From NCBI GenBank assembly GCA_003477405.1, contig QUDE01000010.1:1-64000 (forward strand): a DNA stretch of 64,000 bases. The letters run 5' to 3'. Source of the DNA: Ruminococcaceae bacterium AM07-15 (GTDB lineage Bacteria; Bacillota; Clostridia; Oscillospirales; Butyricicoccaceae). The notes beneath the pieces were generated by a model. That model worked only from the letters and a program-made list of their open reading frames with translations, was not told where the DNA came from and did not search any database. Within the stretch, counting starts at the first letter, position 1; each line of letters begins with the position of its first letter. Below, in pieces: positions 1 through 64,000 of the stretch. Made by a program: the position numbers and the translations under genes.

Positions 1-20
1 AGGGTTTTACCCGTCTATGA

Positions 21-43
21 AAAACCCCCGGCTCCGCCGGGGG
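21..43 (-). terminator. Intrinsic terminator of toxin copy A
   Basis: Read on the minus strand, an 8-bp GC stem (positions 25-32 with 36-43, 3-nt loop) is followed by a short U run. It starts five bases after the stop codon of the small gene at 48-131, so it should end that transcript. Confidence 0.75.
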
Positions 44-47
44 ATTA

Positions 48-131
48 TTATTTATCATTGACCTGAAAAAACAGGCTGATAATGGCTACGGTCAAAATGC
101 CGATTTGAATCAAATCAGAATATGTAACCAT
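48..131 (-). CDS. Putative holin-like toxin (Hol_Tox family), copy A
   Basis: This 27-codon ORF starts MVTYSDLIQIG and is almost entirely one hydrophobic helix (about residues 6-23) with a short polar tail. The size, the MVTY start, the SDL motif and the single membrane segment fit the small holin-like toxins (Hol_Tox, PF16935) of Firmicutes, which are thought to insert in the membrane and are usually controlled by antisense RNA. A purine-rich AGGAAGGGGGG ribosome site lies about 10 nt upstream and the same upstream block occurs before the second copy at 4949-5047. No antisense promoter can be seen because the window ends just after its terminator. Too short for most gene callers; toxicity is inferred from family only. 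Confidence 0.7.
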   Translation of the reverse strand: MVTYSDLIQIGILTVAIISLFFQVNDK

Positions 132-190
132 GACCACCACCCCCCTTCCTGTATAGGGTCAGGGGGCAAAGAAGCTGTCCCCTGTGTCAG

Positions 191-258
191 GGGGCTAACC
201 GCCTACCGTTACTGGTAGTGCCTGATCTCAATATAGCATAATGCGACTTTTTTTGCAA
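191..258 (-). promoter_or_regulatory. Promoter and conserved leader of toxin copy A
   Basis: On the minus strand TTGCAA (253-258) and TATATT (230-235) are 17 bp apart, with TGC before the -10. Just downstream, 191-222 carries a block nearly identical to the leader of the second toxin copy (4854-4886). The shared leader argues that both copies are expressed and controlled alike. Confidence 0.7.
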
Positions 259-302
259 GAAACCGTGCGCTGTTGCCCCTTCTGTCCACTTGGCCCCCCC
301 AT

Positions 303-473
303 GCTGCCCCGCCGGGAGGCTGGAAAAGGGTCGGGGAAGTCCGGTGACCGGACGGCCATACTTTCTTTGCCTGAGTGCATCCAACTGGCCTGGATTCCGT
401 TGCCTGGTGCGGGAGCACAGCATGGGTGCAGCGTCACGCTGCCCCGCCGGGAGGCTGGAAAAGGGTCGGGGAA
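303..473 (+). repeat. Pair of 36-bp direct repeats
   Basis: The 36-base unit at 303-338, beginning GCTGCCCCGCCGGGAGGC, recurs exactly at 438-473. The 99 bases between hold the palindromic block at 339-375. No open frame across it looks like a protein. Non-coding repeat DNA of unknown role. Confidence 0.85.
339..375 (+). repeat. 37-bp palindrome-headed repeat, copy 1
   Basis: The block begins with the near-palindrome GTCCGGTGACCGGAC (7-bp arms) and runs on to TTTGCCTGAG. Its reverse complement occurs at 5224-5260 with 35 of 37 bases identical. The two copies thus face each other across the S-layer and peptidase genes. Confidence 0.8.
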
Positions 474-510
474 AAACTAGTTTGTCCCCGAGTGTCATGG
501 GCGGCGTTAG

Positions 511-612
511 CTACCGGAATGATGGTTATTTTGCCTTTTGGCAAAATAACACGCCGCTAATGCCGGAAATCCCCTGCCGGGGTTTCCGGCAGCCTTCGCC
601 GCAGCGAAGGCT
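511..612 (+). repeat. Cluster of back-to-back hairpins before the S-layer promoter
   Basis: Three hairpins stand head to tail. The first is GTTATTTTGCC/GGCAAAATAAC (525-550, TTTT loop) within an outer GCGGCG/CGCCGC stem. The second is at 561-591 (about 13 bp with one bulge) and the third is AGCCTTCGC/GCGAAGGCT (591-612). None has a U-tract fitting a simple terminator. Together with the direct repeats they fill the 600-base gap between the toxin and S-layer genes. Confidence 0.75.
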
Positions 613-653
613 ATGACACACGTTACACTTATGTTACAATCCCCTGCAAAGTC

Positions 654-682
654 TTGAAAAAAAAATCGGCTTTTGGTATCAT
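654..682 (+). promoter_or_regulatory. SigA-type promoter of the S-layer gene
   Basis: TTGAAA (654-659) and TATCAT (677-682) are separated by 17 bp. This predicts a leader of about 45 nt ending in a perfect AGGAGG (719-724). Confidence 0.7.
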
Positions 683-734
683 GCTTTACGAAGGGTACGA
701 TGTGCCCAAAAATTTTATAGGAGGAATGAACCAC

Positions 735-3539
735 ATGAGAACTCTGAAAAAAGTTCTTGCGCTGTCCCTGGTGTTTGCCATGGCTTTCACCATGATGGCT
801 GGTGCTGCGTTCAAGGATCAGGACAAGATTGATTCTTCCCTGACCAACGACATCCAGCTGCTGACAGCTCTCGGCGTCTTCCAGGGCGACGAGAATGGCA
901 ACTTCAACCCCACAGACAATGTGAAGCGGTCTGAAGCTGCCAAGATGATCTATGTTCTGAAGAACAACGGTGTCGATGACGGCGCTGTTGCTTTCCAGGG
1001 CGTATCCAAGTACTCCGATGTTCCCGTTGGCCACTGGGCTGAGGGCTACATCAACTACTGCACCAACCTGGGCTACATGGGTGGCTGGAAGGAAGGCAAT
1101 GTGCAGAAGTTCGATCCCAACGGCAATGTCACCGGCGTTGAGCTGATGAAGATGCTGCTGTGCATGATCGGCTACAAGGCTGATGTGCAGGGCTACACCG
1201 GCAATGGCTGGCAGACCAATGTTCTGGTCGACGCCGCTGTTTCTGGCCTGACTGTTGAGTTTACACCTTCTGTGTATGCTGCAACTCCCCGTCAGTGGAC
1301 TGCCCGTCTGATGACTAACGCCATCAACGCTCCCTATGTTTCTTATAACAGAGGCGAGCTGCAGTTCGGTAATGCTACTGATTCCACTAAGAGCTATGGT
1401 GAGCAATATCTGGGCCTGGTGACTGTGGAAGGCGTTCTGGTTTCCACCAACAACAATAAGCTGGGTACCGATCTGCATGTCATCGAGTCTTCTCTGAATG
1501 ACAGCGATAAGGTTGTAGTTGAGGAAGCTGACGGCAATCTTGTTCCTGTTCTGGGCGATACTGATGATGATCTGCTGGGTCAGCCTGTTAAGATGTACTA
1601 CAAGGCTGGTACTGGCACAAACGAAGATAAGCTCTATGCTGTTATGCCCTATGCTTCTAAGGAAGCTAAGGTTGTCAACACCACTGTGGATGCTGTGACT
1701 TATGAAAAGGGTAGCAGCAATAAGAAAGTGACTGTTGAAGGCCTGGGTACCAAGACTTATGATGGCACAGAGAAGATCAATGTATACATGAACAATGTTC
1801 TGTATGCAAAGGATCAGACTATTGATAAGCTGACTGCTTTCTTGGGTGTTAACTCCAACTTGGATGTTACTCTGGTAGCTGATAAGGATGGTTATATCAA
1901 TACTGTTCTGATTCATGAGCTGGGCGGTTATGCTCAGATCAACAAGATCGATGCTGAGAGAAATACTCTGTCCTTCAAGGATCTGAGCAAGTATGCTCTG
2001 GTTGATGGCACATCTGCTAACCTGGTTAGCGAAACCGGTGCAAAGCTGGTCTTTGATAACACCAGCACCAACAAAGATAACTTTAATAAGTATCTGAATG
2101 TTGCTTCTGATGTACAGGCTGATTCTATTGTCAAGATTGTTGCTAACACTGAATCTGGCAAGTTGGTCTATGACATTACTCTGGCTAACAAAGTTGAGGG
2201 CACTCCCACTGGCTATACTCTGGATAGCACAGACAACAGCAAGTATGCCACTCTGACTCTGAACGGTGAGACCGTGAAGAAGGCTGATGACAGCATGGCT
2301 CTGTCTGAGTATGTTTGGAAAACCAACACCAGTGTTGCTACTGACAAGACCTTCTATACCGATGGTAAGTATGTTGTTTACTCTGAAGGTGGCACTGAGG
2401 CTGCTTCTGTGAACAACCTGGCTTATATCATCGCTGTGCAGCAGGGCCAGTCTTGGAGCGAAAGTACCTGGAAGGTTAAGGCTTTGCTGACTGATGGAAC
2501 CATTGGTGAATATTCTGTGGCTGCTACTTATGATAGCACCGGCAAGAAAACCACTGAGGCCGGTTCTCAGAATGGTGTTGATTCGGATATCTTCCAGAAG
2601 GGCAGTGTTGTTAAGTACAGCCTGTCTGACGATAAGATCACTCTGAAGGATCTGTCTGGTCTGAACAGTGATACAGCTGGTACCAACAATGGCGACATTA
2701 AGTTTGTTGATGGTGAGCAGCAGTACAATCACGACGCTAAGACTGTTTCTGTTACTAACAGTACTACTTCTGCTAACGGTACTTATGCCGTTGACAGCAA
2801 TGCTTACTTCTTCGTGAAGAGCAAGGTTGGTACTTCTGATAAGTACAGTGTTGTGAAGGCTTCTGAACTGACAAAGGATCAGGATGGCACAAATGTCAAG
2901 GCTTTTGCTTATAAGACTGTGAACAATGTGCAAACCCTGATGTTTGGCACACTGGAGCTGGGCACCTCTGTGACTGTTGCTGATGTTGAGTATGCTTATG
3001 TCACATCTGGCACTTCCGTCGCTAATGTAGATGGTAAGTATGTCATCTCTATGGATGTTGTCGATTCTAAGAGCGAAACTGCTACTCTGAAGAAGAGCTT
3101 CGATAACATGAGCGATGCTGATGATGCTGTTAATACTTGGGCTGGTCTGCGTGGTAAAGTTGTCACTTATACTCTGAATGATGAAGGCTTGGTTGCTAGC
3201 ATTGATGTGGTTGATGCTTCTAAGTCTCCTGATGCTGTGACCGCTGATGCCTGGAACAAGCTGGTCGTGAAGGGCTGGAACAACAATATCATCAGTGCCA
3301 AGGTTGGTTCCTCCGATAATCAGACCATCACTGTTGCTGCTGATGTGAAGGTTCACTTTGTGGATGCTACTGCTAATACAGGTTATACTGTACTGAGCGA
3401 TGGCACAGTGAAAGATTATCATTCTAAGGATGATAACACTCAGTCTGCTTACGCTTATATCCAGAAGATTAACAATGTGGATACCATCACTGACATCTTT
3501 GTGGAAGTGAATGGTGAATCCATTGCTAAAATCTGGTAA
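735..3539 (+). CDS. S-layer protein with N-terminal SLH domains
   Basis: The 934-residue product has a signal peptide (residues 1 to about 25: MRTLKK, hydrophobic core, AGAA cleavage region) followed by SLH-type repeats over roughly residues 30-190 (motifs such as GDENGNFNP, GHWAEGYI and KFDPNGN). The rest is a long Thr/Ser/Asn/Val/Asp-rich region typical of beta-rich surface proteins. SLH domains bind pyruvylated secondary wall polymer, so it should form or decorate the surface layer. The ATG at 735 is preferred because AGGAGG lies 10 nt before it; the in-frame ATG at 726 is too close. After about 560 bp the codon choice shifts to T-ending codons (GCT, GTT, TCT), unlike the neighbours. A strong promoter, ideal ribosome site and strong terminator suggest high expression. 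Confidence 0.88.
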   Translation: MRTLKKVLALSLVFAMAFTMMAGAAFKDQDKIDSSLTNDIQLLTALGVFQGDENGNFNPTDNVKRSEAAKMIYVLKNNGVDDGAVAFQGVSKYSDVPVGHWAEGYINYCTNLGYMGGWKEGNVQKFDPNGNVTGVELMKMLLCMIGYKADVQGYTGNGWQTNVLVDAAVSGLTVEFTPSVYAATPRQWTARLMTNAINAPYVSYNRGELQFGNATDSTKSYGEQYLGLVTVEGVLVSTNNNKLGTDLHVIESSLNDSDKVVVEEADGNLVPVLGDTDDDLLGQPVKMYYKAGTGTNEDKLYAVMPYASKEAKVVNTTVDAVTYEKGSSNKKVTVEGLGTKTYDGTEKINVYMNNVLYAKDQTIDKLTAFLGVNSNLDVTLVADKDGYINTVLIHELGGYAQINKIDAERNTLSFKDLSKYALVDGTSANLVSETGAKLVFDNTSTNKDNFNKYLNVASDVQADSIVKIVANTESGKLVYDITLANKVEGTPTGYTLDSTDNSKYATLTLNGETVKKADDSMALSEYVWKTNTSVATDKTFYTDGKYVVYSEGGTEAASVNNLAYIIAVQQGQSWSESTWKVKALLTDGTIGEYSVAATYDSTGKKTTEAGSQNGVDSDIFQKGSVVKYSLSDDKITLKDLSGLNSDTAGTNNGDIKFVDGEQQYNHDAKTVSVTNSTTSANGTYAVDSNAYFFVKSKVGTSDKYSVVKASELTKDQDGTNVKAFAYKTVNNVQTLMFGTLELGTSVTVADVEYAYVTSGTSVANVDGKYVISMDVVDSKSETATLKKSFDNMSDADDAVNTWAGLRGKVVTYTLNDEGLVASIDVVDASKSPDAVTADAWNKLVVKGWNNNIISAKVGSSDNQTITVAADVKVHFVDATANTGYTVLSDGTVKDYHSKDDNTQSAYAYIQKINNVDTITDIFVEVNGESIAKIW

Positions 3540-3576
3540 GAAATTACCGGGTTTAGCACAATAGCTAACCAAACAA

Positions 3577-3603
3577 AAGGGACGGCTTCGGCCGTCCCTT
3601 TTT
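3577..3603 (+). terminator. Terminator of the S-layer gene
   Basis: A 10-bp stem AAGGGACGGC/GCCGTCCCTT with a TTCG loop is followed by TTT, 37 bases after the stop codon. Confidence 0.9.
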
Positions 3604-3631
3604 CTATCTCTTACCCCTGCTTGGGCAGAAG

Positions 3632-3660
3632 AAAAGCCCCGGAATGTTTCCGGGGCTTTT
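3632..3660. terminator. Terminator, probably bidirectional
   Basis: AAAAGCCCCGGAA pairs with TTTCCGGGGCTTTT across a tiny loop. A-runs and T-runs on both sides let it work on either strand; it lies 22 bases past the minus-strand peptidase gene. Confidence 0.85.
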
Positions 3661-3681
3661 GCTTTGTTCGGTTTTCTTTGG

Positions 3682-4716
3682 TTAGAGGAATTCCCGCAGG
3701 CTGTGGACGATCTGGCCGTCCAGCCGCTGGCTGGGGCTGGCGCACACCATGCTGTTCAGCACAGCCTCTTCCGTGGCCTCCGCCACCGCTTTGAAGCAAA
3801 GGTCCATCCGCTCTTCGCTGATCTCCTGGCAATCCAGAATGTCCTGAGTGGGGGCGTGGGGGATGCGCCGGGCGGTGGAAAAGCCGATCATGATCTCGCC
3901 GCTGCCGTGGCCCACAAAGCTGCCCAGCCGGGCCAGGCCCACGCTGCACCGCTTGAGGATGCGCTTCAGTTGCCGGGTGGAGCAGGGCAGGTCGGTGGCC
4001 ACCACCATCATGATGCTTCCTTGATCCACCGGGGTGTCCCCCAGGCTGCGCACCGCAAGCCCGGCCCCCAGGCAGATGCCGTCCACCGTCAGGTCTTCCA
4101 GCTTGCCGTGGTTGCTCTGCACCAGCACCCCCAGGGTGTAACTTTTGCCGTCCAGAGAAATCCGCCGGGAGGCCGAACCGATGCCGCCCTTGAGCCCATG
4201 GCAGATGGTGCCCTTTCCGGCCCCCACATCCCCTTCGTCAAAACTCAGTCCTGCATTTTCGATGGCGGCAAAGACTTCCTTTTTCCCCACGGCCCGATGG
4301 CCGATGCGGTTGATCTTGCTGTCGTTGCATTCGCCCACCACCGGGTTCAGGCTCCGCATTTCCACGCCGTCCTTTTCGCACTGTTCCAAAGTGTATTCCA
4401 CCAGGGCGTCGTGCACCAGGCCCACATTCAGGGTGTTGGTCAGGGCGATGGGGGTCTCCAGGGTGCCCAGCTCATCCACCTGGATCAGGCCCGCGGTCTT
4501 GCCGAAGCCGTTCCAGACAAAGCTGGCCGCGGGCATTTTGTCCGTGAAAAGGTTCCCCGGCCCGGGGATGATCACCGTCACGCCGGTTTTGTTTTCCTCG
4601 TTATCAATGGTGCAGTGGCCCACCCGAACACCTTCCACATCGGTGATCTTGTTCCGCTGGCCCCGGGGCAGGCTGCCCACTGTGATTCCATATTCGTTGA
4701 TCCGCTTTTGGTACAT
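3682..4716 (-). CDS. P1 family peptidase (DmpA/BapA-like aminopeptidase)
   Basis: The product of about 344 residues matches the S58/P1 family: an early TDVEGVRVGH segment, the NTLNVG motif, and a GGIGSAS motif where family members cut themselves to expose the catalytic Ser. DmpA-type enzymes are cytoplasmic or periplasmic aminopeptidases acting on D-amino-acid or beta-peptide amides; here no signal peptide is visible. Two ATGs lie six bases apart. The second (4716) is preferred because GGAAG abuts the first. The gene stands alone on the minus strand between two terminators, facing the S-layer gene. Substrate cannot be told from sequence. Confidence 0.85.
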   Translation of the reverse strand: MYQKRINEYGITVGSLPRGQRNKITDVEGVRVGHCTIDNEENKTGVTVIIPGPGNLFTDKMPAASFVWNGFGKTAGLIQVDELGTLETPIALTNTLNVGLVHDALVEYTLEQCEKDGVEMRSLNPVVGECNDSKINRIGHRAVGKKEVFAAIENAGLSFDEGDVGAGKGTICHGLKGGIGSASRRISLDGKSYTLGVLVQSNHGKLEDLTVDGICLGAGLAVRSLGDTPVDQGSIMMVVATDLPCSTRQLKRILKRCSVGLARLGSFVGHGSGEIMIGFSTARRIPHAPTQDILDCQEISEERMDLCFKAVAEATEEAVLNSMVCASPSQRLDGQIVHSLREFL

Positions 4717-4782
4717 TGTCATCTTCCTTTGCGCAATTTTCGCCTTTTTTCTTCATTATAGCATGGGCTGGTGAGGATAGCA

Positions 4783-4812
4783 AAGCCCCCACGGAATTTT
4801 CCGTGGGGGCTT
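4783..4812. terminator. Terminator upstream of the toxin-antitoxin locus
   Basis: AAGCCCCCACGGAA/TTCCGTGGGGGCTT form a near-perfect stem closed by four T. It separates the peptidase promoter region from the toxin promoter at 4818. Confidence 0.8.
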
Positions 4813-4817
4813 ATTGA

Positions 4818-4886
4818 TTGCGAAAAATGTCATACTATGCTATACTGAAAATAGGCGCTGCCAGTAACGGTAGGCGGTTAGTCCCC
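4818..4886 (+). promoter_or_regulatory. Promoter and leader of toxin copy B
   Basis: TTGCGA (4818-4823) and TATACT (4841-4846) are 17 bp apart with TGC before the -10. The leader block 4854-4886 is shared with copy A and, inverted, with the start of the antisense RNA (5092-5119). Downstream, CCCCCC at 4915-4920 can pair with GGGGGG at 4937-4942, which would bury the ribosome-binding purines. Confidence 0.75.
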
Positions 4887-4948
4887 CTTGTTTCAAAAAG
4901 GGGGGAACTTCTTGCCCCCCGACCCTATACAGGAAAGGGGGGATGACC

Positions 4949-5047
4949 ATGGTTACATATGTGACATTAAGTGATTTGCTCACTTTCTGCCTTGTGATCA
5001 TAGGCGTTATCAGTCTGGTCATCCAGGCCGGTAATAGAAAGAAGTAA
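4949..5047 (+). CDS. Putative holin-like toxin (Hol_Tox family), copy B
   Basis: This 32-residue peptide starts MVTYVTLSDLLTFC, has one hydrophobic segment (about residues 8-26) and ends in a basic tail, NRKK. It matches copy A in its MVTY start, SDL motif and leader, and fits the Hol_Tox small-toxin family (PF16935). A purine-rich AGGAAAGGGGGG lies just upstream but is predicted to be masked in a hairpin. The stop codon lies inside a 12-bp inverted repeat that should end both this transcript and an opposing RNA from 5126. The whole arrangement is that of a type I toxin-antitoxin unit. Toxicity is inferred, not shown. Confidence 0.75.
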   Translation: MVTYVTLSDLLTFCLVIIGVISLVIQAGNRKK

Positions 5048-5082
5048 CCGCCCACAGCTCCCCAGCTCAACGGTTACTTCTT
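5039..5082. terminator. Shared bidirectional terminator of toxin and antisense RNA
   Basis: AAGAAGTAACCG (5039-5050) is the exact inverse of CGGTTACTTCTT (5071-5082), 20 bases apart. The stem overlaps the toxin stop codon and can act on both strands, as in convergent type I loci. Confidence 0.6.
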
Positions 5083-5126
5083 AGTAGTCCTGGGGACTAA
5101 CCGACTTACCGGCAGCGCCCTTTTCT
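5039..5126 (-). ncRNA. Probable antitoxin antisense RNA
   Basis: A strong minus-strand promoter at 5133-5162 should start an RNA near 5126 that runs into the 3' end of the toxin message. Its 5' region (5092-5119) repeats the toxin leader block GGCGCTGCC...CGGTTAGTCCCC. The RNA would overlap the toxin mRNA over at least the terminator stem. The 3' end is set by inference and may lie further left. Confidence 0.55.
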
Positions 5127-5132
5127 GTCCTT

Positions 5133-5162
5133 ATTATACTGCGAGATTTCCCTTTGTGTCAA
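5133..5162 (-). promoter_or_regulatory. Antisense promoter opposite the toxin gene
   Basis: On the minus strand TTGACA (5157-5162) and TATAAT (5133-5138) are both perfect consensus, spaced 18 bp. No protein gene follows it, so it most likely drives the antisense RNA. Confidence 0.75.
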
Positions 5163-5181
5163 GGCCCAGTGCCTGGGCAGG

Positions 5182-5212
5182 AAAAAATCCCCCCTTGTTG
5201 TAAGGGGGGATT
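5182..5212 (-). terminator. Terminator of the lipoprotein gene
   Basis: AATCCCCCCTT/AAGGGGGGATT is a perfect 11-bp stem; on the minus strand it is followed by six U. It lies just past the lipoprotein stop codon. Confidence 0.85.
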
Positions 5213-5223
5213 GGTTGTGTTCA

Positions 5224-5260
5224 CTCAGGCAAAGATAGTATGGCCGTCCGGCCACCGGAC
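5224..5260 (-). repeat. 37-bp palindrome-headed repeat, copy 2
   Basis: This is the inverted copy of 339-375 with two mismatches. It ends four bases from the stop codon of the lipoprotein gene. Confidence 0.8.
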
Positions 5261-5263
5261 CGC

Positions 5264-5908
5264 TTAGTCGTTGCTGGTGCCGGTGCCCACCACATCGCCC
5301 AGCACCATCTCCAAACCCTTGGAGAAATTCTGGGCATCGGAGGTGTATTCCTCCATTTCCGCCTGGAGCACCAGAGCTTCCGCAGCACCGTTCTCCTTTT
5401 TGGCGGCCTCGGCGATTTCCACCGTCAGCCGCAGCACTTCGCTGGAGGCCGTGGCTCCGGTTTTCACCAGCTCATGGGCTTCCGCATAACTTTCCGGCGC
5501 CTGCAGTTCGGCAAAACGCTCGTACATGGGCCGCATATTGCTGATCAGACCCATAGCCACATCGATTTTGTTCTGCTGGGCCTTCTTTTCTTCCTCGGTT
5601 TCGGCGGTCGCACTCATGGCTTCGTCCAGCTTGAGGGAGGCCTCGTTGCTGGCCAGCATCAGCTCGTCATAATATTGCTGGCAAACGGTCAGATATTCCT
5701 CTTCGCTCAGCGGCTGGGTCACATCGGGCAGGGGAGTTTCTTCCTGCTTTTCTGTGTTGTCCGGGGTATCTGTGGTGTTTTCCGTCTGCTGCACTTCTTC
5801 TTCCGCCTTGGAAGGCTCTTCCTGCTTGTTGCAGCCGAACAGCCCCAGCAGCATTACCGCCGAAAGGCTCAAAGCGCAAAGGCGTATGGTGGATTTTTTG
5901 TGATTCAT
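5264..5908 (-). CDS. Lipoprotein of unknown function
   Basis: The 214-residue product begins with a basic N-terminus and hydrophobic stretch ending in a lipobox (LGLFGC), so it should be lipid-anchored on the outer face of the membrane. After the Cys comes an acidic Glu/Thr-rich linker (about residues 25-60), then a helical region of about 150 residues rich in Ala and Glu, with spacing suggesting a helical bundle. The longer open frame reaching 6133 is rejected because AGGAGGGG sits just before the ATG at 5908 and the promoter at 5952-5980 lies inside the extension. I do not recognise the domain. It stands alone between its own promoter and terminator. Confidence 0.8.
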   Translation of the reverse strand: MNHKKSTIRLCALSLSAVMLLGLFGCNKQEEPSKAEEEVQQTENTTDTPDNTEKQEETPLPDVTQPLSEEEYLTVCQQYYDELMLASNEASLKLDEAMSATAETEEEKKAQQNKIDVAMGLISNMRPMYERFAELQAPESYAEAHELVKTGATASSEVLRLTVEIAEAAKKENGAAEALVLQAEMEEYTSDAQNFSKGLEMVLGDVVGTGTSND

Positions 5909-5951
5909 GGGTATCCCCTCCTGGGTCATGGTGGTTCCGATATGTAATGTA

Positions 5952-5980
5952 ATTATAACATTACCCGGCCATTTTTTCAA
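5952..5980 (-). promoter_or_regulatory. Promoter of the lipoprotein gene
   Basis: On the minus strand TTGAAA (5975-5980) and TATAAT (5952-5957) are 17 bp apart. Confidence 0.75.
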
Positions 5981-5999
5981 GGTTTTGTAACAAAGTGAC

Positions 6000-6025
6000 A
6001 AAGCCGCCGGTTTCCCGGCGGCTTT
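6000..6025 (-). terminator. Terminator after nicotinate phosphoribosyltransferase
   Basis: AAAGCCGCCGG/CCGGCGGCTTT form an 11-bp stem with a 4-nt loop, nine bases past the pncB stop. The U-tract is poor. Confidence 0.7.
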
Positions 6026-6033
6026 GGAAAGGT

Positions 6034-7497
6034 TTAATATTGTTCCAGCAGATCCTGTTTGATTTTCCACAGTTTGGGGGAGAGATCCACGATATAGGAA
6101 TGGGGATTTTCGAACCGCTTGACCTCGGGCCACAGTGTTCCCACCTGTTGGCGGCAGAACGCCTGGATCTCCTGGATGGGGCGTTTTTCATAGACGCATT
6201 TGCCCTTTTGGAAGATGGGCTGAAGCAGGGGAACCACGGTGTAATCGGTGAGGGTCTTTTTCTTCCAGGTGTAAGTGGGGTCGAAAATGGTGTAGGGTTC
6301 GCCCTGAGGCATTTCCTCCTCATGGAGGGCCACCACATCGGCAGAGGCCAAGCCGGTTTCCTTGTCATAAAAACGCCATACCTGCTTGAAATGAGGTGTG
6401 GTGATTTTTTCCACATTCTCGCTGATCTTGATCTTGGGGATGATGTGGCCGTCGTTGTCCTCGATGGCGGCCAGCTTATAGACGCCGCCGAAGATCGGTG
6501 CGCTGCGGGAGGTAATCAGCCGCTCGCCGATGCCGAAGGTGTCGATCTGGGCCCCCTGCATAATCAGGTCACGGATGAGCACTTCGTCCATGGAGTTGGA
6601 AACCACGATCTTGCAATCGGTCAGCCCTTCCTCATCCAGCTTGGCCCGGATCTTCTTGCTCACATAGGCGATGTCGCCGCTGTCGATGCGCACGCCTTTC
6701 AGCCGGTAGCCCTGGGGCTCCAGCACTTCCTTGGCGATGCGGATGGCATTGGGAAGGCCGTATTTCATGACGCTGTATGTGTCGATGAGCAGAGTGCAGT
6801 CCTGGGGATAGATCTCCGCATAGGCCTTGAAGGCGTCGTATTCTGTGGGGAACATCTGCACCCAGCTATGGGCCATGGTACCTGCTGCCGGTACGCTGTA
6901 ATCCCGGTCGGTCATGACGCAGGCCGTGCCGGCACAACCGCCGATATAGGCCGCTCTGGCGCCCAAAACGGCGCCATCGCCGCCCTGGGCACGGCGGGAA
7001 CCGAATTCCAGCACTGTCCGCCCCTGAGCCGCCCGCACCATCCGGTTGGCTTTGGTGGCGATCAGGCTCTGGTGGTTGATGGTGAGCAGCACCATGGTTT
7101 CGATAAACTGGGCCTGGGCCACCGGGCCACGCACGGTGACGATGGGTTCGCCGGGGAAAATGGGAGTGCCTTCGGCGATGCACCATACATCACAGGCAAA
7201 TTTGAAGTTTTTCAGATAGTCCAGAAATTCCGGGCAGAAGCAGCCCTTGCTGTGAAGATATTCCAGATCCTCCTGGGTAAAGTGGAGGTTTTTCAAATAG
7301 TCCACCAACTGCTCCACGCCGGCCATGATGGAATAGCCGGCATTGTCAGGCACATTCCGGTAGAACATATCAAAATAGGCGATGGTATCTCCCATGCCCT
7401 TTTTGTAATAGCCATTGGCCATGGTAAATTCGTAAAAATCGGTGAGCATGGTGAGATTTTTGTTTAGTTTCAAGGTGTCCACCTGCGTTTCTTTCAA
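6034..7497 (-). CDS. pncB: Nicotinate phosphoribosyltransferase
   Basis: The product (up to 487 residues) joins nicotinate to PRPP to make nicotinate mononucleotide, the entry to NAD by the Preiss-Handler salvage route. Recognisable are the N-terminal LTDFYEFTMANGYY motif, the segment EFGSRRAQGGDGA, and the RIDSGDIAYVSKK segment of the phosphate-binding core. Length fits the family. The start is uncertain: the open frame begins with a TTG at 7497, another TTG at 7473 follows an AGGTGG, and the family usually starts close to the LTDFYE motif. It is divergent from the ROK gene; no other NAD genes are nearby. Confidence 0.93.
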   Translation of the reverse strand: MKETQVDTLKLNKNLTMLTDFYEFTMANGYYKKGMGDTIAYFDMFYRNVPDNAGYSIMAGVEQLVDYLKNLHFTQEDLEYLHSKGCFCPEFLDYLKNFKFACDVWCIAEGTPIFPGEPIVTVRGPVAQAQFIETMVLLTINHQSLIATKANRMVRAAQGRTVLEFGSRRAQGGDGAVLGARAAYIGGCAGTACVMTDRDYSVPAAGTMAHSWVQMFPTEYDAFKAYAEIYPQDCTLLIDTYSVMKYGLPNAIRIAKEVLEPQGYRLKGVRIDSGDIAYVSKKIRAKLDEEGLTDCKIVVSNSMDEVLIRDLIMQGAQIDTFGIGERLITSRSAPIFGGVYKLAAIEDNDGHIIPKIKISENVEKITTPHFKQVWRFYDKETGLASADVVALHEEEMPQGEPYTIFDPTYTWKKKTLTDYTVVPLLQPIFQKGKCVYEKRPIQEIQAFCRQQVGTLWPEVKRFENPHSYIVDLSPKLWKIKQDLLEQY

Positions 7498-7639
7498 AAT
7501 TGGGGCTTTTTCCCGGAAAGAGATTTGCCCTATCTACATGATATATGGTAAGATGGTCAGTGTCAAACGAAATTCCCTGTTGGGAGGACAATTTTCTGCC
7601 TCCCAGGCGTTTTTTCAGCAAAATAAAGGAGAGACCGTT

Positions 7640-8755
7640 ATGAAAAGCAGAACCGGCAGCCTGGAGATGATCAAAAAGATCAATCGACAGCTGGTGCTGG
7701 AGACCATCAAAACCCATCAGCCCATCAGTCGTGCCCGTATTGCCCGGGAGCTTTCTTTGAGCAAAACCACCGTCAGCGCCATTTGTGACGAGCTGCTGCG
7801 CAGCCGGATGGTCATCGATCTGGGGGAGAAAGGGCCGGAAAAGGGAAGTGGACGCCCGTCCAAAATGCTGGGGTTCAATCCTCTTTCGGCCTGCGGCGTG
7901 GGCATCGATATTCACCCGGATCACGCATTGGCCGTGGTCACCGATCTGGATGGCCGGGTCCTCTATCGTACCGAAACTGCTATGGACCCTTCTCCTGAGT
8001 CCATGGCGGCCCTGGCCCGCAAGTGCGTGGAAAAGGCGGGGATGACCCAGGAAAAAACCATCGGCCTGGGCGTCAGCCTGCCGGGAACGGTGGATCGGCG
8101 GGGACGGGTTATCCGGGCCAACAGTCTGGGGTGGCAGAATTATTCTTTGGCAGAAGAACTGGGGCGGCTGCTGCCCTTTCCGGTGGAGATCAACAACGAG
8201 GCCAACTGCGCCGCATTGGGAGAGCGCTGGAAGGGTACCGGCGCCCGGGCGGACGATCTTTGCTACATTGCCATTGGCCAAGGGGTAGGCAGTGCGATTA
8301 TTTGCGATGGCGAGCTGATTTATGGCGCGGCCTGCCGGGCCGGAGAGATCGGTTATCTGTTGGGTGAGATCGATCAGGAGATGAGCAACCGGAATGTGCT
8401 GGGTGAGCCGGGGGTGCTGGAGCGGAAGATCTGGAGCACTCTCTCCAGCTGTGGATTGAATCTGGAGCAGATGTTCCAGGCCTATGTGCAGGGGAAAGAG
8501 CCGGCACGGGGAGCGGTGACCTATTTTATCCGGGATCTGGCCCGGGTGATTGCCAATATCGCCAGCATGCTTAACCCGGAGGTGGTGGTCATCGGCGGTA
8601 TTGTGGCCCAGTATATGAAACCGGTGCTGCCTGATATCCGGGCGGTGGTGGGGGTGTTGACTCCTATTCCCACCCGGGTGGAGCTGGGAAGTCTGGGGCC
8701 CTGGGCTGCGGCCATGGGGGCCGCTTTTCAAGGCAGTGTCCACAGCAAATTGTAA
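7640..8755 (+). CDS. ROK family transcriptional regulator (NagC/XylR type)
   Basis: The 371-residue protein has an N-terminal winged helix-turn-helix (about residues 10-70, with ISRARIARELSLSKTTVSA as the helix-turn-helix) and a sugar-kinase-like ROK domain (about 85-365). These repressors sense a sugar or sugar phosphate. The ROK body shows NEANCAALGE and a glycine-rich IGQGVGSAII segment. The usual His followed by the CxCGxxGC zinc motif is missing: the matching stretch reads GEIGYLLGEIDQEM, with no Cys cluster. AAAGGAGAG lies 5 nt before the chosen ATG. No sugar operon adjoins, so its target cannot be named. Confidence 0.88.
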   Translation: MKSRTGSLEMIKKINRQLVLETIKTHQPISRARIARELSLSKTTVSAICDELLRSRMVIDLGEKGPEKGSGRPSKMLGFNPLSACGVGIDIHPDHALAVVTDLDGRVLYRTETAMDPSPESMAALARKCVEKAGMTQEKTIGLGVSLPGTVDRRGRVIRANSLGWQNYSLAEELGRLLPFPVEINNEANCAALGERWKGTGARADDLCYIAIGQGVGSAIICDGELIYGAACRAGEIGYLLGEIDQEMSNRNVLGEPGVLERKIWSTLSSCGLNLEQMFQAYVQGKEPARGAVTYFIRDLARVIANIASMLNPEVVVIGGIVAQYMKPVLPDIRAVVGVLTPIPTRVELGSLGPWAAAMGAAFQGSVHSKL

Positions 8756-8791
8756 AGAAAAACAAAGACAGAAATAGTGAAATGACAATGA

Positions 8792-8820
8792 TTGCATGGC
8801 TTGATTTCCCATGTTATAAT
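8792..8820 (+). promoter_or_regulatory. Promoter of the GGDEF gene
   Basis: TTGCAT (8792-8797) and a perfect TATAAT (8815-8820) are 17 bp apart, with TG one base before the -10. Confidence 0.75.
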
Positions 8821-8869
8821 GGAACAAACAGACAGAAGCGTATGGAAATTCAAGGGAAAGGGCTGGAAT

Positions 8870-9847
8870 ATGGACGAGCGGAAGCAGCAAGTCATTCAAC
8901 GGACACATGATATGCTCTATCGCTATTACTGCAAAAATGATGTGCAATATATTGTCGATCAGATGGATGAGGACATTGTTTGGTTAGGTACAGGGGAGCA
9001 GGAGTTCGCCTGGGGCCGGGAAAAGGTGAGCGGTATTTTTCAGGCATTTGCCGGGCAGGTTCCGCTGTGCAACATCACCGATGAAGATTACAAAGTGCTG
9101 GAAATGGGAGCAGGGTGCTTTTTGTGCAGCGGCCGGCTGTGGATCAGCACGGACCCTTCCACCGGGATCAGCCTGCGGGTACATCAGCGGGTGACTTTGG
9201 GATTTCGTGAAACAGATCAGGGGTTGCGCTGCTGCCATATCCATATTTCCAATCCTTATCAGGAAATGATGGATGACGATGTGGGCTTTCCCACTCATAT
9301 GGCCCAGCAGTCCTATGAATATTTGCAGGAGCAGGTGGAGCAGAAACGGAGAGAGGCCGAGCAGGAGATGGAGTTCTATCAGCGGCTCAGCTATTCCGAT
9401 CCTCTCACCGGAATGTTCAACCGGAACAGGCTCAATAAAAAGATGGATGAGTGGTTTCAGAATAGGAGTACGCAGCTGGGTGTGGCCTATTTTGATCTCA
9501 ATGGCCTGAAAGAGGTCAACGATCAGTTGGGGCACAGCGCAGGCGATACTTTGCTTTGCCGGACAGCAACCCATCTGAGGAAGGTCTTTTTGGGAAAGGC
9601 CTATCGCACGGGCGGCGATGAGTTTATGGTGCTGGAGGAAACAGGCGATGAGATGACTTTCCGCTCCTCTGTGGCTCTTGTGGAAAAGGCCATGAAGGAG
9701 GATGGCATCAGCTGTGCAGTGGGGATTTCCTGGCGGGACAGCGGCGCCGATATTTCGGAACAGTTCGAAGAAGCCGATCAAAGAATGTACCAGAATAAAA
9801 ATGATTTTTACAGTGCAGCTGGCAAGAACCGGCGCAAAAGATCGTGA
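8870..9847 (+). CDS. NTF2-like/GGDEF diguanylate cyclase
   Basis: The 325-residue soluble protein has an N-terminal domain of about 125 residues resembling a SnoaL/NTF2-like cone fold (inferred from the start helices, MDEDIVWLGTG and the beta-rich part that follows). A short coiled coil (about 145-175) leads to a C-terminal GGDEF domain. The active-site signature RTGGDEF is intact (GGDEF at 248-252), so it should make cyclic di-GMP from GTP. The RxxD inhibitory site normally found just before it is absent, so no product inhibition is expected through that route. No membrane segment is seen, so the N-terminal pocket probably senses a cytoplasmic ligand. Single gene with own promoter and terminator. 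Confidence 0.85.
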   Translation: MDERKQQVIQRTHDMLYRYYCKNDVQYIVDQMDEDIVWLGTGEQEFAWGREKVSGIFQAFAGQVPLCNITDEDYKVLEMGAGCFLCSGRLWISTDPSTGISLRVHQRVTLGFRETDQGLRCCHIHISNPYQEMMDDDVGFPTHMAQQSYEYLQEQVEQKRREAEQEMEFYQRLSYSDPLTGMFNRNRLNKKMDEWFQNRSTQLGVAYFDLNGLKEVNDQLGHSAGDTLLCRTATHLRKVFLGKAYRTGGDEFMVLEETGDEMTFRSSVALVEKAMKEDGISCAVGISWRDSGADISEQFEEADQRMYQNKNDFYSAAGKNRRKRS

Positions 9848-9858
9848 ATCACAAAAGA

Positions 9859-9886
9859 AAAAGCCGTCCCTGGGGACGGCTTTTTT
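9859..9886 (+). terminator. Terminator of the GGDEF gene
   Basis: AAGCCGTCCC/GGGACGGCTT with a one- to two-base loop, followed by a T-run. It may also serve the converging gerQ-like gene. Confidence 0.85.
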
Positions 9887-9897
9887 CTTGCAATCTG

Positions 9898-10278
9898 TTA
9901 CATGGAGCGGGAGCCGGCATTGCCGGCCGGAGCGTTGATGGTGCCCCGGCCACGAGGGGTGGAGCGGGTATTGTAAAAGGTGACGAACTTGATGGAATAG
10001 AGATCGCACACCACATACCGGTCCTCCAGATCCTGATACAATGTCACATAGTTGTTGCCCACGGCATAGAGGATGCCGCCACGGGTGACGATATTCTGGG
10101 TGCCGATGAGAAAGTCGATCTCCACATAATAGCCCAGGTTGTCGGCCAGATCCTGAAGCATGGAGCCTCGGGTCACATCGGCATTGGACTGGGGGTCCAG
10201 TACCTGATTCATCGGTTCGTCCGGGCCCATATGCAGCCCTTGGGAAGTTGTGCCGCCATAGGATGTGTCATAAAACAT
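9898..10278 (-). CDS. gerQ: GerQ-like spore coat protein
   Basis: The 126-residue product has a low-complexity N-terminus and a conserved core of about 65 residues (LGYYVEIDFLIGTQNI...RYVVCDLYSIKFVTFY) resembling GerQ. GerQ is an inner coat protein that holds the cortex hydrolase CwlJ in place during calcium-dipicolinate-triggered germination. The gene lies 26 bases downstream of a cwlJ-like gene on the same strand. In Bacillus subtilis the same two genes form an operon, which strongly supports the call. GGGAGGT precedes the ATG. The B. subtilis protein is crosslinked by transglutaminase; whether that applies here is unknown. Confidence 0.8.
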   Translation of the reverse strand: MFYDTSYGGTTSQGLHMGPDEPMNQVLDPQSNADVTRGSMLQDLADNLGYYVEIDFLIGTQNIVTRGGILYAVGNNYVTLYQDLEDRYVVCDLYSIKFVTFYNTRSTPRGRGTINAPAGNAGSRSM

Positions 10279-10304
10279 AGTAAGTACCTCCCGTGTTTTC
10301 GTTG

Positions 10305-10745
10305 TTATGTTTGAAAATAGGCATCCAGCGGGTCATAAAAGCAATGGTCGCCGATGCGATGGGTGAAAATTCCCACTTCGCTGGGGAAGTTCTCCCGGCA
10401 GAGGGGAGAATAGGGATTGTAGAACCACAGCGCCTGACCCAATGGAGAGAGACGGTTGCCCGCCATGGCCCAGTCGGCGATCTCATAATGAATGGCCTCC
10501 GGGCGCATATTGTAGATGTTTTGGGAGTTGTATTGGCCCTTTTCCATTTCAGAGGCACAGACGAACTGGCCGGGCTGAAAAATAATGTTCCGCAGGCTGC
10601 CCTGGCCCACCCGGGCGTATTCCCCGCCAGGAGCGTGGACCCGGTTCATCACCACCGAAGCCACCGCTTTCATGCCGTTTTCTCCTTCGCCTCCTGCCTC
10701 GCACTGGACCAATCGGGCCAAAAGCTCCCTGTCCGAATAGGCCAC
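10305..10745 (-). CDS. cwlJ: Spore cortex-lytic hydrolase CwlJ-like
   Basis: The 146-residue protein is a single SleB/CwlJ (Hydrolase_2) domain: the catalytic Glu lies in LVQCEAGGEG (Glu16) and later come ASVVMNRV and QFVCASEM. There is no signal peptide and no peptidoglycan-binding domain, which is the CwlJ rather than the SleB pattern. CwlJ is made in the mother cell and degrades cortex at germination. The start is GTG with AAGGAGG 8 nt before it. It is followed at once by the gerQ-like gene. Confidence 0.88.
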   Translation of the reverse strand: MAYSDRELLARLVQCEAGGEGENGMKAVASVVMNRVHAPGGEYARVGQGSLRNIIFQPGQFVCASEMEKGQYNSQNIYNMRPEAIHYEIADWAMAGNRLSPLGQALWFYNPYSPLCRENFPSEVGIFTHRIGDHCFYDPLDAYFQT

Positions 10746-10795
10746 TGTTCATTCCTCCTTTTCCCTCCATTCTATGTGGAATGTGGAGAAGGGTG

Positions 10796-10830
10796 CAAAA
10801 AAGCCGCCTTCCTAAGTGGAAGGCGGCTTT
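10796..10830 (-). terminator. Terminator of the threonine/serine exporter genes
   Basis: AAAGCCGCCTTCC/GGAAGGCGGCTTT form a long stem; on the minus strand the stem is followed by U-rich sequence. Confidence 0.85.
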
Positions 10831-10834
10831 GCTG

Positions 10835-11305
10835 TCAGGCCTTTTTACATTGCTTCTTCTTTTTCCGGTGGTACCAGAACAGCATACAGAAGCGGAACAG
10901 AGAGGAAATGAGCACAATGCCCAGGGCCAGAGCACCGGCAACGGCCAGGGTGTGCACCAACGACTGGCCGAAGGCGATCTGATTGCCCGACACACAATAT
11001 TCCATGGTGTAGTAGATGCCAGCGCCGGGGACCAGAGGCAGGATGCCCACGATGAGGAACATGGTCACCGGGGCTTTGTAAATGCGGGCCAGAATCTCAG
11101 AATAAAGGGCCACGGCCATGGTGGCCACGAAGTTTTGCAGAATATCGTTGCCGGTGAAATTCAGAAGGTTATAGGCGATCCAGCAAATGGACCCGCCCAA
11201 AGGGGCCAGGAAAATGAATTTGCCCCGCATGTTGTAAATCAGGGTAAAGGCCAGGCAGGCCACATAGGCATACAGGAAAGCCAGCAATATTTCATGAATG
11301 GGCAT
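10835..11305 (-). CDS. Threonine/serine exporter, small subunit (ThrE_2/DUF3815)
   Basis: The 156-residue product has four to five hydrophobic helices and the GILPLVPGAGIYYTM motif of the C-terminal half of ThrE. In many Firmicutes ThrE is split into this small part and a larger DUF1212 part; both together form the exporter. It follows the larger partner by 21 bases on the same strand. It is expected in the cytoplasmic membrane, exporting excess threonine or serine. The C-terminus is basic (HRKKKKQCKKA). Confidence 0.85.
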   Translation of the reverse strand: MPIHEILLAFLYAYVACLAFTLIYNMRGKFIFLAPLGGSICWIAYNLLNFTGNDILQNFVATMAVALYSEILARIYKAPVTMFLIVGILPLVPGAGIYYTMEYCVSGNQIAFGQSLVHTLAVAGALALGIVLISSLFRFCMLFWYHRKKKKQCKKA

Positions 11306-11326
11306 AAAAAGGCTCCTTTCTTTTGG

Positions 11327-12097
11327 TTAGAAAAACAGCCGATGGAGGGAGAGCACCATACCGGCGCCAAGAGCGATGGCGGTGGCGATGAAAAGGGCCT
11401 CCACCAGTTTGGCCTGACCGGCCAGCAGATCGCCGGCGATGATATCCCGCATGGAGTTGGTGATGGCTACGCCGGGCACCAGGTTCATAATGGCGCCGAT
11501 GACCATCTTGTCGATGTGATCGGCCACGCCGATTTCCACCCAGAACACCGCCAGAAAAGCGGTGACGGCGCTGGAGATGGTGTTGATAAAAAAGCCGTTG
11601 GTGTGGAACAGATCCATGCCGTAGCCGATGAGCCGGATGGCCGCACCCAAAGTGAGGGAGCAAATGGCGTCCATCAGATTGCCGCCGAAAAACAAGGTGA
11701 AGCCGAAGGCGGCCAGGGCGCAGGCAAAAACCTGGACGGGCAGAGGATAGACCGGCTGGGATGCAATGGCTTTCAGCCGCCGCTCGATCTCCTCAAAGGT
11801 GGGCCGTTCCTCCACGATGTCAAAAGACAGGTCATTGAGCCGGTAGATCCGGTCCAGGTCGGTGGAGCGGCTGTAGATCCGCTTGGTTTTGGTGAGCGTT
11901 TTGCCTCCGGGAGGATTGATGGTGACGATGATGGTGGTGGGGACGGCGAAAACATCCACCTCTTTGACCCCATAGGCCGCCACAATCCGCCGGATGGAAT
12001 CTTCCACCCGGTAGATCTCCGCTCCGTTTTGCAGAAGGGAAACTCCCACCCGGGTCGCGATGTCCAAAAGCTCCTGATGATCGATGTGCTGATCCAT
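11327..12097 (-). CDS. Threonine/serine exporter, large subunit (ThrE/DUF1212)
   Basis: The 256-residue protein has a soluble N-terminal domain of about 110 residues with AEIYRVEDSIRRI and the VPTTIIVT stretch, then about five membrane helices containing MNLVPGVAITNSMRDI. This is the DUF1212 half of ThrE. The soluble part resembles a hydrolase-like fold in the family, of unknown role. It forms a two-gene unit with the small subunit and runs away from asd, which feeds the threonine branch; the pairing hints at control of threonine level but no shared regulation is visible. Confidence 0.85.
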   Translation of the reverse strand: MDQHIDHQELLDIATRVGVSLLQNGAEIYRVEDSIRRIVAAYGVKEVDVFAVPTTIIVTINPPGGKTLTKTKRIYSRSTDLDRIYRLNDLSFDIVEERPTFEEIERRLKAIASQPVYPLPVQVFACALAAFGFTLFFGGNLMDAICSLTLGAAIRLIGYGMDLFHTNGFFINTISSAVTAFLAVFWVEIGVADHIDKMVIGAIMNLVPGVAITNSMRDIIAGDLLAGQAKLVEALFIATAIALGAGMVLSLHRLFF

Positions 12098-12332
12098 AGG
12101 CTTCTTCCTCCCAAAACCGGGTGTGAAGGCCTCCTTCGCCCCGGTGTTTCCAACTGCAAATATTATACTGTATGGCTTTCGGAATGAAAAGATTGCAGAT
12201 GTGGGAAAAACCGGGAAGAGTATAAAAATATTTCATATATTTTCACTAAGAATAAAAAAGTTTTAGAGTAAAGAGGATAAACTCCAAATTTTTTGTCGAA
12301 ATTTCGGGAGACAAAGCAAAACCCTGCGGCGC

Positions 12333-12361
12333 TTGAAAGCAAGGGGGTGCTATGCTATACT
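12333..12361 (+). promoter_or_regulatory. Promoter of asd
   Basis: TTGAAA (12333-12338) and TATACT (12356-12361) are 17 bp apart. The rest of the gap from 12098 to here is AT-rich and shows nothing else clear. Confidence 0.75.
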
Positions 12362-12365
12362 GAAA

Positions 12366-12478
12366 CGAGAAAGAAGAAGGGAAAAATCCCCCGGAAAGGG
12401 GTCGCGTCCCGGGGAGGACGCATATAGTATGTGAAGCATGAGCACTTAGCCAAGATGCAATAAAGGAGTGGATCGACT
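12366..12478 (+). promoter_or_regulatory. Structured leader of asd, class unknown
   Basis: The roughly 113-nt leader holds a GCGTCC/GGACGC hairpin (12404-12421), a weaker ATCCCC/GGGGT hairpin before it, and a GCAT/ATGC pairing close to the start site. asd leaders are often lysine riboswitches, but the lysine core motifs are not seen and the length is too short. It could be an attenuator or only a stable leader. Confidence 0.35.
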
Positions 12479-13555
12479 GTGAACAAAAGCTATCGGGTGG
12501 GCATCGTAGGCGGCACCGGCATGGTGGGCCAGCGCTTTGCCACACTGCTGGAAAATCACCCCTGGTTCCATGTGACCGCCATTGCCGCCTCTGGCCGCAG
12601 CGCGGGAAAGACCTATGCCCAGGCGGTGGAAGGCCGGTGGTTTATGGATACCCCCGTGCCTGCCAATATGCGGGATATCATTGTGAAAGACGCCCAGGAT
12701 GTGGAAGGCATGAAGGCGGAAGTGGATTTCGTCTTTTGTGCCGTGGACATGAAGAAGGAAGAGATCCGGGCGCTGGAGGAGGCCTATGCCAAGGCTGAAG
12801 TGCCGGTGGTGTCCAACAACAGCGCACACCGGGGCACCCCGGATGTGCCCATGGTCATCCCGGAGATCAATCCGGAGCATACTGAGATCATCCACGCCCA
12901 GCGCCGCCGTTTGGGTACCCAGCGGGGCTTTGTGGCGGTGAAATCCAACTGCTCCCTGCAAAGCTATGTGCCCGCTATCCATCCCCTGATGAAGTATGGG
13001 GTGAAGGATGTGCTGGCCTGCACCTATCAGGCCATTTCCGGCGCTGGCAAGACCTTTGAGACCTGGCCGGAGATGCTGGACAATGTGAATCCCTACATCG
13101 GCGGGGAAGAGGAAAAGAGCGAACAGGAGCCTCTGAAGATCTGGGGCAAGGTGGATGGGGACAAAATCGTCAATGCGACCTCTCCCTCCATCACTTCCCA
13201 GTGCATCCGGGTGCCGGTGTCCGACGGCCATCTGGCTGCGGTGTTCGTTCGTTTTGAGAATAAGCCCACCATGGAGCAGATTCTGGAGGACTGGAAGAAC
13301 TTTGCCGGTGAACCCCAGCGGCTGGAGCTGCCTTCGGCCCCCAAACAGTTCATCCACTATTTCACCGAGCCTGATCGTCCCCAGCCCCGTCTGGACCGGC
13401 AGCTGGAACATGGTATGGCGGTTTCGGTAGGCCGTCTGCGCCCCGACTGCCAGTATGACTATAAGTTCGTCTGCCTGTCCCACAACACCCTGCGGGGCGC
13501 AGCAGGCGGCGCTGTGCTGCTGGCCGAGCTGCTGTGTGCCCAGAACTACATCTAA
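12479..13555 (+). CDS. asd: Aspartate-semialdehyde dehydrogenase
   Basis: The 358-residue enzyme reduces aspartyl phosphate to aspartate semialdehyde with NADPH, the branch-point step to lysine/diaminopimelate, threonine and methionine. The N-terminal Rossmann motif GIVGGTGMVGQ and the catalytic Cys158 in SNCSLQ are intact. Sequence style (SNNSAHR, VPVSDGHLAAVFV) is that of the archaeal/fungal-like Asd group rather than the short E. coli type. The start is GTG at 12479 with AAGGAG 11 nt upstream. The partner lysC is 12 kb away. An M20 peptidase follows 82 bases later. Confidence 0.93.
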   Translation: MNKSYRVGIVGGTGMVGQRFATLLENHPWFHVTAIAASGRSAGKTYAQAVEGRWFMDTPVPANMRDIIVKDAQDVEGMKAEVDFVFCAVDMKKEEIRALEEAYAKAEVPVVSNNSAHRGTPDVPMVIPEINPEHTEIIHAQRRRLGTQRGFVAVKSNCSLQSYVPAIHPLMKYGVKDVLACTYQAISGAGKTFETWPEMLDNVNPYIGGEEEKSEQEPLKIWGKVDGDKIVNATSPSITSQCIRVPVSDGHLAAVFVRFENKPTMEQILEDWKNFAGEPQRLELPSAPKQFIHYFTEPDRPQPRLDRQLEHGMAVSVGRLRPDCQYDYKFVCLSHNTLRGAAGGAVLLAELLCAQNYI

Positions 13556-13637
13556 GAGGAAAGTATAAAAACTGCGTGAAGGAAGAAACAGTCCGCCCTG
13601 GCGGGCTGTGCAGATTCTGGAAAGGGGAGAAAGAAAC

Positions 13638-14855
13638 ATGAACAATGTGCAGAAACTCCTGGGGGAGGAAAAGGTCCAGAAGGCTCTGGATTATCTGAAA
13701 CAGGATGCAGCCAATATCCTGAAAGAACAGCTGGAGATCGTCACCATCCCGGCCCCCTCCAATGACGAAGGGGAGCGGACAGAGGATTTTGCCCGCCGCC
13801 TGCGGGAAATGGGCTATGAGCCTACTGTGGATAAAGTGGGCAATGTATATGCCAAAATTCCCGGCACCGATCCGGAAGGCCCCACTGTGATGGTGGCCGG
13901 GCATCTGGACACCGTTTTCCCCCGCACTCTGCCTTTGGAAGTGAAGGAGAAGGACGGCGTTTACCACTGCCCCGGCATCTGTGACGACACCCGTGCTTTG
14001 GCCGAGGTGCTCAGCCTGGCCCGGGCCTTCAAAGAGACCGGTCTGAAACCCCGCGCCAATTTGCTGCTCTGCGGCAATGTGGGCGAAGAGGGCCTGGGCG
14101 ATCTGCGGGGCACCAAGGAGCTGTTCCGCACCCTGCCCATCGATGCCTTTGTGTCCCTGGACCACTGGGGTGTGGAGGAGATTTTGCTGGACGCCACCGG
14201 CAGCAAGCGGTATAAGATCACCTATACCGCCGAAGGCGGTCACAGCTTCGGCGCTTTCGGCAAGCCCAATCCCATCCATGCCATGGGCCGGGCCATTGCC
14301 GCCATCTCGGAGCTTCACGGCTTGAAAGAGCCCAAGACCACCTTCAATGTGGGTGTGGTCTCCGGCGGCACTTCCATCAACTCCATCCCCTGCGAGACCC
14401 ATATGCTGGTGGATATCCGCTCCAATAGCGCCCAGGAGCTGGAGAAGCTGGAAAGCACCATTCTGGACATGGCCCGCAAGGCCGCTCAGGAGGAGACCGA
14501 TCACTGGAAGCATGAGGATCATGTGAATGTGATCATTGAGAAGATCGGCGACCGTCCGGCTGGTTCTCAGCCCCATGATGGCATCATGGCGGAGACCTTC
14601 TCCCAGGTGATGGAGGCCATGGGCAAGACCATGCACATCTCTGAGGCCGGCAGCACCGACTGCAATGTGCCGGTGAGCCTGGGTGTTCCCGCTGCTGTGC
14701 TGGGTTACGGCGGCACCGGCGGCAACTGCCACAATCCGGAGGAATGGTACCGGCCCGATCCCAATTATCCCGGCCCGGCCCATTCTCTGCTGATGCTCCT
14801 GGCTCTCACCGGCCTGGAGGGAGTCTGCGACGGCGTGATCGTCAAAAAGAAATAA
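13638..14855 (+). CDS. M20 family metallopeptidase (PepT-like)
   Basis: The 405-residue protein has the M20 layout: metal-binding AGHLDTVF and CDDTRALAE motifs, the NVGEEGLGDL motif carrying the catalytic Glu, a dimerisation insert with GGHSFG (about residues 195-305), and a late metal site near EAGSTDCN. Family members are zinc-dependent aminopeptidases, dipeptidases or amidohydrolases; the closest flavour is tripeptide aminopeptidase/carboxypeptidase. GGGGAGA precedes the ATG at 13638. No signal peptide, so it is cytoplasmic. Probably cotranscribed with asd. Exact substrate unknown. Confidence 0.87.
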   Translation: MNNVQKLLGEEKVQKALDYLKQDAANILKEQLEIVTIPAPSNDEGERTEDFARRLREMGYEPTVDKVGNVYAKIPGTDPEGPTVMVAGHLDTVFPRTLPLEVKEKDGVYHCPGICDDTRALAEVLSLARAFKETGLKPRANLLLCGNVGEEGLGDLRGTKELFRTLPIDAFVSLDHWGVEEILLDATGSKRYKITYTAEGGHSFGAFGKPNPIHAMGRAIAAISELHGLKEPKTTFNVGVVSGGTSINSIPCETHMLVDIRSNSAQELEKLESTILDMARKAAQEETDHWKHEDHVNVIIEKIGDRPAGSQPHDGIMAETFSQVMEAMGKTMHISEAGSTDCNVPVSLGVPAAVLGYGGTGGNCHNPEEWYRPDPNYPGPAHSLLMLLALTGLEGVCDGVIVKKK

Positions 14856-14934
14856 AAAGAGAAGAAAAGCCTGTTTTCCGGCGCCCGGGCATATTGTCCG
14901 GGCGCTGGGCACACAAGGGCAAGGGAGGGACAGC

Positions 14935-15756
14935 ATGAAGATCGGATTGATCCAGATGGGAGCCGGGATGGACAAGAACAAAAATCTTTGTCGTGCGGCG
15001 GAATTTGTAAAGAAATGCAAAGAGAATGGAGCCGATATCGCCGTGCTTCCGGAAATTTTTAACGGCCCTTATTCCAACGATTATTTCCGCCAGTATGCCG
15101 AGCCTGTGGGAGAACGGAGCTGGAAGGCCTTGTCTCACATGGCAAAGGACAACCAGCTGTGGCTGGTGGGCGGCTCCATCCCGGAGATCGATGAAGAGGG
15201 GAAGGTTTACAACACTTCCTTTGTGTTTGATCCGGAGGGAAACCAAGTGGCCCGCCACCGGAAAATGCATTTGTTTGACATCGATGTCAAGGGCGGCCAG
15301 AGCTTCAAGGAGTCGGACACCTTTACCGCCGGAGATGAGGTGACGGTGTTTGACACCCCTTGGGGAAAGATCGGTCTTTGCATCTGCTTTGACTTCCGCT
15401 TCCCCGAGCTTTCCCGGCTGATGGTGCTGGGAGGGGCCCAGGTGCTGGTGGTGCCGGCGGCCTTCAACATGACCACAGGCCCGGCTCATTGGGAACTCCT
15501 TTTCCGCCAGCGTGCGGTGGACGGCCAGTGCTACACCGTGGGCGTGGCTCCGGCCCGGGATGAAAAGGGCTGCTATGTGTCCTATGGCAATTCCATTGCC
15601 GTCTCCCCTTGGGGAGATGTGCTGTGGCGGGCCGGGGCAGAAGAAACTTTCCAGGTGGTGGAGCTGGACATGGAGCAGGTACAGCAGGTGCGCCAGCAGC
15701 TGCCGCTGCTTTCTGCCCGCCGGGAGGATGTATACGAGGTGCGGGAAAAGAAATAG
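14935..15756 (+). CDS. Carbon-nitrogen hydrolase (omega-amidase/Nit2-like)
   Basis: The 273-residue protein is a single nitrilase-superfamily domain with the full catalytic triad: Glu40 (LPEIF), Lys110 (RKMHLFDID) and Cys151 (CFDFRFPE). The RKMHLFDID and RFPELSR stretches are close to omega-amidase (Nit2/YafV branch), which hydrolyses alpha-ketoglutaramate or ketosuccinamate. GGGAGGG precedes the ATG. It is ten bases from the next gene and likely shares a transcript with vanW and proC. Substrate is inferred from motif similarity only. Confidence 0.85.
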   Translation: MKIGLIQMGAGMDKNKNLCRAAEFVKKCKENGADIAVLPEIFNGPYSNDYFRQYAEPVGERSWKALSHMAKDNQLWLVGGSIPEIDEEGKVYNTSFVFDPEGNQVARHRKMHLFDIDVKGGQSFKESDTFTAGDEVTVFDTPWGKIGLCICFDFRFPELSRLMVLGGAQVLVVPAAFNMTTGPAHWELLFRQRAVDGQCYTVGVAPARDEKGCYVSYGNSIAVSPWGDVLWRAGAEETFQVVELDMEQVQQVRQQLPLLSARREDVYEVREKK

Positions 15757-15765
15757 GAGGCGCCT

Positions 15766-16632
15766 ATGGCCAGAAAGCTCTTTTGCCAGTGGGGACCTTG
15801 GGCCTATCGCATCTCCCAGGAAAAGGAGATTCTCCGCCGGAAGATGAAAGACCTTTCCCAGGGCCCCTTTGCCAAGACATTCCAGAAAGAACCATTGCCG
15901 CAGCTGATCTATGACCACAAATCCCTCATCCTCCGCCGGTTGGGGGATGTAGATATGGCTTTGCAGCAAAACAAAAGGGTGAATCTGACCCTGGCCGCTC
16001 CACGGGTGGATGGGATTCTGATCTATCCCGGGGAGACCTTTTCCTTTTGGCATCTGGTGGGCCGGTGCACTCGACGCAAAGGCTATCAGACGGGTATGAC
16101 CATCGGCAAGGGACAGGTGGGCCAGGGCGTGGGGGGCGGAATGTGCCAATTTACAAACCTCATCCATTTCATGGTGCTCCACAGCCCCTTGACCATCCTG
16201 GAGCATCACCATCATGACAGCATGGATCTGTTCCCCGATTTTGGCCGTCAGGTGCCCTTTGGGGTGGGAACCTCCATTGCCTATAATTACCTGGATTACC
16301 GGGTGAGAAACGATACTCAGCAGGTTTTTCAGCTGAAAACCTTTATTGACGGGGAGTATCTCCACGGCCAGCTGCGGTGTCAGGAACCTCTGCCTTATTG
16401 CTGGCACCTCCGGGTGGAGAACGAGTATTTTGAAAAAGAAGGGGCGGAACTTTACCGCCATAACACCATCTATCGCCGGAAAGTGGACAAAAAAACAGGA
16501 AACTATGAAGACACTGTCCTGATGCGCAACCGGGCCCGGGTGCTCTATGACCACAGCTATGTGCCCCAAAGCGCCATCCGGCAGCAGGAAGAGGAAAGAA
16601 AGGAAGAAAGCAAATGTTCCAGTATACCATAG
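15766..16632 (+). CDS. VanW family protein
   Basis: The 288-residue protein has a central VanW domain (about residues 85-230) with YPGETFSFWHLVG, the GKGQVGQGVGGGMCQ glycine-rich core and a His-rich HHHHDS stretch. VanW was named from vanB clusters but most members lie outside resistance loci and their role is unknown; many occur in spore formers. No membrane segment or signal peptide is seen. Its last 19 bases overlap the start of proC, so the two are translated together. No vancomycin resistance genes are near. Confidence 0.85.
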   Translation: MARKLFCQWGPWAYRISQEKEILRRKMKDLSQGPFAKTFQKEPLPQLIYDHKSLILRRLGDVDMALQQNKRVNLTLAAPRVDGILIYPGETFSFWHLVGRCTRRKGYQTGMTIGKGQVGQGVGGGMCQFTNLIHFMVLHSPLTILEHHHHDSMDLFPDFGRQVPFGVGTSIAYNYLDYRVRNDTQQVFQLKTFIDGEYLHGQLRCQEPLPYCWHLRVENEYFEKEGAELYRHNTIYRRKVDKKTGNYEDTVLMRNRARVLYDHSYVPQSAIRQQEEERKEESKCSSIP

Positions 16633-17438
16633 GATTCATCGGCACAGGAAACATGGGCGCGGCCCTGGTACGGGCGGCCTGCAAGGGCATCGGCCCTCAG
16701 CAGGTGGTGGTGACCAATCACACCCCGGCCAAGGCCCAGACTCTGGCCAAGGAAGTGGGCTGCCAGGTGGTGCTCACCAATGAAGAGGTGGTGCGCCAGA
16801 GCAAATTCATTATGCTGGGGGTCAAGCCTCACATCCTGCCGGAAGTGCTGCGGCAGATCGCCCCGGTGGTGAAGGAGTGCACCGACCAGGGAGAAGAAAA
16901 GATCCTGGTTTCCATGGCCGCCGGAGTCACCATGGAGAGCATTTATCAGCATCTGAACCTTCCCGACCGGGTGCCTGTGCTGCGCATCATGCCCAACACC
17001 CCCGCCGCTATCGGCAAGGGGATGACTTTGATCCATCCGGAGTGCTGCAAGCCGGAGCTGGTGGATGAATTCGAAACCATCATGGCCCAGTCGGGCCGGT
17101 TTGACCGGATCGGGGAGAATCTGGCCGATGCCGCCGGTGCGGCTTCCGGCTGCGTGCCCGCCTTTGCCTACCTCTTTATGGAAGGCCTGGCCGATGGCGC
17201 CGTTATGGCCGGTGTGCCCCGTCAGAAGGCCATGACCTATGTGGCCCAGGCTGTGCTGGGCGCCGCTTCCCTGGTGTTGGAAAGCGGCCAGCACCCCGGT
17301 GCGCTGAAGGACGCCGTTTGCTCCCCGGGAGGTTCCACCATTGTGGGCGTCTCCAAGCTGGAGGAAGGCGGCCTGCGCAGCGCCTGCATCCAGGCCGTGG
17401 CCGGGTCTGCGGAGAAGAACAAGCAGCTGGGTAAATAA
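16614..17438 (+). CDS. proC: Pyrroline-5-carboxylate reductase
   Basis: The 274-residue enzyme carries out the last step of proline synthesis, reducing pyrroline-5-carboxylate with NAD(P)H. The Rossmann start IGFIGTGNMGAALV and the conserved C-terminal block (SPGGSTIVGVSKLEEGG, with LRSA) are clear. Length is normal. The ATG lies within the end of vanW and a purine-rich GGAAGAAAG precedes it. A strong terminator follows five bases after the stop. proA and proB are not in the window. Confidence 0.93.
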   Translation: MFQYTIGFIGTGNMGAALVRAACKGIGPQQVVVTNHTPAKAQTLAKEVGCQVVLTNEEVVRQSKFIMLGVKPHILPEVLRQIAPVVKECTDQGEEKILVSMAAGVTMESIYQHLNLPDRVPVLRIMPNTPAAIGKGMTLIHPECCKPELVDEFETIMAQSGRFDRIGENLADAAGAASGCVPAFAYLFMEGLADGAVMAGVPRQKAMTYVAQAVLGAASLVLESGQHPGALKDAVCSPGGSTIVGVSKLEEGGLRSACIQAVAGSAEKNKQLGK

Positions 17439-17442
17439 GTGG

Positions 17443-17477
17443 AAAAAGGGCTTCCTGCAAACCGGGAAGCCCTTTTT
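17443..17477 (+). terminator. Terminator of the nitrilase-vanW-proC unit
   Basis: GGGCTTCC/GGGAAGCCC with flanking A5 and T5 pairing, 8-nt loop. It lies between proC and the Nudix gene. Confidence 0.88.
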
Positions 17478-17499
17478 GGTAAAAAGAAAGGAGCAGAAT

Positions 17500-17889
17500 A
17501 TGACAGAGGTGGTGGCAGCGCTCATCTGGGAAGGCGACCGGTTTCTCATCGGCCAGAGGCCGGAGCACAAGGCCCGGGGGCTTTTGTGGGAATTTGTAGG
17601 CGGAAAGACCGAACCGGGGGAAAGCAAGGAGCAGGCTCTGATCCGGGAGTGCCGGGAAGAGCTGGATGTGGAGATTCAGGTGGGGGATGTCTTTTTGGAG
17701 GTAACCCACGAATATACCGACCTCACAGTGCATCTCACCTTGTTTCACGCTTCCATTGTTCGGGGAATTCCCCAAAGATTGGAGCATCAGGACCTTCGGT
17801 GGATCACCCCGCAGGAAATCGAAAATTATGCCTTCTGTCCGGCCGATCAGGTGATACTGGATAAACTGCGTCGGGAAGGCAGAGGATAA
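17500..17889 (+). CDS. mutT: Nudix hydrolase (MutT-like 8-oxo-dGTP diphosphatase)
   Basis: The 129-residue protein is a compact Nudix domain with the box GKTEPGESKEQALIRECREE; the catalytic Glu residues are in place, though the final Gly of the motif is Asp. N-terminal VVAALIWEGDRFLIGQR and the following RGLLWEFVGGK match MutT enzymes that cleanse 8-oxo-dGTP from the nucleotide pool. AAAGGAG precedes the ATG at 17500. Other small Nudix substrates remain possible. Ends in a terminator shared with the converging PTPS-like gene. Confidence 0.83.
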   Translation: MTEVVAALIWEGDRFLIGQRPEHKARGLLWEFVGGKTEPGESKEQALIRECREELDVEIQVGDVFLEVTHEYTDLTVHLTLFHASIVRGIPQRLEHQDLRWITPQEIENYAFCPADQVILDKLRREGRG

Positions 17890-17932
17890 TATATAAAAAG
17901 ACCTGGCCATGTGGCCAGGTCTTTTTATATAT
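17890..17932. terminator. Bidirectional terminator
   Basis: A long perfect stem, AAAAAGACCTGGCCA/TGGCCAGGTCTTTTT extended by ATAT pairs, lies between the converging Nudix and PTPS-like genes. Confidence 0.92.
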
Positions 17933-17946
17933 AGAACAGGAGGAAG

Positions 17947-18513
17947 TTACTTCTTCTGATAGCCGCACTTGGGGCAGACGCCCTTTTCATTCAGGGCAAT
18001 GCCGCACAGGGGGCAGCGGTCGATCTGGTTCTTGGTGACAAATTCCGCAGAAGCGGCATTGACACCGCTGGTAAAGGTGATTTTGGCAATGTTCAATTTG
18101 TCTTTCAGCAGATCATAAACGATTTTGATCATGCCTTCCACCGTCAGGGTCTCCTTGGTGACCACCAGGCGGCATTCGGGATAGGCCTTGGCCAGCTCTG
18201 TCTGGAAAGCAGGGCCTTTCATCTGGTTCTGGGGAGCACCGTTGCGGATGCCCTGGTCCTCGTATACCTGGAGGACAGCGGGGAGCAGGGGATCGTCTTC
18301 CCGCAGGATGAGGGCGTGGTCAAAGTTCTTCAGCACTTCCCAGGCTGTCTTTTGAATTTCGTTACAGGGGAAAACCATGTTGACCCCGGGCTCGATAGTG
18401 TCTTCCACCTCGATGGTCAGGACACCGGTGTGGCCGTGGAGATATTGGGCCTCTCCCTTGAAGCCGTAAAAACGGTGGGCGTATTGCAGATCCAGTGTGG
18501 TGATGCTTCGCAT
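17947..18513 (-). CDS. 6-pyruvoyl-tetrahydropterin synthase/QueD-like protein with zinc ribbon
   Basis: The 188-residue product has a T-fold PTPS/QueD domain: zinc-binding His residues in YAHRFYG and YLHGHTG, a DHALIL segment and a late glutamate pocket. A C-terminal zinc ribbon (CPLCG...CPKCG, last 25 residues) is added, which is not usual for QueD. The Cys that normally sits four residues before the HGH motif is Ala here, so the standard QueD/PTPS chemistry may be altered. No other queuosine or folate genes adjoin. AAGGAGG lies 9 nt before the ATG at 18513. It has its own promoter overlapped by an operator-like palindrome, so it is probably a regulated single gene. Confidence 0.78.
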   Translation of the reverse strand: MRSITTLDLQYAHRFYGFKGEAQYLHGHTGVLTIEVEDTIEPGVNMVFPCNEIQKTAWEVLKNFDHALILREDDPLLPAVLQVYEDQGIRNGAPQNQMKGPAFQTELAKAYPECRLVVTKETLTVEGMIKIVYDLLKDKLNIAKITFTSGVNAASAEFVTKNQIDRCPLCGIALNEKGVCPKCGYQKK

Positions 18514-18566
18514 AGCATTGTCCTCCTTGTAAATGAATTTCCAGGGATGCCCTGGAGAAATAAGAA

Positions 18567-18614
18567 TTAGAATTATTCTAGTTCTAATATACACAAGAGA
18601 GTAACAGTTGTCAA
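18567..18614 (-). promoter_or_regulatory. Promoter with overlapping 7-1-7 operator-like palindrome
   Basis: On the minus strand TTGACA (18609-18614) and TATATT (18586-18591) are 17 bp apart. Directly after the -10, positions 18567-18581 read TTAGAAT-T-ATTCTAG, a 7-1-7 inverted repeat with one mismatch, nested in a larger TTAGAA...TTCTAA repeat reaching 18587. The pattern resembles Fur-superfamily (PerR-type) boxes and sits where a repressor would block transcription start. The regulator itself is not in the window. Confidence 0.6.
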
Positions 18615-18631
18615 GAATTTTTTTGACAAAA

Positions 18632-18660
18632 AAATCCCCCCACCGGCGGTGAGGGGATTT
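18632..18660 (-). terminator. Terminator of the MATE gene
   Basis: AAATCCCCTCACC/GGTGGGGGGATTT on the minus strand (one U-G pair) is followed by a seven-base U-run. Confidence 0.85.
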
Positions 18661-18670
18661 GATGCAATCA

Positions 18671-20053
18671 TTATGCAGAGGTCTTTTCTCCCTGAAGGCG
18701 AGCGGCCCGCCCATCGGAGATCACATCGATCACTCGTTTTTTCTGGAAAATAGCCATGTTGATCAGAATACGCACGATCTGATCGAGAGCAATGGCCACC
18801 CAGATAAAGGACAGATCCAGGTGAAGGAGTTTGCCGCAGATCACCGACATGGGCACACGCACACACCAGATACCCACAAAGGACACTGTCATAGGCACAT
18901 TCCGGTAACCTGCCGAGCGAATGGTGCCGTTATAGACCTTGGCCAGGTCCTGAGGGATCTGGGCAAAGCCCATGATGAACACATATACCCGGCCCAGGGC
19001 CTGGATCTCTGCTTTGTCGGTGAGCAATGTCATAAAGCCGCCGGCAAAGGTGAAGAGGGCCACGCTGGCAAAGACGCCGGTGAAGAAGGAGAATTTCCGC
19101 ATCTGTTTGAAGTACAGCCGGTACAGGGAGTCATCGTTCATGCCGATGGCCCGGGCCGCCAAAGAGGTGGAGGCGGTGACAAAGCCAATGCCCGGCATTT
19201 CGCAGATGGTCTCAGCCTGGAGTCCCAGGTTGTAAGCGGCGAAAGCGGCGCTGCCATAGCCCAGGATCACATTGCTCAGCACAATGGCCGAAAGCTGCCA
19301 GAACACATTCTCACAAGCGGCCGGGATACCGGTCTTGTAAACTTCAGCGAGTATTCGCCGATCCAGGGAGAAAAAAGGCTGGTTGTGGATCTCATGGCTG
19401 AAATAGCCCTTGGGGGCATAGAGAAGGAACAAGCCGGTGAGCCCTCCTGTCATCCAGGAGAAAAGGGTGCTGATGGCAGCGCCGGTGAGTCCCAGGGCCG
19501 GCAGCGGGCCGGGGCCGAAGATCAGCAAAAAGCCCAGGACGATATTGACCCCATTCATCAAAAAGGCGATGTACATAGGGGTTTTGGTGTTGCCGTGGCC
19601 GTTGAAAGCGGCGGCATTCAGGCTGGACAGGGCCATAAAGGGCACGGCGAAAATGGCGATGCGTGCAAAGCCACGGGCGGTATCCAGCAAGGCCTGATCC
19701 TGGGTGAACAGATGAAGGATCGGGTCCAGGAAAACCAGCGTGCCCAGCACACAAAGAAGGGCGACAGGGATGACCGTCACATAGGCCTGCTCCACCGTAC
19801 GGCGGCACTGATCCCGTTTTTGCTGGCCATAGCGCAAAGCCACGATGACCGTGGTGCCGATGCCAATGCCTTTGAAAAGCGCCCAAAAGGTGTTGATAAT
19901 CCGGTTGCCCACGCCTTGTGCGGCAATATCATCGGCCATCAGCCGTCCGATCATGGCGGTGGTCACCAGTCCGGCGGACATCTGGAGCATATTCTCAATG
20001 ATAATCGGCAGCACCATTTTGAAAATATCCCGATTGACTTGCTTTTTGTCCAT
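18671..20053 (-). CDS. MATE family efflux transporter
   Basis: The roughly 460-residue protein has about twelve membrane helices in two six-helix halves, with the typical MATE openings (PIIIENMLQMSAGLVTTAMI and a second-half equivalent PAACENVFWQLSAI). MATE proteins export drugs or metabolites with Na+ or H+ influx. Two ATGs are nine bases apart; the downstream one (20053) is preferred because AAGGGAAGG abuts the first. Substrate is unknown. It lies upstream of the PTPS-like gene on the same strand but is separated from it by a terminator and a promoter. Confidence 0.9.
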   Translation of the reverse strand: MDKKQVNRDIFKMVLPIIIENMLQMSAGLVTTAMIGRLMADDIAAQGVGNRIINTFWALFKGIGIGTTVIVALRYGQQKRDQCRRTVEQAYVTVIPVALLCVLGTLVFLDPILHLFTQDQALLDTARGFARIAIFAVPFMALSSLNAAAFNGHGNTKTPMYIAFLMNGVNIVLGFLLIFGPGPLPALGLTGAAISTLFSWMTGGLTGLFLLYAPKGYFSHEIHNQPFFSLDRRILAEVYKTGIPAACENVFWQLSAIVLSNVILGYGSAAFAAYNLGLQAETICEMPGIGFVTASTSLAARAIGMNDDSLYRLYFKQMRKFSFFTGVFASVALFTFAGGFMTLLTDKAEIQALGRVYVFIMGFAQIPQDLAKVYNGTIRSAGYRNVPMTVSFVGIWCVRVPMSVICGKLLHLDLSFIWVAIALDQIVRILINMAIFQKKRVIDVISDGRAARLQGEKTSA

Positions 20054-20224
20054 CTTCCCCATCCTTCCCTTTTTAATGGGGGAGCGAACGGCTCCCTTGC
20101 TCCCATACTAACATACCCCCTTGCACCGCCGCAAGGGGGGGCAAAAACGGGGAAAATCCAGTTGTTTGATTTTCGCAACTTTTTCAAGAGATATCCACTG
20201 TTTTTGCAGGAACTTTACAAAAAA

Positions 20225-20287
20225 ACACCGGGGAAAAATTTTTTCCCCGGTGCAGTTTTCCCGCCGGGCCCCAAGACCCGGCGGGAG
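20225..20287 (-). terminator. Double hairpin terminator after the SLH-DHHW gene
   Basis: CACCGGGGAAAAA/TTTTTCCCCGGTG (20225-20251) and CCGCCGGG/CCCGGCGG (20260-20287) lie in series between the SLH gene and the MATE gene. The first has its own T-run and A-run, so it can act on either strand. Confidence 0.8.
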
Positions 20288-20309
20288 AGAAATACGGTAT
20301 CTTTGGTGT

Positions 20310-22145
20310 TTACTTCAGCATTTCGCTGTGGTTGACCACCTGCTCGTTATACAGGAAGAGCACATCCTTGCCGGCGAAGTCCACATACTGAGGCAGCAGG
20401 CTGCTCATCATGTATCGGAGATCCACCAGTGTGACGGTCTTGTACTGCTCCACCAGCAGGGGAGCCAGGCTGCAGGAATAGGAATCCCGGAAGATCACCA
20501 GCTCCTTGTCCGAGGTGGCGTTGGGGTTTTCCAGAGTCACCAGGGGAGTGGGGCCGGAGAGGAACACATCATAGGGGGAGTCGCCTTCCAGAGCAGCCAC
20601 ATCATAAATGGTAGCGGGAGCGGTCTGGTCCCAGTTGTTCACCTTGACCTGCTCCATGGCGGCAGAGGTGAGATAGGTCAGGGTCTCAGTGGGGAAGCCA
20701 TCCTTGCCCTGTCCATGCTGGCCGGTAATGTTCTCCTTGGAGTTCTGGGTGAAGGTGGACAGATCAACGGAGAAGCCCATGGTCTTTCCCAGTGTATCGA
20801 CCACATCCTGCAGGCATTCCTGGCGCCAGTGGGGATCGGTCTTGTAGTAGTCCTCCAGCTGGAGTGCGCCGAACAGGTCGATGTACTGAGCGCTCTTCAC
20901 ATTCTCGCCCAGAATGGACTTCATCTGGTCGTAGTCAAAGGAGGTCTCCAGTTTGTCATTGACAAAATAGGACTTGCTGGGGATGACGGAATAATAGAGA
21001 TTTGCAGCTTCTTTCAGCTGATCGGCAGCCAGGTTTTCGATCTTTGCGGCAAAGTTTTTCACCGAATCGGGCCGCAGAGTGCCGATGTCATCCATGTAAT
21101 AGTCCTCATACAGGATCAGGCCGTCGGCGTCCGGTGTGAGTTTGGGGGAAAAGTCCAGCTTCATAAAGCTGTCGGCGATCTGCTGGGGAATGTCGGGATT
21201 GATGACCATCAGGATCAGATTGCCCTGGCTGGCCATGACGATGTCCTCGCGCTCCACGCCAACGCAGATCCACTTCCGGGGATTCACCGAGGTGCGGATC
21301 TCCTCTTTCAGAGCTTCCACATCCACGCCGTCCTTGGCACGCACCAGGCAGACCGAGTGGGGCATGGAGCCGATGGCCGCTTCCGAAGCCACCGCTTCAG
21401 AAACCTGGGACAGATCCTTCAGACCCAGATAGTATTCTGCGGTCTCATCGGTGATGCGGGTGGTGGTTACCAGGGGGATGGCATCGGGATCTTCCAGACC
21501 GGCATAGGTGCGCTCAATGATCCCTTCCAGAGAATCGGCATCGTGGACCAGGCCCAGGGAATCCAGCAGCTTGACGCTTTCGGCCCGGGTGATGTTGGCC
21601 AGAGGACGGAGGGTACCGTCGGGATAGCCGCCCAGATAGCCTTTTTCCACAAAGCCGGCCACAGAAGCCTGGGCATAAGCGGCTACCTGATCGCCGTCAG
21701 AGAACTTATCCAGCACTTCGTCATTGGCCGAGGTGATGCGGAAGGCGCGCCCGGCCATGGTCATGGCATCCTGGCGGGTGATGTTCTGGGAGGGGCGGAA
21801 GGTTTCATCTTCCGAGACGACGCCATAGGCCAGCAGTTTGGTGACGGCGGAATAATACCAATCCCCTTCCTTCACATCGGAGAAGGGGCTTTCGGGAGTT
21901 TCTGCCGGCTGGGAGAGCAGGTTTGCCAGGATGTTGGCAAATTCCGCCCGGGTGATGTTGTTGTCGGGACGGAAGGTGCCGTCCTCATAGCCGCCCAGTT
22001 TGCCGGCTTCCACCCAGCGGGTGATGTTCTCCTCGGCCCAGTGGCCCTGGATGTCGCTGAGGGGGGCGGCAGCAACGGCGCTCCACAGCATGGTAAGGGA
22101 AAGGGCCGCAGCCGCAGGCCGGGCCAGGTAATGCTTTTTGTTCAT
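20310..22145 (-). CDS. SLH-DUF4358-DHHW fusion surface protein
   Basis: The 611-residue protein has a signal peptide (to about residue 27), three SLH repeats (about 28-205; motifs GHWAEENI, GYEDGTFRPDNNITRAEF, FRPSQNITRQDA, GYPDGTLRPLANITRAES), a middle part resembling DUF4358 (about 235-330, SVCLVRAKDGVDVEALKEEI) and a C-terminal domain resembling the DHHW family (about 330-611). The DHHW-type signature is YKTDPHW, and IFRDSYSCSLAPLL looks like the GDSL-type segment of AlgX/DHHW proteins. Separate DUF4358 and DHHW proteins usually accompany membrane O-acyltransferases in Firmicutes. Here they appear fused and anchored to the wall, suggesting acyl transfer to wall or surface glycan. No acyltransferase gene is next to it. 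The SLH call is firm; the others rest on motif reading. Confidence 0.75.
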   Translation of the reverse strand: MNKKHYLARPAAAALSLTMLWSAVAAAPLSDIQGHWAEENITRWVEAGKLGGYEDGTFRPDNNITRAEFANILANLLSQPAETPESPFSDVKEGDWYYSAVTKLLAYGVVSEDETFRPSQNITRQDAMTMAGRAFRITSANDEVLDKFSDGDQVAAYAQASVAGFVEKGYLGGYPDGTLRPLANITRAESVKLLDSLGLVHDADSLEGIIERTYAGLEDPDAIPLVTTTRITDETAEYYLGLKDLSQVSEAVASEAAIGSMPHSVCLVRAKDGVDVEALKEEIRTSVNPRKWICVGVEREDIVMASQGNLILMVINPDIPQQIADSFMKLDFSPKLTPDADGLILYEDYYMDDIGTLRPDSVKNFAAKIENLAADQLKEAANLYYSVIPSKSYFVNDKLETSFDYDQMKSILGENVKSAQYIDLFGALQLEDYYKTDPHWRQECLQDVVDTLGKTMGFSVDLSTFTQNSKENITGQHGQGKDGFPTETLTYLTSAAMEQVKVNNWDQTAPATIYDVAALEGDSPYDVFLSGPTPLVTLENPNATSDKELVIFRDSYSCSLAPLLVEQYKTVTLVDLRYMMSSLLPQYVDFAGKDVLFLYNEQVVNHSEMLK

Positions 22146-22230
22146 GGGTTACAGTCTCCTTTCGGTCTCATTGGGTTTCATGCCCTCTTTAGACGAAGGC
22201 CTCAGGGAAAAGTTCCCGTTTTTGCAAAAG

Positions 22231-22260
22231 AAAAAAGCGAGACGCTTGTCTCGCTTTTTT
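22231..22260 (-). terminator. Terminator of infC-rpmI-rplT
   Basis: AAAAAAGCGAGAC/GTCTCGCTTTTTT is a near-perfect stem 15 bases past the rplT stop codon. Confidence 0.9.
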
Positions 22261-22274
22261 GGAAAAGATAAAAT

Positions 22275-22628
22275 TTACAGAGCGGCCTTGGCCTTTTCCA
22301 CCAGGGAGGTGAAAGCAGCCATGTCGGACACAGCCAGCTCGGCCAGCATCTTCCGGTTCAGGCCGATGCCCGCCTTCTTCAGGCCGTTCATGAAACGGGA
22401 ATAGTTGATGTCGTTCTGGGCGCAAGCCGCAGAAATACGGGTGATCCACAGTCTTCTGAAGTCGCGCTTTTTCAGCTTTCTGCCCACATAGGCATACTTC
22501 AGGGACTTCATCACCTGCTGATTGGCAACCTTGTAATGGTTCTTTTTATTGCCCCAATAGCCTTTTGCCAGCTTGAGGGTCTTTTTTCTTCTTTTGCGCG
22601 TCATCATCGCGCCTTTTACTCTAGCCAT
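22275..22628 (-). CDS. rplT: 50S ribosomal protein L20
   Basis: The 117-residue basic protein starts [16 protein letters not shown] and carries the LWITRISAA and [13 protein letters not shown] motifs of L20, which binds 23S rRNA domain II and is needed for early 50S assembly. In Firmicutes L20 also represses its own operon by binding the leader RNA of infC. It is the last gene of infC-rpmI-rplT, the standard order. GGAGG lies 11 nt upstream. Confidence 0.98.
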
Positions 22629-22657
22629 TGTATTTCAGCCTCCTGTGTATGCTTTGT

Positions 22658-22861
22658 TTAGTTGTAGGGCAGCAGACGCTTGATCTGGGCGGCCTTGGTG
22701 GAATCCACATAGTCGGCCTTGCGCAGCTGGCGTCTTCTCTTGGCGGTGTAGCCATGGCCATTGTTGAAATGGCGTCTGTTGATGGAACCGTGCTTGATTT
22801 TGCCGGACTTGGTCAGCTTAAATCTTTTTTTGGCGCCTGTATGAGTTTTGATCTTCGGCAT
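22658..22861 (-). CDS. rpmI: 50S ribosomal protein L35
   Basis: The 67-residue product starts MPKIKTHTGAKKRFK and is very basic, matching L35 in full length. It sits between infC and rplT as in nearly all Firmicutes and is cotranscribed with them. Confidence 0.98.
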   Translation of the reverse strand: MPKIKTHTGAKKRFKLTKSGKIKHGSINRRHFNNGHGYTAKRRRQLRKADYVDSTKAAQIKRLLPYN

Positions 22862-22901
22862 AGCTTTTGAAACTCCTCTCTTAAAACAAACGGCACAGCC
22901 G

Positions 22902-23423
22902 TTATGGTTTTTTCTTGACGGGGGCCAGGAACATGATCATCTGGCGGCCCTCCAGCTTGGGCTCTTTTTCCACATTGCCCACTTCCTTGCAGGTTTCGGC
23001 GAACTTCTTCAGCAGATCCATACCGATCTGGGTGTGAGCCATTTCCCGGCCGCGGAAGCGGACGGTGACCTTCACCTTGTCGCCGCCGGTGAGGAACTTG
23101 GTGGCGTTGCGGGCTTTTACCTCGAAATCATGCACATCGATCTTCGGAGAAAAGCGGATCTCTTTGACTTCCACAATGCGCTGATTTTTCTTGGCTTCCT
23201 TCTCTTTTTTAGCCTGCTCAAAGCGGAACTTGCCATAGTCCATGATCTTGCAGACGGGGGGATTGGCCTTGGGGGAGATGTTCACCAGGTCGAGTCCCTT
23301 TTCTTCGGCGGCATCCAGCGCCTTCTGGAGGGACATGATCCCCAGCTGCTGGCCCTCGCTGTCGATCAGCCGGACTTCCTTTTCCCGGATTTCCTCGTTG
23401 ATTTGATGTTCCATGATGCTAAT
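22902..23423 (-). CDS. infC: Translation initiation factor IF-3, likely AUU start
   Basis: IF-3 binds the 30S subunit and proofreads start codon selection. Both lobes are present: N-terminal INEEIREKEVRLIDSEG and C-terminal HDFEVKARNATKFL with VRFRGREMAH. The first ATG (23414) is 18 nt from the AAGGAGGTG ribosome site (23431-23439), too far. An in-frame ATT at 23421-23423 is at the correct distance (9 nt). Because infC is well known to use AUU as a start that IF-3 itself discriminates against, I place the start there, giving 173 residues. Controlled by an attenuator in its leader. Confidence 0.93.
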   Translation of the reverse strand: MSIMEHQINEEIREKEVRLIDSEGQQLGIMSLQKALDAAEEKGLDLVNISPKANPPVCKIMDYGKFRFEQAKKEKEAKKNQRIVEVKEIRFSPKIDVHDFEVKARNATKFLTGGDKVKVTVRFRGREMAHTQIGMDLLKKFAETCKEVGNVEKEPKLEGRQMIMFLAPVKKKP

Positions 23424-23445
23424 GTAAAAGCACCTCCTTGAAAAT

Positions 23446-23584
23446 GAAAAAAGCTCAGGCGCAAAGCGACCGCCTAAGCTACAAAAACCGCTCTTTCCCC
23501 AAAAGGAAAGAGAAACCCAGTCTTAACCCTTTCTGTCAGCCATGAGGGTGAGGGCGGTCAGCCCTGCTTTGTTTTACCAAAGAT
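23446..23584 (-). promoter_or_regulatory. L20-type leader with attenuator upstream of infC
   Basis: On the minus strand the leader holds a hairpin CTCTTTCC/GGAAAGAG (23491-23512) and, just before the infC ribosome site, a 10-bp stem (AGCTTAGGCG with CGCCTGAGCT, 23452-23480) followed by six U. That is an intrinsic terminator ahead of the gene, as expected for autogenous control of infC-rpmI-rplT by L20 through transcription attenuation. The family (Rfam L20_leader) is assigned by position and architecture. Confidence 0.75.
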
Positions 23585-23613
23585 AGTATACCAGCGAAAT
23601 CTTTTTGTGTCAA
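23585..23613 (-). promoter_or_regulatory. Promoter of the infC operon
   Basis: On the minus strand a perfect TTGACA (23608-23613) and TATACT (23585-23590) are 17 bp apart with TG before the -10. A divergent promoter for the DUF1292 gene lies only 25 bases away. Confidence 0.85.
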
Positions 23614-23635
23614 CTCTTTTTCTTTGCCCCGATTG

Positions 23636-23644
23636 TGGTATAAT
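23636..23644 (+). promoter_or_regulatory. Extended -10 promoter of the DUF1292 gene
   Basis: TGGTATAAT is an extended -10 element; no good -35 is seen. It is back to back with the infC promoter. Confidence 0.55.
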
Positions 23645-23698
23645 AATAAAAACGAAACCGAAAGGAAAAGCCGGCTCTTCCGGCAGGATAGATGCTTT

Positions 23699-24031
23699 AT
23701 GAGCACACTGAGCCAAAACCAAGACGGCTACGGCAACGATTTCCTCACTCTCACCGATGATGAGGGCAATCAGCTGGAGCTGGAGCACCTGGACACTCTG
23801 GAATACGAAGGGGAGACCTACATGGCCTTCATTCCCGCCGAGATGTCCCTGTCTGATGAATACGAACTGATGATCCTGCGGGTGGAGCCCGATGAGCAGA
23901 CAGGAGAAGAGATCCTGGCCACCGTGGAAGACGAAGAATTGCTGGAAAAAGTGTTTGAGATCTTCTCCCAGCGCCTGGAGGATTATTACGAAGAACAAGA
24001 GGAAGAAGAAGCCCGGAAAGAGGGATATTGA
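23699..24031 (+). CDS. DUF1292 family protein
   Basis: The 110-residue acidic protein matches the DUF1292 (YrzB-like) family: FLTLTDDEGNQLELEHLDTLEY, then YMAFIPAE and an acidic C-terminal tail. These small cytoplasmic proteins are common in Firmicutes and their function is unknown. The ATG at 23699 has only a weak purine stretch (AGGATAG) before it. It stands alone and is followed by the structured RNA at 24062. Confidence 0.8.
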   Translation: MSTLSQNQDGYGNDFLTLTDDEGNQLELEHLDTLEYEGETYMAFIPAEMSLSDEYELMILRVEPDEQTGEEILATVEDEELLEKVFEIFSQRLEDYYEEQEEEEARKEGY

Positions 24032-24061
24032 TCTTTTCCTCTCCATATCATAAGGTTTGCC

Positions 24062-24273
24062 GCCCCTTTTGCGCTGGCGGCGCCGGATCCATTTTAACCC
24101 ACAAAGTAACGAAACGGGACCGCGTATTTCGCTGCGGATTGCAGGCCTCCCGCCCTCTTCGGAGAGTCGGAAGTTGGAAGCGCTGAAACAGTGAAGAGCG
24201 GACCCACCTGCAGAAAGCGCAGGTTACTACGGGTCCGGTGTCGCCAGGGCGAAAGGGGCTTTTATTATTTTTT
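24062..24273 (+). ncRNA. Structured RNA closed by a 29-bp helix (6S-like layout, family unknown)
   Basis: Positions 24062-24090 pair with 24231-24259 in a continuous 29-bp helix with a single G-G mismatch. The helix is followed at once by a T-rich run (24260-24273) that would end a plus-strand transcript. Inside the 140-nt bubble are a hairpin ACCTGC/GCAGGT (24206-24224) on the 3' side, a CCGC/GCGG hairpin (about 24120-24136), and a GTAAC/GTTAC pairing that extends the rod. A long closing stem, an internal bubble and a small 3'-side hairpin are the layout of 6S RNA, but I cannot match its sequence, and no clear promoter is seen before 24062. SRP RNA, RNase P RNA and tmRNA signatures are absent. 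It may also act as the 3' end of the converging permease gene. Confidence 0.6.
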
Positions 24274-25362
24274 CTGAGAAAGCCCGGTGTCCCGCTCCAG
24301 GGATACATAGCCCCATTCCCGCAGTTTGAAGGCGGTGAGCACCACTACCGGCAGAAGGAACATTCCGGCAAAACCTGCGATCCGGAAGCCAAAATAGATG
24401 CACAGCAGCGTGACAAAGGGATCAAGACCCAGCTGGGCTCCCACAATGCGAGGCTCCAGCAGGCTGCGCACCAGAAGCATCACGGCATAAAGCAGCCCCA
24501 GGCCAATGGCCAGGCCCTTTTGCCCCAGGAGAAAGGAAAACAAAGCCCAGGGCAGCAGCACGGCGCCCGCTCCCAGAATGGGCAAGGCATCGATGAGGGC
24601 GATGAGCAGGGCCAAAAGCCCGGCATAGGGAAGCTTTAAAAGGAAAAAGCCTATCGAAAGCTCACAGAAGGTGATGCAGATGAGGATGCACTGGGCCCGC
24701 AGCCACTTTCCCACGCTTTCATAAAGAAAGGCCCGCAGCTGACGGCCCAGCTGAGTGCCCTTTTCCCCCAAACATTGGGCCAGGAAGCCGGAGATCTTGC
24801 TTTGCTCTCCGCTCATGAAGTAGGTGCCCAGCAGGATGAATGTCAGGGTGAGGAGCACCGAAGGCAGACCGGTGGCCGCCGAGCCCAGAGTGCTCAGGAT
24901 CTGGGCTGCATCCACCGAAGGCGGCTCGATCTGGGCCAAAAGGGTTTCAAAGGACAAAAGGGCCGGGTCGATGAAAGACAGGTGCCATCGGGCGGCCCAT
25001 TGCCGCAAGGCCAGGTTGGCACGGTCCAGTTTTTCAGGCAGGTCATCCAGATAGGCGGGCAGAGCCTGGAAAAGGGCCAGGGCCTCCGTGAAAAGGCGGG
25101 ACAGCACAAAATAAACCACCCAGCTCAGAAGTCCCACGGTGAGGATGGTGCAAAGGAAGGCAGCCATATTCCGGGGGAGCCGGCATTTTTGCTGCAGGAA
25201 GGCCACCGGCTTCTGGATCAGCCGGGAGAGCAGGTAGGCGATGACCAGTGGCAGCACCCAGCCGAAGATATAGTGGAAAAACAGCCATACCCCTCCGGCG
25301 ATGAGCAAGAGATAGATCAGTTTGAGCAGCAGGTCAATGGATGGGTTTTCATGCAGATGCAC
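24265..25362 (-). CDS. AI-2E/PerM family permease (sporulation protein YtvI-like)
   Basis: The 365-residue membrane protein has the AI-2E transporter pattern: two N-terminal helices, an amphipathic stretch (about residues 90-165), and a block of helices with the conserved DALPILGAGAVLLPW and the LLEPRIVGAQLGLDP motif. In Clostridia this version is usually annotated as sporulation membrane protein YtvI. The start is GTG at 25362 with AAGGAG 10 nt away. What it carries is not known. It ends within the T-run of the RNA element at 24062-24273. Confidence 0.83.
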   Translation of the reverse strand: MHLHENPSIDLLLKLIYLLLIAGGVWLFFHYIFGWVLPLVIAYLLSRLIQKPVAFLQQKCRLPRNMAAFLCTILTVGLLSWVVYFVLSRLFTEALALFQALPAYLDDLPEKLDRANLALRQWAARWHLSFIDPALLSFETLLAQIEPPSVDAAQILSTLGSAATGLPSVLLTLTFILLGTYFMSGEQSKISGFLAQCLGEKGTQLGRQLRAFLYESVGKWLRAQCILICITFCELSIGFFLLKLPYAGLLALLIALIDALPILGAGAVLLPWALFSFLLGQKGLAIGLGLLYAVMLLVRSLLEPRIVGAQLGLDPFVTLLCIYFGFRIAGFAGMFLLPVVVLTAFKLREWGYVSLERDTGLSQKK

Positions 25363-25574
25363 AGGGTTTCACTCCTTTTGTGGGACAATGGGCAAAAGTC
25401 GCCCAGGCCGCTTTAAAAATATTATGTAACATTGCCCTTTAAAAAAACAGGAAGCCCCTTTAAAATGTGGAGAGGAAGAGCGGCCCTTTGGCACGGGGGC
25501 TCATATACTGGTAATGAATCGGCAGGCCGGAGCATAGGCTTTGGCCCGCGCCTCAGATATTGGAGGACGATAGC

Positions 25575-26795
25575 GTGTCTTTGATGGTATTGAAATTCGG
25601 CGGCACCTCGGTGGGGAACAAAGAGCGCCTGTTCCATGTGGCCGCCATTGCGAAAAAGAATTGGCAGCAGGGGCATCAGGTGGTGGTAGTGGTCTCCGCC
25701 CAGGGAGACACCACCGATGAACTGCTGGAAAAAGCAGCGGAGATCGGCAGCGATCTGCCGCCGCGGGAGATGGATATGCTCCTTTCCACCGGAGAGCAGA
25801 TTTCCATTGCCCTGCTCGCCATGGCCCTTCATCAGCTGGGATGCCCGGCAGTGTCCCTCACCGGCTGGCAGGCCGGGGTGCGCACCGACAGCCAGCACAC
25901 GGTGGCCCGGGTGCGCTTTGTGGAAAACGCCCGGCTGAAAGAAGAGCTGGAAAAGGGAAAGATCGTGGTGGTGGCCGGCTTCCAGGGCCTGGATGAACAA
26001 GGGGACATCACCACCATCGGCCGGGGCGGCTCGGACACCACGGCGGTGGCGCTGGCCGCTGCATTGGGTGCGGAAAAATGCATCATTTATACCGATGTGG
26101 ATGGGGTCTATACCGCCGATCCCCGGATGGTGGAAGGGGCCCGGAAACTGGATGACATCACCTATGACGAGATGCTGGAACTGGCGTCCATGGGAGCCCA
26201 GGTGCTCCACAACCGGTCGGTGGAAATGGCCAAACGCCGCGGCGTGCCCCTGGAGGTGCGCTCCAGCTTTACCGATGCGCCGGGAACGGCAGTGAGGGAG
26301 GAGACCATGGAACGGAGAACAGTCAGCGGCATTGCCCGGGATCTGGATGTGGCGGTCATCAGTTTGACCGGTACCGCCGATGTGCCCGGCATTGCCTATC
26401 AGATTTTTGACCGGCTGGCCAAGGAAAAGATCAGCGTGGATATGATCGTCCAGTCCGCCGGAGAAAACGGGTGCAAACATATTTGCTTCACCGTGCAGAA
26501 GCGCCAGGGAGAACGGGCGCTGGCCATCATCCGGGAGCAGAAGGATGTGGAATATGCCAGCCTGTCCATGGACCCGGAGGTGAGCAAGATCTCTATCGTG
26601 GGAGCCGGTATGGCCGGCAGCAGCGGTGTGGCTTCCGATATGTTCCAGGCTTTGTATGAAGCGGGGATCAATATTATGTTCATCGCCACCAGCGAGATCA
26701 AGGTGTCGGTGATCATCAAAAGCCAGGATACCCAGCGGGCCATGCAGGCGCTGCATGATAAATTTTTCGGAGAGAAGGACGGCATGGCCCGCTGA
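25575..26795 (+). CDS. lysC: Aspartate kinase
   Basis: The 406-residue enzyme phosphorylates aspartate, the first step to lysine, threonine and methionine. The kinase domain (about residues 1-235) has KFGGTSVG, FQGLDEQGDITTIGRGGSDTTA and TDVDGVYTADPR; two ACT domains (about 255-405) bind an amino-acid effector. The start is GTG at 25575, where GGAGG lies 8 nt upstream; the ATG at 25584 is too far and the TTG at 25560 overlaps the ribosome site. The 212-base gap before it shows no lysine riboswitch. Its pathway partner asd is 12 kb upstream. Confidence 0.94.
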   Translation: MSLMVLKFGGTSVGNKERLFHVAAIAKKNWQQGHQVVVVVSAQGDTTDELLEKAAEIGSDLPPREMDMLLSTGEQISIALLAMALHQLGCPAVSLTGWQAGVRTDSQHTVARVRFVENARLKEELEKGKIVVVAGFQGLDEQGDITTIGRGGSDTTAVALAAALGAEKCIIYTDVDGVYTADPRMVEGARKLDDITYDEMLELASMGAQVLHNRSVEMAKRRGVPLEVRSSFTDAPGTAVREETMERRTVSGIARDLDVAVISLTGTADVPGIAYQIFDRLAKEKISVDMIVQSAGENGCKHICFTVQKRQGERALAIIREQKDVEYASLSMDPEVSKISIVGAGMAGSSGVASDMFQALYEAGINIMFIATSEIKVSVIIKSQDTQRAMQALHDKFFGEKDGMAR

Positions 26796-26910
26796 GTCCG
26801 GTGCCCGGACTGGCATACTGACCCGCGTCCATTGAGCGTATGATCCCTTCGGCTGCCGAAAAACTCATTTGGTTAAAGAGGAACTATTTGACCTACCCTT
26901 ATCAATTTGT

Positions 26911-27071
26911 AAAAACCGGCGACCTGTGCGTCGGTTTTTACACCTCTCAAGGGGCCAGTGTGCGCCGAAGGCGTGCATGCAGCCCCTTGCAAAAACTCGA
27001 AAAAGTGGCTTTCGCCACTTTTTCGACACGCTTTCCCCGGAGGGATTTGTATCCTTCCGGGGCTTTTTTAT
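26911..27071 (+). ncRNA. Three-hairpin RNA element with terminator, copy 1
   Basis: The element has (i) an 11-bp stem AAAAACCGGCG/CGTCGGTTTTT with loop ACCTGTG (26911-26939); (ii) a stem CAAGGGGC/GCCCCTTG (26948-26989) enclosing an inner hairpin with GCGCC-GAA-GGCGT; (iii) a 13-bp hairpin with TTTC loop (26997-27026); and (iv) an intrinsic terminator (27035-27071). A second copy at 47697-47849 shares loops and single-stranded parts but differs in stems by compensating changes. It fills the 423-base gap between lysC and rlmB. I do not recognise the family. The terminator suggests a stand-alone small RNA or an attenuated leader of rlmB, which also has its own promoter at 27123. Confidence 0.75.
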
Positions 27072-27122
27072 CCTGGGACAAAAAGAAAATGTGAAATTTG
27101 TCGAAATTCCCAGGGCAAACGG

Positions 27123-27151
27123 TTATTTTTTTCCGGTCTTTCTGTTATAAT
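27123..27151 (+). promoter_or_regulatory. Promoter of rlmB
   Basis: TATAAT (27146-27151) is preceded 17 bp upstream by a weak TTATTT (27123-27128). It lies after the terminator of the RNA element. Confidence 0.55.
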
Positions 27152-27218
27152 GAGGGATACCGGGGAAAGAATCCCTGAGAAGTGGAATAAATTAGAAGAA
27201 ACAATGGAGGAAAGAGGC

Positions 27219-28091
27219 ATGAACAAACAGCCGGAAGGACGCAAAGGGCAGGATGGACGGGGAGCCCCCGCCTGGCGCGGCAAGGGAGGAAACAAAGGCC
27301 GTCCCTTCCGTGGAGGGCCGAAAGCCCCCGCCGGCGCCTCCGATGAGAATATGCTGGAGGGGCGCAACGCCGTCACCGAGGCCCTGCGCAGCGGCCGGGA
27401 AATCGACAAGATCTATTTTGCCCAAGGAGCCATCGGCACTCTGGGCCATCTGGTGGCCCAGGCCCGGAAGCAGGGCATCACCGCCCAGGAAATCGACCGC
27501 CGGAAGCTGGATGCCATGAGCATCACCGGCTCCCATCAGGGCATCATCGCCCTGTGTGCCGCTGTGCCCTATCGCAGCGTGGAGGATATGCTGGCTCTGG
27601 CCCGGGAGCGGGGGGAGGACCCGCTGCTGGTGCTGTGCGACGGCATCACCGATCCCCATAATCTGGGAGCGATCATCCGTACCGCCGAGGTGGCCGGGGC
27701 CCATGGGGTCATCATCCCCCGCCGGCGCAGCGCCACCTTGAACAGCGCTTGTGCCAAAGCGGCTGCCGGGGCGCTGGAGTATTTGCCGGTGGCCAAGGTC
27801 AACAACCTGCCTTCGGTGATCTCCCGGCTGAAAGAAGAGGGAATTTTCCTCTTTGCCGCCGATATGGACGGGGATCGGACGCTGTATGAAGCCGATTGGA
27901 AAGGGCCTGCGGCCATTGTCATCGGCAGCGAGGGGGAAGGTATTTCCGCCCTGGTGAAAAAAGAATGTGATTATGTGGTGCGGATCCCCCAGAAAGGGCG
28001 GATCTCATCCCTCAATGCCTCCAACGCCGCCGCAATTTTGCTGTATGAAGCGGTGCGGCAGCGGATGGAGCAGACAAGGAGCGAAGTGTGA
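27219..28091 (+). CDS. rlmB: 23S rRNA (guanosine-2'-O-)-methyltransferase RlmB
   Basis: The 290-residue protein has a basic, Gly-rich disordered N-terminus (about 1-45), an L30e-like substrate domain beginning MLEGRNAVTEALRSG, and a SpoU (SPOUT) methyltransferase domain with LCDGITDPHNLGAIIRTAE, IVIGSEGEGIS and IPQKGRISSLNASNAAAI, the three SpoU motifs. It methylates a ribose in 23S rRNA using SAM. GGAGG lies 8 nt before the ATG at 27219. Its stop overlaps the GTG start of the next gene (GTGTGA), so the two are translationally coupled. Confidence 0.93.
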   Translation: MNKQPEGRKGQDGRGAPAWRGKGGNKGRPFRGGPKAPAGASDENMLEGRNAVTEALRSGREIDKIYFAQGAIGTLGHLVAQARKQGITAQEIDRRKLDAMSITGSHQGIIALCAAVPYRSVEDMLALARERGEDPLLVLCDGITDPHNLGAIIRTAEVAGAHGVIIPRRRSATLNSACAKAAAGALEYLPVAKVNNLPSVISRLKEEGIFLFAADMDGDRTLYEADWKGPAAIVIGSEGEGISALVKKECDYVVRIPQKGRISSLNASNAAAILLYEAVRQRMEQTRSEV

Positions 28092-30415
28092 GCTGGAAAC
28101 CGGAAGATGAAGAATATTCGGTAGACGAGATCATCGCCGAATTTAAAAATGCCCAGCTGCGGGAGCCGGAGGAGCGGGAAGCGGACGCCCCTGTATTTGA
28201 CGAGCTAACGCCGCCGGAAGAGCCGGTCCCGGCCCCCATCCCCATGCCCCGCCGGGAGAAGAAACCCCAGCCGGAGCCCACCGAAGAGGAGAGCCGGGAG
28301 GAGAAAGAACAAGAGCCGGAGCCGGAGGAAAAGGAAGAGGCCGGTACTGCCCAGGAGGAAGCGAAGGAGGAGCCGGAGAAAAAAGCTCCAGCGATTCCAC
28401 CGCTTCAGCCGGGAGAGAGCCGGGTGATCGACATCACCAGCCGGGTGGCGGCCAAGGTGCAGCAGGAGGAAAAGAGCGGGAAGGCTTCCCGCTCCGGGGG
28501 GAGAAAGCCCTCCGGCCCTCCGGCGCACCCAATGGAAGAGCCGCCGGAAGGGGCAAAAAAGAAAAAGCCTCAGCACCGGGAGAAAGATGTTCCGGTGGAG
28601 GAACAGCATGTGCCGCCGGAAAAAGGCAAGGAGAAGCCTTCTTTCTTCAAAGGCCGGAGGAAAAAGCCGGTGGAAGAGCCGGAGTACCCGGAATATGAGG
28701 ATTACGAAGATTACGAATACGAAGAAGAGGAGCCCAAGGAGCCGATCCCTTATGACTTCCTCTTTGCCGCCGATCTGGAGGATCTGCCCAAAACCCTGAC
28801 CAATCTGGGGAAAAAACTGCGCCGGCTGCGGCTGCGGTCGGTGCTGGCCTTCTTTTTCTGGATGTTGGGACTGGGCGTCACCGCGTTGCCCGATCTGGCC
28901 CTTCCCATCCCGGAAGCCTATTCTTTTGCTACAGTACCTCATTTTTATTTTATCGCCCTGTGTGTGCTGTTGGTCTTTTCCATGGCATCCGCCGGGGATG
29001 TGGTCTTTGCCGGACTCTATCGGCTGTGCCGCCTGCGTCCCACATTGGACTCGGCGGTGCTGCTTTCGGCCCTGGCGGCCCTGGCCCATGGCCTGTGGAG
29101 CATCGGGCAAAAAGATGCCGCCATGCCCTATATCTGCGTGGCGCAGGGAGCGCTGTTTTTTGCCATCCTCAGCAAACGGGGACGGCTTTTGATGCTGCGC
29201 CGCACCTATAAGGCCGCCAGCCTGAGTACCGACCCGGCCGCTGTGTGCACCAAGGAAAACCGGAAAGAGCGTACTTTGGTTTATAAGGCCAAAGGGGCCA
29301 AGGAGGCCGACCTGTCCCAGGTGGAGTCCCCTGATGCCACCATGGCCTTTTCCCGCATCTATGCCCCACTGGCCATCGTGGCCGTTCTGGCCCTTTCGGT
29401 GATGGCCTCCTTCGGCACCGGAGCGCCGCAGCAGTTTTTCCCTGCTTTGGCGGCGATTACCGCTATGCTGGCTCCCATGGGACTGCTTTTGTCCACTGCA
29501 GCACCGGGGGTGCGTATTTCCAAAAAGCTGTTCACCGGCGGTTCCGCCTTGCTCAGCGCCCGCAGCGCCAGAGAACTGGCCTGGGGCGAGCTGGCCGTGA
29601 TCACCGACAGCGATATTTTCCCGCCGGGCAGCGTGGCCATCAGCGGCATGAAAATCGCCCGGAGCATGAGCATGGAAAAGGTGGTGGCCTTTGCCGCCGG
29701 TGCTCTGCGGGCCGTGGGAGGCGGCGTCAGCCATGCCTTCCTGGAGTTTGCCAAGCAGCAATATATCTTTGTGCCGGAACCGGCTCGGGTGCAGTATTTT
29801 GAGACCGGAGGCATCTCGGCCCAGATCGGCCCGGACAGCGTTTTGTGCGGCACGGCCAGCTTCCTGATGCGCATGGGCATCCATGTCAGCGAAGGCCGGA
29901 GCATCAAAAGCGGCGTCTTTGTGGCGGTGAATGGGGCCTTTGCCGGAGTGTTTGCCTTGAAGTACAGCACTCCGCCCCAGAGCTATTCCGCCTTCCGGGT
30001 GCTGCGGGTGGGGCGTCTGCGCCCGCTGCTGGCCACCCGGGATTTCAATGTGACTCCTTTGATGGTGGAGGACAAATTTGACCTCCGCCCTGGCCGCACC
30101 GATTTTCCCGATGTGGAGGAGCGGGTGGCCCTGGCCCAGGAGGAGGGGCGGGGCAAGGGAAAACCCCTGGCGCTTTTGTCACGAAATACCATGCTGAGTT
30201 TTTGCGAATGTGTTACAGGGGCCCGGCGTCTCCATCGGGCCGTCCGGTTCAATCTGACAGTATCTCTTCTGTGCGCCGTCATCGGCATCGCATTGATGTA
30301 TTATCTGTCCAGCACAGGCAATCTTCATGCCGCAGGGCCCTGGAATGTGCTTTTGTACCTGATTTTGTGGTATATCCCTGTGTGGCTCTACAGCTCCCTT
30401 TTGTCCAGATATTAA
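28088..30415 (+). CDS. Degenerate P-type-ATPase-like membrane protein with acidic disordered N-terminus
   Basis: The 775-residue protein has about 240 residues of Glu/Pro/Lys-rich disorder, then membrane helices (about 250-345, 425-475 and 715-770). After the central helices the order follows P-type ATPases: a helix with LAPMGLLLSTAAPG where they have a CPCALGLATP-like motif, then GGSALLSARSARELAWGELAVITDSD, where the DKTGT phosphorylation loop is replaced by DSDIF (Asp507). Downstream come equivalents of the nucleotide-binding domain (ALRAVGGGVSHAF) and the hinge (VFVAVNGAFAGVFALKYS). The actuator-domain TGE loop is missing. It thus looks like a dead pump turned to another use. GTG start overlaps the rlmB stop. 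Resemblance is by eye and needs profile search. Confidence 0.6.
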   Translation: MSWKPEDEEYSVDEIIAEFKNAQLREPEEREADAPVFDELTPPEEPVPAPIPMPRREKKPQPEPTEEESREEKEQEPEPEEKEEAGTAQEEAKEEPEKKAPAIPPLQPGESRVIDITSRVAAKVQQEEKSGKASRSGGRKPSGPPAHPMEEPPEGAKKKKPQHREKDVPVEEQHVPPEKGKEKPSFFKGRRKKPVEEPEYPEYEDYEDYEYEEEEPKEPIPYDFLFAADLEDLPKTLTNLGKKLRRLRLRSVLAFFFWMLGLGVTALPDLALPIPEAYSFATVPHFYFIALCVLLVFSMASAGDVVFAGLYRLCRLRPTLDSAVLLSALAALAHGLWSIGQKDAAMPYICVAQGALFFAILSKRGRLLMLRRTYKAASLSTDPAAVCTKENRKERTLVYKAKGAKEADLSQVESPDATMAFSRIYAPLAIVAVLALSVMASFGTGAPQQFFPALAAITAMLAPMGLLLSTAAPGVRISKKLFTGGSALLSARSARELAWGELAVITDSDIFPPGSVAISGMKIARSMSMEKVVAFAAGALRAVGGGVSHAFLEFAKQQYIFVPEPARVQYFETGGISAQIGPDSVLCGTASFLMRMGIHVSEGRSIKSGVFVAVNGAFAGVFALKYSTPPQSYSAFRVLRVGRLRPLLATRDFNVTPLMVEDKFDLRPGRTDFPDVEERVALAQEEGRGKGKPLALLSRNTMLSFCECVTGARRLHRAVRFNLTVSLLCAVIGIALMYYLSSTGNLHAAGPWNVLLYLILWYIPVWLYSSLLSRY

Positions 30416-30458
30416 AAAAATCGCTCTATTTTTATGTGAAAATGCCCAAAGAAATTCA

Positions 30459-30487
30459 TTGTAAAAGTGTTAAATATACTGTATAAT
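30459..30487 (+). promoter_or_regulatory. Promoter of the EF-G paralogue
   Basis: TTGTAA (30459-30464) and TATAAT (30482-30487) are 17 bp apart. Confidence 0.75.
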
Positions 30488-30532
30488 GACTAACAGAAGC
30501 AGTTCATATTCACATAAAGGAGAGATTCAATC

Positions 30533-32605
30533 ATGGCCTACACAACTGAAAAAATCAGGAATATCTGCCTGCTGGGACACGGCGGGGATGGCAAAACCTC
30601 CTTGGTGGAGAGCCTGTTGTATATGACCGGGAACACCGACCGTCTGGGCAAGATCGCCGATGGCACCACGGTGTGCGATTACGACCCGGAAGAGATAAAG
30701 CGGAAGATCTCCATTCAGACCACACTGGTCACTCTGGAGACCCAGGGCTATAAACTGAACATTCTGGACACCCCGGGCTATTTCGACTTTGCCGGAGAAG
30801 TGGCCCAGGCCCTTCGCGTGGCCGGCTGCGGCCTGATCGTGGTTTCCGCCAAGGACGGCGTCAATGTGGGCACCGAAAAAGCCTGGCGCATGGTTCGCGG
30901 CAAGAAGCTGCCCAGCTTCTTCTATGTGTCCAAGATCGACGAGGAAAACGCCAACTTCGACAATGTGTACGAGAACCTGCGCGGCCAGTTCGGCAACAGC
31001 GTCGCTCCTTTTGTGTTCCCCTTCTTTGAAGAGGGCAACCGTCCCGCAGGCGTTATCAATATCGTTACCCGCAAGGCCTATAAAGCGGAAAACGGCAAGA
31101 TCGTGGAAGTCCAGCTGCCCAAGGAAAAGATGGACAAAGTGGACCGTCTCCGCGATTCCCTGGTGGAAAGCGTTGCCACAAACTCCGAAGAGATGATGGA
31201 AAAATACTTCGCCGGTGAAGAATTCACCGAGGAAGAGCTGATCCACGGCCTGCATCAGGGCGTGCTGGAAGGCGCCATCACCCCGGTGTGCTGCGGCAGT
31301 GCGTTCACCGGCGTGGGCTCTTTGCAGCTGATCAAGACCCTGATCGACTACGCTCCCATCCCCTATGAGGGCCTGGCCGAGCACGGCGTGGACGAAAACG
31401 GCGAAGAGACCGAAGTGAAGTTCGACGAAAACGGCAAGCCTCTGGCCATCGTCTTTAAGACCATTGCCGACCAGTATGGCCGCTTCTCCTTCTTCAAAGT
31501 GGTCTCCGGCAAGATCACAGCCGATATGCAGCTGAAGAACCAGCGCACCGGCACCATGGAAAAGATGGGCCATATCTATACCGTCAACGGCAAGAAGAAT
31601 ACCGAAGTGAAGGAAGTCTGCTGCGGCGATTTCGCGGCGGTTTCCAAACTGGTTGACACCAAGACCGGCGATACCCTGGCCGATCCTTCGGTGAATGTCA
31701 CACTGGACGGCATTGATTTTGCCGAACCCTGCTATTCTCAGGCCATCACCCCCAAGGTGAAGGGCACCGAAGATAAGCTGGCCGCTGGCCTGAACAAGCT
31801 GCGGGACGAAGACCCGGCCTTTATTGTGCAGAACAACACCGAGACCCATCAGATGGTCATTTCCGGCGCCGGCGATATCCATCTGGATGTGATCTGCTCC
31901 AAGCTGAAGAGCAAGTTCGGCGTGGAAGTGGACCTCCAGGACCCCAAGGTGCCTTATCGTGAGAAGATCCGCAAGTCTGTGAGCGTGGAAGGCAAGCATA
32001 AGAAACAGTCCGGCGGCCATGGACAGTATGGTCATGTCAAGATGACCTTTGAGCCTTATGCCGAGGGCGATTACCTCTTTGAAGAGCGCACCTTCGGCGG
32101 CAGCGTGCCGAAGAACTTCCATCCCGCTGTGGATAAGGGCATCAAGGAAGCCATGGAGCACGGCGTTCTGGCCGGATATCCCCTGGTGGGACTCCATGCC
32201 ATCCTCACCGATGGTTCCTACCACGATGTGGACAGCAACGAGCTTTCCTTTAAGATGGCGGCCCGCCTGGCTTACAAGGCCGGTATTCCCCAGGCCAATC
32301 CCTGCATCCTGGAGCCTATGGGCATGATGAAGGTCTATGTGCCCGACAGCTGCATGGGCGATGTAATCGGCGATCTGAACAAGCGCCGGGGCCGTATCCT
32401 GGGCATGAACCCCACCGAAGGCGGCGAGCAGGAAGTGGTGGCCGAAGTGCCTATGGCGGAAGTCGGCTCCTATGCCATTACCCTCCGCTCCATCACCCAG
32501 GGCCGCGGCTGGTTTACTTACAAGTTTGAGCGTTACGAGGAAGCTCCTCCTGCGGTACAGCAGAAGGTCATCGAAGAAAGCAAGTTCGTGGATACCGAAG
32601 AATAA
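30533..32605 (+). CDS. Elongation factor G-like GTPase (EF-G-2 type paralogue)
   Basis: The 690-residue protein has the five EF-G domains. GTPase motifs are GHGGDGKTS (P-loop), DTPGYFDF (G3) and SKID (G4, in place of NKID). The switch I region reads KRKISIQTTL instead of the ERGITI stretch of canonical EF-G, and the C-terminal part has the HKKQSGGHGQYG and GSYHDVDSNELSF motifs. This pattern is that of the EF-G-2 branch (as in Thermus), a paralogue present in addition to the str-operon EF-G; it binds ribosomes but its role is poorly known. It is not beside rpsL/rpsG here, which supports the paralogue call. AAAGGAGAG precedes the ATG. Single gene with strong promoter and terminator. Confidence 0.9.
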   Translation: MAYTTEKIRNICLLGHGGDGKTSLVESLLYMTGNTDRLGKIADGTTVCDYDPEEIKRKISIQTTLVTLETQGYKLNILDTPGYFDFAGEVAQALRVAGCGLIVVSAKDGVNVGTEKAWRMVRGKKLPSFFYVSKIDEENANFDNVYENLRGQFGNSVAPFVFPFFEEGNRPAGVINIVTRKAYKAENGKIVEVQLPKEKMDKVDRLRDSLVESVATNSEEMMEKYFAGEEFTEEELIHGLHQGVLEGAITPVCCGSAFTGVGSLQLIKTLIDYAPIPYEGLAEHGVDENGEETEVKFDENGKPLAIVFKTIADQYGRFSFFKVVSGKITADMQLKNQRTGTMEKMGHIYTVNGKKNTEVKEVCCGDFAAVSKLVDTKTGDTLADPSVNVTLDGIDFAEPCYSQAITPKVKGTEDKLAAGLNKLRDEDPAFIVQNNTETHQMVISGAGDIHLDVICSKLKSKFGVEVDLQDPKVPYREKIRKSVSVEGKHKKQSGGHGQYGHVKMTFEPYAEGDYLFEERTFGGSVPKNFHPAVDKGIKEAMEHGVLAGYPLVGLHAILTDGSYHDVDSNELSFKMAARLAYKAGIPQANPCILEPMGMMKVYVPDSCMGDVIGDLNKRRGRILGMNPTEGGEQEVVAEVPMAEVGSYAITLRSITQGRGWFTYKFERYEEAPPAVQQKVIEESKFVDTEE

Positions 32606-32632
32606 GTTCGGGCAAGTATCATACGGTGAAAA

Positions 32633-32664
32633 AAGGGGCCGGGAGAAAATTCTCCCGGCCCCTT
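32633..32664 (+). terminator. Terminator of the EF-G paralogue
   Basis: AAGGGGCCGGGAGAA/TTCTCCCGGCCCCTT, a 15-bp perfect stem with a two-base loop. Confidence 0.88.
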
Positions 32665-32691
32665 CTTGTGTCTGTTCGATCAGGCAAAAAG

Positions 32692-32722
32692 AAAGCCCGG
32701 AAGCACATGGCTTCCGGGCTTT
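32692..32722 (-). terminator. Terminator of aspA
   Basis: AAAGCCCGGAAG/CTTCCGGGCTTT, 12-bp stem with a 7-nt loop, lies 22 bases past the aspA stop codon. Confidence 0.85.
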
Positions 32723-32743
32723 GATAGCTTTTGCAGCGGTTAC

Positions 32744-34177
32744 TTACTTGTTCTGGTGCTTCTTTGTGAACTGCTCCAGCTCTTCCCGCTCCTTCTCGGA
32801 GAAGGTCAGCTTGAAGGGGTTGAGGATCTCATCCACTTCGTCGGCGGAGACGATGCCCTTCTGAACCACCAGCTTACGCACAGGCACGCCGGTCTTCAGG
32901 GATTCCTTGGCGATCTCGCTGGCCCGCTTGTAGCCGATGAAGGGGCAGAGGGCGGTGATCATGCCCACGCTGTGCTCCAGCAGCTCCAGGCAGTGCTCCT
33001 TGTTGGCAGTGATGCCCAGGATGCAGTTATCAATCAGGGTGCGCACGCCGCCGGTGAGGGTCTCGATGGACTCGAACAGGTTGTAGAACAGCACGGGCTC
33101 GAAGGCGTTCAGCTCCAGCTGACCGGCTTCGGCAGCCATGGTGATGCACATATCGTTGCCGATGATGTTGAAGGCCACCTGGCTCATCACTTCGGGGATA
33201 ACAGGGTTGACCTTGCCCGGCATGATGGAAGAGCCGTTCTGCTTGGGAGGCAGGTTGATTTCAGCCAGGCCAGTACGGGGGCCGCTGGACATCAGCCGCA
33301 GGTCGTTGGACATCTTGGACAGGGTGACGGCGCAGGTTTTGATGATGCCGGACACATTCACAAAGCCGTCCAGGTTCTGGGTGCCGTCGATCAGGTCTTC
33401 GGACTGGATCAGGGGGAACTTGGTCACTTCACGCAGATCGTCCACAATGTGATCCAGGTAGTCGGCGGAAACATTGATGGCGGTGCCGATGGCAGTGGCG
33501 CCCATGTTCACAACGCACATATCCTTGGAAGCCTTGTGCAGACGCTTGATGTCGCGCTGGATGGCGCTGGCATAGGCGTGGAAGGACTGGCCCAGACGGA
33601 TGGGCACGGCATCCTGCAGCTGGGTGCGGCCCATCTTGACCACATCGTCAAATTCCTTGGCCTTGATCTCCAGAGCCTCATACAGACGGTTCAGCTGATG
33701 GAGAGCACCGGGCAGCAGAGCCAGGATGGCCAGCTTGCCGGCGGTGGGATACACATCGTTGGTGGACTGAGCCATGTTCACATGGTCATTGGGATGGACG
33801 ATGGAATAATCGCCCTTCTGGCCGCCCAGGATCTCGATGGCCCGGTTGGCAATGACCTCGTTGGCGTTCATATTGGCAGAGGTGCCGGCGCCGCCCTGGA
33901 TGGCGTCGACGATGAACTGGTCATGGAGCTTGCCGTTGATGACTTCGTCGCTGGCGGCGATGATGGCGTCGGCGATCTTGGCATCCAGAGTGCCGGCATG
34001 CTTGTTGGCCATGGCAGAGGCCTTCTTGATCTGAGCCAGGCTGACGATCAGCAGCTCATGCATGGGATGGCCGGTGATGGGGAAGTTCTGATGGCCGCGC
34101 AGGGACTGGACGCCATAGTAAGCGTCAACAGGCACTTCCAGGGTACCGATGGAATCGGCTTCGACTCTTGTGTTCAT
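32744..34177 (-). CDS. aspA: Aspartate ammonia-lyase
   Basis: The 477-residue enzyme splits aspartate to fumarate and ammonia. The fumarase/aspartase superfamily signature GSSIMPGKVNP is perfect, and the N-terminal EADSIGTLEVPVDAYYGVQS and the GRTQLQDAVP motif are typical of aspartase. The start at 34177 is chosen because TGAGGG lies 9 nt before that ATG; the longer frame to 34243 runs through the promoter region. It is divergent from an Lrp/AsnC regulator that may control it. Its product fumarate is the substrate of the fumarase subunit at 50.4 kb, which suggests anaerobic aspartate use with fumarate as intermediate. Confidence 0.95.
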   Translation of the reverse strand: MNTRVEADSIGTLEVPVDAYYGVQSLRGHQNFPITGHPMHELLIVSLAQIKKASAMANKHAGTLDAKIADAIIAASDEVINGKLHDQFIVDAIQGGAGTSANMNANEVIANRAIEILGGQKGDYSIVHPNDHVNMAQSTNDVYPTAGKLAILALLPGALHQLNRLYEALEIKAKEFDDVVKMGRTQLQDAVPIRLGQSFHAYASAIQRDIKRLHKASKDMCVVNMGATAIGTAINVSADYLDHIVDDLREVTKFPLIQSEDLIDGTQNLDGFVNVSGIIKTCAVTLSKMSNDLRLMSSGPRTGLAEINLPPKQNGSSIMPGKVNPVIPEVMSQVAFNIIGNDMCITMAAEAGQLELNAFEPVLFYNLFESIETLTGGVRTLIDNCILGITANKEHCLELLEHSVGMITALCPFIGYKRASEIAKESLKTGVPVRKLVVQKGIVSADEVDEILNPFKLTFSEKEREELEQFTKKHQNK

Positions 34178-34313
34178 AAAAAAGACCCTCACTTTATTCA
34201 TTGGCCGCCGGAGCGGCTTTTCTTTTCGGGCACAAGGATACACGATTTGCCCCCCGGGGTAAAGGGGGGGAAGAAAATACGGAAGAAATCGAAAAAATTA
34301 GCCCCTGGGCTTC

Positions 34314-34370
34314 ATTTTGCAAAGCAAAACAAAAATGAGACTTTATTTTATTAGGCGAAACTGATATACT
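34314..34370 (+). promoter_or_regulatory. Regulatory region between aspA and the Lrp-type gene
   Basis: TTTTGC-AAA-GCAAAA (34314-34328) is a perfect inverted repeat, and TATACT (34365-34370) is a -10 for the Lrp-type gene with a weak TTTATT 17 bp before it. The repeat may be an operator for the adjacent regulator. The rest of the 242-base gap is a G/C-run-rich stretch with nothing else clear. Confidence 0.4.
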
Positions 34371-34419
34371 GTTGCAAAAGGGAAGGACTTTCCCAAACCA
34401 TAGGCAACGGGAGCGAGTT

Positions 34420-34854
34420 ATGGACGCTATCGATAAAAAAATCTTATCTCTTTTGGGGCAGAATGCCCGGATTCCTTTGAAGAAGATTGCCGAGCAGGTG
34501 TTTTTGTCGCCGCCGGCCGTTTCGGCCCGCATCGAGCGGATGGAAAGCAGCGGCATCATCACCGGCTACCGGGTCACCGTGGCCCAGGAAAAGCTGGGCT
34601 ATCACATCACCGCATTTGTCAATGTGGTGCTGCCGCCGGAGCGGCAGGAGGATTTTTATGCCTGTGTCCGTTCCTGCCCGGGCGTGGTGGAGTGTTACCA
34701 TGTGGCAGGGGCTTTTTCCATGCTGCTCAAAGTTTGTTTTCCCGACACCCAGCAGCTGGATGCTTTTGTGGCCAGGGTGCAGAAGTTTGGCAAGACCCAG
34801 ACCCAGATCGTCTTTTCTGAGGTGATGGGGCACCGGGAACCGGGGCTGGAGTAG
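34420..34854 (+). CDS. Lrp/AsnC family transcriptional regulator
   Basis: The 144-residue protein has an N-terminal winged helix-turn-helix (MDAIDKKILSLLGQNARIP..., recognition helix SPPAVSARIERMESSGII) and a C-terminal RAM/AsnC ligand domain (about 65-140, with VVECYHVAGAFSMLLKV). These proteins sense amino acids and form octamers on DNA. It is transcribed divergently from aspA, so the natural guess is that it controls aspA in response to an amino acid such as aspartate or asparagine. GGGAGCG lies before the ATG at 34420. Confidence 0.9.
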   Translation: MDAIDKKILSLLGQNARIPLKKIAEQVFLSPPAVSARIERMESSGIITGYRVTVAQEKLGYHITAFVNVVLPPERQEDFYACVRSCPGVVECYHVAGAFSMLLKVCFPDTQQLDAFVARVQKFGKTQTQIVFSEVMGHREPGLE

Positions 34855-34900
34855 AAAGAGGACAAACCGGCTTCCCAGAGGATGAAGTGTGAAAAACCAG

Positions 34901-34931
34901 GCGGCGCGGCATTCCGCGCCGCAATTTTTTC
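34901..34931 (+). terminator. Terminator of the Lrp-type gene
   Basis: GCGGCGCGG/CCGCGCCGC with CATT loop and a T-run. A second hairpin with AAGCCGG/CCGGC pairing and a T6 tail follows at 34942-34977. Confidence 0.88.
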
Positions 34932-34999
34932 TTTTGTAAGGAAAAAGCCGGTTTTTACCGGCGAAAACCGGTTTTTTACATGATTTTGCCATGGATATG

Positions 35000-35028
35000 T
35001 TGTAAGCAGCATCTAAAATTGTTATAAT
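35000..35028 (+). promoter_or_regulatory. Promoter of the recJ operon
   Basis: TTGTAA (35000-35005) and TATAAT (35023-35028) are 17 bp apart; GGGGGAG precedes the recJ start. Confidence 0.8.
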
Positions 35029-35062
35029 ATTCTTTAATAAAAATTCAAAAGGGGGAGCGGCT

Positions 35063-37147
35063 ATGAGAAGAAAACAATGGAATATCGCCCCGCCCTGCCC
35101 GGAGGAGGCCCGGCGCCTGGAAACGCAGTTGGGGCTTTCTCATCTGGCAGCTCAGGTGTTGGCTGCCCGGGGACTTTGTGGAGAGGATGCTGCCCGGTTT
35201 CTGGACTCTTCTCTGGATCGGTTGGGAGATCCGTTTTTGCTGCCTGATATGGATAAGGCCGTGGCCGCTTTGGAGGAAGCCATCGGGCGGGGAGAGAAAA
35301 TCGCGGTTTATGGGGACTACGATGTGGACGGCGTCACCGCCACCGCCATTCTGATCCGGCACCTTCGCTCCCGGGGAGCGGAGTGTCAGTATTATATCCC
35401 CGATCGGATGAACGAGGGCTACGGCCTGAACACCGGGGCCATCCGCAAATTGGCGGAGGATGGCTGCCGCCTGATGGTGACGGTGGACTCGGGCATCACC
35501 GCCGTGGAGGAAACCCTTCTGGCCCAGAGCCTGGGGATGGGAGTGGTCATCACCGACCATCACGAATGCAAAGAGGTTTTGCCGGAGGCGCTGGCCGTGG
35601 TCAATCCCCGGCGCAGCGATTCCCCTTATCCTTTCCGGGAGCTGGCCGGCGTGGGCGTGGCTTTCAAGCTGATCTGCGCCATGGAAAAGGGCCGTCCTTT
35701 GGAAGAGATGATGAAGCAATACGCCGATCTGGTGGCGGTGGGAACGGTGGCCGATGTGATGCCCCTGGTGGGAGAAAACCGGAGCATCGTCCATTGGGGC
35801 CTGCAATATCTGCAAAACACCAAAAACCCTGGCCTGCGCGCCCTGATGCAGAAATTGGGGGTGGAGGACAAGGGAGTCACCGCCGGGGCCATCAGCTTCA
35901 CCATGGCTCCCCGGATCAATGCCGCCGGAAGGATGGGCGGGGCGGACAAGGCGGTGGAGCTGTTTTTGACCGATTCCTGCCAGTTGGCCGGGGAGTTGGC
36001 CGGGGAGCTGTGCCAGCTGAACCGGCAGCGGCAGCAGGAGGAAAACCAGATCTTCCAGGAGATCCTGGGGCGGCTTTCCAGCCAGTTTGACCCGCAGCGG
36101 GACAAGTCCATCGTTTTGTGGGGCGAAAACTGGCACAATGGCGTGGTGGGCATTGTGGCCTCCCGCCTGGCCGACCGGTACGGCGTGCCCGCCATCCTGA
36201 TTTCTCTGGATGGGGATACCGGCAAGGGCTCCGGGCGCAGCGTTCCCGGTTTCCATCTCTATGGAGGGCTGGAGGAGTGCGGCGACCTGCTGGAAAAATA
36301 CGGCGGCCATGAGCTGGCCGTGGGACTGACGGTACAGCGCACCCATCTGGAGGAGTTCAAAAGCCGGTTTGAGGCCTACGCCGCCCGGCAGATGGAACAA
36401 AATCAGGTGCAGCCTGTTCTGCCGGTGGACTGTCTGGTGGAGCCGGGGGATCTGACGATTCCAGCGGTGGAATCCCTGGAAGTGCTGGAGCCTTTCGGCA
36501 TGGGCAATCCCCAGCCCATGTTCTGTATGCGGGGGCTGACCATTGAGGAGATCACCCCCATCAGCCAGGACCGGCATACCAAGCTTCAGCTGGGCCGGGA
36601 CGGAAAGAGCTTCTGCGCCTTTTTGTTCGGCATGGGCAGCGCCAACTGTCCCTTTGTCTGTGGGGATCAGGTGGACGGCGCCTTTTCGGTGGAGATCAAC
36701 CGGTACCGGGGACGGGAGAGTGTGCAGCTGGTGCTGCGGGATCTCCTTTGGTCCGGGGAAGAGGACCGGGCCGACCGGGATTTCTGGGAGGTTTATCAGG
36801 CATTCCAGGATGGGGGAGCACTGGAGCCGCGGCAGGCGCTGGGGCTGATCCCCACCCGTCAGGATCTGGTGGCAGTGTTCCGCCATGTGAAGGCCCACGC
36901 CGGGGAGCAGGGATTGAGCTGCTCTCCCCGCACATTGTACCGTCAGGTGCGTTATGAGGCTTGCCGGGGGATGAATTTGGGCAAGCTGCTCATCTGTCTG
37001 GATGTGTTCCAGGAATTTGACATTTTCTCCTGCACCCGTGGAGATGAACAGGTGGACATCCGGGTGCTGGAGCGCAAGGACAAAGCCGATATCAACGGCT
37101 CCCGTATACTGAAACGGCTGGCCGAGGCCAGCAAATCCCAGGGATAG
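35063..37147 (+). CDS. recJ: Single-stranded-DNA-specific exonuclease RecJ
   Basis: The 694-residue protein has the DHH phosphoesterase core (GDYDVDGVTATAIL, DSGITA, TDHHE), a DHHA1 domain with the nucleic-acid-binding GGHELAVGLTV segment (about 400-460), and the RecJ OB domain, with a Firmicute-type C-terminal extension. RecJ is a 5'-3' exonuclease on single-stranded DNA in recombination and mismatch repair. It heads a run of five closely spaced genes (recJ, rsh, dtd, MBL protein, hemZ), an order common in Clostridia. Confidence 0.95.
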   Translation: MRRKQWNIAPPCPEEARRLETQLGLSHLAAQVLAARGLCGEDAARFLDSSLDRLGDPFLLPDMDKAVAALEEAIGRGEKIAVYGDYDVDGVTATAILIRHLRSRGAECQYYIPDRMNEGYGLNTGAIRKLAEDGCRLMVTVDSGITAVEETLLAQSLGMGVVITDHHECKEVLPEALAVVNPRRSDSPYPFRELAGVGVAFKLICAMEKGRPLEEMMKQYADLVAVGTVADVMPLVGENRSIVHWGLQYLQNTKNPGLRALMQKLGVEDKGVTAGAISFTMAPRINAAGRMGGADKAVELFLTDSCQLAGELAGELCQLNRQRQQEENQIFQEILGRLSSQFDPQRDKSIVLWGENWHNGVVGIVASRLADRYGVPAILISLDGDTGKGSGRSVPGFHLYGGLEECGDLLEKYGGHELAVGLTVQRTHLEEFKSRFEAYAARQMEQNQVQPVLPVDCLVEPGDLTIPAVESLEVLEPFGMGNPQPMFCMRGLTIEEITPISQDRHTKLQLGRDGKSFCAFLFGMGSANCPFVCGDQVDGAFSVEINRYRGRESVQLVLRDLLWSGEEDRADRDFWEVYQAFQDGGALEPRQALGLIPTRQDLVAVFRHVKAHAGEQGLSCSPRTLYRQVRYEACRGMNLGKLLICLDVFQEFDIFSCTRGDEQVDIRVLERKDKADINGSRILKRLAEASKSQG

Positions 37148-37163
37148 AGCAGGTGGTTGCAAT

Positions 37164-39413
37164 ATGAGTGAAATGGATCGGAACAACGGGGGCTTTGCCC
37201 CGTTTCAAAGCGAACTGGAAGGCGGCCAGGAGCCGCTGGGCCAGGTGGATTATAGCTTGGAGACCCTGCTGAAAAAGGTGAAGGAGCACTCGCCCCTTTC
37301 CGATATGGAGAAGATCACAAAGGCCTATCATTTTTCCGAAAAGGCCCACGAGGGGCAGAAGCGCCGCAGCGGCGAGCCCTATTTCATCCATCCGGTGACC
37401 GTGGCGGGCATTCTGGCCGAGCTGGGCATGGACACCGATTCCATCGTGGCCGGTCTGCTCCATGACTGTCTGGAGGACACCAGCGCCACATACACCACGC
37501 TGGAAAAGGAGTTCGGCCGCTCGGTGGCCGATCTGGTCAACGGCGTCACCCGCCTGGGCAAGATCGTTTACAGCAGCAAGGAAGAGGCCCAGATGGAGGA
37601 CCTGCGGAAGATGTTCATCGCCATGGCCCGGGACATTCGGGTCATCATCATCAAGCTGGCCGACCGCCTCCACAACGCCCGCACATTCCAATATCTTCCC
37701 GAGCAGAAGCAGCGGGACAAGGCGCTGGAGACCATGGAGATCTATGCCCCTCTGGCCCACCGTCTGGGCATCCAGAACATCAAGTGGGAACTGGAGGACA
37801 TCTCCATCAAGTACCTGGACCCGGTGGGCTACGGGGAGATCATGAGCCAGATGGCCGACAAGGGCCAGCAGTATGAGGACTTCCTCCAAGGGGTGAAAAA
37901 GCGCATCAGCGAAAAATTGCTGAGCATGGGCATCCCCTGTGAGATGAAGGCCCGGGTCAAGCATGTGTACAGCATTTACCGGAAGATGTACACCCAGAAT
38001 CTGAATCTTTCGGAAATTTACGATATCTGCGCCGTTCGGGTCATTGTGGAAGAGCTGGCCGACTGCTATAATGTGCTGGGGTTCATCCACGACCTGTACC
38101 GTCCGGTGCCGGGTCGCTTCAAGGATTATATCAGCACCCCCAAACCCAATGGCTACCAGTCACTGCACACCGTGGTCATCGGCCGGGAAGGCATCCCCTT
38201 TGAGGTGCAGATCCGCACCCGGGAGATGGACCGCACGGCGGAATACGGCGTGGCCGCCCACTGGAAATACAAAGATGGGCTGAAGGGCAAACAGAACGAA
38301 GAGACCTTTGCCTGGATCCGTCAGCTGCTGGAATCCCAGCAGGACACTCAGGCCGAGGACTTTATCCAGAACATCAAGGTGGATCTGTTCAGTGACGAGG
38401 TCTTTGTTTTTACCCCCAAGGGGGATGTGATCAATCTGCCGGCCGGGGCTACGCCCATCGACTTTGCCTATGCCATCCATTCGGCGGTGGGCAACCGGAT
38501 GGTGGGAGCCAAGGTCAATGGCCGGCTGGTGCCTATCGACTACGAGCTGAAAAACGGAGAGATCGTGGAAGCGGTTACCTCCAAGGAGACCGCCGGTCCC
38601 AAGCGGGACTGGCTCCAGATCGCCAAAACCGCCGAGGCCCGCAACAAGATCAAGCAGTGGTTCAAAAAAGAGCGGCGGGAAGAGAACATCCAGCAGGGCC
38701 AGGCCGCGCTGGACCGGGAGCTGAAACTGACCCTGCTCTACAACGATTTCCAGCGGGAAGAAGTGTACGGCCCGGTGCTTCGCCGGTTCAATTTTGCCGC
38801 AAAGGACGACCTTTATGCCAGCATCGGCTATGGCGGCGTCAGCTGCGCCAAGATCCTCACCAAGGTGCAGGAAGAAGTGGAGCGCATCAACCGGCAGAAA
38901 AACAAGAACGACCCCAACAAGATGCCTTTGCAGCGGAAGCGGGCCACCAGCGACAGCGGCGTTATTGTGGAAGGGGTGGACAACTGCCTGGTGAAGTTCT
39001 CCAAGTGCTGTACTCCCATTCCCGGCGACAACATCGTGGGCTTTGTCACCCGGGGCTATGGTGTGTCCATTCACCGCACCGAGTGCCGCAATGTGGCCAA
39101 GGGCATGGAGAACACCGAGGAATATGGCCGCTGGGTGCGGGTGTCCTGGGACCCCTATACCAAGTTCAAATTCAGCACCGGTATCCAGATCCGGGCCAAG
39201 GCCCGGGTGGGTATTCTGGCGGACATTCTCCAGGTGTGCAGCGTGATGAAGATCAATGTCACCGAGATGAATGTGCGGGACAGCCAGGGCCAGGGCAATT
39301 ATTTCTGCACCCTGGAGGTCTCTGACCGGGAGCAGCTGGAAAATATTATGAATCGAATCCGCAAGGTCAGCGGCGTCATCGAAGTGACCCGCACCATGGC
39401 GGAGAAAAACTGA
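37164..39413 (+). CDS. rsh: RelA/SpoT homologue, bifunctional (p)ppGpp synthetase/hydrolase
   Basis: The 749-residue protein makes and degrades the alarmone (p)ppGpp. Domains in order: HD hydrolase (HD100-101 and ED104-105 in LLHDCLEDT), synthetase (VKHVYSIYRKM; STPKPNGYQSLHT), TGS (about 395-455, VFTPKGDVINLPAGATPIDFAY), helical region with a CCTPIPGD motif, and ACT (last 75 residues). Intact HD motifs indicate hydrolase activity, so this is the Rel type of Firmicutes. It begins 17 bases after recJ and is followed by dtd as in Bacillus. Confidence 0.96.
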   Translation: MSEMDRNNGGFAPFQSELEGGQEPLGQVDYSLETLLKKVKEHSPLSDMEKITKAYHFSEKAHEGQKRRSGEPYFIHPVTVAGILAELGMDTDSIVAGLLHDCLEDTSATYTTLEKEFGRSVADLVNGVTRLGKIVYSSKEEAQMEDLRKMFIAMARDIRVIIIKLADRLHNARTFQYLPEQKQRDKALETMEIYAPLAHRLGIQNIKWELEDISIKYLDPVGYGEIMSQMADKGQQYEDFLQGVKKRISEKLLSMGIPCEMKARVKHVYSIYRKMYTQNLNLSEIYDICAVRVIVEELADCYNVLGFIHDLYRPVPGRFKDYISTPKPNGYQSLHTVVIGREGIPFEVQIRTREMDRTAEYGVAAHWKYKDGLKGKQNEETFAWIRQLLESQQDTQAEDFIQNIKVDLFSDEVFVFTPKGDVINLPAGATPIDFAYAIHSAVGNRMVGAKVNGRLVPIDYELKNGEIVEAVTSKETAGPKRDWLQIAKTAEARNKIKQWFKKERREENIQQGQAALDRELKLTLLYNDFQREEVYGPVLRRFNFAAKDDLYASIGYGGVSCAKILTKVQEEVERINRQKNKNDPNKMPLQRKRATSDSGVIVEGVDNCLVKFSKCCTPIPGDNIVGFVTRGYGVSIHRTECRNVAKGMENTEEYGRWVRVSWDPYTKFKFSTGIQIRAKARVGILADILQVCSVMKINVTEMNVRDSQGQGNYFCTLEVSDREQLENIMNRIRKVSGVIEVTRTMAEKN

Positions 39414-39435
39414 GCATAGAACAGAGGAGGAAACC

Positions 39436-39894
39436 ATGCGAGCGGTTGTTATCCGAACAAGCGGAGCCAGTTTGCGGGTGAACGGGCAGGATCATGCCCG
39501 CATCGGCCGGGGACTGGTGGTACTTCTGGGCGTGACCCAGACAGACGGAGAGAAGGAAGCCACATATCTTGCGGAAAAATGCGCCGGATTACGGATTTTT
39601 GAGGATGAAAATGGAAAGCTCAACCTGTCGCTGAAAGATGTGGGCGGGCAGATGTTGGTGGTGTCCAACTTCACTCTTTATGCCGATTGTTCCCACGGCA
39701 GAAGACCGGATTTCCTGGCGGCGGCCAAGCCTTCTCAGTCGGAGCCGCTGTATGAGTTTTTCCTCCAGGAGCTGCGGCGGCTGGAGGTGCCTTTGGAAAG
39801 CGGTGTCTTTGGTGCCGATATGCAGATCGACCATGTGAACGACGGGCCGGTGACCATCATCATGGACACCGACCAGATGATGAAGAAAAAATAA
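39436..39894 (+). CDS. dtd: D-aminoacyl-tRNA deacylase
   Basis: The 152-residue enzyme removes D-amino acids (and glycine) wrongly attached to tRNA. The first signature reads SNFTLYAD where most have SQFTLYAD, and the second reads NDGPVTI in place of the usual NxGPVT; the GRRPDF segment is present. GAGGAGG lies before the ATG. It sits directly after the rel gene, the normal order in Firmicutes. Confidence 0.95.
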   Translation: MRAVVIRTSGASLRVNGQDHARIGRGLVVLLGVTQTDGEKEATYLAEKCAGLRIFEDENGKLNLSLKDVGGQMLVVSNFTLYADCSHGRRPDFLAAAKPSQSEPLYEFFLQELRRLEVPLESGVFGADMQIDHVNDGPVTIIMDTDQMMKKK

Positions 39895-39910
39895 GAGGGA
39901 GGGGATACCC

Positions 39911-40555
39911 ATGAAGATACAAGTGATCCCGGTGGGGCCGCTGGCTACCAACTGCTACCTGCTGGGGGATGAGGAGACGGGGGAGTGCGCCATCATCGAT
40001 CCCGGCGCCCAGGCCGAGCGGAAGATCTTCCCGGCTCTGGAGGAGTTCGGCATGAAATGCACCAAGATCCTGCTGACCCATGGCCATTTTGACCATGTGA
40101 TGGCCTTGCGGGATGTGAAGGACAAGACCGGTGCTGAAATCTGCATCCACAAAAACGATGCCCCCATGCTCACCGAAGAATACCAGAGCACCTGGAAGGC
40201 CCTGGCGGCCCGGGGTTACCGGCAGGCTCTGGCCGACCGGATGCTGGAAGATGGGGACACCGTGCAGGTGGGCAATCTGACGGTACGGGTGATGCTCACT
40301 CCCGGTCACACCCAGGGCTCCTGCGTCTATCTGTGTGAGGACGCCATGTTTGCCGGGGACACTCTGTTCTGCGGCGGCTGCGGCCGGTGGGATCTGGACG
40401 GCGGCGACGCCGATCAGATGTATGACAGCCTCCGCCGTCTGGCGGCCTTGGAGGGGGACTTCCGCGTATTCCCCGGCCATGAGGAGGCCACCACCCTGGA
40501 ACACGAACGCCAGACCAATCCGGTCATGACCTATGCGATGAAACGATGCAAATGA
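39911..40555 (+). CDS. MBL-fold hydrolase (glyoxalase II-like)
   Basis: The 214-residue protein is a metallo-beta-lactamase-fold hydrolase with THGHFDHV (metal-binding HxHxDH), a TPGHTQGS motif, the AGDTLF motif and a late FPGHE. This is the short YcbL/GloB-like group that acts on thioesters such as S-lactoylglutathione-like substrates, though the real substrate is often unknown. It overlaps the start of hemZ by ten bases. Confidence 0.9.
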   Translation: MKIQVIPVGPLATNCYLLGDEETGECAIIDPGAQAERKIFPALEEFGMKCTKILLTHGHFDHVMALRDVKDKTGAEICIHKNDAPMLTEEYQSTWKALAARGYRQALADRMLEDGDTVQVGNLTVRVMLTPGHTQGSCVYLCEDAMFAGDTLFCGGCGRWDLDGGDADQMYDSLRRLAALEGDFRVFPGHEEATTLEHERQTNPVMTYAMKRCK

Positions 40556-42003
40556 TCTTACAGGGCACCGCTTTGGAGACGGCGGTGCATGAAACTTTGG
40601 TCTGCCTGCTTCCCGAAGAGCGCCACGGCCTTGCGGAAGACTGTGCCCAGGAGGGAACGGTCACCGTCTCTCTCACACGGGAGGGAGAAGACTTCCTTTG
40701 CCGGGTACAGGCTGTGCGGGGCGGCGAAGAAAGAACGGGAGAATGCCGTCTGCCGCCGGAAGGGGACAGCCCGCTGGAGCAAAAGCGGGTGGAGACCCGG
40801 GCGGTGAAAACCGCCGTCTATCGGGCTGTGGTAAACTTTTTGCCCCAGCCTCCTGTGTGGGGTGCCATGAGCGGCGTCAAACCGGCCAAGCCTTTGCGCC
40901 AGGCCTTCCCCCAGGGGATCGAGGAAGAAGAAGCAGACGAATTTTTGAAGGAGCGGTTTTTCATCGCTCCATCCCGGCGGAAGCTGGCCATCCGCTGCGC
41001 CCAGAAAGCCCAGCAGCTGGAACGCAGCCTGCCGGAACAAACGGGGGCCCTTTATATCGGTATCCCTTTCTGTCCCAGCAAATGCGTCTATTGCTCCTTT
41101 GTCAGCGGCAGCACTGCTCAATGGGGCCATCTGATCCCGCCCTATCTGGATGCTCTGTGCCGTGAAGTGGAAGCGGCCGGGGAGGGCTTCCGGCAAAACG
41201 GCTGGAAGCTGGACAGCATCTATATGGGAGGCGGCACTCCCACCACCCTGACGGCCCCGCAGATGGACCGGCTGCTGACGGCGGTGCAGCAGCATCTGCC
41301 CCATCCCAGGGAATTCACCGTGGAGGCCGGAAGGCCGGAGACCATCACCAGAGAAAAGCTGGAGGTGCTCCACCGTCACGGCGTGGGACGCATCAGCATC
41401 AATCCCCAGAGTATGCACGATGGAGTGCTTCAGAATGTGGGAAGGCTTCACACGGTGCAGCAGATCGAGGAATGCTACCGCATGGCCCGGCAGGTGGGGA
41501 ATTTTGAGATCAACATGGACTTGATCGCCGGCCTTCCCGGGGATGACGAAGCGGGACTGCTGGAAAGCGTGAGACGGCTCATTGACTTGCAGCCGGAAAA
41601 CATCACCATCCACTGTCTGGCCCGGAAGAAGGGGTCGCCCTTGCGGTTCGGTCCCCAGGGACAGCTTCCTGCCGGGATCCTGGACGCCGCCTATGCCATG
41701 CTGGAACAGGCCGGTTACGCCCCCTATTATCTGTACCGGCAGAAGTATATCGCCGGGAATCTGGAAAATGTGGGCTTTGCCAAAGGGGACACCATCTGCC
41801 GGTATAATATCCTGATGATGGAAGAGCTGTGCCCGGTGGTGGCTTTGGGGGCCGGAGGGGTCACCAAGATCTGTGCAGACGGCGGCCGGAACATCACCCG
41901 GCTGACAAACCCCAAATATCCCAAGGAGTATATCGAACACAGCGATGCCATTTGCCAAGGAAAGCAAAAACTGGAGCTGGAGTTTGATCGGCTGTCCGAT
42001 TGA
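40546..42003 (+). CDS. hemZ: Coproporphyrinogen dehydrogenase HemZ (radical SAM)
   Basis: The 485-residue protein has a HemZ-specific N-terminal part (about 150 residues) and a radical SAM core with Cys176, Cys180 and Cys183 (CPSKCVYC), a YMGGGTPTTL motif and a HemN-type C-terminus. HemN-like enzymes oxidise coproporphyrinogen III to protoporphyrinogen IX without oxygen; HemZ is their Firmicute paralogue and its exact reaction is less certain. It is translated from an ATG inside the end of the MBL gene. No other haem genes are in view. Confidence 0.92.
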   Translation: MQMILQGTALETAVHETLVCLLPEERHGLAEDCAQEGTVTVSLTREGEDFLCRVQAVRGGEERTGECRLPPEGDSPLEQKRVETRAVKTAVYRAVVNFLPQPPVWGAMSGVKPAKPLRQAFPQGIEEEEADEFLKERFFIAPSRRKLAIRCAQKAQQLERSLPEQTGALYIGIPFCPSKCVYCSFVSGSTAQWGHLIPPYLDALCREVEAAGEGFRQNGWKLDSIYMGGGTPTTLTAPQMDRLLTAVQQHLPHPREFTVEAGRPETITREKLEVLHRHGVGRISINPQSMHDGVLQNVGRLHTVQQIEECYRMARQVGNFEINMDLIAGLPGDDEAGLLESVRRLIDLQPENITIHCLARKKGSPLRFGPQGQLPAGILDAAYAMLEQAGYAPYYLYRQKYIAGNLENVGFAKGDTICRYNILMMEELCPVVALGAGGVTKICADGGRNITRLTNPKYPKEYIEHSDAICQGKQKLELEFDRLSD

Positions 42004-42028
42004 AAGAGACGGACCGTTCTGGTATACT
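42000..42028 (+). promoter_or_regulatory. Promoter of the coiled-coil/zinc-ribbon gene
   Basis: TTGAAA (42000-42005, overlapping the hemZ stop) and TATACT (42023-42028) are 17 bp apart with TGG before the -10. Confidence 0.75.
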
Positions 42029-42085
42029 GAGAATAGGATAAAAGGAGAGGGGGAGGCCCCTCGATTTTGCGGAAGGGAGTGACCG

Positions 42086-42484
42086 ATGGTTATGGATCAG
42101 AGAGTCAATGATGTCCTGGAAAGGATGCGCCAAACCGCCGCCCAGGCTGCGCAGGCCATGGGGAAAGCCGCCGATGTTGCCAGCAAAAAGACCAATGAGC
42201 TGGTCAGCTCCACCAAGGTGAATCTGCAGATCTTCGAGCTGAAAAACGACATCGAAGCCTTGTACAAAGAGGTGGGACGCAGCGTTTACATGGCCCATAC
42301 CGGCGAGACAGTGGACCCTCAGGAGATCGACGGCAAAATCGCCCAGATCGATGAGAAGGTGGCCCGCCTTAGCTGTCTGCAGGAAGAGCTGGAACGGCAG
42401 CGGCCGGGGAAAAGATGCCCCGCCTGCGGCAAAGCCTGCCAGCCGGAAGATGCCTTCTGCCGTTTCTGCGGCCAGCGGCTGTAA
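42086..42484 (+). CDS. Small coiled-coil protein with C-terminal zinc ribbon
   Basis: The 132-residue protein has an Ala-rich helical N-terminus (about 1-45), a predicted coiled coil (about 45-105) and a C-terminal zinc ribbon (CPACGKAC...FCRFCGQRL). No membrane segment is seen. Similar small proteins are common in Clostridia with no known role. GGGAG lies 6 nt before the ATG. The gene has its own promoter and a large terminator hairpin. Confidence 0.75.
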   Translation: MVMDQRVNDVLERMRQTAAQAAQAMGKAADVASKKTNELVSSTKVNLQIFELKNDIEALYKEVGRSVYMAHTGETVDPQEIDGKIAQIDEKVARLSCLQEELERQRPGKRCPACGKACQPEDAFCRFCGQRL

Positions 42485-42498
42485 TCGGAAAACCAATC

Positions 42499-42570
42499 AA
42501 GAGCAGGACGCCCCGGAAGGGAAAGAACCGGTTCCCCCGGCCTTCCCGGGGCGCCCTGCTCTTCTGTTTT
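42499..42570 (+). terminator. Large terminator hairpin
   Basis: GAGCAGGACGCCCCGGAAGG pairs with CCTTCCCGGGGCGCCCTGCTC (about 20 bp with two unpaired bases), followed by a T-rich run. Confidence 0.8.
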
Positions 42571-42604
42571 GGAAGGGAATATTACTACAAAAAGGAGAAA
42601 AAAG

Positions 42605-43426
42605 ATGTTTACATACGAACAGTATCAAGAAAGCGCCGCTTTTCTCCAGAAGCGGCTGGGTGATTTTCAGCCGGAGCTGCTGCTGATCCTGGGTTCCGGA
42701 CTGGGCTTTCTGGCCGGTGAAGTGGAAGGGGCCGTGGTCATTCCCTATGGAGAGATCCCCCACTTTGCCCGTTCCACAGCGCCGGATCACGCCGGGCGGC
42801 TGGTGTGCGGCACGCTGGCCGGACGCCGGGTGATGGTGATGGACGGCCGCTTCCACATCTACGAAGGCTATGACGCCTACCAGGCGGCCTACCCGGTACG
42901 GGTGGCAAAGCTGCTGGGGGTGCAGACCATGGTGGTCACCAACGCCTGCGGCGCCATCAACAAGAGCTATCAGGTGGGGGATGTGATGCTCATTTCCGAT
43001 CACATCCGCCTGTTCGATCCCAATCCTCTGGTGGGGCCCAACCTGCCGGAGTTCGGTCCCCGGTTCTGCGACATGACCTATGCCTATGACCCGGCCTGCC
43101 GCAAGATTGCGAAAGAGGAAGCGGACAAGCTGGGCATGACCCTCCGGGAGGGCGTTTATTTCTATTTCCCCGGTCCTCAGTTTGAGACCCCGGCAGAGAT
43201 CCGGGCCGCCCGGGTGCTGGGGGGAGACGCGGCGGGAATGTCCACCGTGCCCGAAGTGATCTGCGCCAACCACTGCGGCATTCGGGTGCTGGGCTTCTCC
43301 CTGGTGACCAACATGGCCGCCGGTGTGCTGGATCAGCGCCTGGATGGGGTGGATGTGCTCCAGGCGGCAGAGCGGGCCCGGGACGGTTTCTCTGCTTTGG
43401 TGCGGGCCTGCTTGCCCCGGCTGTAA
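42605..43426 (+). CDS. punA: Purine-nucleoside phosphorylase
   Basis: The 273-residue enzyme splits purine nucleosides with phosphate into base and ribose-1-phosphate. LILGSGLG (phosphate site), GRFHIYEGY, VTNACGAIN and the TVPEVICANHCGIRVLG stretch mark the trimeric PNP family. AAAGGAG lies 7 nt before the ATG at 42605, so the longer frame is rejected. The next gene is a probable MTA/SAH or related deaminase, so the pair probably works in purine salvage. Confidence 0.93.
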   Translation: MFTYEQYQESAAFLQKRLGDFQPELLLILGSGLGFLAGEVEGAVVIPYGEIPHFARSTAPDHAGRLVCGTLAGRRVMVMDGRFHIYEGYDAYQAAYPVRVAKLLGVQTMVVTNACGAINKSYQVGDVMLISDHIRLFDPNPLVGPNLPEFGPRFCDMTYAYDPACRKIAKEEADKLGMTLREGVYFYFPGPQFETPAEIRAARVLGGDAAGMSTVPEVICANHCGIRVLGFSLVTNMAAGVLDQRLDGVDVLQAAERARDGFSALVRACLPRL

Positions 43427-43456
43427 GAGAAAAAGGGAAGAAGGAGGAAGCAGAAA

Positions 43457-44770
43457 ATGGAACTGCTCATCAAAAATGTTACCGCCGTCACCATGGACCC
43501 TCAAAATCCGGTGGTGGAAAATTGTTTTATCGGTATCGATCAGGGAAAGATCTGCTGGCTTTCGGAAAAAGAGCCGGAGGAGAAGGCCGGGCGGGTGGTG
43601 GACGGCCAGGGCTGCGCCGTCATGCCTGGGCTGGTCAATGCCCACACCCATTTGCCCATGACCCTGCTGCGGGGCTATGCCGACGATTATGCCCTTCAGG
43701 AGTGGCTTCAGGACCACATTTTCCCGGCAGAAGGACGGCTGGATGCCCGGTGCGTTCAGGCCGGCATGATGCTGGGGCTGGCGGAATCCATCCGGTTCGG
43801 CACCACTTCGGTGACCGAGATGTATTTCAAGATGCCTGCCATGGCGGAGGTTTGCTTCCAGGCCGGGATCAAGGCCAATCTGTGCAATGGGGCCATGTGC
43901 TTTGATCCGGCGTCCTATGACTTCCACAAGGCCGGAGAGACCCTGGAAATGGAGGAAATGCTGAAAAGCTGGCACATGGCCGACGAGGGCCGCATCCGGC
44001 TGGATGTGGGCATCCACGGAGAGTATACCTCCTGCCCGGCGGTGTGGGAGCAAAACGCCGCCTATGCCCAGAAGCATGGGCTCAACATCCATCTCCATCT
44101 GTCGGAGACCAAAAAGGAGCAGGAAGAGTGCATCGCCCGGTGGGGCAAGACTCCGGCCAGGGTTCTTGCCGATCATGGCGTGTTTGAAAGCCGGGTCACC
44201 GCCGCCCATGGGGTGTGGATCACAGAGGAGGATATGGACCTTCTGGCGGAGAAAAAGGCCACGGTGGCCCATAACCCGGTGAGCAACCTGAAACTGGCCA
44301 GCGGCGTGGCTCCGGCGGCCAGAATGGCGGAAAAAGGGGTGAATGTGGCCCTGGGCACCGATGGGGTGGCCAGCAACAACAGCCACGACCTGTTTGAAGA
44401 GATCAAACTGAGCGCCCTTTTGCAAAAGGGAATCCAGGGTGATCCCCGGCTGGTGCCTGCCCAGCAGGCTCTGTCCTGGGCCACCCGGGGCGGTGCTTTC
44501 GCCCAGGGCCGGGAAAAGGAATGCGGCATGCTGCAAGAGGGCATGGATGCCGACCTGATTCTGGTGGATCTGTCGGGCGTAGCCACTCAGCCGGTTCACT
44601 CTCCGGTGTCCGCCCTGTGCTATAGCGCCACCGGGCGGGAGGTCATCCTGACCATGGTGCGGGGACGCATCCTCTATGAGAAGGGAGAATTCAAAACCAT
44701 CGATGTGGAGCGGGCCATGGCCGAGATGAAAAACTACGCCCTGCCCCGCATGACCGGCCGCCAGGTATAA
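43457..44770 (+). CDS. Amidohydrolase, probable methylthioadenosine/S-adenosylhomocysteine deaminase
   Basis: The 437-residue protein belongs to the TrzN/AtzA-like amidohydrolases: NAHTHLPMTLLRGYADD (HxH metal site and substrate loop), a second metal His in NIHLHLSETKKE, a third in AAHGVWI, and the metal Asp in LGTDGVASNNSHD. This motif set is that of 5'-methylthioadenosine/SAH deaminases. It would feed deaminated nucleosides to the phosphorylase encoded 30 bases upstream. Other aminopurine or guanine substrates cannot be excluded. Confidence 0.87.
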   Translation: MELLIKNVTAVTMDPQNPVVENCFIGIDQGKICWLSEKEPEEKAGRVVDGQGCAVMPGLVNAHTHLPMTLLRGYADDYALQEWLQDHIFPAEGRLDARCVQAGMMLGLAESIRFGTTSVTEMYFKMPAMAEVCFQAGIKANLCNGAMCFDPASYDFHKAGETLEMEEMLKSWHMADEGRIRLDVGIHGEYTSCPAVWEQNAAYAQKHGLNIHLHLSETKKEQEECIARWGKTPARVLADHGVFESRVTAAHGVWITEEDMDLLAEKKATVAHNPVSNLKLASGVAPAARMAEKGVNVALGTDGVASNNSHDLFEEIKLSALLQKGIQGDPRLVPAQQALSWATRGGAFAQGREKECGMLQEGMDADLILVDLSGVATQPVHSPVSALCYSATGREVILTMVRGRILYEKGEFKTIDVERAMAEMKNYALPRMTGRQV

Positions 44771-44834
44771 AAAACAAGCCCCCGGGACTATGAATGGTGA
44801 AAAAGGCCTGATGGTGGCCGGGGGAGTGGTGGCT

Positions 44835-46409
44835 GTGGTAAAAAGAAGAAGCAGCTTTGTGGAAGGGGCACTGATCCTGGGGGTGTCCGGTGTGGTCACA
44901 CGGCTTATCGGGGCTTTTTTCAAGATCCCCTTGGGCAATCTCCTGGGGGGCAGCGGCATGGGGGCCTTCACCGTGGCCTATCAGATTTATTCGGCCCTGT
45001 TCCTTCTGTCCACCGCCGGGCTGCCGGTGGCCATCTCCAAAATGGTGGCCGAAGCCCGGGGACGGGGGTGCCCGGGAGAAGGAAAACGGATCTTTCGGGT
45101 GGCCCTTGGTACCTTCTCCCTGGTGGGACTGCTCCTTTCCGCCGGGTTGTGGGCGGCGGCGCCCCAGGTGGCGGCGCTGGTGGGCAGTCCTCAGGCTGCC
45201 CCGGCGGTGCGGGCGGTGGCCCCCTCCCTGTTTTTGGTGTCCATAGCGGCGGTGATCCGGGGCTATCACCAGGGGCTGGGGGATATGGTGCCCACGGCAG
45301 TGTCCCAGGTGCTGGAGGCTGTGGGCAAGCTGGTGGTGGGATATGGGGCAGCGGTGATTTTGCTCAACCGGGGCTGCTCTCCCGCCCAGGCCTCTGCCGG
45401 GGCCATCGGCGGCGTGACGGTGGGCAGTCTGTTGGGCTGCCTGTATCTGCTTCTCCATCCCCGGGAAGAGGAAGAAGGCATCGGTGGCCGGGGACTGTCT
45501 GCGGGAAGGTGTCTGGTGCGGCTTTTGGCCATTTCCTTGCCGGTGATGGCCGGGTCCTTGGTGCTCAGCCTTTCCAATCTGATGGATATGGCCATTGTGA
45601 TGAACCGGCTGCAGGACATCGGCTTTTCCCAGCAGGCTTCCGGCGGGCTTTATGGCACTTATAACATGGTGACCACTCTGTTTCATCTGCCTCAGACCCT
45701 GATCACGGCTCTGGGAGTCAGCCTGATCCCGCCCCTCAGCGGAGCTCTTTCCCGGAAAAACAGGATGCTGGCCCGCAGGCTTTCTGACTCGGCGCTGGAA
45801 TTTGCCGCCTTGCTTTCTTTGCCCGCCGGGGTGGGATTCTGTCTGCTGGGGCGGCCCTTGCTGGAGCTGATCTATTTTGCCCGGCCCCAGGACTGCGCTC
45901 TGGGAGCACCTCTTTTGGTCATTTTGGGCCCTGGGGTGTTTTTCGTGGCCATGACCACTATGACCAACGCCATTTTGCAGGCCATGGGGCGGATGCGCAC
46001 TCCGGTTTATACCCTGGCCGTTGGAGCTTTGTGCAAATTGGGGGTTACCTATACGCTTACCGGAAAGCCCACTGTTCATATCGGCGGAGCTCCCTGGGGC
46101 ACGGTGTGCTGTTATGGACTGATCACTCTGCTCAATCTGCGGGCCCTTCACCGGGCCGGGATGGGGGTTTCCTGGGATAAGGTATTTTTCCGGCCGGCGC
46201 TGGCCGCAGGGCTGATGGGGGCGTTTCTGGTCTTTCTCCGCCTGCCGGTGGAGGGGGCTTTGGGGCCCCGGTGGGGATTTGCGGCCCTGACCCTTTCAGG
46301 GGCGGCCTTTTATGGATTGATGCTGCTGGCGGTGGGAGCTTTGCCCAGGGAGGACATCCTGCTGCTTCCGGGAGGGAAAAAGTTGGCAAAGGTTCTCCGC
46401 CTCAAATAA
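44835..46409 (+). CDS. SpoVB/MurJ-like polysaccharide flippase
   Basis: The roughly 524-residue protein has about 14 membrane helices and the MVF/SpoVB pattern: N-terminal FVEGALILGVSGVVTRLIGAFF shortened to its core, VAYQIYSALF, and LPVAISKMVAE. Family members flip lipid-linked wall precursors; SpoVB acts in spore cortex formation. The ORF is open from 44790, but GTG at 44835 has GGGGGAG 8 nt upstream and gives the family start MVKRRSSFVEG, so it is preferred. Next downstream is the mazG-yab block, as in many Clostridia. Confidence 0.87.
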   Translation: MVKRRSSFVEGALILGVSGVVTRLIGAFFKIPLGNLLGGSGMGAFTVAYQIYSALFLLSTAGLPVAISKMVAEARGRGCPGEGKRIFRVALGTFSLVGLLLSAGLWAAAPQVAALVGSPQAAPAVRAVAPSLFLVSIAAVIRGYHQGLGDMVPTAVSQVLEAVGKLVVGYGAAVILLNRGCSPAQASAGAIGGVTVGSLLGCLYLLLHPREEEEGIGGRGLSAGRCLVRLLAISLPVMAGSLVLSLSNLMDMAIVMNRLQDIGFSQQASGGLYGTYNMVTTLFHLPQTLITALGVSLIPPLSGALSRKNRMLARRLSDSALEFAALLSLPAGVGFCLLGRPLLELIYFARPQDCALGAPLLVILGPGVFFVAMTTMTNAILQAMGRMRTPVYTLAVGALCKLGVTYTLTGKPTVHIGGAPWGTVCCYGLITLLNLRALHRAGMGVSWDKVFFRPALAAGLMGAFLVFLRLPVEGALGPRWGFAALTLSGAAFYGLMLLAVGALPREDILLLPGGKKLAKVLRLK

Positions 46410-46504
46410 ACCGGAGGCCAGTCATCGGATTTTTGTGAAAAACCGTGCAAAATCGGCAAAAAACAGTAAAATCAGGAAATAATGCTTGCAAAGGAAGGCA
46501 TAAT

Positions 46505-47302
46505 ATGATAAATTTTAATCCAAAAGATCGCTATGGCTTTGAAGATCTGGTGGAGATCATGGCGATCCTCCGTTCGCCGGAGGGTTGTCCCTGGGACAGG
46601 GAACAGACCCACGAAAGCATCCGGAACAATTTTCTCGAAGAGGTCTATGAGGCGGTGGACGCCATCGACCATAAGGACACAGCGAACCTTCGGGAGGAAT
46701 TGGGGGATGTGATGATGCAGGTGGTCTTCCATGCTCAGATCGCCCGGGAAGAAGGGCTGTTCGGGCTGGAGGATGTGCTGGATGAGGTCTGTCAGAAATT
46801 GATTCGCCGCCATCCCCACATTTTTGGCACCGTTTCGGCCAATACTTCCCAAGAGGTGCTGAAAAACTGGGACGCCATCAAGCGGCAGGAAAAGGGGCAG
46901 AACAGTGTGTCCGACACGCTGCGCCAAGTGCCCACGGCCCTGCCCGCCCTGATGTATGCACAGAAGCTTCAGAGCCGGGCCAGAAAAGGCGGCCTTTCCC
47001 TGGCGTCCATCCAAAGCCCCATGGAGGAGATGGAGCAGGCGATGCAGCAGCTGGGGAAGGGAGAGCAAACGGAGCAGGCTCTGGGCCGGCTTTTGTTTGC
47101 AACAGCCCTTCAGGCCGGAGAGCAGGGGCTTTCCGCCGAAGAAGCGCTGACATATGAGGCCAGGCGGTTTGTGGAAAAATTTGAGGAACTGGAAAACATT
47201 GCTCCAGCCCCTCTGAGCCAGCTTTCTTCTCAGGAGCAGGCCCGGCTGTGGCAGGAGACAGGGAGCACCGTCTGCAAGACCGATCAGCAGGCGGAAGCAT
47301 AA
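46505..47302 (+). CDS. mazG: Nucleoside triphosphate pyrophosphohydrolase MazG
   Basis: The 265-residue protein converts (d)NTPs to monophosphates and pyrophosphate, cleaning damaged nucleotides. The first MazG domain is clear: LRSPEGCPWDREQTHESI and EEVYEAVDAID with EELGDVMMQVVFHA (metal-binding E...E..D). The C-terminal MazG domain (about 160-245) is weaker. AAGGAAGG precedes the ATG at 46505. It begins the conserved mazG-hup-rqcP-yabP-yabQ-divIC-yabR run. Confidence 0.93.
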   Translation: MINFNPKDRYGFEDLVEIMAILRSPEGCPWDREQTHESIRNNFLEEVYEAVDAIDHKDTANLREELGDVMMQVVFHAQIAREEGLFGLEDVLDEVCQKLIRRHPHIFGTVSANTSQEVLKNWDAIKRQEKGQNSVSDTLRQVPTALPALMYAQKLQSRARKGGLSLASIQSPMEEMEQAMQQLGKGEQTEQALGRLLFATALQAGEQGLSAEEALTYEARRFVEKFEELENIAPAPLSQLSSQEQARLWQETGSTVCKTDQQAEA

Positions 47303-47317
47303 AGGAGGAGTTTTAAA

Positions 47318-47593
47318 ATGAACAAGACAGAATTGATCGCGGCCATTGCCGAGAAAGCCGAACTTTCCAAAAAGGACGCCGAAGCCGCCCTCAACGCCAT
47401 GGTGGACGCTGTGACCGAAGCTCTGGTTCAGGGCGACAAGATCCAGCTGATCGGGTTTGGTTCCTTCGAAGTGAAGGAGCGGGCCGCCCGTGTGGGCCGC
47501 AACCCCAAGACCCGGGAAGAGATCAAGATCCCGGCCAGCAAGTATCCTGTTTTCAAGGCCGGCAAGGCTCTGAAGGATCAGGTGGCCAAATAA
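47318..47593 (+). CDS. hup: HU family DNA-binding protein
   Basis: The 91-residue protein is a standard HU histone-like protein: [22 protein letters not shown] and the DNA-arm segment [18 protein letters not shown]. It bends and compacts DNA as a dimer. AAAGGAGG lies 9 nt before the ATG. It is 15 bases from mazG. Confidence 0.97.
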
Positions 47594-47696
47594 GAATCCC
47601 GCAAAAAGCAGTGTGGGAAAACCGGACTGGTTCAGATTGTGGAAAACTTTCGTGTGAGGGATATGTTTGCTCTACCACGAATCAATGAATCAATTC

Positions 47697-47849
47697 GCAA
47701 AAAGCTGCGACCTGTGCGCAGCTTTTTGCACCTATCAAGGGGCCAGTGTGCGCCAAAGGCGTGCATGCAGCCCCTTGCAAAAACTCAAAAAAGTGGCTTT
47801 GCCACTTTTTTGACACGCTCAGGCAGCACGGGAAACCGGGCTGCCTTTT
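47697..47849 (+). ncRNA. Three-hairpin RNA element with terminator, copy 2
   Basis: This copy has a 13-bp stem GCAAAAAGCTGCG/CGCAGCTTTTTGC around the same ACCTGTG loop (47697-47729), the stem CAAGGGGC/GCCCCTTG (47736-47777) with inner GCGCC-AAA-GGCGT, a 13-bp hairpin with TTT loop (47785-47813), and a terminator AGGCAGC/GCTGCCT plus T5 (about 47820-47849). Compared with copy 1, the first stem and one pair of the third (G-C to A-T) change on both strands so pairing is kept. It fills the 278-base gap between hup and rqcP, which lie close together in related genomes. The element ends 23 bases before the rqcP start codon. Confidence 0.75.
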
Positions 47850-47871
47850 TGCACAGAGAGGAGAAAGAAAA

Positions 47872-48114
47872 ATGCGTTTGGATAAATATCTCAAGGTAGC
47901 CCGGCTGATCAAGCGGCGCACCGTGGCCAACGACGCCTGTGATGTGGGGCGGGTGATGGTCAACGGCAAGCCAGCCAAAGCCAGCTACCAGGTGAAGGTG
48001 GGAGATGTGCTGGAACTGGCCTTCGGCCAGCGCACTCTGAAGGTGAAGGTGCTCCAGACGCCGGAGCATGTGGGCAAGGATCAGGCCGAGCTGCTGTATC
48101 AGGAGATCCAGTAA
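47872..48114 (+). CDS. rqcP: S4-domain RNA-binding protein RqcP (YabO)
   Basis: The 80-residue protein is a single S4 domain (MRLDKYLKVARLIKRRTVA...GRVMVNGKPAKASYQVKVGDVLEL). RqcP works with RqcH in ribosome-associated quality control, helping add Ala tails to stalled nascent chains. The position before yabP-yabQ-divIC-yabR is the conserved Firmicute order. A GAGGAGAAAG stretch precedes the ATG. A terminator hairpin of the RNA element lies just upstream, so it may be read through or have another promoter. Confidence 0.93.
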   Translation: MRLDKYLKVARLIKRRTVANDACDVGRVMVNGKPAKASYQVKVGDVLELAFGQRTLKVKVLQTPEHVGKDQAELLYQEIQ

Positions 48115-48124
48115 AAAGAAAAAA

Positions 48125-48155
48125 GGTCTAAAAGCCCTTTCCGTTCCATATAGTT
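48125..48155 (+). promoter_or_regulatory. Possible SigE-type promoter before yabP
   Basis: GGTCTAAAA and CATATAGTT are 13 bp apart, loosely like the SigE elements used by yabP-yabQ in Bacillus. Weak, by eye. Confidence 0.3.
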
Positions 48156-48186
48156 GTGGTATGAATCTGGAAAGGGGCGGCCGTAT

Positions 48187-48471
48187 ATGAAAAACGAAGA
48201 GTACAGAAGAATGGACCTGGCACCGCACAATGTGATCCTGGAAAACCGGGAGCACCTCAGTGTGTCGGGGGTATCGGAAGTCATCAGCTTTGACGAAAAC
48301 CAGGTGTCCCTGGTGACCAGCATGGGCATCCTCACAGTGGGCGGCCAGCAGCTTCATGTGGAAAAGCTCAATCTGGAGGTGGGGGAGATCGCCATCGCCG
48401 GACAGATTGAGGCCATGGTCTATGAGGAAGATCAGCTGCGCCGGCGGGGCTTCTGGTCCCGGCTGTTTTAA
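48187..48471 (+). CDS. yabP: Sporulation protein YabP
   Basis: The 94-residue protein matches YabP: HNVILENREHLSVSGVSEVISFDE and the LTVGGQQLHVEKLNLEVGE stretch, a small beta-rich domain shared with YqfC. YabP is required for sporulation in Bacillus; its biochemical role is unknown. AAAGGGG precedes the ATG at 48187. It is joined head to tail with yabQ (TAAATG). Confidence 0.93.
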   Translation: MKNEEYRRMDLAPHNVILENREHLSVSGVSEVISFDENQVSLVTSMGILTVGGQQLHVEKLNLEVGEIAIAGQIEAMVYEEDQLRRRGFWSRLF

Positions 48472-48846
48472 ATGATGGAGGTGGTGCTGGCCCAGCAGAC
48501 CCAGGCCTTTCTCCATGCGGCGGTGCTGGGACTGCTTTTGGGGCTTTTGTATGATGTGCTGGCCTTCTTTCGCCGCTTAGGCGGCGGTGGGGTGTTCCTC
48601 ACCGCTTTGTTGGATCTGCTTTTCTGCCTCATGGGGGCCGCGGGGTTTTTCCTGCTGGTCTTTGGGGAGAGCCGGGGTGTCATCCGGGGATATCTGCCCT
48701 TGGGGGCCATCCTGGGCGGGGCGCTGTATGTTGTTTTGTTCTCCCCCTCCGTTCATAGAGTACTGGGGAAGATTCAGGGCTTTTTTGCCTTTTTCCAGGG
48801 GAAGTTCGGGGGTTTTCAGGGAAAACACCGGCGCAGATCCAAATAA
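48472..48846 (+). CDS. yabQ: Spore cortex biosynthesis protein YabQ
   Basis: The 124-residue protein has three or four membrane helices and the YabQ pattern (QTQAFLHAAVLGLLLGLLYDVL). In Bacillus YabQ sits in the forespore membranes and is needed for cortex formation. The start codon directly follows the yabP stop, and a GGAGG lies just inside the frame, so a slightly later start is possible. The tail is basic. Confidence 0.9.
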   Translation: MMEVVLAQQTQAFLHAAVLGLLLGLLYDVLAFFRRLGGGGVFLTALLDLLFCLMGAAGFFLLVFGESRGVIRGYLPLGAILGGALYVVLFSPSVHRVLGKIQGFFAFFQGKFGGFQGKHRRRSK

Positions 48847-48851
48847 AGTAT

Positions 48852-48880
48852 TTGACTTTTTTGTGAATTTTTTTTATTAT
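48852..48880 (+). promoter_or_regulatory. Promoter of divIC-yabR
   Basis: TTGACT (48852-48857) and TATTAT (48875-48880) are 17 bp apart in a very T-rich stretch, followed by a leader of about 110 nt. It would give the vegetative genes divIC and yabR expression independent of the sporulation genes before them. Confidence 0.65.
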
Positions 48881-48996
48881 TATAGTGTGCATCTTCCCAA
48901 GGAGGATGGATGCGCTTTTTTCCATGCGGCCCTGGGCCGGAACGCAACATCCACCCATCGGGGCGCCCTTTGCCCCGGCCGGACTGAGGAATGCCA

Positions 48997-49281
48997 ATGA
49001 AAAAGAAAAAGAAAGTGGGCGGTCTCACCAAGATCGCCGTGGCGGTGTTTGCCGTCTATGCCACCTTTACCATGGTGTCCCTTCAGCTGCAGATCAGCCA
49101 GAAGAAGGAAGAAAAGACCCAGCTGGAACAGCAGGTGGAAGAGCAGCAGCTTCGCAACGCCGAAACAGAGGCTCTTTTGGAAAGCCAGGATTCCGACCAG
49201 TATGTGGCCCGCATCGCCCGGGAACAGCTGGGCTATGTCTCCCCTGGCGAACGGGTCTTTGTGGACATTGCTAGCAAATAA
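48997..49281 (+). CDS. divIC: Septum formation initiator family protein (DivIC/FtsB-like)
   Basis: The 94-residue protein has a basic cytoplasmic start (MKKKKKVGG), one membrane helix (about 12-30), a coiled coil (about 33-70) and a DivIC-type end (REQLGYVSPGERVFV). It joins FtsL and DivIB in the divisome. The ATG at 48997 is preferred to 48991 because GAGGA is 6 nt before it. Position in the yab block supports the call. Confidence 0.92.
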   Translation: MKKKKKVGGLTKIAVAVFAVYATFTMVSLQLQISQKKEEKTQLEQQVEEQQLRNAETEALLESQDSDQYVARIAREQLGYVSPGERVFVDIASK

Positions 49282-49305
49282 AACGGAGAGGGTTACAAAG
49301 CGGAT

Positions 49306-49728
49306 ATGGAGTTAACAGTGGGAACCATCTATGATGGAAAGGTCACAGGAATCACCAAGTTTGGCGCCTTCGTGGCGCTGCCCGGCGGCAAAAGCGGGAT
49401 GGTCCACATCTCGGAGATCGCCAACACCTATGTGGAGGACATCAAGCAGTTCCTCACAGAAGGCCAGGAGGTCAAGGTCAAATTGATCGCCATCGACGAG
49501 CAGGGGCGGATCAATCTGTCCATCAAAAAAGCCTTGCCGGAAAAACGCCCCGAGCGGCCCCAGCGCCCCCGACAGGCTGTGCCGGCCCCGGTGCGCAGCA
49601 CATTGCAGAAAACCAGCGATCTTTCCTTTGAAGATAAGCTCAAGCATTTCATGCAGGCCAGCGAGAGCAGAATCTCCGATTCCCGCGCGTTCGGCGAAAA
49701 GCGCAGCTCCAGACGCAGAGGCAGATAG
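49306..49728 (+). CDS. yabR: S1 RNA-binding domain protein YabR
   Basis: The 140-residue protein has an N-terminal S1 domain (GTIYDGKVTGITKFGAFVALPGG, MVHISEIAN) and a basic, Arg/Ser-rich tail. YabR-type proteins bind RNA or ribosomes; the precise role is unclear. It closes the conserved mazG-to-yabR block, and the palindromic tandem repeats start 50 bases later. Confidence 0.92.
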   Translation: MELTVGTIYDGKVTGITKFGAFVALPGGKSGMVHISEIANTYVEDIKQFLTEGQEVKVKLIAIDEQGRINLSIKKALPEKRPERPQRPRQAVPAPVRSTLQKTSDLSFEDKLKHFMQASESRISDSRAFGEKRSSRRRGR

Positions 49729-49776
49729 TCCCCCAAAAGCGCGGCCCCAGCGGTTGCGCTTTCTTTTTGTTTGGGG

Positions 49777-50220
49777 TATAATAACCGCGAAGCGGTTATT
49801 ATACCGGATTTTCACGGCCGTTTTCTCGTCCCGCAAGCGGGACAACCGAAAACACGGCCAATATACCATGTCGCTTCGCTTCATGGTATAAAACCGCAAA
49901 GCGGTTATTATACCGGATTTTCACGGCCGTTTTCTCGTCCCGCAAGCGGGACAACCGAAAACACGGCCAATATACCATGTCGCTTCGCTTCATGGTATAA
50001 AACCGCAAAGCGGTTATTATACCGGATTTTCACGGCCGTTTTCTCGTCCCGCAAGCGGGACAACCGAAAACACGGCCAATATACCATGTCGCTTCGCTTC
50101 ATGGTATAAAACCGCAAAGCGGTTATTATACCGGATTTTCACGGCCGTTTTCTCGTCCCGCAAGCGGGACAACCGAAAACCTGGCCAATATACCATGTCG
50201 CTTCCGCTTCATGGTATAAT
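49777..50220. repeat. Four tandem copies of a 109-bp unit made of hairpins
   Basis: CCGC of the AACCGC-aaa-GCGGTT palindrome recurs at 49785, 49894, 50003 and 50112, exactly 109 bp apart. Each unit holds three inverted repeats: the ACCGC/GCGGT palindrome flanked by TATAAT-like arms, a compound stem CGTTTTC...GTCCCGC-aa-GCGGGAC...GAAAAC, and TATACCATG/CATGGTATA. The first palindrome differs by one base (gaa loop) and the fourth unit has an extra C near its end. Copies are otherwise almost identical. The open frames across it are by-products of the repeat. It occupies most of the 705-base gap between yabR and the fumarase gene. Confidence 0.9.
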
Positions 50221-50250
50221 AGCCCATGAGCCCCCAAAGGGCAAAAAAGG

Positions 50251-50277
50251 GGCGCGCCTTTCCGAGAAAAGCGCGCC
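50251..50277. other. GC-rich hairpin after the tandem repeats
   Basis: GGCGCGC and GCGCGCC pair across a 13-nt loop. Possibly a terminator remnant of yabR or an end of the repeat block; no T-run. Confidence 0.45.
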
Positions 50278-50433
50278 GAATAGGGTTGTGGGGATAAAGA
50301 TATGAACGGTGTGTGAGAACTCCTTCTCACAGCCTTATCTTACCATGGGAGACCCTTGTTGTCCATAGGAAGTTTTGTCATATTTTGTTATGTAAAACCC
50401 GGCTTTGCCGGCTGGAAAGGACGATTGTGAGTT

Positions 50434-51276
50434 ATGCGTGAGATTTCTGCCAAGCTGATCACAGAAAAGGTGAAGGAAGCCTGTATCGCGGCCAACTGCC
50501 GCCTGCCGGATGATGTGATCGAGTCTTTCAAAAAGGGCAAGGAGGAGGAGAAATCCCCCCTGGGCCGTCAGATCTTCGATAAGATGCTGGACAACGCCGC
50601 CTTGGCCGCCAAAAAGGAAGTTCCCGTCTGCCAGGATACCGGTATGGCGGTGATTTTCGCCGAGATCGGCCAGGACTGCCACATTGTGGACGGTGACTTT
50701 GAGACCGCCATCAACGAAGGCGTCCGCCGGGGTTATGTGGACGGTTATCTCCGCCTGAGCGTGGTCTCCGATCCCATGCGCCGGGTGAACACCAATGACA
50801 ACACCCCGGCCATCATCCATACCAGCATCGTTCCCGGGGATCAGATCCACATCACCGTGGCCCCCAAGGGCTTTGGCAGCGAAAATATGAGCGCCATCAA
50901 GATGTTTACTCCCGCCGCCACACGGGACGATGTGGTGGGCTTTATTGTGGACACCATGTCCAAGGCCGGCTCCAATCCCTGCCCTCCCATGATCGTGGGT
51001 GTGGGTCTGGGCGGCACCTTTGAAAAGGCTGCCTATCTGGCCAAAAAAGCGGTGTGCACACCGCTGGACGCGCCTGCTCAGGACGAGTTTTATGCCGACC
51101 TGGAGAAGGAGATCACCGAAAAGGCCAACAAGCTGGGCATTGGCCCTCAGGGCTGGGGCGGCACTGTGACCGCGCTGAAAGTGCGGGTTATGGCCTTCGG
51201 CACCCATATCGCCGGCCTGCCCTGCGCCGTTAACATCGGCTGCCATGTGACCCGTCACCAGGAGTTTACTCTTTGA
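50434..51276 (+). CDS. Class I fumarate hydratase, alpha subunit
   Basis: The 280-residue protein matches the alpha (N-terminal) part of iron-sulfur class I fumarase/tartrate dehydratase: VCQDTGMAVIF, NTNDNTPAIIHTSIVPGD, PKGFGSENMSA and the late NIGCHVTRH, with Cys residues placed to hold the [4Fe-4S] cluster. The enzyme interconverts fumarate and malate. It needs a beta subunit, which normally follows directly, but here a terminator comes 22 bases after the stop and the next gene is hpf. The beta gene must lie elsewhere or be absent. AAAGGAC precedes the ATG. It may use fumarate made by aspA. Confidence 0.9.
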   Translation: MREISAKLITEKVKEACIAANCRLPDDVIESFKKGKEEEKSPLGRQIFDKMLDNAALAAKKEVPVCQDTGMAVIFAEIGQDCHIVDGDFETAINEGVRRGYVDGYLRLSVVSDPMRRVNTNDNTPAIIHTSIVPGDQIHITVAPKGFGSENMSAIKMFTPAATRDDVVGFIVDTMSKAGSNPCPPMIVGVGLGGTFEKAAYLAKKAVCTPLDAPAQDEFYADLEKEITEKANKLGIGPQGWGGTVTALKVRVMAFGTHIAGLPCAVNIGCHVTRHQEFTL

Positions 51277-51298
51277 TCTGTCTGGAATAAACTTAGTT

Positions 51299-51337
51299 CC
51301 CCGCCTGAAAGCAATGCTTCGGGCGGGGATTTTTATT
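51299..51337 (+). terminator. Terminator of the fumarase alpha gene
   Basis: CCCCGCCTGAA/TTCGGGCGGGG (one G-T pair) with a T-rich tail. Confidence 0.88.
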
Positions 51338-51379
51338 TTGAAAAAATTCACAAAAAGGTCTCGCTTTTGCCTGGATATG

Positions 51380-51388
51380 TGCTATAAT
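51380..51388 (+). promoter_or_regulatory. Extended -10 promoter of hpf
   Basis: TGCTATAAT, an extended -10, lies 57 bases before the hpf start; no good -35 is seen. Confidence 0.6.
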
Positions 51389-51444
51389 ATTACCAAGAAA
51401 ACTGAATAGAGCGTAGCGCATCAAAAAACAAAGGAGTGCTGACT

Positions 51445-51981
51445 ATGAAGATGACCTTTACAGAGAGAAAGGTTTCCATTTCCGACGAGCTGAAGGAATA
51501 TGCAACTAAAAAATGTGAAAAGCTCGAGCGGTACTTTGATAGAGATAACAGCGCCAAAGTGACTTTTTCCATGGAGCGGGGCCGGTACATCGCCGAGGTC
51601 ACCGTGGCCCATGCGGGGATGCTCTTCCGGGCTTCGGAACAGAGCCATGATATGTATGGTTCCATCGATGGCGCCGTGGACAGCATCGAGCGGCAGATCC
51701 TGAAAAACAAGACCCGTTTGGAGAAGCGGCTGCGCCAGGGTGCTTTTGACAAACCGGCGGAACTGCAGATGCTGGCCGAGGATCAGGCTCCCGAGGACAT
51801 CTATGATGTGATCCGGGTGAAGGAATTTGAAGTCAAACCCATGACCGTCCAGGAGGCCATTTTGCAGATGAATCTGTTGGACCACCAGTTCTTCTTCTTC
51901 CGCAACAGCGAGGAGGATGACCGGTACAGCGTGGTTTATAAGCGTCAGAACGGCGGCTATGGCCTGATCATCAGCAAATAA
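51445..51981 (+). CDS. hpf: Ribosome hibernation promoting factor, long form
   Basis: The 178-residue protein has an N-terminal RaiA/YfiA domain (MKMTFTERKVSISDELKEYA..., about 1-100) and a C-terminal dimerisation domain (about 120-178, KPMTVQEAILQMNLLDHQFFFF). Long HPF pairs 70S ribosomes into inactive 100S dimers in resting cells. AAAGGAG lies 8 nt before the ATG at 51445; the in-frame GTG at 51436 overlaps that site and is rejected. Confidence 0.95.
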   Translation: MKMTFTERKVSISDELKEYATKKCEKLERYFDRDNSAKVTFSMERGRYIAEVTVAHAGMLFRASEQSHDMYGSIDGAVDSIERQILKNKTRLEKRLRQGAFDKPAELQMLAEDQAPEDIYDVIRVKEFEVKPMTVQEAILQMNLLDHQFFFFRNSEEDDRYSVVYKRQNGGYGLIISK

Positions 51982-51995
51982 ATCAAACCGAACAT

Positions 51996-52026
51996 AAAAG
52001 CGGCGGGCGAGAGCCCGCCGCTTTTT
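51996..52026 (+). terminator. Terminator of hpf
   Basis: AAAAGCGGCGGGC/GCCCGCCGCTTTTT with a GAGA loop. The following 205 bases up to 52231 contain small hairpins only and no gene that I can support. Confidence 0.92.
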
Positions 52027-52231
52027 GCGCTTTCCAATGGCGGGAGGCCGCAAGCAAATATTCTTTCCTGGGCGGATACAACCCGCCGAAGCAAAGAAAA
52101 GAATGGGAGCGGCGGCTCGCCGCAAAAAGTTTTTCCAAAAGCTGCGGAGCCATTGCCGGGAGGGAAAAAATCTGCGATAATAAAGAATAGATGCGGCACA
52201 GGCCGCAGGGAAGAGGAGAAAGAGAGAAACC

Positions 52232-53377
52232 ATGAACTATACCTTTTGTGTTCCCTGTCTGTTGGGAGTGGAGGGCTTGGTGGCTGACGAGCTGCGCTAC
52301 CAGCATTTTGAGGGGGTCCGGACGGAAAACGGCCGGGTCTATTTTGAAGGCCCTATGGCGGAGTGTGCCCGGGCCAATCTGCGTCTGCGCTGCGGAGAAC
52401 GGGTGCTTTTGCGCCTGGCCTCCTTTCCGGCCTACACCTTTGAAGATCTGTTCCAGGGGGTCAAAAGCATTCCCTGGGCCGACTATCTGCAAAGCGACAG
52501 TATTTTTCCGGTGGTGGGCTACTGCGTAGGCTCCCAGCTGCACAGCGTTCCCGATTGCCAGCGGATCATCAAAAAGGCAGTGGTGGAATGTCTGAAAGAA
52601 AGCTACGGCCTGTCCTGGTTCCCCGAGACCGGAGTCAAATACCAGATCCGCTTTGCGCTGCTGGAAGATCAGGCAGAGATCTATCTGGACACCACCGGTG
52701 CGCCCCTCTATAAGCGGGGGTACCGCCTGGCCACCCAGCAGGCCCCTTTGCGGGAGACTCTGGCGGCCAGCCTGGTGAAGATCACCCGGTACCGTGGCCG
52801 GGAAGAGCTGATCGATCCTTTCTGCGGTTCCGGCACTTTGGCCATCGAAGCGGCTATGGTGTGCTGCCGTATCGCCCCGGGAGCACGCCGGAGCTTTGAA
52901 GGGGAAGACTGGCTCTTTGAAGACAACGCCTGCTGGGAGGAAGAGCGTCAGCGGGCCTTGGGGGAAGAAGTGCGGGAGAAACTGCCCATCACCGCCAGCG
53001 ATATTTCGGGGGAAGCGGTGGAACTGGCCCGGGAGAATGCCCGGCGGGCCGGTGTGGAAGATCTGATTACCATTCGCAGGGCCGACGCCCTGGGCCTGCC
53101 CTATACCGGCCGGAAAGGGGTGCTGCTCACCAATCCTCCTTATGGGCAGCGGTTGTCCACCCAGGAGGAAGCCCGGGCCCTTTATGACGGGCTGGGCCGG
53201 GCGCTGCACCAGACGCCGGGACTGAAAAAGTATATCATCACTTCTGATCCGGAGTTTGAGACCTATTTTGGAGCCAAGGCGGACAAGCGGCGCAAGCTCT
53301 ATAACGGAATGCTCAAATGCCAGCTGTTTATGTATTATAAACAGGCTGTGGAAGAGGGGCGGGAAAAGAGAAGATGA
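52232..53377 (+). CDS. THUMP-domain class I methyltransferase (RlmL/YpsC-like)
   Basis: The 381-residue protein has an N-terminal ferredoxin-like/THUMP region (about 1-165) and a Rossmann methyltransferase domain (DPFCGSGTLAIEAAM as SAM motif I, then LLTNPPYGQRL, the NPPY catalytic motif). Related enzymes put N2-methyl on a guanosine of 23S rRNA. The stop overlaps the start of the lipid kinase gene (ATGA), so they are coupled. GGAGAAAGAG precedes the ATG. Confidence 0.9.
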   Translation: MNYTFCVPCLLGVEGLVADELRYQHFEGVRTENGRVYFEGPMAECARANLRLRCGERVLLRLASFPAYTFEDLFQGVKSIPWADYLQSDSIFPVVGYCVGSQLHSVPDCQRIIKKAVVECLKESYGLSWFPETGVKYQIRFALLEDQAEIYLDTTGAPLYKRGYRLATQQAPLRETLAASLVKITRYRGREELIDPFCGSGTLAIEAAMVCCRIAPGARRSFEGEDWLFEDNACWEEERQRALGEEVREKLPITASDISGEAVELARENARRAGVEDLITIRRADALGLPYTGRKGVLLTNPPYGQRLSTQEEARALYDGLGRALHQTPGLKKYIITSDPEFETYFGAKADKRRKLYNGMLKCQLFMYYKQAVEEGREKRR

Positions 53378-54303
53378 AACACATCTTTTTGATCAATCCG
53401 GCGGCGGGAAGCCGGGGCCGTCAGGCCGAACTGGCCGGGGTGTGCCGGAAAGCCGCTCTGGAGCAGAATCTGGAATATGAGATCCTGGTCACCGAGCACC
53501 CGGGCCACGGGGTGGAACTGGTGCGAAAGGCCTGCCTGCAAGGAGGCGGACAGCACCTGCGGTTTTATGCCTGCGGCGGCGATGGTACCTTGAACGAAGC
53601 GGCCCGGGGGGCCTTTGGGATGTGGAATGTGGCGGTGGGGCATTTTCCCGCCGGTACCGGCAACGACTTCATCAAGGTGTTTGGCCGGCAGATGAACCGG
53701 TTTTTCCAGCTGCCGGAGCTGACAAAAGGGGAAGAACTGCCGGTGGATTATGTGGAGACCAACTGCGGCGGTGCAGTGAATGTGCTGTCGGTGGGCATCG
53801 ACGCCCGGGTGGCGGCCGGAATGCGGAAATACAAGCGTCTGCCCTTGTGCCGGGGACAGTGGCCTTATGTGTTCTCGGCGGCGGAAAACATTGTCCGAGG
53901 CCTGGGAGAAGGCTATCAGGTCATCATCGATGGCAAGAGCTACGATGGAGACTATTCCATGATCTTTGCCGCCAATGGCCGGTGGTATGGAGGAGGCTTC
54001 TGCCCTGTGCCCGATGCGGACCCTCAGGATGGGCAGCTGGATGTGCTTCTGGTGAGCAAAGTGGGCCGTATGACGGCGGCCAAGGTGGTAGGGGCCTATA
54101 AAAAAGGCCTGGGATATCAATATCCCCAGTATATCAAAAGAGTACCGGCCCATGAAATGGAGATCCGCCACCGGGATGGGAAGGATCTGTGCGTCAATCT
54201 GGACGGAGAGATCGCCTATACCCCTCGTTTGCAGGCGGTGCTGCGCCAAGGGATGAAATTTATCGTGCCCCAAGGGGTGCGGGTGGAAAAACAGGATCAA
54301 TAG
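53374..54303 (+). CDS. Diacylglycerol kinase family lipid kinase
   Basis: The 309-residue protein is a DagK/YegS/BmrU-like kinase: INPAAGSRGR at the start, the nucleotide-binding GGDGT at 68-72 followed by NEAARG, GTGNDF, and a late GGGFCPVPDADPQDG. Such enzymes phosphorylate diacylglycerol, undecaprenol or other lipids; the exact lipid cannot be told. ATG overlaps the stop of the methyltransferase gene. It is 17 bases from the next gene. Confidence 0.9.
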   Translation: MKHIFLINPAAGSRGRQAELAGVCRKAALEQNLEYEILVTEHPGHGVELVRKACLQGGGQHLRFYACGGDGTLNEAARGAFGMWNVAVGHFPAGTGNDFIKVFGRQMNRFFQLPELTKGEELPVDYVETNCGGAVNVLSVGIDARVAAGMRKYKRLPLCRGQWPYVFSAAENIVRGLGEGYQVIIDGKSYDGDYSMIFAANGRWYGGGFCPVPDADPQDGQLDVLLVSKVGRMTAAKVVGAYKKGLGYQYPQYIKRVPAHEMEIRHRDGKDLCVNLDGEIAYTPRLQAVLRQGMKFIVPQGVRVEKQDQ

Positions 54304-54320
54304 AGAAAGAAGGAAGAACA

Positions 54321-55100
54321 ATGGGAAATGTTCATGTGATGAGCTTCAGCCCCACCGGCGGCAGCCGGAAGGCCGCCATGGAAGTGGGAAAGCAGATCGC
54401 CCAATCGGCCGGTTGCGCTGTGGGTGAGCTGTCTTTGGGTCGCCCCGATGATCGGGCGGCCCAATACCATTTCGGCCCGGAGGACCTGCTGGTGCTGGCC
54501 TATCCGGTGTATGGCGGCCGGATGCCCGCTTTGTTGGAGGAGACCATGACCCATCTGGCGGGGGAGAACACCCCGGCGGTGGTTCTGGCGGTTTACGGCA
54601 ACCGGGCCTATGAGGACGCCCTGCTGGAAGGGGTAGAGTGGCTGGAGAAGCAAGGCTTTGTTCCTATTGCCGCAGGGGCCTTTGTGGCAGAGCACACCTA
54701 TACCAGCGCCCTGGCCGGAGGCCGTCCCGATGAAAGCGACCTGGCCCTGGCCCGGCAGCTGGGAGAAAAGGCGGCAGAGAAATGGCAGAAAGGGAACAAA
54801 ACCCTGGTGAAAGTGCCGGGGAACCATCCCTACAAAGAGCGGGGCGCCGGTGCTTCCCGCCATCCCAAGACCAAGGACAACTGCACAGGCTGCGGTCTAT
54901 GTGCTTCCCTTTGCCCCATGGGCATCATCGATTCCCAGGACCCCAAAGTGGTGGGCGAGGGCTGTCTGGCCTGCTTTGCCTGTGTGAAGAACTGCCCGGT
55001 GGGGGCCAAGTTCTTTGAGGACGAGGGATTGGACAAGGCCAAGATGTGGCTGGAGGCCAATTTCCAGGAGCCCAAAACACCGGAACTGTTTGTGGATTAA
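54321..55100 (+). CDS. EFR1-family ferredoxin (flavodoxin fold plus two 4Fe-4S clusters)
   Basis: The 259-residue protein joins an N-terminal flavodoxin-like domain (about 1-165, FMN loop SFSPTGGSRKAA) to two 4Fe-4S motifs: Cys188/191/194/198 (CTGCGLCASLCP) and Cys215/218/221/225 (CLACFACVKNCP). It should carry electrons within the cytoplasm of this anaerobe. The open frame runs further upstream inside the kinase gene, but a GGAAGAA ribosome site sets the ATG at 54321. Partner oxidoreductases are not adjacent. Confidence 0.88.
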   Translation: MGNVHVMSFSPTGGSRKAAMEVGKQIAQSAGCAVGELSLGRPDDRAAQYHFGPEDLLVLAYPVYGGRMPALLEETMTHLAGENTPAVVLAVYGNRAYEDALLEGVEWLEKQGFVPIAAGAFVAEHTYTSALAGGRPDESDLALARQLGEKAAEKWQKGNKTLVKVPGNHPYKERGAGASRHPKTKDNCTGCGLCASLCPMGIIDSQDPKVVGEGCLACFACVKNCPVGAKFFEDEGLDKAKMWLEANFQEPKTPELFVD

Positions 55101-55111
55101 AAAAGATAACA

Positions 55112-55143
55112 AAATCCCGGAACTCTGTGGTTCCGGGATTTTT
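55112..55143 (+). terminator. Terminator of the THUMP-kinase-EFR1 unit
   Basis: AAATCCCGGAA/TTCCGGGATTT with 8-nt loop and T5. Confidence 0.88.
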
Positions 55144-55160
55144 GTATGCAAAGATAAGAA

Positions 55161-55892
55161 TCAGTTTTTGATGGCGGACACAAGCAGCATCATAGGGCGG
55201 CGCATTTCATCCTTCATGCCCGGGATGTCCATCATTTCAGCAGGTGGCTGAGGTTCGATGATATGCTGCAAGGTAAGTCCATTTTGAAGCAATGTGTTCA
55301 GATAGGTGGTCAAGGTCCGGTGGTATTTGACAACCGGTTCTCCTAAAAAGACGGCCTTGCGGGGGCCTTCATAGTAATAGTTATCCACAGGGAAGTGGAG
55401 AATTTCCCCCTTCTCATCATAGTACCAGTCCTGAGGGCCGGAAGAAGTGAAAACCGGATGCTCTACGGAAAAGACCAGATGACCGCCTTTTTTCAGCCAA
55501 CAGGCAATGTTTTCCGCCAAAGGTCCGAAGTCTTTGACATAGTGGAAAGCCAGAGAGCTGAGGACGATGTCAAAGGTTTCAGGGGGAAACTGCAAGTCTT
55601 CCATGGCCGCGCAGTGGTACTGGATCTGAGGCGCGGAGTTGATCTTTTGGGCCTTTTGGAGCATCTTGTGAGAGATGTCGGTGCCCAGCACCGATGCGGC
55701 CTTGTGCTCGGCGGCGTATTTGCAGTGCCAGCCGTAGCCGCATCCCAGGTCCAGAACGGTTTTTCCACAGAAATCCGGGAGAATTTTTTCAAGTTCTGAC
55801 CATTCCCCTGCACCTTGCAAGCCCTTTTGAGAGCGGAGCATCTGGCTGTATTTCTGGAAAAAGATCTCGTTATCGTATTTGTTCTCTTTCAT
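55161..55892 (-). CDS. Class I SAM-dependent methyltransferase
   Basis: The 243-residue protein has a Rossmann methyltransferase fold: TVLDLGCGYGWHCKYA (SAM motif I), GTDISHKML (motif II Asp), and DIVLSSLAFHYVKD (motif IV). The family (Methyltransf_11/25) covers small molecules and lipids; no substrate can be assigned. GGGAGG lies before the ATG, and those G residues are part of a perfect 12-bp inverted repeat at 55904-55944. Single gene on the minus strand. Confidence 0.88.
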   Translation of the reverse strand: MKENKYDNEIFFQKYSQMLRSQKGLQGAGEWSELEKILPDFCGKTVLDLGCGYGWHCKYAAEHKAASVLGTDISHKMLQKAQKINSAPQIQYHCAAMEDLQFPPETFDIVLSSLAFHYVKDFGPLAENIACWLKKGGHLVFSVEHPVFTSSGPQDWYYDEKGEILHFPVDNYYYEGPRKAVFLGEPVVKYHRTLTTYLNTLLQNGLTLQHIIEPQPPAEMMDIPGMKDEMRRPMMLLVSAIKN

Positions 55893-55903
55893 GTTTTGGT
55901 CCT

Positions 55904-55944
55904 CCCATGTAAATATTGTTCTGTATTTTGTCTATTTACATGGG
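55904..55944. promoter_or_regulatory. Perfect 12-bp inverted repeat before the methyltransferase gene
   Basis: CCCATGTAAATA (55904-55915) and TATTTACATGGG (55933-55944) are exact inverses, 17 bases apart. On the minus strand the proximal arm ends in the GGG of the ribosome site. It could be an operator for a dimeric repressor or an RNA hairpin hiding the ribosome site. Confidence 0.6.
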
Positions 55945-56067
55945 TTTATGCAATCTTTTGGGAGATGATACCACCGCACATATCCATTCACTCCCTTCCG
56001 GTGACAGAAACAGTATAGCACTGCTTTGCTGAAAAATCCATCTTGCGGAAAGGGGGAGAGGAAGGCA

Positions 56068-57144
56068 TTATTCCTCCACTTCGGCGGGGGTGGTGAGAAG
56101 AGCGGCAACGATGGCGCACAGTCCGCCCACCAGTTTGGAGATCATATAAATGGCCACCACCCGGGAGGGCTCCAGGCTGGAGACAAAGGCTAGTTGCCCG
56201 CCCAATACAAAGGCGCCGCTCACCGAGAAGGCGGCGTTTACCGCCTTGCCCCGCTTGTCCATCCGGTCAAAGAGGGGCAGCATGGAAACACTGGTGGCCA
56301 GGCACAGCAGCAGTCCAACCACGGCCGGTTCGTTGATGCGCATTTTCCGGGCCAGCCAGTGCATGGGCGGGCTGAAGCGGGTGAGAGCCAGATGGGAGAG
56401 CACCATGGCCCCGCAGATGACGACGGTGACCTTGATGACCACCACCAGTGCTTCGTTCACCAGATCCAGAGATGCCACCTGCCAGGCAGGGATGAACAGC
56501 CCGGCCATCACCAGGGCAAACAGGGTGAAGCTGAGGATCTGCACGCCGCGGCCGATGCAGAGCAGGGCCTTGGTGGTGCCTTGGGGAAAACGGGACAGGG
56601 CCAGGCACAGAAGCAGGCAGATGAGCAGGATGGGGGCGGTGTTCCGCAGCAGGGTCAGCAGGGGCAGGCGGAGAAGCAGGCCGCCCAGCACCACTCCGGT
56701 GGGCAGCGTGACGATGCCCAGCACAATGCCCCGCATCATAGCGGGGGTGTCTTCCTTTTTGATGGCCGACATGGCGATGGGCAGCACAAAGCTGATGGTG
56801 CAGCCCAGGCTGGAGGCCACGATCAGACCGGAAAACAGACCCAGGGCCGGGGTGGCTGCCATCTGTTTGGCGATGGAATAGCCGCCCAGGTCGGGAGCCA
56901 GCAGGCTGCCGATGAGCAGAGAAGGGTCAAAGGGCAGCAGCTTTTCCAGATGGGCAATGGCTCCGGCGCTGTGCTGTACGGCGGTGATGCCCAGGGCATA
57001 GATACCCACCAGGGACAAAGCCAGACTGCCCATGGCGGCAAGGCCGTGGTCGATTTCGGCTCCCAGCCCCATTTTTCCCCCTGCCATTTTGTCCAGCAAA
57101 CCCAGAAGTGCCAGAATCAGCATGATGGCAATGAAAATATTCAT
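56068..57144 (-). CDS. eutH: Ethanolamine utilization protein EutH-like transporter
   Basis: The 358-residue membrane protein has about ten helices and EutH motifs: LGAEIDHGLAAMGSLALSLV, LLAPDLGGYSIAKQMA, a GCTISFVLPI stretch and LSHLALTRFSPP. EutH imports ethanolamine. The ATG at 57144 has GGAG 5 nt before it; the longer frame reaches into the groES promoter region and is rejected. No ethanolamine ammonia-lyase or microcompartment genes flank it, so it is an isolated member and might carry another amine. Confidence 0.88.
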   Translation of the reverse strand: MNIFIAIMLILALLGLLDKMAGGKMGLGAEIDHGLAAMGSLALSLVGIYALGITAVQHSAGAIAHLEKLLPFDPSLLIGSLLAPDLGGYSIAKQMAATPALGLFSGLIVASSLGCTISFVLPIAMSAIKKEDTPAMMRGIVLGIVTLPTGVVLGGLLLRLPLLTLLRNTAPILLICLLLCLALSRFPQGTTKALLCIGRGVQILSFTLFALVMAGLFIPAWQVASLDLVNEALVVVIKVTVVICGAMVLSHLALTRFSPPMHWLARKMRINEPAVVGLLLCLATSVSMLPLFDRMDKRGKAVNAAFSVSGAFVLGGQLAFVSSLEPSRVVAIYMISKLVGGLCAIVAALLTTPAEVEE

Positions 57145-57282
57145 GGTTCTCCATTCCCCCAACCGGCGTTTTTCTTTTGCAAAGAGTTCCGCAGAGCATC
57201 TTATCATGGAAAGGGAAGGAAGACAAGATGGCATTTTTTCCTTCCACATCCATCCATTCACAAAAAATTTTAAAATGGGGGC

Positions 57283-57311
57283 TTGAAAAACTTCCGCAGG
57301 TGGCATATTAT
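57283..57311 (+). promoter_or_regulatory. Promoter of groESL
   Basis: TTGAAA (57283-57288) and TATTAT (57306-57311) are 17 bp apart; a TATAAT overlaps three bases later. Confidence 0.75.
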
Positions 57312-57321
57312 AATACTTGTG

Positions 57322-57661
<340 letters not shown>

Positions 57662-57664
57662 TAG

Positions 57665-59302
<1,638 letters not shown>

Positions 59303-59341
59303 TCGGTCAGCGGCATAGGCTGAATAAACTTTGTATGTACG

Positions 59342-59384
59342 AAAATCCCGGACAGACCGTTTTTGGTTTGTCCGGGATTTTTTT
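59342..59384 (+). terminator. Terminator of groESL
   Basis: AAAATCCCGGACA/TGTCCGGGATTTT with a T7 tail. Confidence 0.93.
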
Positions 59385-59462
59385 GTTTTACCGAATGGGA
59401 GGGAAAGGAAGCTTCTTTATGAAGGTTTTACTGGAAAGGATATGGAAATCACGGCAGAACTG

Positions 59463-59471
59463 TGCTATACT
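59463..59471 (+). promoter_or_regulatory. Extended -10 promoter for the zinc-ribbon genes
   Basis: TGCTATACT is an extended -10 element about 250 bases before the next gene. No good -35 is visible. The long leader 59478-59719 shows no gene and no structure that I can support. Confidence 0.5.
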
Positions 59472-59719
59472 GAAACCATCCAATTATTCATAATAAGTTT
59501 CCGAAAAATTTACATTCTGGCACAGCGGCGAGAAAATCTGCAACAAAGCGGATGTTTACTCGCAGGACGAAGTTTTCGGAAAACACCACTGCACCGTCCT
59601 TGTTTTGGGAATGGAGAGAGGCGGATGGGAGGAGATAGGCAAAGGCCATAGGCCGGTGGGGCGGAAATGGCCGGATGAAAAGACCTTTTCAGAGAAAACA
59701 GTGAAAGAGAGGAAAAAAT

Positions 59720-61084
59720 ATGTTTTGTCCCAACTGCGGAAAGCAGCTTCCCGATGACTCCACATTCTGTGAGCATTGCGGTGTAAAGATCGAGCCGGAG
59801 CAGCCCGGTGCGGCTCCCAGCGCTCCTGTACAGAATCCGGTGCAGCCTTCGGTGCAGGCCACGGTTCCCAGCGGACCGGTTCAGCCCAGCCCTTTGACCG
59901 AGTTTGTCAAGAAAAATAAGAAGATCCTGGGCATCGGCGCCGGTGTGCTGGTGCTCCTCATTGCGGTGGTGGTCTTTATCGCCACCCGCCCTCAGAAGGT
60001 GAAGCTGGGGGATTATGTCAGCGTGGAGTTTTCCGGTTACGACACCATGGGCAACGCCACCTATACTTTTGATACCGAGGCTTTCTGCAAGGAATATGCC
60101 GGAAAGATCGAGTACCAGACCCCGGCCCTGGGGGAGAACATGGACGATCAGTCCATCTGCCAGATGCTCCTGCAGGAATGTGTCAGCGGCAGCCTGAACA
60201 AAAACCAGGAGCTGACCAACGGGGATGAAGTCGTCTATGAATGGAAGTGTGACGACAAGGCCGCCTTGGAAAAATACGATGTGAAGTTGTCCTATGAGGA
60301 CATCAAGTTCACCGTGGAAGGCCTGGAAGAAATCCGGGAAGTGGACCCCTTTGAGAATGTGAAGCTGGAATACACCGGCACCGCTCCCAATGGCCGGGTG
60401 AATGTGGTGTGCGAGTCCACCGAAGACTGGGCCCAGGCGCTGGAGTATTTTGTGGATCCCTCCCGGGATCTGGACAATGGGGATACCGTGACGGTGTCCA
60501 TCGCCCAGGACGATGTGGGCGAAGAATGGGAAAAGATATTCCTGCAAAATTACGGTGTCAAGTTCACAGCCACCGAGAAGGAATACACGGTGGACGGTCT
60601 GGGTTCCTATCTCACCAAGCTGGAGCAGGTGGACAGCGCCACTTTGGAAGAGATGAAGTCCCGGGGCGCAGACGCCATCAAGGCCGAAGCCGCCCAGGAC
60701 TGGGATGAGGCCATTTCCCTGGACAGCACCACCTATGTGGGCAACTATCTGCTGGTGGCCAAGGATCAGGAAACCAATTCCCGGAAGAATATGCTCTATC
60801 TGGTCTATCAGGTGCAGAGCACGGCCAGCTTCCCCGAGGAGGGCTATCAGGGCAGCGTCACCTTCTATTACACCGTGCGCTTTGACAACCTGATCGCCAC
60901 GCCCGACGGCAAGGTTCAGGTGGAGCTGGGGGATTATGTGACCCAGAACGACCGTTTCCGCACCGAGTTCAACGGCCACAGCTATTACTTCCCCGGCTAT
61001 GAAAATCTGGATGCGGCCTATCGTCAGTGTGTAACGGTGAATGTGGATCGGTATACATCCGAAACCAGCACCGCAGAGCAATAA
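59720..61084 (+). CDS. Zinc-ribbon membrane-anchored protein with large extracellular region
   Basis: The 454-residue protein opens with a zinc ribbon (CPNCGKQLPDDSTFCEHCG, residues 3-21), then a Pro/Gln/Val linker, one membrane helix (about 74-93), and about 355 residues predicted outside. The outer part is acidic with repeated GDxV-type beta segments (LGDYVSVEFSG, NGDEVVYEW, NGDTVTVSI, LGDYVTQND), suggesting repeated beta domains of a kind I cannot name. A ribbon-helix-outer-domain plan is common in Clostridia (zinc_ribbon_2 proteins) and is unstudied. It lies 28 bases before another zinc-ribbon membrane gene. Confidence 0.75.
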   Translation: MFCPNCGKQLPDDSTFCEHCGVKIEPEQPGAAPSAPVQNPVQPSVQATVPSGPVQPSPLTEFVKKNKKILGIGAGVLVLLIAVVVFIATRPQKVKLGDYVSVEFSGYDTMGNATYTFDTEAFCKEYAGKIEYQTPALGENMDDQSICQMLLQECVSGSLNKNQELTNGDEVVYEWKCDDKAALEKYDVKLSYEDIKFTVEGLEEIREVDPFENVKLEYTGTAPNGRVNVVCESTEDWAQALEYFVDPSRDLDNGDTVTVSIAQDDVGEEWEKIFLQNYGVKFTATEKEYTVDGLGSYLTKLEQVDSATLEEMKSRGADAIKAEAAQDWDEAISLDSTTYVGNYLLVAKDQETNSRKNMLYLVYQVQSTASFPEEGYQGSVTFYYTVRFDNLIATPDGKVQVELGDYVTQNDRFRTEFNGHSYYFPGYENLDAAYRQCVTVNVDRYTSETSTAEQ

Positions 61085-61112
61085 GAGAGAAACGAGAAAG
61101 TGAGGGATTTCT

Positions 61113-61955
61113 ATGGCATTTTGTAGGTATTGTGGACGGAAATTGGAGGATGGCGAGGTCTGCACCTGTCAGCAGGCCCAGCAGAACCAGGCGCAGGCCC
61201 AGCAGCAGGCGGCACCCCAGCAGAATGTACAGTATCAGGCACCTCAGCAGGCTGCGCCTCAGCCGGGAGCCGCTCCCGCGGTTTCGGCCCAGGGTAAGCA
61301 GGTGATGGACGCTTTGCTGAAGGATCTGGTGGGTCTGGTGAAGGCGCCGGCCACCACAGCTCCTGGCTATGTGCGTCGGGGAGATGTGACAGTGTCGGTG
61401 ATCTTCCTGCTGCTCCAGGGGATCTGTTCGGCGATCTTTGCCCTGTTCTGCATTGGAAAGATCAACAGCCTGATCGCTCTGGGCGGAAGCATGACCCAGA
61501 ACATCAAGTTCTCCGGTGTGGGCGCCTTCTTCCTCACACTGCTGTATACAGTGATCTTTGAAGCGGTTCTGGCCGGGCTTTATTTCGGCGTGGGCAAACT
61601 GCTGGGCGGACAGCTTCGGTTCCAGGAAGCGCTGTCCATCGTGTCCATGCGTTCGGTGATCCTGGTTCCTGTGATTCTGGTCAGCTGCCTGGTGTTCCTG
61701 CTGAACATCTCCGCCGGCATCGTGTTCTATTATTTCGCCGGCGCTCTGGCGGGCGTCATTTTCCTGGTGGCCGGGAGCAACGGCATCGCAAACCTTACCC
61801 CCGACCGGAAGGTCTATCTGAATCTGATCGTCACCGTGGTCTTCACTTTGATCTTCCTCTTCCTGGGAACAAAGCTGCTGCCCAGCTATGTCCCCTCTTC
61901 TCTGCGGGAATTCTTCTCCACAGACAATCTGATGAATATGCTCAGCAATATGTAA
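61113..61955 (+). CDS. Zinc-ribbon Yip1-like membrane protein
   Basis: The 280-residue protein has a short N-terminal ribbon (FCRYCGRKLEDGEVCTCQ, residues 3-20), a Gln/Ala-rich linker (about 21-65) and five membrane helices in a Yip1/DUF1282-like domain (about 100-275). Function is unknown. It is likely cotranscribed with the preceding zinc-ribbon protein, and the matching ribbons suggest they act together. Confidence 0.75.
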   Translation: MAFCRYCGRKLEDGEVCTCQQAQQNQAQAQQQAAPQQNVQYQAPQQAAPQPGAAPAVSAQGKQVMDALLKDLVGLVKAPATTAPGYVRRGDVTVSVIFLLLQGICSAIFALFCIGKINSLIALGGSMTQNIKFSGVGAFFLTLLYTVIFEAVLAGLYFGVGKLLGGQLRFQEALSIVSMRSVILVPVILVSCLVFLLNISAGIVFYYFAGALAGVIFLVAGSNGIANLTPDRKVYLNLIVTVVFTLIFLFLGTKLLPSYVPSSLREFFSTDNLMNMLSNM

Positions 61956-61967
61956 TTGCGAGAACAA

Positions 61968-62000
61968 AAATCGCCGGAGTGCTTTGCATTCCGGCGATTT
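61968..62000 (+). terminator. Terminator of the zinc-ribbon gene pair
   Basis: AAATCGCCGGAGTGC/GCATTCCGGCGATTT with a TTT loop and T-run. Confidence 0.92.
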
Positions 62001-62037
62001 TTTCTCTCCGGCCGGGGTAGGCGGCGGCAGGCGGATA

Positions 62038-62046
62038 TGATATACT
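62038..62046 (+). promoter_or_regulatory. Extended -10 promoter of the amidohydrolase gene
   Basis: TGATATACT, an extended -10, lies about 100 bases before the start codon. Confidence 0.5.
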
Positions 62047-62149
62047 GATCCCAGAGCGGGCGGCGCAACCGTTGCAGGAAGCCGGTTTTCCGCCTTTTGC
62101 AGAGCAAGAAAAATCTGTGATCATGGAAAAGGGAAAGGAGCCGTAAATT

Positions 62150-63556
62150 ATGTGGGATCTGCTTTTGACAAACGGTGTCATCATCACAGTGGATGGAGAG
62201 CACCATCTCTATGACAAGGGGTATATCGGGGTGGAAGGGGACACCATCGCCGCCATCGGCCCCATGGAGGAGCTGGGAGAACGCACAGCCGCCCGAGTCA
62301 TCGACTGCAAAGGCCATGCCATTCTTCCCGGATTGGTGGACGGTCACGGCCACGGCGGCCATTGCCTGATCCGCACCCTGGGAGAGCATCTGGATGATGG
62401 CTGGGAGGAGATGGCCGAGACCATCTACTACAAATGCACCGCTCCGGAGTTCTGGCGGGCCGAAGGTGCACTGGCCGCGGCGGAGCGGCTGAAGTTCGGC
62501 ACCACCACCGCTGTGTCCATGGTGGGCAGCACGCCCAGAGTGGACAGTATTCTGCCGGTGCAGGCCAACCTGGAAGGATCGGTGGCCACCGGTATTCGGC
62601 AGTTGTCCGGCATTGGATGCCCCTATGGCGCATTCCCCAAGGTGGCCCGTACTTATCGGGAGGACGGCAGCTTTGAGGATACCGTGGTCACACCGGAAAT
62701 GGCCTATCAAACCACCGAAGAAGCGGTGCGCACCCTCAACGGCCGCCACAAGCGGATGATGTGCATTGTGGCCCCCGGGCGCATGGGCCGCCGTCCCGAT
62801 GAGAGCGACGAAGCCAATATCCGTCACAATCGGGAGATGCACCGCATTGCGGAAACCTATGATGTGCCGCTGCACACCCACGCCTATGGCGGCGATGTGC
62901 AGTTTATGATGGATCACACCCCGGAGGTGCTCACCCCCCGGCTCAGTCTGACCCACAGCACCGGGTACAGCCAGCAGGAACTGGAGATCCTGGCCCGCAC
63001 CGGCCCCTATGTGTTCCACGGCCCCACCACCCACGCCAACGCAGTGGGCCATTGCCCGGTGCAGGAGATGCTGGAAATGGGCATCCATCTGGCCGTGGTC
63101 ACCGACGGCACCGCCGGTGACCGGAGCTTTGATCTGTGGCGGGATATGAAGAATGTGCAGCTGTTCCAGCGCTTCCGGAAACGGGACGGAACCCTTCTGC
63201 CTTGCGGCAAGGTGCTGGAGCTGGTGACCATCGAGCCGGCCCGGGCACTGGGGCTGGATCATCTCATCGGTTCTCTGGAAGTGGGCAAGCGGGCCGATAT
63301 CATCGCCGTCAATGTGATGCAGCCCCATCTGGCTCCCTTCGTCATGCCGGTGCAGCGGCTGGTTTACCACGCCATGGGTCAGGATGTGGATCTGGTGATC
63401 GTGGACGGCCAGATCGCCATGGAAGGGAGAACCCTCACTCAGATTTCGGAAGAAAAGGTGCTGGAGGATGCCGCCCGGGCCTTTGAAAAGATGATCAGCC
63501 GTCTGAACCGGCCGGAAGTCATGCAGAACGACAAGCTCTATGAGCTGCGTCAGTGA
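62150..63556 (+). CDS. Amidohydrolase family protein (TrzN/AtzA-like)
   Basis: The 468-residue protein is a metal-dependent amidohydrolase with an N-terminal composite beta domain, the HxH metal pair in GLVDGHGHGGH, a second His in LHTHAYGG, a third in LTHSTGYS and the late Asp in TDGTAGDRSFD. The C-terminal EVGKRADIIAV stretch is typical. Family members deaminate or dechlorinate purines, pyrimidines, triazines or related rings; this one differs from the enzyme at 43457 (no LRGYADD loop), so another substrate is expected. GGAAAGGAG precedes the ATG. A membrane-protein gene starts 7 bases after it. Confidence 0.85.
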   Translation: MWDLLLTNGVIITVDGEHHLYDKGYIGVEGDTIAAIGPMEELGERTAARVIDCKGHAILPGLVDGHGHGGHCLIRTLGEHLDDGWEEMAETIYYKCTAPEFWRAEGALAAAERLKFGTTTAVSMVGSTPRVDSILPVQANLEGSVATGIRQLSGIGCPYGAFPKVARTYREDGSFEDTVVTPEMAYQTTEEAVRTLNGRHKRMMCIVAPGRMGRRPDESDEANIRHNREMHRIAETYDVPLHTHAYGGDVQFMMDHTPEVLTPRLSLTHSTGYSQQELEILARTGPYVFHGPTTHANAVGHCPVQEMLEMGIHLAVVTDGTAGDRSFDLWRDMKNVQLFQRFRKRDGTLLPCGKVLELVTIEPARALGLDHLIGSLEVGKRADIIAVNVMQPHLAPFVMPVQRLVYHAMGQDVDLVIVDGQIAMEGRTLTQISEEKVLEDAARAFEKMISRLNRPEVMQNDKLYELRQ

Positions 63557-63562
63557 TGAAAC

Positions 63563-64000
63563 ATGAGCTGGGACAGAGAGCGTCAGGCAGAATTTGATCC
63601 CTTTTGGGAAAATGTGACCGTCACAGGCCATTTTTACCGCCGGGAACTGAAACGGATGGTTCTGTGCAGTCTGGGATTGACGGCCCTTTTGGGTTATTTG
63701 GTGTTTGTGGCAAAGCAGAGTCCACTGCTTTTTCTGGTGCCGCCGCTGGTGCTGTTGCTGGCGGTGGGAAGGATGCTGCTGGGCGGCACCCGGGCTTTTT
63801 CCCGGGAGATGGCCTCCCTGGACCCATTCCGCCGGGAGCGTCTGCTCCGTGCTTTTCAGCAGCCCCATCCCCAGGGCCGGCTGTGGAGCGGAGAAGGGCA
63901 TCTGCTGGAAAACTGCCTTCTTTGCCGGGTCGGCGGCCGGCTGCGGCTGATCCCCCTGGAAAAGGTCACCCGCACCCGGCGGGTGGAGGTGAGCCGCTCG
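63563..64000 (+). CDS. Unrecognised membrane protein, cut by the window end
   Basis: From ATG at 63563 an open frame runs 146 codons to the end of the window without a stop. It starts MSWDRERQAEFDPFWENV, has a pair of membrane helices at about residues 35-75 (LGLTALLGYLVF... and LFLVPPLVLLLAVG), then a soluble Arg-rich part. It begins seven bases after the amidohydrolase stop and is likely in the same transcript. No ribosome site stands out. I cannot assign a family. Confidence 0.6.
   Translation, partial: MSWDRERQAEFDPFWENVTVTGHFYRRELKRMVLCSLGLTALLGYLVFVAKQSPLLFLVPPLVLLLAVGRMLLGGTRAFSREMASLDPFRRERLLRAFQQPHPQGRLWSGEGHLLENCLLCRVGGRLRLIPLEKVTRTRRVEVSRS

What the first reader, a model, noticed from the sequence alone, without database searches (positions are those of the whole stretch)
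26911..27071. Undescribed two-copy RNA element with compensatory stem changes (copy at lysC/rlmB)
Seen: this 160-base element and the one at 47697-47849 share loop ACCTGTG, the CAAGGGGC/GCCCCTTG stem and the sequence between. Their first stems differ (AAAAACCGGCG/CGTCGGTTTTT versus GCAAAAAGCTGCG/CGCAGCTTTTTGC) and the third stem has a G-C to A-T swap, each time with both strands changed. That is direct evidence of selection on RNA folding, with the loop as the likely binding site. Each copy ends in its own terminator. I know no family with this layout. It could be a small RNA titrating a protein or ribosome factor.
Basis: partly seen in the sequence, partly recalled or inferred. Interest (0 to 1): 0.8.

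Follow-up and report, generated by a model that had tools for sequence, protein, structure and literature searches.

The report
Mobile hairpin element inserted in terminators
The two look-alike hairpin elements are copies of a small transposable element that jumps into the stop signals of bacterial genes, usually doubling the signal, and carries an unusually well conserved RNA-like fold with no match in the RNA family library.

Summary
The sequence observation holds: two ~185-bp elements share a fold, and their stems differ by paired changes. "Two-copy RNA gene" is wrong. A close relative (record title Intestinimonas butyriciproducens An565) carries at least 54 copies. Of 30 copies tested there, 21 sit between two copies of a terminator-like stem-loop, 9 of them exact. 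The "own terminator" of each window copy is therefore the presumed insertion target. One identical 213-bp element lies at two places with different perfect hairpin duplications, 33 and 31 bp, strong evidence of mobility. An IS1182-family element has matching ends and a perfect 30-bp terminator duplication, so this is most likely a MITE of IS1182-type elements. The inner two-hairpin core is found in 57 of 394 sampled genomes of the order, with strong covariation. Its wobbles are mostly G·U, rarely A·C, so one particular single strand, RNA or ssDNA, appears selected to fold. No Rfam family matches. Transcription and function are untested. Both window copies fail the duplication test; the second shows a decayed duplication and an empty orthologous site.

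The parts
26849..27033 (+). Element copy 1 (about 185 bp) between lysC and rlmB, from decayed left inverted repeat to right inverted repeat
   Evidence: Alignment with copies of the relative; element length in the 21 copies with clear duplications 176-187 bp, one 150
26849..26864 (+). Left terminal inverted repeat of copy 1 (decayed form of CAGACTGTCGAAAAAC)
   Evidence: alignment; read directly
26908..26942 (+). Stem 1 hairpin of the core, loop ACCTGTG (commonest loops elsewhere ACATGTG, ACATGCG, GCATGTA)
   Evidence: Fold; covariation; loops counted
26948..26989 (+). Stem 2 with nested stem 3, with conserved wobble pairs
26997..27026 (+). Hairpin 3, next to the right inverted repeat; reads as an intrinsic terminator on the minus strand
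27035..27062 (+). Host terminator stem-loop with T-run, the presumed insertion target of copy 1 (no clear second copy upstream)
   Evidence: duplication test negative for this copy
47608..47631 (+). Decayed upstream duplicate of the terminator stem-loop of copy 2
   Evidence: Seen by eye; score 18, below the 99% null level of 24; related genome G002 has one hairpin and no element here
47633..47821 (+). Element copy 2 (about 189 bp) between an HU-type gene and an RqcP-like S4-type gene
47697..47729 (+). Stem 1 hairpin of copy 2
47736..47777 (+). Stem 2 with nested stem 3 of copy 2
47785..47813 (+). Hairpin 3 of copy 2, minus-strand terminator-like
47822..47845 (+). Downstream copy of the host terminator stem-loop (presumed target) of copy 2
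17890..17935 (+). Site without the element: single bidirectional terminator where the relative G001 carries a copy (locus L037)

Best explanation
Each element is a copy of a non-autonomous transposable element (MITE) of IS1182-type insertion sequences, carrying a structured core of two hairpins. Likely working: an IS1182-type transposase, supplied in trans, binds the CAGNCTGTCRAARA-type ends and joins them to the two feet of an intrinsic-terminator stem-loop; repair then leaves a full copy of the stem-loop on each side. The neighbouring gene keeps a terminator, so insertion is nearly harmless and copies pile up at gene 3' ends. Shown: dispersed copies, ends, stem-loop duplications, sites without the element, matching IS1182 ends at terminators, covariation, and a wobble asymmetry favouring one strand. 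Inferred: that IS1182 transposase is the mover, the cut positions, harmlessness, and that the folded strand acts as RNA. My working guess for the core is that it is transcribed in + orientation and bound by the transposase or a host RNA-binding protein, so selection for spread keeps the fold.
For: Copies: 49 in G001 (only 49 candidates scored) plus 5 further. Duplications: 21 of 30 testable G001 copies score 31 or more; the maximum of 1024 mismatched flank pairs is 29; 32 of 96 copies from 24 other genomes, in 11 of these genomes. Of the duplicated stem-loops, 20 of 21 and 30 of 32 have a T-run after the right copy or an A-run before the left one. Mobility: identical 213-bp bodies in L128 and L129 with different perfect duplications. 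Sites without the element: hup/rqcP in G002; window 17890-17935 against G001 L037. Partner: L105, an IS1182 transposase (NF033551, 403.5 bits, cut-off 270) with a 30/30-bp terminator duplication; of the 14 loci found with its protein, 7 including L105 have a matching end that abuts a stem-loop; in G006, the one genome where both ends were seen, MITE and IS share GTCAAAGAACC. Fold: covariation 0.598 vs 0.159, 0.824 vs 0.234; G·U vs A·C cells 118:2, 181:13, 145:14. Placement: 0 of 90 copies outside G001 with both neighbours called lie between divergent genes.
Against: Neither window copy passes the duplication test, nor do 9 of 30 G001 copies and 64 of 96 others. G001 lacks a detectable IS1182 transposase, and a scan for its end (14-mer, 1 mismatch) led to no parent IS, although 9 of 21 duplications there are exact and so look recent. 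Model R1 finds no core in 30 transposase loci. Seven of the 14 loci, including all five at 31-39% identity, show no such end, and only 1 of 10 loci with a long transposase ORF has a duplication. The G001 copy L037 shows no upstream hairpin. Of 40 copies from the order-wide search only 3 have a true duplication, so many cores may be fixed or moved otherwise. One intended empty site (G006 against L129) turned out to be a partly deleted element. No sigma-70-type promoter was found at the window copies.
Confidence: 0.78

Rival explanations
1. It is primarily a host regulatory RNA (small RNA or 3' element) family spread through the order. Mobility is secondary: the RNA was captured between IS1182 ends in some lineages.
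For: Core found in 57 of 394 sampled order genomes; strong covariation and G·U asymmetry; copies without inverted repeats at shared places, e.g. antisense between rpmJ and rpsM in four genomes; only 3 of 40 copies from the order-wide search with a duplication.
Against: Ten or more matches in 9 of 33 positive family genomes, at varied places; no sigma-70-type promoter at the window copies; many copies with target duplications.
Confidence: 0.25
2. The paired changes are not selection on a fold. Palindromes are kept matched by template switching during replication, so the 'covariation' is mutational.
For: All stems are long palindromes, the kind of DNA where such correction occurs (recalled, no call).
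Against: Correction of double-stranded palindromes should be strand-symmetric. Instead G·U outnumbers A·C 118:2, 181:13 and 145:14; leaving out the sites where G·U dominates, 8:2, 42:13 and 58:11 (41:11 if one more such site is left out) (derived from the per-site lists). The ends of the hairpin-1 loop also swap together (A..G or G..A). Rows are related, so these cells are not independent events.
Confidence: 0.08
3. The fold acts as single-stranded DNA (top strand) during transposition, not as RNA.
For: The same asymmetry would arise; mobile elements with folded single-strand sites exist (IS200/IS605, integron attC; recalled).
Against: The matched partner is a DDE transposase, a type expected to work on double-stranded DNA (recalled); target duplications fit staggered double-strand joining.
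Confidence: 0.15
4. The mover is not IS1182 but an unrecognised transposase with similar ends.
For: No IS1182 transposase found in G001; 19 of 67 genomes without PF05598 still have R1 matches; 7 of 14 loci lack a matching end.
Against: Seven of those 14 loci have the same kind of end directly beside a stem-loop, one with a complete 30-bp duplication, and in G006 the MITE and IS ends share an unusual variant.
Confidence: 0.15

Closest known systems
IS1272 / TnSha1 (IS1182 family, staphylococci)
   Same: IS1182-family transposition aimed at stem-loops, often transcription terminators, with no primary sequence consensus (PMC4923244 passages; PMC5678879 abstract, passages and part 1 of 2 of the Discussion).
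   Different: IS1272 deletes or replaces the stem-loop and makes no target duplication. Here the whole stem-loop is duplicated, which PMC5678879 draws only as a possible pathway. The element here carries no transposase and has a conserved core.
BOX, RUP, ERIC and similar structured bacterial repeats
   Same: Short, multi-copy, intergenic, non-coding, with stable folds; some moved in trans (recalled; PMC3049150 and PMC2229807 seen in search listings only).
   Different: Different hosts and sequences (recalled). I saw no mention of whole-terminator duplication or IS1182-type ends for them, but did not read those papers.
Group IIC introns
   Same: Insert at intrinsic terminators (recalled).
   Different: They are ribozymes of several hundred nucleotides or more, normally with a reverse transcriptase and no target duplication (recalled). 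No intron match in Rfam at either copy.
Candidate structured RNAs of human microbiomes (PMC8040213)
   Same: A catalogue of 3161 predicted motifs including 250 palindromic ones; it may contain this core unnamed (passages).
   Different: The words transpos-, Faecalibacterium and Oscillospir- do not occur in its main text. Its supplementary tables were not read.

Membership tests
MITE (non-autonomous insertion sequence) | Short, no transposase gene, many dispersed copies | tested here: met
   150-237 bp between duplications, mostly 176-187 in G001 and 201-225 elsewhere; at least 54 copies in G001
MITE (non-autonomous insertion sequence) | Terminal inverted repeats | tested here: met
   Left CAGACTGTCGAAAAA..., right ...TTTTTCGACACGCTC; imperfect
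MITE (non-autonomous insertion sequence) | Target-site duplication | tested here: met
   21 of 30 G001 copies and 32 of 96 others. Not met by the two window copies, 0 of 2
MITE (non-autonomous insertion sequence) | Autonomous relative in the same genome | tested here: inconclusive
   None in G001; a transposase fragment with matching end in G006; the window's genome is not held
IS1182-derived element | Ends shared with an IS1182-family element | tested here: met
   L105 (NF033551) and six further loci of the 14; the other seven have no such end
IS1182-derived element | Mobilised by IS1182 transposase | not testable with these tools
   Needs a transposition assay
Known Rfam family | Score at or above gathering threshold | tested here: not met
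   for the window; 20 divergent loci (only hit above threshold was skipping-rope about 290 nt from the core in L221)
Structured non-coding RNA | Covarying base pairs beyond controls | tested here: met
   0 of 500 shuffles reach the observed values; slid controls far lower. The alignments were fitted to the model and rows are related
Structured non-coding RNA | Transcribed | not testable with these tools
   No RNA-seq; no promoter-like site found at either window copy
REP/BIME moved by RAYT | RAYT (Y1-type) transposase nearby or in genome | not tested
Group IIC intron | Group II ribozyme domains | tested here: not met
   No group II intron match; element only about 185 bp

The most novel reading that the evidence does not exclude
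The core is a new class of mobile-element RNA. A + strand transcript with an obligatory fold (loop A-CAUGY-G or G-CAUGU-A in most copies outside G001, stem with conserved U·G pairs) takes part in transposition, for example by bringing the transposase to terminator stem-loops as they are transcribed, so that insertion is coupled to transcription termination.
Probability: 0.12. Interest if true: 0.92.

Novelty: new variant of a known kind. Interest (0 to 1): 0.72.

Why it matters
It would add an order-wide family of structured mobile elements that has no match in Rfam. It also gives comparative evidence for transposition that duplicates a whole terminator stem-loop, a route that the IS1272 paper draws only as a model. 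It offers a clean test case for why a non-coding transposon keeps a fold over long evolutionary distances, and it warns that covariation can come from a mobile element.

Tried and rejected
Two-copy sRNA gene: rejected by copy number. Known Rfam family: no match. Parent IS inside G001: PF05598 and the L105 protein gave nothing. Of nine end-like places in G001 away from listed cores, seven were element variants (five of them with a stem-loop duplication) and two chance; ends with more than one mismatch would be missed. Core inside IS1182 loci: 0 of 30 with R1. Viral contigs: two scans with patterns from the window copies, no hits. Of the 17 pattern hits in genome contigs, eight lie in An565; the other nine (L003, L005-L011, L015) show no element around the pattern and were dropped as chance. 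L058, a short partial match, was left out of the counts. My first gene-context call was misled by long antisense ORFs: it put lysC and rlmB on the wrong strand. It was replaced by a codon model and an amino-acid model; both are home-made and approximate. Clean empty site for L129 in G006: it proved to be a partly deleted copy. The L038 region in G002 gave repeated partial matches and no usable junction. Two of the five duplications flagged are a tandem element array (L228) and a repeated flank (L241) and were not counted. Notebook entries that the calls do not bear out, corrected here: '22-23 of 32' duplications (one search shows 21 of 32: 21 of 30 G001, 0 of 2 window), and '6/6 IS copies' (one search shows 7 of 14 loci). 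On re-checking I also narrowed the claim of shared end variants to the one genome where both were seen (G006).

Full report
Observation. Both fold into three hairpins followed by a terminator, at -90.8 and -87.0 kcal/mol, z -10.4 and -9.2. The flanking genes are aspartate kinase and rlmB for copy 1 (over the curated cut-offs), and an HU-type gene and an S4-type, Hsp15-like gene for copy 2 (both below the cut-offs; RqcP-like is recalled). No Rfam family reaches its threshold at either copy.

It is not a two-copy element. A pattern from the inner hairpin hit eight places in one genome, record title Intestinimonas butyriciproducens An565. Nine other hits were chance. This genome, handle G001, is a close relative of the window: 8 kb around the first copy is 92.6% identical. 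A covariance model of 33 copies (R1) has 49 matches there, with 49 candidates scored, and five more variants were found later, so at least 54. In the window the model finds the two copies and only weak further matches.

Ends and target. Aligning the G001 copies with flanks shows an element of about 185 bp with left end CAGACTGTCGAAAAA and right end TTTTTCGACACGCTC, an imperfect inverted repeat. The terminator downstream belongs to the host. In 21 of 30 testable G001 copies a stem-loop of 22-37 bp is present on both sides, with scores of 31 or more; the highest of 1024 mismatched flank pairs scored 29. One G001 copy had too short a flank. Nine of the 21 duplications are exact; 17 have a T-run after the right copy, 16 an A-run before the left copy, 20 at least one of these. 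Both window copies fail this test. Copy 2 shows a decayed upstream hairpin by eye, and the related genome G002 has a single hairpin and no element there, while G001 keeps only a remnant. Conversely, the window has a single terminator near 17890-17935 where G001 carries copy L037. That copy lacks an upstream hairpin, which counts against a universal duplication rule.

Wider family. R1 matches 33 of 87 genomes in the GTDB family of G001 at E 0.01 or better, with ten or more matches in 9 of the 33. A second model from 61 divergent cores (R2) matches 57 of 394 genomes sampled from the order at E 1e-4 or better, with only ten candidates scored per genome, so copy numbers are lower bounds. Some of these genomes supplied the model. 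E-values of these short-calibrated models are rough. Of 96 testable copies from 24 family genomes other than G001, 32 in 11 genomes have a hairpin duplication (score at least 30 and at least 5 bp; null 99% level 26, maximum 51 in 3665 pairs), 13 of them exact. Some are the same site in two genomes. Of 40 copies from the order-wide search, 3 have one. G006 copy L128 and G007 copy L129 have identical 213-bp bodies (0 mismatches) inside different perfect duplications of 33 and 31 bp. A search with L129 found 29 further matches in G006 covering at least 189 bp of the element at 84-100% identity. This is the strongest sign of recent movement.

The likely mover. IS1182-type domains (PF05598) occur in 20 of 87 family genomes. 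Of these, 14 also have R1 matches, against 19 of the other 67 (counted; phylogeny not controlled). Locus L105 is a complete element: a 492-aa transposase (NF033551 IS1182, 403.5 bits, cut-off 270; PF13751, PF05598 and PF01609), ends CAGTCTGTCGAAAAAGTCC and CAGCCTGTCGAGAAACCC, and a 30/30-bp terminator duplication. Of ten loci with a long ORF in the transposase region examined, only L105 showed a duplication. The L105 protein finds 14 loci in 11 of 87 genomes. In seven of them (L205, which is L105, and L206, L207, L209, L212, L213, L217; genomes G048, G012, G008, G022, G014, G006, G074) a matching end directly abuts a stem-loop; in the other seven, including all five at 31-39% identity, no such end was found. 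In G006, where both were seen, MITE and IS ends share GTCAAAGAACC, while most other MITE left ends listed and the IS left ends in other genomes read GTCGAAAAAG. Against this, G001 has no detectable IS1182 transposase, and none of its extra end sequences leads to one. R1 finds the core in none of 30 transposase loci.

Literature. For IS1272 (IS1182 family), PMC4923244 (passages) reports insertion at terminator hairpins with partial deletion and no duplication. PMC5678879 (abstract, passages and part 1 of 2 of the Discussion) describes stem-loop replacement and draws whole stem-loop duplication as a possible alternative pathway. The elements here appear to follow that alternative. My paper searches listed no paper whose title or abstract describes this element. 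That is a statement about those listings in an open-licence library only. PMC8040213 may list the core among its 3161 predictions; only passages of its main text were seen.

The fold. In 61 divergent cores, 96.3% of cells pair, 27 of 28 pairs have two-sided changes, and the covariation score is 0.598 (shuffles 0.159, slid at most 0.114). In 49 rows from the order-wide loci the score is 0.824 (shuffles 0.234, slid at most 0.209); five of these rows come from one array and five are weak secondary matches under 40 bits. The alignments were fitted to the model structure and rows are related, so the controls matter more than the absolute numbers. Wobble cells on the + strand are mostly G·U: 118 to 2, 181 to 13 and 145 to 14 A·C in the three alignments. 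Leaving out sites where G·U dominates, the ratios are 8:2, 42:13 and 58:11, or 41:11 if one further such site is dropped (derived from the per-site lists). A palindrome kept matched at the DNA level should show both equally, so one single strand appears selected to fold. The seven-base loop of hairpin 1 is A....G or G....A in 140 of 143 rows, a swap that suggests a non-standard pair. This fits RNA, though folded single-stranded DNA is not excluded.

Placement. With home-made gene calls, of 30 G001 and window copies with both neighbours called (of 33), 13 lie between convergent genes, 16 in tandem and 1 between divergent but distant genes. Of 90 copies elsewhere with both neighbours called (of 137), none lies between divergent genes. 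Outside G001 the right neighbour is on the opposite strand in 103 of 116 called cases; in G001 and the window the split is 20 to 13. In the window, hairpin 3 reads as an intrinsic terminator on the minus strand, which may explain tolerance for that orientation in this lineage; this is inference. Some copies lack the inverted repeats and sit at shared places, such as between rpmJ and rpsM in four genomes (gene names recalled from the protein sequences). They may be old, fixed insertions or the original host element.

Verdict. What is shown: a mobile, terminator-sitting element that often duplicates the stem-loop, with a strongly conserved fold and no Rfam match. What is likely: IS1182 as mover. 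What is open: transcription, and why the fold is kept. I rate it a new variant of a known kind (MITE / structured repeat) rather than a new regulatory RNA class.

Noticed in passing
window 24063-24259 (+): 6S RNA (RF00013, 53.6 bits, E 7.5e-8), the only Rfam hit above threshold in the window.
   Followed up: no
L052, L056, L057, L062 (G010, G023, G008, G025): A copy of the core lies antisense between rpmJ and rpsM in four genomes, without inverted-repeat ends (gene names recalled from the protein sequences). How downstream essential genes are expressed past it is unclear.
   Followed up: partly
L228 (G232 C1:22400-24200): Five cores in a head-to-tail array, about 160-179 bp apart.
   Followed up: no
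L221 982-1078 (-): A skipping-rope RNA (RF02924, 49.6 bits, cut-off 36.7) about 290 nt upstream of an element core on the same strand.
   Followed up: no
L260 (G001 C1 near 206618) and L267 (G001 C13 near 110746): Element variants in which the inner part of the core is replaced by other sequence while the ends and a terminator duplication remain.
   Followed up: no
L048 (G002 C17 near 12206): G002 has its own element version with loop GGACATGCGCC and a decayed terminator duplication; R1 missed it, R2 scores 35.8 bits.
   Followed up: partly
G006, eight places matching L129 102-276: A second dispersed repeat of about 175 bp, matching on both strands, in the flank of an element copy.
   Followed up: no
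window 49770-50221: Part of G001 locus L014 aligns three times in overlapping registers here, suggesting a tandem repeat.
   Followed up: no
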